From positions 1 through 32,120 of the forward strand of contig PYER01000041.1 in NCBI GenBank assembly GCA_003017855.1: a DNA stretch of 32,120 bases, read 5' to 3'. Each line of letters starts with the position of its first letter. Positions within the stretch are counted from its first letter, which is position 1. Under the pieces are notes generated by a model. That model did no database searches. It was not told where the DNA came from and saw nothing but the letters and a program-made list of their open reading frames with translations. Positions 1-32,120 of the stretch are shown piece after piece. This DNA is from a filamentous cyanobacterium CCT1 (lineage in GTDB: Bacteria > Cyanobacteriota > Cyanobacteriia > Phormidesmidales > Phormidesmidaceae). A program made the translations under genes and the position numbers.

Positions 1-69
1 AACTATTTGGCACTCCTTCAGTTCGCCAGCGCAGTCATCACGTTCCGGTCCGCTGAGGTTTTCGGATAG
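1..69 (+). pseudogene. Possible C-terminal tail of a transposase
   Basis: The first 22 codons are open on the plus strand and end in TAG at 67-69. They read as a short hydrophobic stretch (FASAVITFRSA...FG) resembling the last helix of IS5-type DDE transposases. It is the only plus-strand coding candidate before 27 kb, and it ends 3 bp from the stop of the minus-strand acyltransferase gene. The match rests on few residues and the gene would lie mostly outside the window, so this is a weak call. Confidence 0.25.
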
Positions 70-72
70 GCT

Positions 73-1161
73 CTAAGTACCGTATAAAATGCGGGATACC
101 TTTTTATTTTTTACTAGTATGGATGTAGTTATCCAGCTCATTACAAAGATCAGGGTAGTAGCCGAAATTAAGGAAAGGGTACTAACGTTGTTAACGTAAC
201 CAGGATATAGGCGAACTAAAATAGATTGAATAGCTTCTATGAAAAATACATGAATACAATAGATGCCAAATGAACAAAGGCTAATACTTTTAATAGCAGG
301 ATTTTCTTTAACAGAATTGGATATTGCGATCGCAGCAATGAATGCAGTATAACCCCTAGCAATTTCTTCAACAGCGTTCGGCAACATCCATGAACCAAAG
401 ATATTAATAAATAAAAATACTAAAACCCAAAAAACAGGGTTATTACCAATTAACGTTAAGCTAAATTTGTTTGTTTTCGGGTGTGCCAGAAGCATGGCAA
501 ACATCACATAGGGTAAACACCTTAAAGCCCAAAAAAGCTCAACCAGAAGAAGTCTTAATAAAGGATTAGCGTTGCCCTCTGGGAAAATAGTGGCTAGAAG
601 TGATTCAAATGCAATATTATCTGGTCTCTTTAAACCATTTCCAGAGCTAAGAATCACCTGGTAAACCAATAGGCTGACAAACGCGATCAGTGCTGCTCCT
701 TTCCAGGAAATCTTCTTTTCTATTAGAACCTCTACAAAACGGATTAGCAAAGTGCCCATTATTAGTAGAGGCAGAAAGTAAAGATGATAAGAGGCTTCGC
801 CAAAGAAAACCAAAGACAGCGGATCTTGAAAAAGCTGGAATAATCTATTTGGTTCACCAGCCACCATAAATTTGGCAGCTTTATAAAGCAAATACAGAAC
901 AGACCATGTCCCGTAGGGAATTAATAAACGGAGCAATCTCGATTTAAGGGGGTATCGCTTCTGAGAAGTGTAGAGTTTATTAATTGCAAAGTAAAAAGCT
1001 GCTGCGAGAAAGAACGGAACAGAAAAGGATGCAAAATTAGTGATACTGAGCCAGCCAGGAGGGAAGACTTTGACTCCTTCATCAATATGTACGATGATGA
1101 CACCATACATTGCAAAGCCACGAAATACATCAATACCAGTTAGCTGTTGCGACTCTTTCAC
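73..1161 (-). CDS. Membrane acyltransferase, acyltransferase-3 family
   Basis: This is a 362-residue multi-pass membrane protein of the Acyl_transf_3 (OafA/OatA-like) family, which moves acyl groups such as acetyl across the membrane onto sugars of surface glycans. The N-terminus has the family hallmark: an Asp-x-x-Arg-Gly-Phe-Ala turn (residues about 11-17) followed by a helix ending in the candidate catalytic His of IIVHI (about residue 26). About ten hydrophobic segments follow, and the length is normal for a family member without an extra periplasmic domain. It is the last gene of the minus-strand locus in the window, 89 bp after a second family member, so both probably decorate the glycan made here. 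The substrate cannot be read from the sequence. The family call is firm; the sugar and acyl donor are unknown. Confidence 0.85.
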   Translation of the reverse strand: MKESQQLTGIDVFRGFAMYGVIIVHIDEGVKVFPPGWLSITNFASFSVPFFLAAAFYFAINKLYTSQKRYPLKSRLLRLLIPYGTWSVLYLLYKAAKFMVAGEPNRLFQLFQDPLSLVFFGEASYHLYFLPLLIMGTLLIRFVEVLIEKKISWKGAALIAFVSLLVYQVILSSGNGLKRPDNIAFESLLATIFPEGNANPLLRLLLVELFWALRCLPYVMFAMLLAHPKTNKFSLTLIGNNPVFWVLVFLFINIFGSWMLPNAVEEIARGYTAFIAAIAISNSVKENPAIKSISLCSFGIYCIHVFFIEAIQSILVRLYPGYVNNVSTLSLISATTLIFVMSWITTSILVKNKKVSRILYGT

Positions 1162-1250
1162 CTCTCACATCCTCAAGTTACAGTTTTGACGCTTAACTTC
1201 AACTGCCCCATTGAAAGTCATATTCCTCGAGCAAGTTGTTAACAAGCAAT

Positions 1251-2399
1251 CTAGACAAACCCCTTTAGAAATTTTACCCGTCTAAACAGCATCGTTAGAC
1301 TAATAGAACCCAGCAGCGTAACTCCAAACTGAAACAAAATAACCAAGTTTAGAGAACTTTGCGATGCAGGATTAAAGGCAGAAAAAATAGGATTCTCAAA
1401 CAAGCCATTAGTGAAGAAAAGATGCAGTGTATAGATACCTAAAGAACAACCTGAGATGAATCGAATAATTTTAGGCACCGTGCGGGTCGATAAGAGAGCC
1501 AAGTACAAAAGAATCCACGAGCCAAAAACTAGAGACAGCCTTGAGTAGTGAAGAAGATCTTGGGAAAAAAACCACTCTAATATTGTTAAGGCTAGGAACA
1601 AGACTGTAAGGATCAGAAGTTTAAGCCGCATCTTTGAGTTTCCTTCCCTTAGTAAGCCTAACTTATACTCTCGAACTGTGATCGCAGTTACAAAGATGTA
1701 AGGCAGGAAATTTAGTGGGTTGTAATCCCATTGAGAAAAGTCAGATAGAGATTCTACTAAACCAGGCTCTTGAAGTAATGAGGCTTGTGGCGATCGCAGA
1801 AATGAAAATACAACCAATAATAAACAAGAAATAACTAGAAGACTATAAAGAATACTATTCTTCAGAACACCTTTTCTGATTCTTCCAAGACTTATGACTA
1901 CCGCCTCAGCAAGTACTGTAATAAATGCTAAAGAGAAAAAGAAGTACAAAGGTGAATTGCCACCACTGACAATAAATTCGATAAGAGCTTTTATGGATGA
2001 GACACTATGTTGAAGGGATTCAAGTTTTCCATTCAATAGCATATTAAAAACAATTAGTAAGCCAACCCAAAATACATATAACGATGTAAGTTTAGGGAGA
2101 CGTTTTTGAAATAAGTAGAGAGGACCTACTTTTTCGCTCTTAATATAAAACAGAAACAACGAAATCTGAAAAAAAGCCGGAACTGCAAGATAGGCTACGT
2201 TGGCACGGAGAATGTCCCCAATCGATATTGTACCGATCTTCAAGCTACCTGGGAAAAACGCATAACAGTGAAGTGCGACAATCGAAACAGCAAAAACAGC
2301 CCGTAAAAAATCAAACCCTTCAAACGTTGAATTCTGGTTCTGATGAGAATGAGGATTAGTTTGTGCCAGGAAGTTAGAACTATTTGAAGATACAGTCAT
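1251..2399 (-). CDS. Membrane acyltransferase, acyltransferase-3 family (second copy)
   Basis: This 382-residue polytopic protein belongs to the same Acyl_transf_3 family as its downstream neighbour but is clearly diverged from it. A polar N-terminal extension of about 27 residues, rich in Asn, Ser and Gln, precedes the motif FDFLRAVFA and the candidate catalytic His in VALHCYAF (about residue 44). Roughly ten membrane segments follow, with a typical C-terminal SLGIYTLHLFF segment. No strong Shine-Dalgarno sequence is visible before the ATG. Together with the neighbour and the acyltransferase domain of the fusion at 15723-18185, the locus has three such domains, so the product is probably acylated at more than one position. 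The acyl substrate is not predictable. Confidence 0.83.
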   Translation of the reverse strand: MTVSSNSSNFLAQTNPHSHQNQNSTFEGFDFLRAVFAVSIVALHCYAFFPGSLKIGTISIGDILRANVAYLAVPAFFQISLFLFYIKSEKVGPLYLFQKRLPKLTSLYVFWVGLLIVFNMLLNGKLESLQHSVSSIKALIEFIVSGGNSPLYFFFSLAFITVLAEAVVISLGRIRKGVLKNSILYSLLVISCLLLVVFSFLRSPQASLLQEPGLVESLSDFSQWDYNPLNFLPYIFVTAITVREYKLGLLREGNSKMRLKLLILTVLFLALTILEWFFSQDLLHYSRLSLVFGSWILLYLALLSTRTVPKIIRFISGCSLGIYTLHLFFTNGLFENPIFSAFNPASQSSLNLVILFQFGVTLLGSISLTMLFRRVKFLKGFV

Positions 2400-2449
2400 G
2401 TTGGTTTTAGGTAGATGTTAATTTCCGAGTCTTTTTTGTCTAGATGTTG

Positions 2450-3112
2450 CTACTTTCGAGTGTCAGAATTAGAAAAAACCTTGTGTGGGAGAGTGCGACG
2501 ACGGTAGTACCAAACTGAGCTGATAACTAGCAGAGTAAGTAGTGATAAAGCAAACAGAAGGGGAAGAAACTCTCCAGTTTTGATAGCTTTCAAGCCAAAG
2601 CTACCTAGCAGTACAAACGGAAATATGCCCGGAACTGTACCCAAAGCAGTACCAATGAGAAAATCTTTAAACCGGATAGAGGTTAAGGCAGCGACAATAT
2701 TCACTAGTCCGTAGGGAATGACTGGCTGAAGCCGAACAGCAAACATGTAGAACGAACCGCCTATCTGAATTTCAGCATCTAAAGCTTGCCAACGACCAGC
2801 GATACGTTTGGAAACTATGTCGCGACCGATTGTACGCGTGAAAATAAAGGCAATTACAGCAGCGACGACAGCGGCTATACTTGTCCAAAGCGTTCCCAAC
2901 CACGGACCAAAAATTGCCCCACCAGCAAGATTCAGTGGTGTTGAAGGTAGTATTAGAACAGTTGCTGCAACATAAGTTGCCATGTAAGCGATCGGTGCCC
3001 AAACTCCTGCTTCTTGTAGCATTAGCTCAAGTTGCTCCGGTTGAATTGCTCCAACAAGGTAGATTCCTATAGCTGTTGCAAGCAAGCATAAACTGATGAG
3101 CAGACGAATCAT
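2450..3112 (-). CDS. TVP38/TMEM64-family (VTT domain) membrane protein
   Basis: This 220-residue membrane protein carries the SNARE-associated/VTT domain shared by the TVP38/TMEM64 and DedA groups. Visible hallmarks are the short N-terminal helix, the reentrant-loop motif GGAIFGPWLGTLW (about residues 64-76), the following Phe-x-x-Arg-Thr-x-Gly-Arg-Asp segment, and a Pro-Tyr-Gly loop before the last helices. VTT-superfamily proteins move or scramble lipids, and DedA members recycle undecaprenyl phosphate. Its ATG overlaps the stop codon of the upstream GT2 gene by 4 bp (ATGA), which implies translational coupling. A role beside a polyprenyl-phosphate-sugar synthase, such as flipping or recycling the carrier, is an inference from this pairing. 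Confidence 0.85.
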   Translation of the reverse strand: MIRLLISLCLLATAIGIYLVGAIQPEQLELMLQEAGVWAPIAYMATYVAATVLILPSTPLNLAGGAIFGPWLGTLWTSIAAVVAAVIAFIFTRTIGRDIVSKRIAGRWQALDAEIQIGGSFYMFAVRLQPVIPYGLVNIVAALTSIRFKDFLIGTALGTVPGIFPFVLLGSFGLKAIKTGEFLPLLFALSLLTLLVISSVWYYRRRTLPHKVFSNSDTRK

Positions 3113-4161
3113 TGGAGTTCTCCAATTTCAATTAGACGAGTGCCCTCTAACTCTCTATTGCTTACGAAATTCATTTCAGGTTCACTACCCGCTGCCGCTA
3201 TGGGCGCAGTAATTCCATAGAGATCTCTAACGAGATACAGTGGGCGACCTTTGACCTCTTCATATACTCGCCCCAAGTATTCCCCAATAACACCGAGCGT
3301 AATTAACTGAATGCCGCCTAAAAAAAGAATACTAACCATAATGGAGGCATAACCAGCCAGATCTACACCATAAATCAATGTCCGAAAAATCAAAAGACTT
3401 GCATAAATTAGAGCTAGGAGCGATAAACTTAGCCCTACGTAACTCCAAACCTTTAAAGGAGCAAGGCTGAAAGAGGTAATGCCATCAATGGCAAAGTTCC
3501 ATAGTTTCCAATAATTCCACTTCGTTTGACCTTTATAGCGAGGAGCACGGTCGTAGTAAATTGCAGTCTGTTTAAACCCAACCCAGGCAAATAATCCCTT
3601 CATAAAACGGCTGCGTTCTGGCAGCTGTTTCAAGGCATCAACAACCTTTCGATCCATCAGTCGAAAATCACCTGTATTGCGTGGAATTGATACTCGGCTC
3701 ATCCTACCAATGACACGATAGAAGCTATCAGCCGTAATTTTTTTCAGCCAACTTTCACCCTGACGCGATCGCCTTACTGCATAAACAACATCATACCCTT
3801 GCCGCCATTTCTCCAACATTTCTGCAATTAGTTCTGGTGGATCTTGTAAATCAGCATCGATTGGAATAATTGTTTGCCCAATTGCGTGATCAAGTCCTGC
3901 TGTTAAGGCTATCTCCTTACCAAAATTACGAGATAAATTGATAATCCTAATCAAAGGATTTTGATGATGATACGAGATTAAGTAAGAAAGTGTTTCATCT
4001 AAGCTGCCATCATTAACGCAAATGATTTCGTAGCTTAAATTAAGCTTTTCACAAACAGATTGGAGTCGCCCGATCAAGTAGTCAACATTAGGTGCCTCGT
4101 TGTAAAGCGGTACAACAATTGAAACATCCATAACATTTGGCATAGAAGAAATACGTAACAT
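3109..4161 (-). CDS. GtrB-like family 2 glycosyltransferase (polyprenyl-phosphate sugar synthase type)
   Basis: This 350-residue protein has a GT-A domain at about residues 11-235 and two C-terminal membrane helices (about 240-310), the layout of GtrB/DPM1-type enzymes that transfer a hexose from a nucleotide sugar to polyprenyl phosphate on the cytosolic face. Motifs seen are SIVVPLYNE, CVNDGSLDETL, NLSRNFGKEIALTAGL, the metal-binding PIDADLQDPPELI, and the GDFRLMDRK segment. The first ATG is weakly supported; the ATG at 4131 (MDVSIVVPL) aligns better with the usual family start. The next gene (TVP38) starts inside its stop codon. The likely product is a lipid-linked monosaccharide for the GT39-like enzyme encoded just upstream. 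The transferred sugar cannot be told. Confidence 0.9.
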   Translation of the reverse strand: MLRISSMPNVMDVSIVVPLYNEAPNVDYLIGRLQSVCEKLNLSYEIICVNDGSLDETLSYLISYHHQNPLIRIINLSRNFGKEIALTAGLDHAIGQTIIPIDADLQDPPELIAEMLEKWRQGYDVVYAVRRSRQGESWLKKITADSFYRVIGRMSRVSIPRNTGDFRLMDRKVVDALKQLPERSRFMKGLFAWVGFKQTAIYYDRAPRYKGQTKWNYWKLWNFAIDGITSFSLAPLKVWSYVGLSLSLLALIYASLLIFRTLIYGVDLAGYASIMVSILFLGGIQLITLGVIGEYLGRVYEEVKGRPLYLVRDLYGITAPIAAAGSEPEMNFVSNRELEGTRLIEIGELQ

Positions 4162-4364
4162 AAGCTAATTAAGATAGTTTTATATAGAGACTACTCCGCC
4201 ACAATCAGTTGCTGCATTACAATTTTTCATTCAGTGCAGTTTGAACTATCCATTCCCTTGATTCTTAAAACATTCTACAATTATTCTTCCGTCCTAGTAT
4301 GAAGCAGCTATTGCTCTGTAAGTGGTGGAACACCCGAACGTGCATCAATGGTTGGCATTACTTA
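4162..4364. other. Intergenic spacer
   Basis: About 200 AT-rich bases lie between the GT39-like and GT2 genes. I see no RNA gene, repeat or convincing terminator hairpin here. Confidence 0.4.
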
Positions 4365-6005
4365 CTATTGCGCAAAACGCTCTTCTGCTTTCCAAAGTTC
4401 AGTCGGTTTTCCAGGTACTGGACCGGAATTTGGAAACTGAGCAAGCAATTTCATATTAAACAAGCGATTGAACTCTGACTTCAGAGTATCAGTAGGATTT
4501 AGCAGAAAAATGCTGCCATCCAACTGGGAAGGAGCAACCTCTAATTTTTGATCAGAAGCAAATAGAAGTCTTACGTCTGACTCAAATGCATAGTAGAAAA
4601 CTGAGCTAAGAGGAGAAGGATTAACAATAACAAGTGGATCTTCAGCCTGATTCACCAGTTCGGCAATTTGAATTGTTATGCCTCCATTATATTTATTCCA
4701 CCATGTATCAGCCTGAGCGATAACTGTGGAAAAAAAGATCCCAACGGTCATTAAAGCTACCGTTATTAGTGTCCAGAGTCTACGTTTCAAGTTTGTATGA
4801 ATTGGATCCAGGGAGAACGATTTAGTCGTCAAAAGATACGAAACACTAATTTGGACACCCAGAAAACATGGAACCAAATATCTAGGCCAGATTTGCCGAT
4901 TTCCTCCTAATATTAAATCCGCAGCAATTAAAGGCAATGCTGTAGAGGCAATTAGAGTAAGCACAAACAGGTAGATTTGCTTAGAAGTTTTAGTGAAAAG
5001 AAAATAGAGAGAATAAACAACCAGGATGATAATAGGCGGAATTAAAAAATAAAATCCAAATCTCCCAAACCCAAAATATTCGCTAGCACGGGGGTCAACA
5101 AATGAGAGGCTAATATTCTCGGACCACAAGCGAACTGCACCTAAGATAGAGAGCGTATGATTAGTGATCCAAGAGGACTTATCTTTAAAATTAGATAGGT
5201 GAATAACAACGGTAATTAACCAGGGGAAAAAAGCAGCGAAACCACCTAGATTTGCTAGTAGAAAACTTCTGAACCTCTTTGTAAATCGAAAAGATTCAAT
5301 TGTAAAGACATAGCTAAAGTAGCCGAAGATAACAAATAAGAAAAAGAACTGTGAATAAAGACCTAAAGCTACAGATAATGAATAGATAAACCATGGGAGA
5401 CGGCTCTTGGCTCGCACTGCCCAAAGTAGGGAAGCACCCGATAACAAAATCACTAAAGTAAATAAACTGTAAGGTCTAGCCTCTTGGGCATACAAAACCT
5501 GAAAAGGGGAAACACAAAATAGTACAGATGCCACTTGAGCGACTAATGATGATTGAAATAGCTCCAGGCAAAGCCAGTAAATAGCAACTATGGTCAGGAT
5601 ACTTAGGAAAGCAGATGCACTTCGGAGTACCTTTATTGAATCTCCAAACCAACTAACAAAAGTACGAGCTATTAGAAAATAGAGCGGTGGGTGTACGTCT
5701 GTATACAGTTTATAGAAAGAATCACCTAAATTTTTATCAGGGTTTGGATATTTGTACTCTATGAAAGTTTCAACATCAATAGGCGTTTGACCAGAAAGTT
5801 TTTCGACAATTTCCAGATCGTCATAACCCGAGATAACAGAAAATGTATGTGTTTCATCCATCCATACAGGCTTTTTATCAAGATTGACAACTCGGAAAAA
5901 TATTCCAATTAGTAATATGGTGATAAATAGAATTGTTAGCCAAGATTTAGCTGGAAGGTCTCTACCCAAAAAAAGGCTTGGTTCTCTTAATTGTTTAGCA
6001 GACAT
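4365..6005 (-). CDS. GT39-like membrane glycosyltransferase (GT-C fold)
   Basis: This 546-residue polytopic protein resembles the ArnT/PMT (GT39, PF13231) group, which transfer sugars from polyprenyl-phosphate donors on the outer face of the cytoplasmic membrane. After the first helix (about residues 22-42) the first external loop holds the acidic WMDETHTF motif, the usual site of the catalytic Asp/Glu. It is followed by TDVHPPLYFLI, the second family signature. Ten or more membrane helices and a soluble C-terminal domain of about 110 residues follow. An AGGA ribosome-binding site lies about 8 bases before the ATG. The donor may come from the GtrB-like protein encoded next. The family assignment is good; donor and acceptor are unknown. 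Confidence 0.85.
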   Translation of the reverse strand: MSAKQLREPSLFLGRDLPAKSWLTILFITILLIGIFFRVVNLDKKPVWMDETHTFSVISGYDDLEIVEKLSGQTPIDVETFIEYKYPNPDKNLGDSFYKLYTDVHPPLYFLIARTFVSWFGDSIKVLRSASAFLSILTIVAIYWLCLELFQSSLVAQVASVLFCVSPFQVLYAQEARPYSLFTLVILLSGASLLWAVRAKSRLPWFIYSLSVALGLYSQFFFLFVIFGYFSYVFTIESFRFTKRFRSFLLANLGGFAAFFPWLITVVIHLSNFKDKSSWITNHTLSILGAVRLWSENISLSFVDPRASEYFGFGRFGFYFLIPPIIILVVYSLYFLFTKTSKQIYLFVLTLIASTALPLIAADLILGGNRQIWPRYLVPCFLGVQISVSYLLTTKSFSLDPIHTNLKRRLWTLITVALMTVGIFFSTVIAQADTWWNKYNGGITIQIAELVNQAEDPLVIVNPSPLSSVFYYAFESDVRLLFASDQKLEVAPSQLDGSIFLLNPTDTLKSEFNRLFNMKLLAQFPNSGPVPGKPTELWKAEERFAQ

Positions 6006-6143
6006 TGGTTTTTCCTATAGAAGTAGAAACATTATGAATCCAATAAATTCGTTTAAAGTCTTATAGCTTTCCTCAAACAAGGATTAGAAAGTAAGGCTAC
6101 TAAATCTCTGTCATCACGAACTGGCTCTACAACGCAGACCTAC

Positions 6144-7976
6144 CTAGATAGGTTTAGAAATTTGTCCCTGTAAAACAATTTCCTGATAAGTGCCGGATCT
6201 AGCTACCCTTCCCTTCTCCATTTCATAAATGCGATCGCAATGCTCGATTGTGGATAATCTGTGGGCTATGATAATCATAGTTTTTGTGCCACTTAAGGCT
6301 CGAATTGACTCACTAATTAACTTCTCTGTTTCATTATCTAATGCTGAAGTTGCCTCATCTAACACTAAGATTTCTCGTTCGTGATAAAGAGCACGGGCAA
6401 TTCCGATTCTTTGTCTTTGTCCACCAGATAAAAGAGTTCCGCGCTCACCCACCATTGATTTAACACCTTCGGGCAACTGTTCAATTAATTCTGATAGCTG
6501 AGCTAAGTGAATCGCACGCTTTAACTTCTGCTGATCGATGAGGTGATCAGGAACACCAAAAGCAATATTTCTCTCAATTGTATCGTCCGTTAAAAAAATC
6601 GACTGAGGGATATATCCGATTAGGCTCTGCCAAGCGCGCAGATCTTCATAGATAGAGAACCCATCAACTTGAATGTCCCCTGATTTAGGAATTAAAAGAC
6701 CCAATAAAACATCAACAAGACTCGTTTTTCCGGCACCTGACTTGCCAATTAAAGCAACTGATTCACCTTTTCTAATTTTCAAAGAAACATCTAAAAGAGC
6801 ATTTATAGAAGCTCCGGGATAGACATAGTTTACTTTATTAATAACAATTGTTTCTTTGAATTTCAGAGGCTTATCGTTAAGAGAATCAAAACTATTGAAG
6901 ATATTTTTTCTTGTATTGTTTAGAGACAATCCACGGAACATCTTTAGATAACGACTAGCCTCAGGTTGCTCTATTTCCTTCAAAACCAAATAAACCCTGT
7001 CAAGAGTTGGTTTAGCGTTACGAAGCGTATTAATACAATTCATCAACTGATTAGCCGATGGCAAGATTCGAATTGAAGCGATCGCAAAAATACTCAAAAC
7101 TGAAACTAAGTTCTCTGAGCGCTCTGAAAAAAACAGTGCTAAGGAAACAAATCCTACAACAAAAGTCATTAAAATGACTTCAATAACAATACGGGGGAGT
7201 TGTTGTACAGAATGAAAGCGGCTTGCAGCTTTTGAGAATTTATGGGCTTGAGCACTCAACTGGTTTTCAAAGAAAGATTCACATCCAATCACCTTAACTT
7301 CCTTAAAGCCGCCAATCGCATGATTTACAACCCGCGTTGTTTCAGTTAAAGCATCAATATTATCTTTACCCCAGTTAGCAATTTTGTGTCTGAAGTAATG
7401 AAACGGGGCAGCAGCTAACAGAAGTAACCCAAAAATAGTTACTGTTGCTAGCAGGTCTGTTTTTGCTAAAAGCAGCAGAATAATCAACAGGACAAAGGCA
7501 TGTGCAGTTGCTTGAAGCAGTGGAATTGAAATTGAGTAAGTAAAGCTTGCAGATTCACCAACAATATTCTGTAAAATATCGGCGGAATTTGTTCTTAAGT
7601 GAAATGTGTAAGGCAGTAAAAGATAGGTATTCATAAGTCTAAGCCTAAGCTTGACCTGCTGGGCATAGCAAAACTCAAGCACGTATTGCTGAATTCGGTA
7701 GTAAAGAAACGATTTAAAGTAGAGAAATACAACGATTATTAGTCCTAACAAAGCGATGAAGTGGCTGATACTATCGACATTTGAGTACTTATAGAGTTCA
7801 GCTAACCAAGCATTGCTTTTAACTAAAGCTGGGTTTGTTGCAATTGCAATAAATGGACCAACTAACCCGATGCCAACGGCATCCAATACTGAAATTGAGA
7901 GGAACAGACATAATATTAGTAAGAGCTTAGTTTTACTAGTCGAGATGATATATAGAAATTTTGACAGATACATCAT
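6144..7976 (-). CDS. ABC exporter, fused membrane and ATPase domains (MsbA/PglK type)
   Basis: This 610-residue half-transporter has an N-terminal six-helix exporter domain (about residues 17-310) and a C-terminal ATPase. The ATPase shows Walker A GKSGAGKTS (411-419), a Q-loop IPQS, the signature LSGGQRQR (516-523), Walker B ILVLDEATSALD (536-547) and the switch His in IIAHRLST (572). It would work as a homodimer. Similar proteins flip lipids or lipid-linked oligosaccharides, and the gene setting makes the lipid-linked glycan of this locus the likely cargo. A strong AAAGGAG at 7987-7993 lies 10 bases before the first of two consecutive ATG codons, which supports the chosen start. The substrate assignment is inference. 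Confidence 0.9.
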   Translation of the reverse strand: MMYLSKFLYIISTSKTKLLLILCLFLSISVLDAVGIGLVGPFIAIATNPALVKSNAWLAELYKYSNVDSISHFIALLGLIIVVFLYFKSFLYYRIQQYVLEFCYAQQVKLRLRLMNTYLLLPYTFHLRTNSADILQNIVGESASFTYSISIPLLQATAHAFVLLIILLLLAKTDLLATVTIFGLLLLAAAPFHYFRHKIANWGKDNIDALTETTRVVNHAIGGFKEVKVIGCESFFENQLSAQAHKFSKAASRFHSVQQLPRIVIEVILMTFVVGFVSLALFFSERSENLVSVLSIFAIASIRILPSANQLMNCINTLRNAKPTLDRVYLVLKEIEQPEASRYLKMFRGLSLNNTRKNIFNSFDSLNDKPLKFKETIVINKVNYVYPGASINALLDVSLKIRKGESVALIGKSGAGKTSLVDVLLGLLIPKSGDIQVDGFSIYEDLRAWQSLIGYIPQSIFLTDDTIERNIAFGVPDHLIDQQKLKRAIHLAQLSELIEQLPEGVKSMVGERGTLLSGGQRQRIGIARALYHEREILVLDEATSALDNETEKLISESIRALSGTKTMIIIAHRLSTIEHCDRIYEMEKGRVARSGTYQEIVLQGQISKPI

Positions 7977-8100
7977 CGATCAGAAGCTCCTTTCTAAATC
8001 CTTTGAAATTAGTAAATTAAGTATATAGTGGAACAAGTTATTGACAAAATAATTTTTAAAAACACAATGCTTGAACTAGTTACAACCAAAATTCTTATCC

Positions 8101-9351
8101 TTACTTCCGCTCTTCTATAAGGTTCGTATACAAGGACATATAATGGTTGGCTTGTGTTCTAGAAGAAAAATCCCTCAGTCCCTTTTCTCGCGCATGGCAG
8201 CGCAGTTGACGATGCCGTTCTTGATTTTCCAGTGCCCAAACGATTCCTTTTGCCAAATCTTCTTCCTCAAATTGAATTGCCAAATAACCCGTCTGCTGAT
8301 GATCAACAACATCTTTCACACCCGTTGCATTGAATGCAACTACCGGGGTTCCGCAAGATTGGGCTTCTGATGCCGTTTGGCCAAAGGCTTCCTGTACAGA
8401 AGGTACAACCATCACATCGGCAGCAGAATAGACGAGTGCAAGGGAAAGATCATCATTCAAGCGTCCTACATAATGGGTTTTAAAGCCTAACTCGATCGCC
8501 TGTTCTGGTTGGGAAGATCCAAAAATCACCAGTTCGATCTGGTCTTGCCATCCCGATTGACTTAATCGTTGTAAAGCAGGTTGGAGCAGGTGAAATCCTT
8601 TACGGCGATCGCTCATGCCATTAATTGCCCCAAACAATACCAGATGCTTTTCCTGGGGTAAACTTAGTACTTCACGGGCAAAATGGCGATTGTGAGGTTT
8701 ATATATGTCGGTATCCAATCCCAGGGAAATGATTTCAATTCGAGTGTCTTGAAATAAAGAACTGGAACGAGCACATTCTGCCATCCAGGAGGTAGTCGCT
8801 ACCAGGGTCAGATCTAAATCCTTCCATGCATTGATTTTGCGCTTCCAGGTCCAGTGGGAAAAGTCTTGGCGGTGATTGCTGCCTAATTGAGGACAGGCAC
8901 CGCACACCTTCTGGTAATGGTCACAATCTTGGTTGTAGTGGCAACCTCCAGTGAAGGGCCACATATCATGTAGAGTCCAGACGAGAGGCTTGTGAAATTT
9001 TCTCAGCGTTTCGATTTGCAGGTAACCATTACAAACAGCATGAATGTGGACAATATCCGGGTTAAACTGTTTGACCCGTTGAGCCAAAACATCGGGAACC
9101 CACTGCATCGAAAAAATTCCCCCTGGTCGCTTGGGATAGAGGTGCATCGGTAGCCCTGACAGGGGAGGCGATATCTTTGTTAAGAGTGACGTCTCGCGGA
9201 CAACAGAAGGATCTGTGCCAAACTTTGCACGAACCAGCATTTGGGAGTGACAGCCTATCGATCGCAACCCCTGGTGCAATCGATAGGCTGCCCGTGCCCC
9301 GCCGTTATCCACGTCAGATTCACTTAGATGTAAAACATGGATGTCGCCCAT
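8101..9351 (-). CDS. Family 4 glycosyltransferase (GT-B fold)
   Basis: This 416-residue soluble GT-B enzyme resembles WcaC-type GT4 transferases. The N-terminal domain opens with HVLHLSESDVDNGGARAAYRLHQGL, the acceptor-side glycine-rich loop. The region HDMWPFTGGCHYNQDCDHY with Cys residues is typical of this subgroup. The C-terminal donor domain has VVPSVQEAFGQTASEAQSCGTPVVAF, containing the retaining-enzyme EX7E motif. It would add a sugar from a nucleotide donor to the growing glycan on the cytosolic face. It starts only 10 bp after the epimerase stop, so the two are almost certainly cotranscribed. This gene and the epimerase look more GC-rich than their neighbours, suggesting a mosaic origin. 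Linkage and sugar are unknown. Confidence 0.88.
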   Translation of the reverse strand: MGDIHVLHLSESDVDNGGARAAYRLHQGLRSIGCHSQMLVRAKFGTDPSVVRETSLLTKISPPLSGLPMHLYPKRPGGIFSMQWVPDVLAQRVKQFNPDIVHIHAVCNGYLQIETLRKFHKPLVWTLHDMWPFTGGCHYNQDCDHYQKVCGACPQLGSNHRQDFSHWTWKRKINAWKDLDLTLVATTSWMAECARSSSLFQDTRIEIISLGLDTDIYKPHNRHFAREVLSLPQEKHLVLFGAINGMSDRRKGFHLLQPALQRLSQSGWQDQIELVIFGSSQPEQAIELGFKTHYVGRLNDDLSLALVYSAADVMVVPSVQEAFGQTASEAQSCGTPVVAFNATGVKDVVDHQQTGYLAIQFEEEDLAKGIVWALENQERHRQLRCHAREKGLRDFSSRTQANHYMSLYTNLIEERK

Positions 9352-9361
9352 AGTTGTTACC

Positions 9362-10489
9362 TTAGCCCCGTTTAGACAGTAACAACCCTGTCCGTTCCAT
9401 TTCCTCGAATGATGCCTGAAGAGACTCCTGGCTCAGCGGTTTTTGACCCAGATACCACTGCAAATATTGGGAAAGTCCGTCCTTAAGAGAGGTGGGAGAC
9501 CACGAACCCAGTAGCATTTCGTAGCGACTCATGTCGGCAATAGCATGGCGCACATCACCGACCCGGAAGCGTCCTGAAATAGAATATTGAGCTGGTTTGC
9601 CTACAATCTCAGCGATTGTTTCAACGACATCAATGAGCGTTGTTGCCTGACCTGTACCAATGTTGATGATGGATGATAGGGGAGCTTCATGCAACGCACA
9701 TTTCACCACTGCTTCTGCTACATCACCAACGAAGACAAAGTCTCTAGTAACAAGCCCATCTTCAAATAATTCGAGGGGGTTGTCCTGGGCGATCGCATTG
9801 GTGAAGATGCCGATGATCCCCGTGTAAGGGTTACCCAACTCTTGCTTAGGACCGTAAACATTCTGAAATCGCAACGTAACCAGATTAATGTTTTGGCTTG
9901 TGCAGTAGTTCTGCATCAACTGCTCTTGCCAGAGCTTTGTTAAGCCGTAAACAGAGGTTGGTTTGGTGAGATGGTCTTCATGCATAGGCAAGGACTTGAG
10001 CGGTTGTCCCTGATCGTCGAGAACCTCCCAAATGCCTTGTTGCAAATCTTCAATCCGTCGTCCTCTGGAGTAGTAAACCTGCTGTCCATCGGTGTAAGCA
10101 CCGTCGCCATAAACAGCTCGGCTTGAGGACAAAATCACGCGGCGCGGTTTATGCTCCAATCTGGAAATTAGCTCTAGTAGCTTTGCTGTACCATTTGCAT
10201 TTTGCTGGACATAACGACTGATTTCGTACATCGATTGCCCTGTTCCAGTCTGGGATGCTAGATGGATTACAACATCAGTGCCTTCGATAACTTCTTTGTA
10301 ATCTTCGACGAATTGCACATCTGCTCGAATGCATGTTGCGCGAGCTTTGAGTTCTGGAGAAAAATCACGAGACGTGCAATGTGCTTGCTCATCGAGAGAG
10401 TCAATAACTACGACTTCAGCATCGATAGGAAGCTTCTCAAGCAACCACTTCCCAATAAAACCTGCTCCACCCGTGACCAGAAACTTCAT
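9362..10489 (-). CDS. NAD-dependent sugar epimerase/dehydratase (dTDP-L-rhamnose 4-epimerase-like)
   Basis: This 375-residue extended SDR has an N-terminal Rossmann motif VTGGAGFIGKWL (5-16), the loop VVIHLASQTGTGQS, the catalytic Ser region ILSSSRAVYGDGAY, and the catalytic YGLTK (Tyr and Lys spaced YxxxK). The long insertion between SSS and YxxxK, rich in Arg and Gln, is what I associate with WbiB/Tll-type dTDP-6-deoxysugar 4-epimerases. It would interconvert a nucleotide sugar for the GT4 (10 bp downstream) and the putative rhamnosyltransferase (27 bp upstream). An AAGGAA site precedes the ATG. The superfamily is certain; the exact substrate is a resemblance only, and a GalE-like activity is the main alternative. 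Confidence 0.87.
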   Translation of the reverse strand: MKFLVTGGAGFIGKWLLEKLPIDAEVVVIDSLDEQAHCTSRDFSPELKARATCIRADVQFVEDYKEVIEGTDVVIHLASQTGTGQSMYEISRYVQQNANGTAKLLELISRLEHKPRRVILSSSRAVYGDGAYTDGQQVYYSRGRRIEDLQQGIWEVLDDQGQPLKSLPMHEDHLTKPTSVYGLTKLWQEQLMQNYCTSQNINLVTLRFQNVYGPKQELGNPYTGIIGIFTNAIAQDNPLELFEDGLVTRDFVFVGDVAEAVVKCALHEAPLSSIINIGTGQATTLIDVVETIAEIVGKPAQYSISGRFRVGDVRHAIADMSRYEMLLGSWSPTSLKDGLSQYLQWYLGQKPLSQESLQASFEEMERTGLLLSKRG

Positions 10490-10516
10490 GTTTACTATTC
10501 CTTGTTTAACTAATAA

Positions 10517-11392
10517 TTAATAATTTCTGACTGCAAAGTGGCTCATTCCTAATTCTGCAAGCTGATTATGTCGAATACGCAGATAAACTTTTCGGAAGAA
10601 GTAATAGGGAAACAGAGCAGAAATTTTCATCTGTTCAATCAGAAACGGTATGAACTTCTCCTGATCTTCGGGAGGTTTCGGCTGAATAGAAAAATCTTTC
10701 AAAATATTACCTGCCGGAACCCTAAAGCCACGGCGGTAGACGTTCATGTAGTTAGAACCATGAACCACCTCAACCCAAACGGGTTTGCAGAAAATCTTTT
10801 TCGCAGATTTACAGATCTCGTACAACTCTTTATGAGGTCTGGCAAGACAGGTGTGGAATGAATCAGGATTGTATTTCTCAATTAGACTGATGAAGTGGTT
10901 AGACAGTTCAAAATCAAAGTACAACTTACCATCACAAAGTTGATAGCCAAAGAAGAAGTTAACCGTTTCACTTTCTTGGTGGTGAAAGTTGTCCTGAATC
11001 ATTTGGACATAGTCTTTATGGATCGCATCGTCGTTATCTAGCCAGGTCGTAATGAGATAATGGGTATCCTCTGGAATGAGCTTTCTAACGACCGTTCGGA
11101 CATCATCTGGAAATTGCCCGTAGGGTAAAGGACAATCTAAATAGACTGGGACAAAATTTGCCCATAGATTTGAATAGGTTGTGATCTTCTGCTTAAATTC
11201 CGCTGGTGTATCAACATCAAAAAAAACCAGCCACTTAAAGTTCTGGTTTGACTGCTGATGTACCGAAGGAAAACAGAATTGATCAAATAAATTGAATCGT
11301 CTTTCAAGCCAAGCCGGATCACAACCAGGCTTTAAATCCGGGAAGCTTCTAACGTTGAACTTAGTTAAAAAAAAGTGCTGGAATTCTGCCAC
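10517..11392 (-). CDS. Putative rhamnosyltransferase-family glycosyltransferase
   Basis: This 291-residue soluble protein has the character of the bacterial 'putative rhamnosyl transferase' family (PF11316). It opens with FQHFFLTKFNVR, continues with WLERRFNLFDQFCFPSVHQQ and FKWLVFFDVDTP, and has the acidic motif TWLDNDDAIHKDYV at about residues 115-128, which stands where a GT-A enzyme keeps its metal-binding DxD. No membrane segments or signal peptide are seen. It heads a tight three-gene run with the epimerase and the GT4, which fits transfer of a 6-deoxyhexose made by the epimerase. Actual sugar specificity of this family is poorly known, so the name describes the family, not a proven reaction. 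Confidence 0.75.
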   Translation of the reverse strand: MAEFQHFFLTKFNVRSFPDLKPGCDPAWLERRFNLFDQFCFPSVHQQSNQNFKWLVFFDVDTPAEFKQKITTYSNLWANFVPVYLDCPLPYGQFPDDVRTVVRKLIPEDTHYLITTWLDNDDAIHKDYVQMIQDNFHHQESETVNFFFGYQLCDGKLYFDFELSNHFISLIEKYNPDSFHTCLARPHKELYEICKSAKKIFCKPVWVEVVHGSNYMNVYRRGFRVPAGNILKDFSIQPKPPEDQEKFIPFLIEQMKISALFPYYFFRKVYLRIRHNQLAELGMSHFAVRNY

Positions 11393-11706
11393 ACTTCACC
11401 TCGATAATAATGAATATAGTGAATGAAACCCTGGCTACACCCAGAAATGTAGGTTTCCCTTAATAAAACTTCATGTTTCAGATTGGACCCGGTTTAGCCT
11501 AACAGATACTGTCGGGTGAGGAAGTTTTCAGTGACTCGTTTGAAACAGTACGGAGTTAATGTAGGCCAGTAAGATAACTAAGCTTCTTTACAATTAGAAC
11601 TTATCATACTTACTTTGCACATGTAGACCCTGCTTCCCGCTCTTCTTATAATCTTGATATTTTCTTCATTGGCAGCTAACAAGTTTCTGGGGCAACGTGC
11701 AAAGCT
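11393..11706. other. Intergenic region upstream of the three-gene glycosyltransferase run
   Basis: About 310 bases lie between the start of the putative rhamnosyltransferase and the target-site copy of the IS1 element. A minus-strand open frame runs from about 11799 to 11578, but it crosses the insertion end and has no recognisable content. The region presumably contains the promoter of the downstream minus-strand genes. I see no RNA gene or clear promoter motif. Confidence 0.4.
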
Positions 11707-11714
11707 TGATACCT
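11707..11714 (+). repeat. Target-site duplication of IS1 element, left copy
   Basis: The octamer TGATACCT directly precedes the left terminal inverted repeat and recurs directly after the right one at 12782-12789. An 8-9 bp duplication is characteristic of the IS1 family. Confidence 0.85.
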
Positions 11715-11730
11715 GGCACTGGTCTGTTAA
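11715..11730 (+). repeat. IS1 left terminal inverted repeat
   Basis: The 16 bases are a perfect reverse complement of 12766-12781. The base inside it (11731) no longer matches, so the repeat is exactly 16 bp. Confidence 0.88.
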
Positions 11731-11772
11731 TTGATGAGAGCTAGAATACTGGCAGTGCGATGAGATCACGCA

Positions 11773-12750
11773 ATGGATTGTCCTCACTGCCAGAGCCAAC
11801 AGGTTAGCAAAAACGGGCTAGAGCCCCGTTTAGGCGGTACTCTCATGCAGCGGTATCGCTGTCGAGATTGCGGCAAACAATTCAATGAACGGACCGACAC
11901 CCCTATGGCTCGATTACGAGCCTCCAGCTCAGCCGTGGCCTTTGCGCTCAATGTTCGCAGCGAAGGGATGGGAGTGCGAGCGACAGCACGGTCTTTTGGT
12001 AAGTCCCACTCTACGCTTCTGCGTTGGGAACAACGTCTTGCCGATAAGGTGGAATCCTAGTCACCGCCTGCCCCTGAGGACCGTGAGGTCACTATAGAAG
12101 GCGACGAAGTGTACACTCGTGTCGGCGAGAACCTTCCCCCCTGCGAGTTCTGAAGGATGGACGATTCATTTTATCGAACGTAGCAGTCGCTATTGGATAG
12201 CGGCCCAGGCCGGGTACAAGGATGCCACCCTGTTTCAACAAGGCACTCAACAAGCTTGGCAGTGGGCTCAAGCCTGTCCTTACATTCGGTGGTTTACTGA
12301 CGGTGAGCGGCGCTATGGCAAAGCCTTATGGGAGTTAGCGAGCGTCTACTAGCACTCCGCGATTGTCCAAGCCCTTACCGCACCCGAAAAGTCTGGCGAG
12401 AAGGCCTGGAAGTGGCGATGAAAATTAAGGGGTCTCAAGGTCAGCGGCGCGTCGTCTAGCTCAAGACTGAGCATCCGTTTACGGCCATTGGCCCAACAGC
12501 AGAGGTTCATGTCAATCATAATGAGGCTTAAAATGCGGCTCTAAGGCGACGGTGCAGCGCCTATCGTCGGCGTCAAAACTTGTATGCCGAGACACGGGCG
12601 GCATTGCAACGAGTCTCGGATGCTCAGCGAATCGTTCACAACTGGGTCAGATCGCATTGGGGGTTAAGGCAGCGCACCACTCCAGCCATAGCGATGGGAC
12701 TCTGCTCTAGACCTTTATCAACTCAAGAAATCCTTTGCATTGAGAGGGCT
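11773..12750 (+). pseudogene. IS1-family transposase, multiply disrupted
   Basis: The frame opens at ATG 11773 with the InsA-type zinc-binding region (CPHC near the start, then YRCRDCGKQF), followed by a helix-turn-helix-like stretch VRATARSFGKSHSTLLRWE. In-frame stops occur at 12058 (TAG), 12457 (TAG, probably from a Trp codon) and 12529 (TAA, probably from a Gln codon). Frameshifts lie in the C run near 12136-12142 and again before about 12340. Reading across them recovers DDE-domain blocks: EGDEVYTRVGENLPP, then GWTIHFIERSSRYW and WFTDGERRYGKALWEL, then ALRRRCSAYRRRQNLYAET and VHNWVRSHWGLRQRTTPA near the C-terminus. At least five lesions make it certainly non-functional. Confidence 0.9.
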
Positions 12751-12765
12751 TCGATGTATCTCCTC

Positions 12766-12781
12766 TTAACAGACCAGTGCC
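12766..12781 (+). repeat. IS1 right terminal inverted repeat
   Basis: These bases are the exact reverse complement of 11715-11730 and mark the outer right end of the element. Confidence 0.88.
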
Positions 12782-12789
12782 TGATACCT
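12782..12789 (+). repeat. Target-site duplication of IS1 element, right copy
   Basis: TGATACCT is identical to 11707-11714. The stop codon of the SDR gene (12816-12818) lies 26 bases beyond, so the insertion missed that gene. Confidence 0.85.
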
Positions 12790-12815
12790 GATTGCCATGA
12801 TACGTCAGGAGCGTC

Positions 12816-13892
12816 TTATTGCTGCTCTAGTAACCAATTGATGGAATGCTGACATCCCCCCTCAAATGAAACGATGGGTTCATAACCCAGTGTTTTCTCC
12901 GCTTTGATAAAGGGAAGTTTGTATTTTGACTGCTGTAGAACTGCCATCATTTCTGTAACTACAGGTTGTGCTGTTACGGCAGTAATGGGTAAGGTTTCAG
13001 TTACAGGCTGGCTTCGTCGTGAACGGATGTGTTTTAACTTGTGCTTGAAGTCTTCTGGTAACAGTGCCAAACTCTTTTGTATGAATTCTGATTCACGAAT
13101 TGTCCCTATCCACTGCTGTTTCTTGTTGTGGTTAAATTCTGGAACTGCCAGATGTGGAATGTGATTGATATCGACTCCCAGGGCTTTGGCAAAGGGACGG
13201 TAAAAATCAAACCAAGTGATTAGTTCGCGATCGCCCACAAAAAATGCCTCACCATCTGCACCAGAGGCTTCCATTGATAGCCGCATCGCATGAATCAAGT
13301 TATCGACATAAACCGTGTTGCAAATACCTCTACCACCGTTAATGAAATAAGCTGTGCCATTAATCAGTTGGGAAGCTAGCTCAGAAACCCAGCGCGATCG
13401 CGGACCAAATACGATTCCCGGTCTAAAAATTACGACCTCTACTTCTCCCCGTTGCCGTAGTTTCATCAACCTACGCTCAGCGTCAATTTTGGCGACATGC
13501 GTAGGAAATCCTGGCTGATGTTGAATGGGTGGTGTTGATTCGATTGTTCCTGGTGCAGGAGCCGAAGTATGAACAATCATGGAACTTAGGTAGATCAGTC
13601 GGCGAACACCTGCTTTTTGAGCAGCATAATAGGCGGGTGCAATACTGCCTCTAATCAAGCCAGCACTTCCAAGCACGGAATGGATGACTACATCACAGCC
13701 TTGAAATGCTTTTTCTAATGCTTTTTGGTCAAAGGCGTTAGCAACATGTCCTTCCAAATCCATATTTCTAAAACATAATAGAGCAGCGGGTTGCCGTACA
13801 ATGGAACAAATTGTGAATCCATCCTTGTGCAGCATCTCAACCGCCCTTCTACCAACGAAGCCACTGGCTCCAACAATACCTATCTTGACCAT
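12816..13892 (-). CDS. Atypical NAD(P)-dependent sugar epimerase/dehydratase-like SDR
   Basis: This 358-residue extended/atypical SDR starts with a clear Rossmann fold: GIVGASGFVGRRAVEML (4-20), then GCDVVIHSVLGSAG, and the strand-5 LIYLSSMIVH. The position of the usual catalytic YxxxK reads H-V-A-K in PTHVAKIDAERRL, so Lys is present but Tyr is replaced by His. Downstream are VVIFRPGIVFGPRSRWVS and VYVDNLIHAM, both typical of extended SDRs. A ribosome-binding AGGAA stands about 9 bases before the ATG. It follows the GMC oxidoreductase by 45 bp, and the two may act in sequence on one sugar. An epimerase, a reductase and a non-catalytic binding role are all open. Confidence 0.8.
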   Translation of the reverse strand: MVKIGIVGASGFVGRRAVEMLHKDGFTICSIVRQPAALLCFRNMDLEGHVANAFDQKALEKAFQGCDVVIHSVLGSAGLIRGSIAPAYYAAQKAGVRRLIYLSSMIVHTSAPAPGTIESTPPIQHQPGFPTHVAKIDAERRLMKLRQRGEVEVVIFRPGIVFGPRSRWVSELASQLINGTAYFINGGRGICNTVYVDNLIHAMRLSMEASGADGEAFFVGDRELITWFDFYRPFAKALGVDINHIPHLAVPEFNHNKKQQWIGTIRESEFIQKSLALLPEDFKHKLKHIRSRRSQPVTETLPITAVTAQPVVTEMMAVLQQSKYKLPFIKAEKTLGYEPIVSFEGGCQHSINWLLEQQ

Positions 13893-13937
13893 ATCAGTAT
13901 GTTCCTATTTCAGATGCGTTGTTTTAGGCAACGCCAT

Positions 13938-15572
13938 TTAGTGCAGGAGTGCCTTAATGTGATCAGCAAGACGTAGAGAAAGGGCAATTGCGGTAAGCGT
14001 TGGATTGGAGTATCCAGCAGTTGGAAATACTGAACACCCAGCAATAAATAAGTTAGCAATGCCATGCACTTTGCAATGGGCATCTACGACACCCTGTTTG
14101 GGATCGTTGTGCATGCGAGTGCTACCCAGATGATGATGCATTGCTGTTTTCTCAAACTTCTGCTCAGCCCAATTGCGAGTAAACTGTAACTGGCCGATCC
14201 CTGACTGCTCAAATTCTTCTGCCCATATTTCTTGGACGCGGATAGCATTTTGAATATCGATATCATTCAGCCGCCAGTGAATTTCTGTTTTAGGTAAACC
14301 CAGGCGATCGCATTCCCGACTCAACGTAATTCGATTGTTTGGATCGGGGACCTGCTCAATTTGGTAAAAGATTTCAAACAATGAAAACCGATGCTTCTCA
14401 CCTGGTAGATACGACCAATCTCCACGGCGAAATGCTGGAATACCGCGAATTGCTGACCAAAAGCTCGCGGATGCGATATAGTCACTACCACGACCGATAA
14501 GGGCTAAGCGTTTCGCTAAATCTTGGGGAATTTTGCCATGCTGTATGGTTGAGAGAATTTCACGCAGCGCTAGTGTAGCTTCCCGTTGGTGGGGAAGAGG
14601 ACGGGGGAAGATTTGTGCCCCATTGTTTAATAGCTTTTCCTGCCTCAGAACAGTCTCTGATAATTTGATGTGTGCCATCACAGGACCCTGTTTTGTAGGG
14701 TAAATGTCATACAAATTGGTTTGGTTGAAAACGGTACGACTGTACGGAACCAACATACAACTCAAGATGGGACGATCCATAAAATATCGACCCACAACAT
14801 CATATTGATTCCCTACCCCAGCAGCTTGTTGCCGATTAGATGCCAACAGTAAACGAGCATTTTCCATCCCTCCTGCTGCGAGGATAAATACGTTGGCTTT
14901 TAACCAAATCTGTTTTCCCTGTAAGGTAGCTATACGAAGCCGCGTTACCCGTTGCCCAAGTTCATCTGTCTCGATTTCTACCACATTGGCATAGAGTAAA
15001 GTCGTAATATTGGATGCTTGCCGCAGCAGATTGGGATATTCTGTCGTGAAGGGATCGCGTAAACCATATTGGCTTATCCCTGTTATTAAGCGATCGCTCT
15101 TAAACATTAACTGTTTTGCCCGTTTGTCTTGCCACCCTTCAGGATCATAGGCATAAGGACCAATTTGACAAATTGCCTGTGCTCGTATATAAAACGGAGT
15201 TAAATCTGCCTTTGTGAAGGGCCACCCGCTATAGGGCACCCAATCACGGGGCTCAAAATCAATAGCATCTAATGGTAGACAACGCCAACCATATTTCTGA
15301 TATCCACTTTGCCCTTCCCAGGCATGAGAAGTACCCCCCAATTGGCGGCGGCGAGTCTCTCTCACAACTGGATACGGATCACCGACAACATGCCCCTCGC
15401 TCAACGTTTGAGTCTCTTCATCGTACTCAATACCACCACTTTCAAGGATGTAAACCTTAATGTTTTGGTTGGCAAACTCACGAGCGATGGTCAAACCCGC
15501 AGGGCCTGCCCCAATGATACAGATTTGAGTTTCTAAGACCTCATCGGTTGACAGAGTTCTAGCATCAAGCAT
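13938..15572 (-). CDS. GMC-family FAD-dependent oxidoreductase
   Basis: This 544-residue soluble flavoprotein begins with the FAD-binding motif CIIGAGPAGLTIAREFA (about 18-34), followed by an acidic residue in YILESGG. A second FAD-contact segment is FILAAGGMENARLLL. The C-terminal GMC block reads HHLGSTRMHNDP, then VVDAHCKVHGIANLFIAG and SVFPTAGYSNPTLTAIAL. No Tat or Sec signal is seen, so it should act in the cytosol. The family oxidises alcohol or sugar hydroxyls. AAAGGAACT lies before the ATG at suitable spacing. It sits between the A-PCP-acyltransferase gene and the SDR gene, which suggests a role in oxidising a sugar or an acyl group before incorporation. The substrate is unknown. Confidence 0.87.
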   Translation of the reverse strand: MLDARTLSTDEVLETQICIIGAGPAGLTIAREFANQNIKVYILESGGIEYDEETQTLSEGHVVGDPYPVVRETRRRQLGGTSHAWEGQSGYQKYGWRCLPLDAIDFEPRDWVPYSGWPFTKADLTPFYIRAQAICQIGPYAYDPEGWQDKRAKQLMFKSDRLITGISQYGLRDPFTTEYPNLLRQASNITTLLYANVVEIETDELGQRVTRLRIATLQGKQIWLKANVFILAAGGMENARLLLASNRQQAAGVGNQYDVVGRYFMDRPILSCMLVPYSRTVFNQTNLYDIYPTKQGPVMAHIKLSETVLRQEKLLNNGAQIFPRPLPHQREATLALREILSTIQHGKIPQDLAKRLALIGRGSDYIASASFWSAIRGIPAFRRGDWSYLPGEKHRFSLFEIFYQIEQVPDPNNRITLSRECDRLGLPKTEIHWRLNDIDIQNAIRVQEIWAEEFEQSGIGQLQFTRNWAEQKFEKTAMHHHLGSTRMHNDPKQGVVDAHCKVHGIANLFIAGCSVFPTAGYSNPTLTAIALSLRLADHIKALLH

Positions 15573-15722
15573 TGATTCTAGTTCCTTTAAAGTTAGGAAT
15601 TCTTCATTTCGCTAGCGCTAGGGCTAGAATAATATTTGCAGCATTGGGACAGTGAAGGTAACAGAAGAGAAAGATCAGAAAGGAATTCTTCAATCTTGCA
15701 AAGGTGCTAGATTTTCTGATTT
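15573..15722. other. Spacer between fusion gene and GMC oxidoreductase gene
   Basis: This 150-base spacer holds the palindromic run CTAGCGCTAG near 15612-15621 but no T-tract typical of a terminator. A plus-strand open frame starting here runs into the fusion gene and looks like a shadow. Confidence 0.35.
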
Positions 15723-18185
15723 TCAGAATATTTCTGAGTTATTGGGTGCTTTATTGCCTAATTTGGAAAACCATCTTTCAGCTAAAACCCGTTTGAAGAA
15801 TTGGATTCCGCTCCAAACAAGGGTACCTCCTACTAGAGTTATCACAATGATGGCTAAGGGATTCGAAATTTTTCCAACATTTGTAACTAGATGTATAAAT
15901 ATCATATAAGTTAAGTAAATATAGTAGGAAGCTGCACTCACGGTTTGAATAGGACCCTTTACTTGAGTTGGTATAGGTAAGTAAGGTGCCCAGAGCAGCA
16001 TACTTCCACCTGTGGTGATCCACCAAGTTTGGGAATTGGAGAAGCCCAAGAAAAGTGGTGTTAATGTCAACAGTGCTACTGTTGTAAATCCTTTCTCTAA
16101 TCTAGATTTTGAAAAATGTATACACCAACCTAAGGTAAATACCCAAAATAGCATATGAGGAACTTGGTCATAGAGATAGCTGGTATCCCATAGCATTGGT
16201 CCAAATAGACGAGTAACTGAGCTAATTCCTAGGAGTAGAATGCCAAATAGCCAAGGCGATAAACTGGCAAATTCTCGTACTCTTTTGATGGCGAAAGGAA
16301 GGGAAAAAAGGACCACGGTTTGCATAAGATTAGCAACAAACCAAACGAAAAATATTGCGTTTTTGGTTTGCAACTCCGGAATTTGAAAATTCCCTGCAAA
16401 CCCAATAATTAGAGGATCAAAGCTTTGCTTCCATGTTTGATAAGAAACCACTAGTATCAAATAAGGAATTGCAAGGTGTTTGAGCGAGGAAAATATGGAC
16501 TGAAAACGCCCATTCAAAAGAGAATGACCTTGGAAACGCGAAAAATTTAATCCCGCAATTAATAACAACAAGAATGCTCCACCTTTAACAAAGTGCAAGC
16601 CGGCATGGTTACTTATAATGCCAGTAATTGCGAAGGCTCTAAGGGCAATATCAGTTTCAACAAAAGTACTTGCGCCACTTTGAGGGAGCAATTGATCTAA
16701 TTTTATTAAAGGCGTTTGCTCCCATTGATTTGGAAGATAGCCAAGGTAACGTTCGAGGTCCATAGATAGCTGCACATAGGATAGAGAATCGCCTCCTAGA
16801 GAAATGAATGTATCTTGAGGATTAATCTGTTGGAGATTAAGACTTTGGCAAAAAATGGTTTGTATGGTTGAACGATGAGACACTGATCCTTGTGGAACAT
16901 CCAAGGATACAGTTGCTGGTTGGTTGTTAGGTAAAAACTCTTGAACGTACCACTCCTCCAACTGCTTCCGCTGAACCTTTCCAGTTGCTGTCTTAGGCAG
17001 GCTATCAACATCAACTATGGCAATAGCGTTGGCTGCGTTAACTCCTAGCTCCTGAACAGCCTTTGAAACCGTTACTTGCAACTGCTGCTTTTCCAAATCT
17101 ACCTCTCTTGTGACCGCTACTAAAAAGCTCTCGCCACGCATGGGATCTGCTTTGCGACAAATAGCTAGTCCAGTACTAAGTCCTAAGGTTTCATAGATTT
17201 TTGTCTCTAGGGTCTCAGGGTTAACCTTGAGACCGCCACAGTTAATTACATCATCTGCTCTGCCTCTATAGTACAAGTAGCCTCTTTCTAAGCTGCCCAA
17301 GTCTTTAGTCAAAAACCAACCTGCTTCATCTTGGAGTGAGATGGCCTTACCATTAATCAAGTAACTTTGGGCAACATGTTCTCCTCGAATTAAAATCTGT
17401 CCTTCCGAGTTTAGCTTAATTTCTACGTTCCCAAATGCTTGACCCACTGACTCTAGGGCATTTCCCTCAGCATTATGAATTTCAAGGAGAGTCGTTCGAG
17501 ATGCTTCGGTTAACCCATAATGCTGTACAATTCTTGCCTCAGGAAATAATCCCTTAAGAGCCTCTTTTTCGTGACGGCTCATGTACTGGCTACCGATTTC
17601 AATCCATTGAACTCTCTTACCATAACTACCGATTAAGTCTTTGTTGGCAAGTAAGACGCGCCAGAGACTGGGAACAGCGGATATGGCATTAATTTGATTA
17701 TTTCTAAGCATCTCACCAATCTCTGACGGATTAAAACCGTTACTAGGGATAAAAAATTGTCCACCAACAGCAGATACTGCTCGGCAACGGCCAAATCCAA
17801 AGGAGTGGTAAACTGGAACACCAATATACTCACTAATACTATCGTCTATTTGCATAAGAGAATTTAACCGACTCACGACATCGGCTAAATTCTCATGGGT
17901 TAAAATTACGCCCTTGGGAGCCCCTTCTGTTCCAGAAGTAAAGGCAATAAGAGCCGCCGTCTTAGAGTTTGAAGGAGTAAACTTTCGCCTCATCCAATTA
18001 TCACCAACAGTAGGAGTGATAACTTCGTTAACATTAGCTGCGGCAACGCGATCGAAATCGTTAACTGTTTTAAGTGGTACAGCAATATTCCCAGATTCCA
18101 AGCATTTGAATATGTCCTCCACATAGCCTGTATGGTTTGCCGCCACAATGCCAAACTTGTTCTTGTTTTCAATGAAAAGAGTCAT
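15723..18185 (-). CDS. Single-chain adenylation - carrier protein - membrane acyltransferase fusion
   Basis: This 820-residue protein has three parts. Residues 1-415 form an AMP-dependent acyl/amino-acid activating domain, with phosphate-binding TSGTEGAPKG (83-92), QHYGLTEASRTT (221-232), YRGRADDVINCGGLKVNP (306-323) and the A10 motif PKTATGKVQRK with the adenylating Lys at about 403. Residues about 435-505 form a carrier domain with ISLGGDSLS, Ser467 being the phosphopantetheine site. Residues about 510-820 are a polytopic acyltransferase-3 domain with RAFAI and candidate catalytic His527 in ISNHAGL. The logic is that of the Dlt system: activate, load on a carrier, then transfer at the membrane. 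The adenylation domain is short at its N-terminus. Start support is weak. The acyl group and acceptor are unknown. Confidence 0.88.
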   Translation of the reverse strand: MTLFIENKNKFGIVAANHTGYVEDIFKCLESGNIAVPLKTVNDFDRVAAANVNEVITPTVGDNWMRRKFTPSNSKTAALIAFTSGTEGAPKGVILTHENLADVVSRLNSLMQIDDSISEYIGVPVYHSFGFGRCRAVSAVGGQFFIPSNGFNPSEIGEMLRNNQINAISAVPSLWRVLLANKDLIGSYGKRVQWIEIGSQYMSRHEKEALKGLFPEARIVQHYGLTEASRTTLLEIHNAEGNALESVGQAFGNVEIKLNSEGQILIRGEHVAQSYLINGKAISLQDEAGWFLTKDLGSLERGYLYYRGRADDVINCGGLKVNPETLETKIYETLGLSTGLAICRKADPMRGESFLVAVTREVDLEKQQLQVTVSKAVQELGVNAANAIAIVDVDSLPKTATGKVQRKQLEEWYVQEFLPNNQPATVSLDVPQGSVSHRSTIQTIFCQSLNLQQINPQDTFISLGGDSLSYVQLSMDLERYLGYLPNQWEQTPLIKLDQLLPQSGASTFVETDIALRAFAITGIISNHAGLHFVKGGAFLLLLIAGLNFSRFQGHSLLNGRFQSIFSSLKHLAIPYLILVVSYQTWKQSFDPLIIGFAGNFQIPELQTKNAIFFVWFVANLMQTVVLFSLPFAIKRVREFASLSPWLFGILLLGISSVTRLFGPMLWDTSYLYDQVPHMLFWVFTLGWCIHFSKSRLEKGFTTVALLTLTPLFLGFSNSQTWWITTGGSMLLWAPYLPIPTQVKGPIQTVSAASYYIYLTYMIFIHLVTNVGKISNPLAIIVITLVGGTLVWSGIQFFKRVLAERWFSKLGNKAPNNSEIF

Positions 18186-18537
18186 TTTTCTATTGATTAC
18201 ACAATTAGACTATTTAAGTATTACGAATGCAACCATAGATTTCAGGAATAAATAGAGAGCTTAATCAATGCATTACCTATGGAGAAGTTTGGCTATTTTT
18301 CCATTAAAGTTCTCGTAATTAGGCGGATCAAAATATACTGATATTGCCCATTCCGGGACAGGTGAATTACCAAAATATTTAACAAAAATTTAAATGGTGG
18401 AAAATAAGAGAACAAAGCATTAGCTAACGGACAACAGAGAGTAATTGATCTGTTGTTCGATTTTAGCTTTTCAAGACCTTTTTAAAGGAACTGAAAAAAA
18501 TGGTAGCAAGTGTTTGAACATGTATTAAAACTTACTA
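18186..18537. other. Upstream region of the fusion gene with an inverted repeat
   Basis: These 352 AT-rich bases should contain the promoter of the fusion gene. The one structure visible is an imperfect inverted repeat, CGGACAACAG at 18428-18437 and CTGTTGTTCG at 18450-18459 (one G-T pair), with a 12-base loop. No T-tract follows it in the minus-strand sense, so a terminator is not convincing; an operator or a chance repeat are alternatives. Confidence 0.4.
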
Positions 18538-18643
18538 CTATAGCGGTTCCTGGACGGGCAAGGTACACCTCAATTTGGGAAGCTATTGAATCAACAGACT
18601 TGGGCAAATGAACTGTACTTCATTAGAGTGAGAACCGCTATAG
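18538..18643. repeat. Small MITE-like inverted-repeat element
   Basis: The 12-base CTATAGCGGTTC (18538-18549) is perfectly complementary to GAACCGCTATAG (18632-18643), enclosing about 82 bases with no open frame. The ends read TA-TAGCGGTT...AACCGCTA-TA, which fits a non-autonomous element of the IS630/Tc1 type that duplicates TA on insertion. It lies 8 bp beyond the stop codon of the 1104-residue protein and could also act as that gene's 3' hairpin. Origin is inferred from the shape only. Confidence 0.6.
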
Positions 18644-18650
18644 TTCTTTC

Positions 18651-21600
18651 CTAATTGACAGAAGCTAATCCACGTGAATTTGCCTGTTCTAATTTTATCT
18701 TTGGTAAAAACTCAACATTGAGTAACGATTTCGCTGAAAAGCTGTCCCCAAGACGAACAGGCATTCCTTGACCACTAATTTGCACTGTCATTTGTTGACC
18801 ATCCCATGTCCAATTCACTAAATTGCCATTGGCCCATAGCCCCTTGGCACTTAGCGGCTGCTTTAGCCATTCCTTAGGGATACCACTACCTACCACCAGA
18901 GTCGGTTGAGACGACGTTTGATCTACGTATGCGAGCATGTCCAATTGCAATAGCAACATCTCTGCAGCTGTCCAGTAGTGAGGCGTCAAATTAGATGGAT
19001 TCACCCAACCCCGAATTTTATGCCATTGGGAAAAACTTTCAGGCATGGGAAACTCATCGGTTTCCTCACCTCCCCAGGTGTACAATCCGGGAGATGCTTG
19101 ATTGTCCCAAAACCAGTTAAGCGTTGCCCAAACGTGCTCGGGTTGATTAAGCAACAACCATTGATGAGCTTCAGCAAGTTCAAGATGCCCTGCTTGATAC
19201 GGTAGGCGGAGTTCTCCTGCTGCCCATAATTCAGTCCAACGATTCTGTAGAGTTTGAGCCATAGTCTTTGTGTCCGAGGAGGCAATTCCACTTGGCCAAA
19301 GCCCATCAGTGGGGGCTGTTCTACCTTCTTGAACAGCTTTCTGCCATGTCGTTTTCAATTGTCTAGCTTGAGTTCGCCATCGCTGGGCTTCTTTAGGTTG
19401 CTGCATACGGTCTGCTAAGGTTGCAGCATCCATAAGAGCCCGATAGCTAATAGCGCTGGTAGAAGGGTCTAAGGTGATTACTCCTGGTAAGTTCTGCATC
19501 TTGCCTGCAATCAAGTCTACTTTTAGGAAGTCTGGATTTTCAGTATGGGGAAGTTTTGCACTGGCAAAGACCGGATAACCTGGTCGATGACTTGACAACA
19601 TTTGAGCAATCAAATCTGCTTTTCGTTGTACATGGGGCCAAAGCCATTGGTCATATTCAGGTTGCTGTAATTTACTGGCAACTTCTTCCAGAGCCCATAT
19701 CCCTAATGCTGGAATATCTGCTTCTGGTATGGTGCCATTAAAGAAGTCATTCTCAGCGAAGTAGGGCGATAGTTTTTTTGCAACTTCTAGTTGTCCTACA
19801 CGAGCTAGAGCGACTAATTGATAAGCCCCATCTCGAAAACGGGGGAAGGGGTAACTAATGGGATCGGTTGGGTGAGTTCGTGATCCAACAAGTCCCATTA
19901 AGAGATGAGAAGCTTGGGCAAAAAGACTGTCAGTGAATTGCTGATTTGGCAAATCAAGCACCACATTTGGAGTAGTGCTAAAAGGATGATAATCCTGTAC
20001 AGAATCAAATTGCCTATCTTCAACCAGAATCCTAAAATTCTCTCCTTGACCGAGTTCAATTCTGGCATACCCCCACCCATAGGGATCTTCCCAGCGGGAT
20101 ATAGGCAACTTCTCTTGAATCCAGCCTTTAGTACTTTCGCTACCTAAGTAAACGTTGGCTGTTTCGGGAATATCTTGAACTACCCAACGATTGCTAACTA
20201 TCAGTTGTTGACCGTTCCAATCTAGGGACGGAATAGCTCCCCCGGCTGGTCCTGCACTACGGATCACCAGACTAAGTCTTGTGTCGGCTTTCGCTAGATG
20301 TTTTAGATCAAGTTGCCAATGACTTGAATCTGAAACCGACCAGGAGGCTTCGTAAAATGGTGTTTTTGCTAAAACTCCAGATGTATTATGAAGAGAATTT
20401 TGAACCAACTTTTGCTCTATTTTCCTGAGTGGAATACTGTCGCTTGTAGCTTTGAGATTACCTCGCTGGTCAACAACCCATATAGAGATTCCAAAACTAC
20501 CAGGATTAGGACTAAAGCTTCCTCCTGGTTCATAGAAAGCCTTACCCTCCACAGGACTTCCTGCTTTGGCTAGCACAATATGTCCTTCACTCCTTGGCCA
20601 AGGGTCATCAGTGCGTATCTTCATTTGGGCAATGACCTGTTGCTGAGGAGTGCCATAATTCCAAAGAGCGGATGCAATGTGGTCAAATTGTGCTCGATTG
20701 TTAATCCCAGCGCTTACAAGCAAGATTGCTGCTAAAACTAGGCTGAGGGGGCGTAAACGAGTAAACACACTAAAGGCTGCCAGAGTCAATAGTAAGGGAA
20801 TAAAATGCAGCGAATAGATAAATGTTTCCTCGACTCCGTAGATGCTATGCATCAAGATTTGAGCTATCAGAGTCAACCCTAAAACAATACGGAACTTTAA
20901 ATGTCGTTTGGTAGTAAAGAAACCCCAAAGTCCAAGACCCAGCAATCCAGTCCAGGAAAAAACAGCGATCGCTCCCCATAATCCACCTGAGGCGGGAGAA
21001 AATATATTTGGTTCCAAGATGATCCAATCAGGACGATCTGCTGAGCTAAGGAGTTGGGTTTCTGGCATGACCATGGTTTGGTAAAAGAAAGAAACCAAAA
21101 CACCCCATAGGTTGCTCTGCTGAGGCGTCGCCATAAATTTCTTCTCACCAATGAAGGTGCCTGGTTGGAAAGGAAACCCCGCATTTGTAAAAATGATTCT
21201 CTGAACAATCCACATCCCGGTTGCTAACAGCAACGAAACGGTACCAATTTGGAGCACTTTTTTCCAATGGCGGTTGATAATGGTTGCAAAAATACCCACC
21301 ATCGAATTGGTGATTGTGACGCTGACAGTTATGATATTAACTGCCACGAACCACATATCAGATAATTGTTGTTGCTGAGCAAATACAGCAAAAATTAAAC
21401 CTAATAAAATTGTTATCGAACCGAAAGAAAAAGATTCAGGAACAACGAGCCAAAATATGGAGGCGGTGCTTACTCCTCCCAACAAGCTAAACAGTATTGC
21501 ATCTATGCGATGGCAATCCATTAACCTGAGGAGAAAATACATAGACCCAATCCAAACAATCGAAACGATAACTATCAGAACTCTGACAGCAGAAAGTGGG

Positions 21601-21965
21601 TCAAGGGACAGAATTTTGCTAAGTAAAAAAACCAGTGGGAAAACAATTAAGGGAAATAGAGGATGTTTGTTATTACGACCAAAGTCGCTTTCAACGCTGG
21701 TGATGTTGCCAAAGACAGTGGGGATATCACTGCCAAACCAAACGTCTTGGGCATAGAAATCAGTGAAGATTGGATCGGGAATTTGGTATGTACCGAAGTA
21801 TGTAAAAATTGCGGTCGCGATCGCCAAACCCACAAAAATTGCAATATCAAGTTGGTGAAAACTAATCCACTTTAGGTTCAATAAATTAGGAAACCTTAGG
21901 CCCACACCCATAATTTTGTGATTTTTCATATTATTATTATATTTAGAAAACATGTTGTTTTTCAT
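18651..21965 (-). CDS. Large membrane protein: glycosyltransferase-like GT-C region plus glycosidase-like C-terminal domain
   Basis: This 1104-residue protein has about ten membrane helices in residues 38-425. The first external loop carries acidic residues in FTDFYAQDVWFGSD and a later HPLFPLIVFP, as in GT-C transferases where an acidic loop and an HPP/HPL segment frame the active site. Residues about 440-660 are soluble and look beta-rich. Residues about 670-1020 are alpha-helical with repeated Trp-rich segments (ADIPALGIWALEEVA; LNWFWDNQASPGLYTWGG; NPSNLTPHYWTAAEMLLLQL), resembling the (alpha/alpha)6 toroid of six-hairpin glycosidases. The soluble part should be periplasmic. Several ATGs compete at the start (21965, 21953, 21930). 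It may polymerise or trim the glycan. The domain calls are structural impressions, not motif proofs. Confidence 0.68.
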   Translation of the reverse strand: MKNNMFSKYNNNMKNHKIMGVGLRFPNLLNLKWISFHQLDIAIFVGLAIATAIFTYFGTYQIPDPIFTDFYAQDVWFGSDIPTVFGNITSVESDFGRNNKHPLFPLIVFPLVFLLSKILSLDPLSAVRVLIVIVSIVWIGSMYFLLRLMDCHRIDAILFSLLGGVSTASIFWLVVPESFSFGSITILLGLIFAVFAQQQQLSDMWFVAVNIITVSVTITNSMVGIFATIINRHWKKVLQIGTVSLLLATGMWIVQRIIFTNAGFPFQPGTFIGEKKFMATPQQSNLWGVLVSFFYQTMVMPETQLLSSADRPDWIILEPNIFSPASGGLWGAIAVFSWTGLLGLGLWGFFTTKRHLKFRIVLGLTLIAQILMHSIYGVEETFIYSLHFIPLLLTLAAFSVFTRLRPLSLVLAAILLVSAGINNRAQFDHIASALWNYGTPQQQVIAQMKIRTDDPWPRSEGHIVLAKAGSPVEGKAFYEPGGSFSPNPGSFGISIWVVDQRGNLKATSDSIPLRKIEQKLVQNSLHNTSGVLAKTPFYEASWSVSDSSHWQLDLKHLAKADTRLSLVIRSAGPAGGAIPSLDWNGQQLIVSNRWVVQDIPETANVYLGSESTKGWIQEKLPISRWEDPYGWGYARIELGQGENFRILVEDRQFDSVQDYHPFSTTPNVVLDLPNQQFTDSLFAQASHLLMGLVGSRTHPTDPISYPFPRFRDGAYQLVALARVGQLEVAKKLSPYFAENDFFNGTIPEADIPALGIWALEEVASKLQQPEYDQWLWPHVQRKADLIAQMLSSHRPGYPVFASAKLPHTENPDFLKVDLIAGKMQNLPGVITLDPSTSAISYRALMDAATLADRMQQPKEAQRWRTQARQLKTTWQKAVQEGRTAPTDGLWPSGIASSDTKTMAQTLQNRWTELWAAGELRLPYQAGHLELAEAHQWLLLNQPEHVWATLNWFWDNQASPGLYTWGGEETDEFPMPESFSQWHKIRGWVNPSNLTPHYWTAAEMLLLQLDMLAYVDQTSSQPTLVVGSGIPKEWLKQPLSAKGLWANGNLVNWTWDGQQMTVQISGQGMPVRLGDSFSAKSLLNVEFLPKIKLEQANSRGLASVN

Positions 21966-22045
21966 CTAGGATTATATTTTGCCATCATTTGTATATAAAA
22001 TCATTGATATCAGTAAGCATCTTCAATGTACTTTTTAGTTCTCTA

Positions 22046-22369
22046 TCATCCGATCTTTCCAAACGCAATTGCTGATATTCCACTTAACATTAGTCCTATT
22101 CCTAACCACTGAATAGGTGCTACTTTTTCTCCTAAGAAATAGGCCCCTGTAATGGTCGCGGCCATTACCGTCAATCCAATTACAACGGGGTAAGCAAATG
22201 ATAAATTAAATTTACCTAAAACTAATATGTAAAATATGGTACTTAATCCATAGGTTAGGATTCCTCCCAATAAATAGTAGTTCAATGGGCTCTGACCAGA
22301 ACCAAGTTTCAAAAGGGCCTGAGCCAAGGTATTGAGGCCAACTGTGATGAGAATGTGTAGAACAGGCAT
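22046..22369 (-). CDS. SMR/EmrE-like small membrane transporter
   Basis: This 107-residue protein has four hydrophobic helices covering nearly its full length, the size and shape of the small multidrug resistance family and of the ArnE/ArnF lipid-sugar flippase subunits. Helix 3 has SFAYPVVIGLTVMAATITGAYFLGE, the usual SMR helix with a conserved Tyr-Pro, and the GEKVAPIQWLGIGLMLSG segment leads into helix 4. Helix 1 shows no membrane Glu (it reads LNTLAQALLKLGSG), unlike drug-exporting EmrE, which favours the lipid-sugar flippase-type branch. It begins 3 bp after the stop of the HAD phosphatase gene, so the two are translationally linked. A role in flipping a polyprenyl-phosphate sugar is inferred from its neighbours. 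Confidence 0.8.
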   Translation of the reverse strand: MPVLHILITVGLNTLAQALLKLGSGQSPLNYYLLGGILTYGLSTIFYILVLGKFNLSFAYPVVIGLTVMAATITGAYFLGEKVAPIQWLGIGLMLSGISAIAFGKIG

Positions 22370-22372
22370 AGG

Positions 22373-22960
22373 TTATTCAAGTTTTTCGTTGTAATTTGAT
22401 GGTCGAAAATCCAACAGACTAAGTTCTTTGGGATAGGGATTTTGTAAATGCTTACCTAGCAGCTTTTCCCACCAACGGGGTGGGTGGGGTAGTGAGGCAA
22501 CTTGAATACTGGGGCATCCTACTAGCCATGCACCTAGAACATCTGTATGTCGACTGTCTCCGATAACCACCACTTGCTGGGGTGTTAGTTGCATATGTCG
22601 TATTGCCCTGAAAAATGCCCAGGAAAACGGCTTTTTTGCAGGGTTTATGGCGGGTACTTTTAAGCGACTAGACCAGTAACGAACCCGGTGACTGCGTTTG
22701 CCGTTCGACAGAATGTAGAACTTTAAACCTGCCTGTTTCCCCTGCTCAATCCATTCCTCTGCTCCTGGAGATACATACCGATCGTTCTCGGAGATTATCG
22801 TGTTATCTAGATCGAGGACTACACCGCGAATTCCAGATCCGATTAAAAGGTCAAGCTTGATTAAAGCTAGGGAAGAAGCTTGTAGCGGATACTGTCTTTG
22901 TTGACCTCTACGTGCATTCAAACGGTTAGGCAAATATATAGTAGTAGAAAAGAGTCTCAT
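22373..22960 (-). CDS. YqeG-family HAD-IIIA phosphatase
   Basis: This 195-residue soluble protein has all four HAD motifs: VVLDLDNT with nucleophile Asp (about 45-52), FYILSNG (motif II), the Lys of NPAKKP (motif III), and VVIGDSRHTDVLGA (motif IV). Size and layout fit YqeG/GEP4-type phosphatases, some of which dephosphorylate phosphatidylglycerophosphate. Here it lies between the UbiA-type prenyltransferase gene and the small transporter gene. That position would suit removal of the 5-phosphate from a polyprenyl-phospho-phosphoribose, the step that follows UbiA in mycobacteria. This is inference; an ordinary housekeeping role in phospholipid synthesis is equally possible. Confidence 0.85.
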   Translation of the reverse strand: MRLFSTTIYLPNRLNARRGQQRQYPLQASSLALIKLDLLIGSGIRGVVLDLDNTIISENDRYVSPGAEEWIEQGKQAGLKFYILSNGKRSHRVRYWSSRLKVPAINPAKKPFSWAFFRAIRHMQLTPQQVVVIGDSRHTDVLGAWLVGCPSIQVASLPHPPRWWEKLLGKHLQNPYPKELSLLDFRPSNYNEKLE

Positions 22961-23015
22961 AGTAGTCTTACTTTGCTCATGATGGGTTATTCCAAGGATC
23001 CCACAAAAACAAGTA

Positions 23016-24026
23016 TTAGAGCATTAATACTTTATGATTAAGAAACAAGATTGCAAAAGTTACTACTACCCAACTTAAGACTGTGATTAGAAGCGGCCTG
23101 TCTCCTAGTAAAATTTCCTCAGGGCGTTCCGTCTTTCCTCCCTGTTCCAAGAGCGGGTTCCTTCGTGCTATCTCATGGGGATCACTAAGCAACTGATATC
23201 GAAAAACCCCATATAGAACGAAGGGTAAAGTTAACATCATCCAGGGCGTTGATGCACCTTGAACAGCTGGACCAGAGCTCCAAAGTGCGTAGGTGATGAT
23301 TGTTGCATTAGTTACTACACTCTCCATGCGATTAAGTAAGGGAAGAGAATATCGCTCTAATACTTTTCGAGATTTACTACCTTTAATTTCTGACAGTCGT
23401 AGCTCAGCCTTGCGTTTTTCAATCCCTAGAAATAGAGCAAGCATACCTGTGCACAACAGAAACCAGTGGGATAAATTTGTTCCAGTTGCTGCAGCACCTC
23501 CCAAAGCTCTCAAAAGGAATCCAGCGGCGATTGCCACCACATCTACAATAACCTTATGCTTTAGCTGCAAGTTGTACGCTACTTGCAAAAGGGAATAACC
23601 TAAGATAGCTGCCCCTAACCCAGGCGTTTTCCACCAACCGACAAGCAATGCAGTTGTAAGTAGAATTCCTGCCATTGCAATGGCAGATGGAATACTGACT
23701 AAACCCGCAGCAATGGGACGTTTGCACTTTACCGGATGCCTTCGATCGGATTCAACATCCAAAATATCGTTAATTAGATAGAAACTGCTAGAAGCAAAGC
23801 AAAATAAAACGAATGCTAACGAAGCCTCTAGTAAAGAAACGGCAGTGATGTTAAAAGCAAAAAAGGGGCCAGCAAAAACTATTAAGTTTTTGGTCCACTG
23901 GCGTGGTCGCAACGCACGTAAATGTGCCGAGATTCTGGATTCATTACTCTGAGGAAAAGTTAAGTCAGATAGCTGATTCTGCCTAAGAGTAATGAAGTTT
24001 TTCTTCCGTTGCTTAAATAGAGCCAT
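23016..24026 (-). CDS. UbiA-family polyprenyl-phosphate phosphoribosyltransferase
   Basis: This 336-residue membrane prenyltransferase matches the decaprenyl-phosphate phosphoribosyltransferase branch of UbiA. It shows LRALRPRQWTKNLIVFAGPFFA near the start, the first Asp-rich motif NDILDVESDRRHP, then KCKRPIAAG, and the second block YNLQLKHKVIVDVVAIAAGFLLRALGGAAA. About nine membrane helices are present. The family transfers 5-phosphoribose from PRPP to polyprenyl phosphate. The frame opens earlier, at a TTG (24074), but the ATG at 24026 has GGAG 8 bases upstream (24035-24038) and starts the protein with the normal basic leader, so I prefer it. The HAD phosphatase gene follows within 60 bp. 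Confidence 0.87.
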   Translation of the reverse strand: MALFKQRKKNFITLRQNQLSDLTFPQSNESRISAHLRALRPRQWTKNLIVFAGPFFAFNITAVSLLEASLAFVLFCFASSSFYLINDILDVESDRRHPVKCKRPIAAGLVSIPSAIAMAGILLTTALLVGWWKTPGLGAAILGYSLLQVAYNLQLKHKVIVDVVAIAAGFLLRALGGAAATGTNLSHWFLLCTGMLALFLGIEKRKAELRLSEIKGSKSRKVLERYSLPLLNRMESVVTNATIITYALWSSGPAVQGASTPWMMLTLPFVLYGVFRYQLLSDPHEIARRNPLLEQGGKTERPEEILLGDRPLLITVLSWVVVTFAILFLNHKVLML

Positions 24027-24034
24027 TATTTTTT

Positions 24035-24038
24035 CTCC
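24035..24038 (-). promoter_or_regulatory. Ribosome-binding site deciding the UbiA start
   Basis: GGAG on the minus strand lies 8 bases before ATG 24026. The alternative TTG start at 24074 has no comparable site. Confidence 0.6.
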
Positions 24039-24234
24039 AAAATATTTCGGTAAAACGCGTTTGTAATTAGGCAAAAATTAAGTCCTTAATTTTTTGAACG
24101 TGTTTTGAACTATAAAGAACCCCTGAAAATCTTAATTTACTGCAGAGTTACTTAGGAGCAGCGCAATCGATCCAAAGCGCCTACGCGTTAGGTTTTGCTT
24201 CGTTGAATACAAACCCGGATCTTGATTTTGTCAG

Positions 24235-25011
24235 TCAATCAAGCTTTAAGGCTTGCCTTTTAGTATACTTAGCTTTGAGCTGCCGTAGTGCTAGCCAAAC
24301 AAAAGGAGGAATAGTTGTGAAGTATCTAATAAATAGTCGTTTTGGCTCTTGAAGTAGGCGATATAGCCATTCTAGTCCGCTATCTCGAATCCATTGAGGA
24401 GCATACCTTTTATCCCCTGTATATACTGGGAACACCCCTCCCAAACCGATCATAACCGCTTGAATTTTTCCGAGTTGATTAGCCATCCATAGCTCCTGTT
24501 TTGGACATCCTAAGGAAACGAACAATAGCCCTGCACCGCTACTATTAATTCGCTCAATAGACTCTGAAATCTCCATTTCGGTAAAAGGGCGGAAAGGAGG
24601 TGACTCTAATCCCGCAATTTTGAGGTTGGGAAAGTCACTCTCAAGTCTATTTTTCATGCAAGTTAGCACTTCTTGGGTAGAGCCAAAAAGATAGACGGGA
24701 ATTTTGTGATTACTAGCCTGTTGGCAGGAGGCTAGTAAAATATCCATCCCGGCAACCCGTTCTTGAGTCTTAATCCCCAAAACACGCATCATCCAAACTA
24801 AAGGCATGCCATCAGGAGTGACTAAGTCTGCTTCCTGTAGAATTTTGTGCAGATGACTGTTCCAGTGCGACTCTACTAACATATGAACGTTGGCAACACA
24901 CACAATTCGACTTGAACGCTGTTGAGCCCAATTAATCATGAGATCAACTTGCTCTTTTAAAGAGAGCGCTGTTACAGGAATACCAATCACTTCAGCAGTA
25001 GGTATTTTCAT
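24235..25011 (-). CDS. WecG/TagA/CpsF-family glycosyltransferase (GT26)
   Basis: This 258-residue protein shows the family motifs in order: VCVANVHMLVES, DLVTPDGMPLVWMMR with the catalytic-region Asp, VYLFGS, LLFVSLGCPKQELWM, MIGLGGVFPVYTGDKRYAPQWIRDSGLEWLYRLLQEPKRLF and a C-terminal basic/hydrophobic tail that docks on the membrane. GT26 enzymes transfer N-acetylmannosamine(uronate) or similar sugars to a lipid-diphosphate-linked acceptor, usually the second step of glycan assembly. The frame opens at a TTG (25035), but the ATG at 25011 has GGAG 8 bases upstream and fits the family start. It is the first gene of the minus-strand locus. The sugar is not predictable. Confidence 0.9.
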   Translation of the reverse strand: MKIPTAEVIGIPVTALSLKEQVDLMINWAQQRSSRIVCVANVHMLVESHWNSHLHKILQEADLVTPDGMPLVWMMRVLGIKTQERVAGMDILLASCQQASNHKIPVYLFGSTQEVLTCMKNRLESDFPNLKIAGLESPPFRPFTEMEISESIERINSSGAGLLFVSLGCPKQELWMANQLGKIQAVMIGLGGVFPVYTGDKRYAPQWIRDSGLEWLYRLLQEPKRLFIRYFTTIPPFVWLALRQLKAKYTKRQALKLD

Positions 25012-25019
25012 AAAACGTG

Positions 25020-25023
25020 CTCC
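25020..25023 (-). promoter_or_regulatory. Ribosome-binding site deciding the GT26 start
   Basis: GGAG on the minus strand sits 8 bases before ATG 25011, favouring it over the in-frame TTG at 25035. Confidence 0.6.
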
Positions 25024-25563
25024 GCAGGCTTTCAAAGTGCTAAAATTTTTCTCACGAGCATTTAGCTTGTGAGAGCAAAAAGGATAAGATTGAGCAAAAA
25101 CTTAGCGAAACACTTCCTGAAATAAACTTCATTATAGATTTCAATAACTTTCAATGTTTTGACAGAACACAATGTAGACGCAGATAATGCCGGACTGCCA
25201 GAGAAGCCTAAGCCTTTTGCGTAATTGATAAAAATTTGGCTGCACAAGTTGAGCTGCTGGCTATCCGTAGAATGGCCATTAAAACCTACTATTTAATCCA
25301 TAGCAATTTCTTGTTGGAGCCAGTTTTTGGACCGGTCTCCAGTTGCAGGGAAAAGAATACCTGAAAAGTTGCAAAGATGTACTATAAGCACCCAGTAGCC
25401 AGATTTTAACCAGCCTATCAACCTTAATACACTAATAGCAGATTTACCTCAGCATTTTCCTAGCTGAATTGGAAAATGTTCCAGCAGGCAATACGATTTT
25501 GCTTTTAACTACGTAGAAAATCAACCGAAAGACCGAAGTTTCATAATAGCTTTATACTTTTTT
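25024..25563. other. Long non-coding stretch upstream of the glycan locus
   Basis: These 540 bases hold no recognisable gene. A 61-codon minus-strand frame (25247-25062) has no family features. A perfect 8-bp inverted repeat, CATTTTCC/GGAAAATG, at 25453-25478 encloses 10 bases, without a T-tract. The promoter of the minus-strand locus should lie here, but I cannot point to it. Confidence 0.4.
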
Positions 25564-26080
25564 GGGCACCTCGAAAAATAGAACTCTACCGGGTTTGTTA
25601 TGCAGCCGCAGTAGGAGAATGCCAGCTAATGAGGCAGCGTAACTTAAACCGCTCAAAATTTCTGACCCGTAGCCAGAGCGTTTGATGAGCTTGAGGCGGT
25701 TGTTGATGCCCTCAACCGTACCACTGGTCGTTCTGTGCTCAAAATACTGCAGAATCTCACCTAACTATCGTTTTATCGTGGCCACTGAGTTTGGTAAAAG
25801 GGACTGCGCCGATGCCATCCAGTCCAGCAAGTCAACTAGGGCTTGAGTGCTGTTTTCGCGTCAAACTCCCTTCGGAAGGTTTCCTTGCTTGGTGCATGAG
25901 CGCCAGTTTGGGCGCGACGGCCTTCACCTCAGCGAACTTCTCGACCTGGGTGTCTGTCAGAGTCTCTTTCGGTTTCAATAAGGCATACTTGCTGTTTTTG
26001 AGCGCCGCTCGAACGGACTCGGGGGAGATGCCTGCCGGAAGGTCTTCCGGCTTTCGCCGAAAGGCATTGCGCGCCTGGTG
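25564..26080 (-). pseudogene. ISL3-family transposase remnant (C-terminal part)
   Basis: On the minus strand, three frame segments recover the end of an ISL3 DDE transposase. The first has LKNSKYALLKPKETLTDTQ and VAPKLALMHQAKE. The second, ALVDLLDWMASAQSLLPNSVATIKR, is followed by an in-frame TAG where Trp is usual, then LGEILQYFEHRTTSGTVEGINNRLKLIKRSGYG. After a one-base shift come RNFERFKLRCLISWH and the stop at 25598-25600. The bases 25564-25583 (GGGCACCTCGAAAAATAGAA), beyond the stop, are a plausible outer inverted repeat, but no matching left end is present. The N-terminal half is missing and the remnant abuts the integrase fragment. Confidence 0.82.
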
Positions 26081-26320
26081 GCTGGGGCGGCTTTGGCTTG
26101 CCGTATTTTGCCAAGGTGTAGTCAAAGCGCTCCAGGGCTATGTCTGACTCGATGAGCTTGGCTTTGGCATCAACTACTCTCCAGTTGATATCCGTGTCTG
26201 CTAGATCGGTGGAGAGATACTTTTGCTTGCCGTCATAAAGATGTCGGGGCAATCGTATTCGGAGTCGGACTCGAAAGGATTCAATGCCAACAGATCCCTT
26301 AGGCGCTCTACCTAAATTTT
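26078..26320 (-). pseudogene. Tyrosine integrase N-terminal fragment (Arm DNA-binding domain)
   Basis: A minus-strand frame of about 80 codons reads GRAPKGSVGIESFRVRLRIR, then DGKQKYLSTDLADTDINWR, then VVDAKAKLIESDIALERFDYTLAKYG. This is the pattern of the Arm-type DNA-binding domain that opens tyrosine recombinases of genomic islands: a three-stranded sheet, then a helix with AKAKLIESDI and a loop ending in TLAKY. The core-binding and catalytic domains are absent, since ISL3 transposase sequence starts at about 26080. No good start codon is visible. It lies 220 bases from the 3' end of tRNA-Val in the usual island arrangement. Confidence 0.75.
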
Positions 26321-26380
26321 TGCTGTATGGAGCGCAATGCTCGAAGGGGGTACACGAAGGCGAACAAATGCACTTGTCCT

Positions 26381-26401
26381 GATAGTCAAATGATAGTCAA
26401 A
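26381..26401. repeat. Tandem direct repeat, candidate integrase arm sites
   Basis: GATAGTCAAA occurs at 26381-26390 and again at 26392-26401, an 11-base period close to one helical turn. It lies between the integrase fragment and the tRNA, where arm-type binding sites of tyrosine integrases are expected. The repeat is seen; the function is inferred. Confidence 0.5.
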
Positions 26402-26477
26402 CCGCAGCTAAATACACCCAAATATGACCAAGCGTTACGAGACCAGTTCTCTCATCGAGAACAACCTGCTACTGAGA

Positions 26478-26521
26478 ACCCTTGATTTATATGCCTTCAG
26501 GGCTTCTAAATCAAGGGGTTT
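26478..26521 (-). terminator. Hairpin downstream of tRNA-Val
   Basis: The arms AACCCTTGATTTA (26478-26490) and TAAATCAAGGGGTT (26508-26521) pair over 13 bp with one bulged G, around a 17-base loop. It begins 18 bases beyond the tRNA 3' end in the minus-strand direction. No T-tract follows, so intrinsic termination would be weak; a 3' processing structure or part of an attachment region are alternatives. Confidence 0.5.
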
Positions 26522-26538
26522 AGGGATTTGTTAAGGCA

Positions 26539-26610
26539 TGGGCGATACTGGTTTCGAACCAGTGACCTCTTCCGTGTGAAGGAAGCGCGCTACCACTGTG
26601 CTAATCGCCC
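26539..26610 (-). tRNA. tRNA-Val (anticodon CAC)
   Basis: On the minus strand the sequence folds as a cloverleaf. The 7-bp acceptor stem is GGGCGAT/ATCGCCC, with discriminator A at 26539. The anticodon stem CTTCC/GGAAG carries loop TTCACAC, giving anticodon CAC (reads GUG). The T-arm ACTGG-TTCGAAA-CCAGT is perfect. The D-arm contains AGTGGTA with one A-C mismatch in its stem. CCA is not encoded. Its 3' end points at the integrase fragment and the AT-rich locus. Confidence 0.95.
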
Positions 26611-26665
26611 TTGGGTTTCCTAAGATAGCATATCGCCTGGGTCGCTGCCGCAAAAATTTCTCTGG

Positions 26666-27139
26666 CTAGGCCATATCTGGGGGAACGGCACTGCCCTGTT
26701 GGACCTGCTGAAGCTGAGCCTGAATTAGGGCTTGCATATCTTGGCGACGGATTTCTACGCCTTGGCCAATTTGTCCAGGGGTTTCAAAAAAGATCAGGCT
26801 GTCGATGGGCTGCATGGCCAGCAGCTGAAACAAAATGTGCACTACGGGCACCGGGAGGGCCATCACTTGAGGGTCTTTGATGGTGGCCTGACCGGTGGCG
26901 GCATCTTGCAGGGTAGGGTAGGCGTAAACAATATTCTTTTGGGTGTTGGGCTGGTTGCGGTTGCTGAGGGTGGTCATCATCCAGCCCTGCTCTAGGGTTT
27001 GCAGCACGTAGTACTGCTCGTGCTTGAGCTGACCGGCGATCGCCTTCAAGGTCGGTGCAATGGTGGTAATGGCGTTAGCTGTAACCCCGTCGTTGGGGGC
27101 GCTTTGCTGAAGGGAGGCAATTTGGGCGTCAAGATCCAT
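26666..27139 (-). CDS. Conserved-looking protein of unknown function
   Basis: I do not recognise this 157-residue protein. It is soluble, with no signal peptide or membrane segment. It begins with a helical stretch DAQIASLQQ, continues with ITTIAPTLKAIAGQLKHEQYYVLQTLEQGWMMTTLSNR, and has a beta-like stretch with KNIVYAYPTLQDAATG. The C-terminus is rich in Gln (ALIQAQLQQVQQG). Codon use is GC-rich like the hetZ side and unlike the glycan locus. It lies 55 bp from the tRNA on the same strand and is divergent from hetZ across a 324-bp spacer. It has good coding character and is probably a cyanobacterial backbone gene. Confidence 0.7.
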   Translation of the reverse strand: MDLDAQIASLQQSAPNDGVTANAITTIAPTLKAIAGQLKHEQYYVLQTLEQGWMMTTLSNRNQPNTQKNIVYAYPTLQDAATGQATIKDPQVMALPVPVVHILFQLLAMQPIDSLIFFETPGQIGQGVEIRRQDMQALIQAQLQQVQQGSAVPPDMA

Positions 27140-27463
27140 AAGGGGTTACCGAGTAATTTTGGGGGCCAGCCTTGAACTAAGCCCTGGGGCGAAGCCGACG
27201 GAGCCGGGGGCAATAGCCAGCCCCTACGCCCGATCTAGCATCACTTTAGCGCAGGGGGGTGTGTGGCCCCGCATCCATAAAATTACGGACAGATGCTAGA
27301 CTGCTGAGTAGCTTGCAACCCAAGGTCACTAATCTACCGGGCCTGAACTTTTTCAGCGTAGTTGAGTCTGTATATTTGGGCTAGCCAAAGGCGATCGCCC
27401 ATTCCAGGGTTGCAGCGGGCGCATCCACCATGTCAGTAAATACCTGAATATCGCTTCACGGGT
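27140..27463. other. Divergent intergenic region upstream of hetZ
   Basis: These 324 bases should hold the promoters of the unknown gene (minus) and hetZ (plus). A HIP1 octamer lies near 27392. In Anabaena the hetZ promoter carries a HetR palindrome of the GGGTCTAACCC type; I do not find that sequence here. No hairpin or RNA gene is evident. A minus-strand frame (27622-27353) overlaps hetZ and looks like a shadow. Confidence 0.4.
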
Positions 27464-28624
27464 TTGTGTAGCTTTTTGAGGATAGCCAGATTGAGTCAGG
27501 GTATCTGTGCATTGAGTGTGGATTCGCTTAGTCAGCTTTTCTGCCAAGAATTGAAGACGGGTACTGGTGCCCCAGAGGCGGCGTGCCGGGCTATGGCCCA
27601 GCGCCTGGCCGAGGAGGTGCATCGCATTTGTAATGAGAGCGATCGCATTCAGGCGTCAGGCGATGTCGAAGCCTGGGCCCGGTCGCTGGGCAAGCATCGG
27701 CTGGACCAGTGTATTAAGTATTACGCACTGGGGTCGCGGCAGGGCAGAGTGGAGCTGCACAGCACCCTCAGCGCCATTGTCTACCGCTACATTACGCCGC
27801 CCCAGGTGCAGACCAGCTACCAGGCCCGACTGGCGCTGATCGAAGATTTCCTGCAGGGCTTTTATGTCGAGGCGCTGAATGCCTTTCGACGCGAGAACCA
27901 GCTCGGCGATCGCTACCAGCCCCGCACTTTGCTAGAGCTAGCCGAGTTCATGGCCTTTTCAGAGCGCTACGGCAAGCGGCGCATACCGCTACCCGGTCGG
28001 CGCAGCCAGCAGCTGATCATTCTGCGGGCTCAGACCTTCTCCAAGCAGCAGCCCCCCGAAGTGGCGATCGACATCGAGCAGGCCACCGACTACGGCGGCG
28101 AGGGTGACGATGTGCGCCCGGCCGCCTCCCACCAGCGGGTGCGCGAAGAAATGATCGCCCAGGCAGACGACCTACCCGAAAACTCCTTGCGGGGGCGGGT
28201 CGTCGAAGAACTGCTCGCCTACCTCAAAGAACGCAACCAGGACGAGTGCGCCGACTATTTCACCCTGCGGCTGCTTGACCTGCCCACCCAGGAAATTGAG
28301 TCACTGCTCAATCTCACGCCGCGCCAGCGCGACTACCTGCAGCAGCGGTTTAAGTATCATCTGCTGCGCTTTGCCCTCTCCCACCACTGGGAACTGGTGC
28401 ACGAGTGGCTAGAGGCTGGCCTAGAGACTAACTTGGGGCTAACGGCCCAGCAGTGGCAGCATCTGCAGGACGCCCTGAGCACCAAACAGAGCAAGCTGCT
28501 GAACCTCAAACAGCAGGGCGTAGCCGACGGCGAAGCGGCTAAAATTTTGGGCATGACCACCACCCAGTTCCAAAAGCAGTGGACTAAGCTGCTAGAGCAC
28601 GCTTGGGAGATTCGTAACGTTTAG
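27464..28624 (+). CDS. hetZ: HetZ-family heterocyst/pattern regulatory protein
   Basis: This protein of up to 386 residues matches HetZ, a DNA-binding regulator that in Anabaena acts beside HetR in early heterocyst differentiation (about 400 residues there). Seen features are WARSLGKHRLDQCIKYYALGSRQGRVELHSTLSAIVYRYI, RYQPRTLLELAEFMAFSERYGKRRIPLPGRRSQQLIILRAQTF, YFTLRLLDLPTQEIESLLNLTPRQRDYLQQRFKYHLLRFAL with sigma/HTH-like character, and a C-terminal ILGMTTTQFQKQW helix-turn-helix-like segment. The frame opens at a TTG with no ATG nearby; in-frame TTG 27491, TTG 27512 and GTG 27518 (VDSLSQLF) are other starts, and 27518 looks the most family-like. PatU follows by 40 bp, as in other filamentous cyanobacteria. 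Confidence 0.88.
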   Translation: MCSFLRIARLSQGICALSVDSLSQLFCQELKTGTGAPEAACRAMAQRLAEEVHRICNESDRIQASGDVEAWARSLGKHRLDQCIKYYALGSRQGRVELHSTLSAIVYRYITPPQVQTSYQARLALIEDFLQGFYVEALNAFRRENQLGDRYQPRTLLELAEFMAFSERYGKRRIPLPGRRSQQLIILRAQTFSKQQPPEVAIDIEQATDYGGEGDDVRPAASHQRVREEMIAQADDLPENSLRGRVVEELLAYLKERNQDECADYFTLRLLDLPTQEIESLLNLTPRQRDYLQQRFKYHLLRFALSHHWELVHEWLEAGLETNLGLTAQQWQHLQDALSTKQSKLLNLKQQGVADGEAAKILGMTTTQFQKQWTKLLEHAWEIRNV

Positions 28625-28664
28625 TCACCTCCCAAACATCCATCCGGACAGACGACAGCAGGCC

Positions 28665-29645
28665 ATGAATAGAGATTCAGATATCCCCGAAGACCTCTTG
28701 CTAAAGCTTTTGCTGGAGCCCCTTACGGCGGACGACTCACCATCAGGAACTCGCTTTTCCTCAGCCGCTAACGCTGAGTCGGTTGAGCCCGAGAGCTCAT
28801 CTGCTCCCTCGCTCTACCCTGGTTATGAATCTACCCCAGCGGCTTCAACTGACAACGCGAGCAACGCCACGTATAACCCTGTCTTTGACTCTGGAGACCT
28901 ATCCACTGTGCAACCCCATTTTGAAGCCCTTTTGAAGCGCCGCCTGCGGCAAGAGATTGCCCACCGCCCGCCCTTATTTCCCTGGGAGAAGGGGCTACAG
29001 GACTACCCCGATGCGCTACAGTCTGGCGCCGCCTCTATTTGGTTAGACCATCTCAAAAACCTTTCGGTTCCCGGTGGAGTGCCAGAAGATGTACTGGCCA
29101 ACCTGCTCAACCAGTGCCAGCAGGTCACTGAAGATCTGCGCCAGACCGGCCGTCGGCTGGTGGCTGCCGTAGAGACACTGTTCCCTGCTCAGCCTCAAAC
29201 CCTGGAATACGTTGCGGGTCTGGTGGCGCGACCGGCCTATCGATCGGCCCAAACCGAAACCCTGGCCCAGGTTGACTATGCCAACGCCTCAACTCAGCAG
29301 CAGGTGGCGCTGGCCATGCTGGCCGCTCAGAGCATCTTTGAAGCCCTATCGCTGACAGTATCTGAGGCTAACCCCAGCCAGGAGCAGACCTGGTTGACCA
29401 CCGCTGGACTCCTGAGCGTACAGGCCACCTACAGCGACTCTCACCTGGAGGTTAGAGCTGTGCTGCCGGCGGGCGGCAGCGTGGTCTTGACGAGTGGAGA
29501 TGAGACCACTGGGTCTGAGCGCTCTACCCCTGGCGAACTGGTGCTACGGCTAGCGACTTACCCTGGCGCACTGCATCGGCTTGACGTTAGCTTGGCTCAG
29601 GCTCAGGGGCAGCCCTTGAGCTTTCAGGTGATGATTGCCGACTAG
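28665..29645 (+). CDS. patU: PatU-family protein
   Basis: This 326-residue protein directly follows hetZ. It has a short helix with DIPEDLLLKLLLEPL, a Ser/Ala/Pro-rich low-complexity linker (residues about 25-80), and a conserved-looking block LLKRRLRQEIAHRPPLFPWEKGLQDYPD (from about residue 90). A helical region with NLLNQCQQVTEDLRQTGRRLVAAVETLFPAQ and a beta-rich C-terminal domain follow. PatU affects heterocyst pattern; in Anabaena PCC 7120 the gene is split into patU5 and patU3 behind hetZ, whereas here it is one frame. Identification rests mainly on synteny plus the WEKG block. The molecular function is not known. Confidence 0.8.
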   Translation: MNRDSDIPEDLLLKLLLEPLTADDSPSGTRFSSAANAESVEPESSSAPSLYPGYESTPAASTDNASNATYNPVFDSGDLSTVQPHFEALLKRRLRQEIAHRPPLFPWEKGLQDYPDALQSGAASIWLDHLKNLSVPGGVPEDVLANLLNQCQQVTEDLRQTGRRLVAAVETLFPAQPQTLEYVAGLVARPAYRSAQTETLAQVDYANASTQQQVALAMLAAQSIFEALSLTVSEANPSQEQTWLTTAGLLSVQATYSDSHLEVRAVLPAGGSVVLTSGDETTGSERSTPGELVLRLATYPGALHRLDVSLAQAQGQPLSFQVMIAD

Positions 29646-29706
29646 CTGAGAGACTCTGGGCAGGGGCTGGCCCAGCGGTTAGCATGGAGTCGGCCCTACC
29701 CCGGTT

Positions 29707-32001
29707 ATGTCTATGGTCGCTTCGCGCTGGCTGGCCTCTTCTCCTTTAGCCAGGCCCATTCCCCCTGACGAAATTGAAGACTCGCGGCTGCTGCGGGGGC
29801 TGGTACAGGCGCTGGTAACCCTGGGCATTTGCTCGGTGGTGGTGGCGGCGGCGGGTGTGACGGCGGCCTCATGGTGGAACCTGCTGGCTATTCCCCTCAG
29901 TGCGGTGGGGGCCGCCTTTAGCTGGCAGCGGCGCCGCGATCGCAATATTGCAGTCAAGTTTTTCATCGCCATCGGCATGCTGATGGCCCTGGCCGCCTTC
30001 TTTGCCCGCCTGGTCCAGGAACCAGGGGATACCCGCATCGTGCTGGCGGAGCTTTTGGTGCAGCTGCAGGTACTGCACAGCTTTGATCTACCCCGCCGCA
30101 AAGACCTGGGCTACTCGATGATGATTGGCCTGATCTTGCTCGGGGTGGCCGCCACCATTAGCCAAACCCTGGCCTTTGCGCCGCTGCTGCTGCTGTTTCT
30201 GGCGGTCGCGATTCCGGTGCTGGGGCTTGACTATCAGTCGCGGCTGGGGCTGGGGTCGATGACCTGGACCGGGGGCAAGCTGCGGCCTACCCTGGGGCGC
30301 CTGGCGGCGATCTTGGCCCTGGTAGTAGGGCTGGGGCTGCTCATTTTCCTGTTTTTGCCCCGGCTGCCGGGCTACCAGATTCAGAATTTTCCGGTTAGCT
30401 CGGTGATCGATACGCCGGGGGATTTCTCTGGGGAAGATATTCTCAACTCGGCCTACCGCAACAACCAGGGCGATGACGGCGAGGGGTTTGGCGAGGGAGC
30501 CGGTACGATTCAGGGCCAGGGCAAGTCCACCGGCCCCGGCGTGGTCGATACCATTTCCTACTACGGCTTTAACCAGCGCATGAACCAAAACCTGCGCGGC
30601 ACCATGACGCCCCAGGTGGTAATGCGGGTCAGGTCGCAGGCGCCGGGCTTTTGGCGGGTGCTGGCCTTCGATACCTACACGGGCCAGGGCTGGGATATCT
30701 CCCGCAACGATGAGACCCAAACCCTGCGGCGATCGCGGTTCTCGGCCCAAACCTTTTTGCCCATGGACCCTACCCTGGCCCGCCATCGGGAGGTAGTGCA
30801 GACCTACACCCTGGTCAGCGAGCTGCCCAATCTGATTCCGGCCATGTACCAGGCCAAGGAGCTGTACTTTCCCACCCGCGAGGTGGCGATCGACGCCGAG
30901 GGCAGCCTCCGGTCGCCGGTGATCTTGCAGGAGGGCATGACCTACTCGGCGGTGTCGCGGGTGCCCTACCGCGATCGCGCCCAGCTGCGCGCCGCCGGTA
31001 CCCAGTATCCTCCCGGCATTCGCTCCCACTACCTGCAGGTGCCCGAGGAGATTCTGGAGCCAGTGCGGACCAAAACCGAAGAACTGCTGGCCACCTCCCC
31101 CACCCCGCTGACCGACAACTACGAAAAGGCCCTCTACCTGACCCAGGCCCTCAAGCAGCGCTACACCATTCAGCCCGAGCTGCCCTTTTTCAACCCCGAC
31201 CAGGATCTGGTGGAAAGCTTTCTGTTCAACACCGAAGGCGGTTACCCCGACCACTTCTCCACAGTGTTGACCATTATGCTGCGATCGATCGACATTCCGG
31301 CTCGGCTGGTAGCGGGGTTTGGCGAAGGCGACTTTAACCCCTTCACCGGGTTCTACGTGGTGCGCAACACCGATGCCTACGCCATCACCGAAGTGTACTT
31401 TCCCCAGCACGGCTGGTTTGGCTTCGACCCCATCCCCGGCCACGAGCTGATTCCGCCCAGTCTGAAAGAGTACCAGGCCTTTAGCCTGGTGCGGCAATTC
31501 TGGAACTGGCTGGCCGGCTGGCTGCCCTCGCCGCTGGTCGGTCTAGTCGACGGCCTGATCACGCTGCTCAGCGACGGTATCGCCTACTTAGTACGCAGCT
31601 TTAACGCGCTGCTAAACCTGGGCTGGATCGGCATTATGCTGGGCATTGCCCTAGCCACTGCCATGGGTTTTATCGCCTGGCTGGTGTTTTTGGCGCTGCG
31701 CCGAGGCTGGCGCTATCGGCAACTGCGCCAGCTTGACCCCACCGAGCGGCTATATCAACAAATGCTGACCTGGTTTGCCCATCAGGGCCTCGGCAAAACC
31801 CCTGCCGAAACCCCAATCGAGTATGGCCAGCGCCTCTACCAGCAGACCAAGGCCCAAAGCGCCCAGGCCGCCAATGAAATTACCCACGCCTACGTGCGCT
31901 GGCGCTACGGTGGCGAACCCCAAAACCTCGATTACTTAGGTAAAAAATTGCAGACGATTCGGCAGAGCGGCCGCTCTCGCCAGTCGTTAATTCGACGTTG
32001 A
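29707..32001 (+). CDS. TgpA-like transglutaminase-domain membrane protein, catalytic residues replaced
   Basis: This 764-residue protein has the DUF3488 - transglutaminase core - DUF4129 layout. About six helices span residues 30-220. A large extracytoplasmic region follows (about 220-630), then one helix (about 638-662) and a cytosolic tail with ERLYQQMLTWFAHQGLGKTPAETPIEYGQRL typical of DUF4129. In the core, the segment that normally reads G-Y-C-x-x-F is GGYPDHFSTVLTIMLRS (Pro514 for Cys), and the usual D-A-H is TDAYAITEV (Tyr558 for His). Asp574 in GWFGFDP remains. The protein is therefore probably not a protease or transglutaminase but may bind wall or surface peptides. It starts 61 bp after patU. 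Confidence 0.85.
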   Translation: MSMVASRWLASSPLARPIPPDEIEDSRLLRGLVQALVTLGICSVVVAAAGVTAASWWNLLAIPLSAVGAAFSWQRRRDRNIAVKFFIAIGMLMALAAFFARLVQEPGDTRIVLAELLVQLQVLHSFDLPRRKDLGYSMMIGLILLGVAATISQTLAFAPLLLLFLAVAIPVLGLDYQSRLGLGSMTWTGGKLRPTLGRLAAILALVVGLGLLIFLFLPRLPGYQIQNFPVSSVIDTPGDFSGEDILNSAYRNNQGDDGEGFGEGAGTIQGQGKSTGPGVVDTISYYGFNQRMNQNLRGTMTPQVVMRVRSQAPGFWRVLAFDTYTGQGWDISRNDETQTLRRSRFSAQTFLPMDPTLARHREVVQTYTLVSELPNLIPAMYQAKELYFPTREVAIDAEGSLRSPVILQEGMTYSAVSRVPYRDRAQLRAAGTQYPPGIRSHYLQVPEEILEPVRTKTEELLATSPTPLTDNYEKALYLTQALKQRYTIQPELPFFNPDQDLVESFLFNTEGGYPDHFSTVLTIMLRSIDIPARLVAGFGEGDFNPFTGFYVVRNTDAYAITEVYFPQHGWFGFDPIPGHELIPPSLKEYQAFSLVRQFWNWLAGWLPSPLVGLVDGLITLLSDGIAYLVRSFNALLNLGWIGIMLGIALATAMGFIAWLVFLALRRGWRYRQLRQLDPTERLYQQMLTWFAHQGLGKTPAETPIEYGQRLYQQTKAQSAQAANEITHAYVRWRYGGEPQNLDYLGKKLQTIRQSGRSRQSLIRR

Positions 32002-32120
32002 TCTACCCAGGATGATCCTTGATTTTCCTGGGGTTTCCGCTATGCTCGATCCATTGCCCGAATGAGTAGGTGGCGTTGCTGCGTAGGTGACCGTCAAATC
32101 TTGTTCAGCTACCCACCCAC
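32002..32120. other. Window edge, no gene seen
   Basis: The last 119 bases after the transglutaminase-like gene contain no open frame, RNA gene or convincing terminator. Confidence 0.4.

Follow-up and report, generated by a model that had tools for sequence, protein, structure and literature searches.

A candidate self-loading membrane acyltransferase joins adenylation, carrier, and AT3-like domains in one cyanobacterial protein

INTRODUCTION

The known systems, to our knowledge, either distribute acyl activation, holding, and membrane transfer over several proteins or depend on coenzyme A. An open reading frame (ORF) of the filamentous cyanobacterium CCT1 encodes an adenylation domain, a carrier, and a putative membrane acyltransferase in one chain, raising the question of whether such an enzyme could load itself. 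The ORF lies in a stretch of 32,120 nucleotides (contig PYER01000041.1, positions 1 to 32,120), hereafter called the window. A preliminary description of it had suggested that the protein delivers to the membrane an acyl group it has activated itself.

RESULTS

Domain layout of the 820-residue protein

The ORF starts with an ATG at 18185 and ends at 15723 on the minus strand; the corresponding plus-strand frame is full of stops. Features of the ORF are as follows.

15723..18185, minus strand: whole ORF, 820 aa, adenylation, carrier, and AT3-like membrane domain
16935..18185, minus strand: shortened adenylation domain, residues 1-417 (PF00501)
17910..17939, minus strand: A3 motif TSGTEGAPKG, residues 83-92
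17490..17519, minus strand: A5 motif YGLTEASRTT, residues 223-232
16977..16979, minus strand: A10 Lys403 (Lys in 53/53 rows)
16695..16874, minus strand: carrier domain, residues 438-497 (PF00550, 8.1e-7)
16785..16787, minus strand: Ser467, predicted phosphopantetheine attachment site (Ser in 53/53 rows)
15726..16679, minus strand: AT3-like (TmAT-fold) domain with ten predicted membrane helices, residues 503-820
16638..16640, minus strand: Arg516 of the R-X10-H motif on TMH1 (34/34 window-type proteins)
16605..16607, minus strand: His527 of the same motif (34/34 window-type proteins)
16464..16499, minus strand: TMH3 segment SIFSSLKHLAIP, residues 563-574

The motifs named in the preliminary description, including Ser467 within LGGDSL and His527, were all present. 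Pfam recognized the AMP-binding domain (4.2e-30, residues 62-276) and the PP-binding domain (29.6 bits against a cut-off of 20.8) but gave no Acyl_transf_3 match at E ≤ 0.01; a domain search thus recovered two of the three domains that had been proposed, and the AT3 assignment needed evidence beyond Pfam.

An assembly join, raised earlier as a concern, or a frameshift artifact was ruled out by full-length relatives in independent genomes. The frame is genuine: a FACHB-63 protein (L037) is 64% identical over 811 aligned positions, and the closest full-length relative found (G377, 805 aa, 65% overall) lies within a one-contig genome, which argues against an assembly join.

Whole-protein AlphaFold modeling gave a pLDDT of 89.8 and a pTM of 0.57. 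The linker ahead of the carrier (residues 420-437) had a pLDDT under 50, and the relative placement of the domains in this model is uncertain. The 50 matches listed by Foldseek for the whole model were all adenylation enzymes.

A shortened adenylation domain and its carrier

The first ~45 residues of the usual adenylation fold are absent from the protein, which lacks a complete N-terminal adenylation subdomain; structural alignment pairs model residue 6 with residue 45-51 of McbA, DltA, and MatB. Loss of the N-terminus through a wrongly assigned start was ruled out, as only eight extra codons are open upstream (open frame of 828) and the family is short as well. Shortening is a family trait, with TSGT located at residue 52-139 (median 85, 78 rows). 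The A3, A5, and A8 core motifs and the A10 lysine are all present, and S84, G85, T86, and K91 of A3 are invariant (53 rows). The domain aligned with a MatB chimera at a VIA-align Z of 28.5 (2.8 Å over 299 residues), and DltA (3e7w) was also among its structural matches (Z 27.6).

By sequence, the nearest solved enzymes were synthetases of oxalyl-CoA and malonyl-CoA, with a P-x-Y/F-H-x-x-G segment. Two of these (5ie0 and 4fuq), among the best sequence matches in solved structures, share 21-22% identity with the CCT1 domain in structural alignment; they differ from the CCT1 protein in being full length, in making free acyl-CoA, and in having neither a carrier nor a membrane domain. These matches argue weakly against an amino acid, one of the substrates suggested earlier, and may hint at the class of acid, the domain being too distant from solved enzymes for a specificity code.

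For the modification predicted at Ser467, the CCT1 genome encodes one protein of the phosphopantetheinyl-transferase family. In four Chlorobium/Chlorobiaceae loci, the fusion gene adjoins a phosphopantetheinyl-transferase-like gene; these form one cluster, of which one tested member matched PF01648 at 65 bits.

Predicted TmAT fold of the membrane domain

The C-terminal part modeled alone gave a pLDDT of 92.5 and a pTM of 0.90. VIA-align was run over the 657 chains ranked highest by Foldseek, 650 of which aligned. HGSNAT (Z 14.2) and GWT1 (Z 9.7), both acyltransferases of the TmAT superfamily, were the sole clear structural matches, taking the first nine rows (Z 14.2-9.6) ahead of a next row at 6.5. 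An MBOAT fold was absent from the VIA-align matches listed, an absence that carries no weight there, and Foldseek of the PDB with the C-terminal model gave no match under E 0.001. Profile-profile comparison of the membrane domain with AT3 reached a probability of 97.9, and a profile built from AT3 controls scored the protein weakly (11 bits). Some relatives with this architecture pass the Pfam AT3 cut-off: L039 (both copies), L046, L021, L110, and L115. Structure prediction thus places the ten-helix TmAT fold in the C-terminal part, and the proposed acyltransferase-3 domain stands on the fold, the profile-profile comparison, and the Pfam matches of relatives, but not on a Pfam match of its own.

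Conservation compared with canonical AT3 proteins

Residues were compared in 34 window-type proteins, namely the window protein and the 33 relatives in the alignment called A3. This alignment left out the contig-cut L041 and L077, the near-duplicates L052 and L071, and the apparently frameshifted L096 from the 38 relatives in the tree described below; G377 and the Paracoccus and Novosphingobium proteins also lie outside it. The 37 controls comprised proteins from 29 of 30 loci (the half-length L152 was left out) and 8 of 16 matches listed, after near-duplicate, partial, broken, and fused ones were set aside. They include both stand-alone AT3 proteins of the window, which serve as internal controls.

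73..1161, minus strand: stand-alone AT3 with DxxR-X10-H and RLLR (PF01757, 5.3e-19)
1251..2399, minus strand: stand-alone AT3 with DxxR-X10-H and RLPK (PF01757, 3.1e-11)

The R-X10-H motif on TMH1 is present in the 820-residue protein, as are the TmAT residues R516, G686 (TMH6), and Y757 (TMH9). Across the window-type proteins, the TMH6 Gly is invariant (34/34) and the TMH9 Tyr is kept in 28/34. A TMH9 His occurs in 30/34, the exceptions being the window protein, L037, L045, and L046; the window protein and L037 retain Arg516, His527, and the TMH9 SxxxY. Gln replaces His527 in G377, which falls outside the 34/34 count, and Arg stands at this position in L076, a member of a second AT3 branch.

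The fused proteins differ from canonical AT3 proteins on TMH3 and just ahead of the TMH1 Arg. Residues 563-574 occupy the site of RxxR in canonical AT3, and Lys569 is the sole basic residue there. RxxR at the aligned spacing is found in 0/34 window-type proteins. A basic residue occupies the first TMH3 Arg region in 1/34, versus 35/36 canonical AT3 proteins with the anchoring Pro, and the second in 22/34 versus 32/36. The DxxR acid is present in 0/34 versus 22/37 controls, and the two stand-alone AT3 proteins encoded in this cluster retain both DxxR and R/K-xx-R/K. We preferred this position-based count to a regular-expression count of RxxR, which gave 31/37 controls, 7/34 fused proteins, and 2/17 second-branch proteins, with shuffles at 13% and 10%. 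The second-branch set held 17 of 29 rows, leaving out a duplicate, near-duplicates, and tandem-carrier forms; we make no TMH3 claim for this branch because the site cannot be anchored (no Pro). In a further branch with the same domain order and a longer adenylation domain, 10 of 12 proteins were read (L023 and L032 were left out), and 7 of these have a basic residue close to the first TMH3 site.

The positions compared here, RxxR and DxxR among them, are described in passages of PMC12423673 as part of the acyl-CoA site. In simulations of OafB, Arg74, the second TMH3 Arg, holds the CoA 3′-phosphate, which the counterpart of Arg516 can also contact. With a basic second TMH3 Arg region in 22/34 and Arg516 retained, the CoA end of the site appears changed rather than erased. 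The 34 proteins share ancestry, and therefore the residue loss may be one event. The carrier Ser lies 49-53 residues before the TMH1 Arg in 34/34 proteins, and 49 in the CCT1 protein.

Partner swapping by the adenylation-carrier module

A first scan of genome contigs with a single protein query gave no matches; the related loci analyzed here are the best 80 of 106. Besides the window-type membrane domain, the short adenylation-carrier module has as fusion partners the second AT3 branch and hexapeptide, SGNH-like, and thioesterase domains, the thioesterase taking the place of AT3 in L094. Some relatives have three to four tandem carriers ahead of AT3, directly before it in L102 and L103. C-terminal types, labeled in part manually and in part through simple patterns, were traced on a quick adenylation tree (SH-aLRT support only). 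This tree requires five changes of the window-type AT3 label, of which well-supported branches force at least two, and nine of the second AT3 label, of which they force at least four. The 13 label changes overall (least possible, 7) include contig-cut and unassigned classes.

There is about an even chance that this shortened self-loading module is a plug-in whose successive partners are AT3 (in two or three branches) and hexapeptide, SGNH-like, and thioesterase domains, with one branch having become a carrier-fed transmembrane acyltransferase that lacks the RxxR pair and the DxxR acid.

Gene neighborhood

Three neighboring genes bear on the setting.

12816..13892, minus strand: SDR/epimerase (PF01370, 1.9e-18)
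13938..15572, minus strand: GMC oxidoreductase (PF05199, 2.3e-23)
18651..21965, minus strand: 1104-aa membrane protein, with a 58% homolog in the G377 cluster

The GMC and SDR enzymes had been suggested to prepare the acyl group or the sugar. GMC homologs at E ≤ 1e-40 occur in 12/292 cyanobacterial genomes, CCT1's own included, and the window SDR was found in 0/9 examined GMC loci (~1.5 kb on either side). A protein like the window GMC (E ≤ 1e-10) occurs in only one locus among the best 80 of 106. A conserved partnership was therefore rejected as a rule for GMC and is not supported as one for the pair. We still allow for a local partnership with GMC, since L043 likewise carries a GMC gene, along with DprE1- and DprE2-like genes, close to its fusion copy; a search for DprE1 in the CCT1 genome gave two weak matches, neither above the cut-off.

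The exopolysaccharide setting is supported for the window, L037, and G377, which share neighbors. This support does not extend to every cyanobacterial copy: L038, L040, L028, and L029 showed no polysaccharide cluster by eye. Two gene clusters recur among the best 80 of 106 loci, one WecG-like and represented in 14, the other exosortase-like, represented in 10 and tested for one member. Plasmid-borne relatives adjoin unrelated genes, for example those for iron ABC transport in Rhodococcus and Mycolicibacterium, and other genes in Paracoccus and Sinorhizobium.

DISCUSSION

Lipid A glycylation by AlmE, AlmF, and AlmG comprises adenylation, carrier, and transferase steps carried out by separate proteins, with a transferase of another family. 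The Dlt system, as described in passages of PMC11035591, activates its substrate with ATP and docks a phosphopantetheine carrier on the cytosolic face of a membrane acyltransferase, the MBOAT protein DltB, for transfer outside. The CCT1 protein is predicted to follow the same course of activation, carrier docking, and transfer outside. However, ligase (DltA), carrier (DltC), and transferase (DltB) are separate in Dlt and form one chain in CCT1, the C-terminal model matches TmAT enzymes, and nothing in the CCT1 data points to D-alanine, the Dlt substrate. With OafB, OatA, and Oac (PF01757), the protein shares the ten-helix fold, R-X10-H, the TMH6 Gly, and the TMH9 SxxxY; unlike them, it has no DxxR acid, RxxR pair, or Pfam match and carries its own N-terminal adenylation-carrier module. 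VanT, in passages of PMC9558356 and PMC12423673, likewise fuses an AT3 domain to a soluble enzyme, but this serine racemase is C-terminal and involves neither ATP activation nor a carrier. In the passages compared, AT3/TmAT papers have acyl-CoA donating the acyl group and assign the conserved residues to the site that binds it. The main-text passages of PMC7448272, PMC9558356, and PMC12423673 mention neither phosphopantetheine nor AMP-binding, and those of PMC9833829 mention phosphopantetheine a single time, for the coenzyme that contains it, and not AMP-binding. Literature searches, mostly of papers outside subscription, brought up no description that we recognized of an adenylation-carrier-AT3 fusion.

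We consider that the 820-residue protein is probably a one-chain, self-loading transmembrane acyltransferase, a reading that the fold, motif conservation, loss of RxxR and DxxR, fixed spacing, and partner swapping fit. The cytosolic adenylation domain would activate a small carboxylic acid with ATP and load the acyl group onto the phosphopantetheine of Ser467; the carrier bearing it would hang on a flexible linker. Tethered 49 residues before the TMH1 Arg, the carrier would dock at the cytosolic mouth of the ten-helix domain, and its phosphopantetheine arm would thread into the channel that receives acyl-CoA in canonical AT3 proteins. His527 would aid transfer to an acceptor at the outer face, for which a hydroxyl of the cluster's polysaccharide or its lipid-linked precursor is the likeliest candidate; we infer a glycan acceptor from the cluster setting. 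The catalytic steps and the exchange of CoA for a carrier as donor are likewise proposed from these comparisons. The idea that the protein activates an acyl group itself and delivers it to the membrane is thus supported, by fold and motif conservation, as a proposal.

The AT3-like domain might instead use ordinary acyl-CoA, with the adenylation-carrier part serving another reaction or only regulating, and the fusion serving co-location instead of a direct hand-over. Retention of Arg516, given the CoA contact in OafB, the basic second TMH3 region in 22/34, and the basic residues near the first site in 7/10 proteins read of the longer-adenylation branch would suit such an enzyme. We nevertheless think this unlikely: the DxxR acid (0/34) and the first TMH3 Arg region (1/34) depart from canonical AT3, carrier spacing is fixed, and L102 and L103 place tandem carriers directly before AT3.

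Self-loading transfer might also end on a different acceptor. An enzyme for release or export in a small-molecule pathway, whose membrane domain moves the acyl group from the carrier to a lipid or small metabolite and not to a glycan, would agree with the unrelated neighbors of plasmid relatives in Rhodococcus, Mycolicibacterium, Paracoccus, and Sinorhizobium, with the several cyanobacterial copies lacking a polysaccharide cluster, and with the thioesterase of L094. The shared genes of the polysaccharide clusters around the window, L037, and G377, and the WecG-like and exosortase-like genes in 14 and 10 of the best 80 of 106 loci, make this quite improbable. Decay of the membrane domain in cyanobacteria, leaving a membrane-anchored adenylation-carrier enzyme, is suggested by Gln527 in G377, the closest full-length relative found, by loss of the TMH9 His in the window protein, L037, and G377, and by the missing Pfam AT3 match. 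We hold it very improbable, as the window protein and L037 keep Arg516, His527, and the TMH9 SxxxY, the TMH6 Gly is invariant in the 34, and AlphaFold folds an intact membrane domain with confidence.

If the self-loading reading is true, an AT3-type channel can be served by a carrier, as is DltB of another family. The acids available for surface glycans would then widen beyond those existing as CoA esters, and such fusions could provide one-gene tools for polysaccharide decoration.

A single reading frame for the fused protein

One open reading frame fills the coordinates for which the preliminary description had reported adenylation, carrier, and acyltransferase-3 (AT3)-like membrane domains in one chain, and eight codons upstream of its start are also open.

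18185 to 15723, minus strand: fused open reading frame, 820 residues
Residues 62–276: AMP-binding domain (Pfam)
Residues 440–482: phosphopantetheine site (Pfam)

Pfam gave no C-terminal domain match. Each named motif was found at the residue originally assigned to it, and reading frame, motifs, and fold bear out the reported domain combination.

The membrane domain and its donor site

Because Pfam was silent on the C-terminus of the window protein, the AT3 claim was put to four tests. Among 20 scanned proteins, relatives of the same domain order passed the Pfam AT3 cut-off (both L039 copies, L046, and L021); others fell below it or, like G377, had no match. L110 and L115, which join the same short adenylation-carrier module to a plainer AT3, scored 93.9 and 92.4 bits, respectively. 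Compared profile to profile, 34 fused C-termini matched 37 canonical AT3 with a probability of 97.9 and an E value of 4e-13, which holds for that single comparison. Against a profile of the 37 controls, 32 of the 34 fused C-termini outscored every non-AT3 protein of the window; the C-terminus of the window's fused protein reached 11.2 bits, and those of L072 and L073 fell among the negatives. AlphaFold modeled the whole protein with a pLDDT of 89.8 and pTM of 0.57, and residues 503–820 alone, with ten long helices, at 92.5 and 0.90. Structural alignment of these residues returned HGSNAT (Z 14.2–12.7) and GWT1 (Z 9.7 and 9.6) as its top nine rows, after which Z fell to 6.5 and 4.9. Both are members of the TmAT superfamily, which also takes in AT3, according to PMC12423673. 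The fold whose absence had been named as disproof is therefore present in the predicted structure. The C-terminal domain has a TmAT fold and is predicted to act like a TmAT, but we do not class it with the canonical AT3 proteins, since it failed the RxxR (membrane helix TMH3), DxxR (TMH1), and Pfam AT3 tests.

The residues forming the acyl-CoA site of TmAT proteins are listed in PMC12423673, and PMC9833829 describes OafB simulations in which the CoA 3'-phosphate is contacted by Arg74 (of RxxR), Arg14, Lys279, and Arg338. Donor-site counts were made on 34 window-type fused proteins, the window's included, whose shared ancestry limits the weight of the counts. Arg516 (Arg14 place), His527, and a TMH6 Gly were invariant, and a TMH9 Tyr, which in HGSNAT lies near the mercaptoethylamine end, was kept in 28. 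The DxxR acid was found in 0/34, compared with 22/37 canonical AT3, and the first TMH3 Arg region was basic in 1/34, compared with 35/36; RxxR at aligned spacing was absent from all 34. The second TMH3 Arg region (Arg74 place) was basic in 22/34, compared with 32/36. Both stand-alone AT3 of the window's cluster keep DxxR-X10-H and RLLR or RLPK. We read these sequences as indicating that the deep, thioester-side part of the donor site is kept and that the cytosolic, CoA-side part is altered, not erased, a pattern that could be expected with a carrier-borne arm as donor. The carrier Ser precedes the TMH1 Arg by 49–53 residues in all 34, a spacing that should place the arm at the channel's cytosolic mouth. 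Against a switch to this donor, seven of ten proteins read from the longer-adenylation branch, all ten lacking the DxxR acid, have a basic residue close to the first TMH3 site.

Fold, donor-site pattern, and carrier spacing make a self-supplied membrane acyltransferase, as the preliminary description had proposed, the best explanation of the window protein, and we regard it as probable. The donor switch to the carrier is a bold but testable reading. Against the self-supplied reading, G377, the closest full-length relative found (65% overall), has Gln in place of His527, L076 has Arg there, and the TMH9 His is absent from the window, L037, L045, and L046, for which reason some family members may have changed in chemistry or some may be inactive. 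A literature search found no biochemistry for any member of the family.

The adenylation-carrier part

Structural alignment paired model residue 6 with residue 45–51 of McbA, DltA, and MatB; thus, the domain lacks ~45 residues of the usual adenylation fold. In 78 related proteins, TSGT occurs at residue 52–139 (median, 85). All catalytic motifs remain intact, and 53/53 aligned proteins have both Lys403 and Ser467. The solved enzymes nearest to this domain by sequence are oxalyl-CoA synthetase, malonyl-CoA synthetase, and a FadD5 ligase, which gives no more than a hint of a small acid lacking an alpha-amino group. A linker that is flexible in the whole-protein model (residues 420–437; pLDDT under 50) leads to the carrier. 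One phosphopantetheinyl-transferase-like protein is encoded in the window genome, away from the fused gene; among the best 80 of 106 related loci, four from Chlorobium/Chlorobiaceae have a gene of one such sequence cluster ~0–314 bases from the module gene, and the one neighbor tested scored 65 bits with PF01648.

Relatives and exchange of partners

The fused protein is rare in cyanobacteria and commoner elsewhere. The carrier-AT3 half matched 3 of 386 cyanobacterial genomes, the window's own included. With the whole protein as query, adenylation matches occurred in all 38 nearest genomes, but of the matches listed, those in the window's own genome and in G024 alone extended into the membrane domain; G024 carries a window-type AT3 (42% identical) after a full-length NRPS-type adenylation domain. 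The carrier-AT3 half also matched 86 plasmid records, foremost from Rhizobium (43) and then Leisingera (17), with at least 80% of it covered in 68. All ten intact annotated copies inspected bear the name "AMP-binding protein"; "AMP-dependent synthetase" and "acyltransferase family protein" also occur among the plasmid matches. When one genome per species was scanned, 106 loci with a relative of the short module came up, and the best 80 of these were kept. The C-terminal partners were as follows.

Window-type AT3: various genomes
Second AT3 branch: Chlorobium, Methylophaga, Nitrincola, Roseovarius, and others
Plainer AT3: L110, L115
Hexapeptide transferase domain: L090, L095
SGNH/GDSL-like domain, below Pfam cut-offs: L097
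Thioesterase: L094
Tandem carriers, then AT3: L102 (three PP-binding stretches), L103 (four by eye)
None (short adenylation protein alone): L048

A quick tree of 78 adenylation domains, with SH-aLRT support, requires five changes of the window-type AT3 label and nine of the second-branch label; well-supported branches force at least two of the former and at least four of the latter. The window's clade (11 rows; SH-aLRT 99) holds eight window-type AT3, two second-branch AT3, and one protein without.

In Malonomonas rubra (L097:9986-12529), the short module is followed by one predicted membrane helix and the SGNH/GDSL-like domain, possibly an outside transferase without AT3. Candidatus Parabeggiatoa (L039:1157-6498) has tandem adenylation-carrier-AT3 genes, one from each AT3 branch. 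Among the best 80 of 106 loci, a gene of one sequence cluster, a TauD-family dioxygenase in the L102 member tested, ends 12–13 bases before the module gene in L102 (9009–9941), L103, and L112. Its product may alter the acyl group on the carrier; at two of these loci, L102 and L103, the carriers are in tandem. On actinobacterial plasmids L023, L032, and L033, a longer A-T-AT3 gene adjoins an iron ABC transporter operon, with metal-resistance genes also alongside in L023 and L033.

Gene setting and acceptor

The window's fused gene lies in a polysaccharide cluster. Besides glycosyltransferases, this cluster encodes two stand-alone AT3 and an ABC transporter, together with a homolog of decaprenyl-phosphate phosphoribosyltransferase that scores above its cut-off. 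Other features are as follows.

11773–12850, plus strand: broken transposase-like reading frames, zinc-ribbon start MDCPHCQSQQVSKNG
18537–18644: MITE-like 108-base stretch, perfect 13-base inverted ends ACTATAGCGGTTC/GAACCGCTATAGT
18651–21965, minus strand: 1104-residue membrane protein, with a 58% identical homolog in another cyanobacterial polysaccharide cluster with a fused acyltransferase

The broken frames, which we take to be IS1-like, sit between a rhamnosyltransferase-like gene and the SDR gene, with DNA matches of 66–68% at two other genome places. The gap of 465 bases upstream of the fused gene contains the MITE-like stretch, and a 121-base query spanning that stretch found no second copy in the genome.

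The adjoining GMC and SDR genes, once proposed to prepare the acyl group or the sugar, do not hold up as regular partners. Of 292 cyanobacterial genomes, 12 (counting the window's own) have a GMC homolog, and none of nine GMC loci inspected has the window SDR. Among the best 80 of 106 related loci, only L043 has a protein like the window's GMC, encoded between DprE1/DprE2-like genes (below NCBIfam cut-offs) and the fused copy; GMC may be linked to polyprenyl-phosphate pentose chemistry, though the case is thin.

In FACHB-63 (L037), the fused gene stands among six window neighbors, 55–79% identical (SDR in part), and an ABC transporter ~50% identical to the window's. In G377 it lies near a homolog of the 1104-residue membrane protein (58%) and an AT3 (42%); the window's own 1104-residue protein had no Pfam or NCBIfam match at E<=0.01. 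By eye, glycosyltransferase-like neighbors were seen at L042 too, and no polysaccharide cluster at cyanobacterial L038, L040, L028, and L029; neighbors differ in other groups. Given the polysaccharide clusters around the fused gene, we infer that the window protein most likely transfers to an exopolysaccharide or its lipid-linked precursor; its relatives elsewhere may use other acceptors. The presence of three AT3-type domains in the cluster (73–1161 and 1251–2399, canonical type; 15723–18185, fused) suggests that one glycan carries several acyl substituents.
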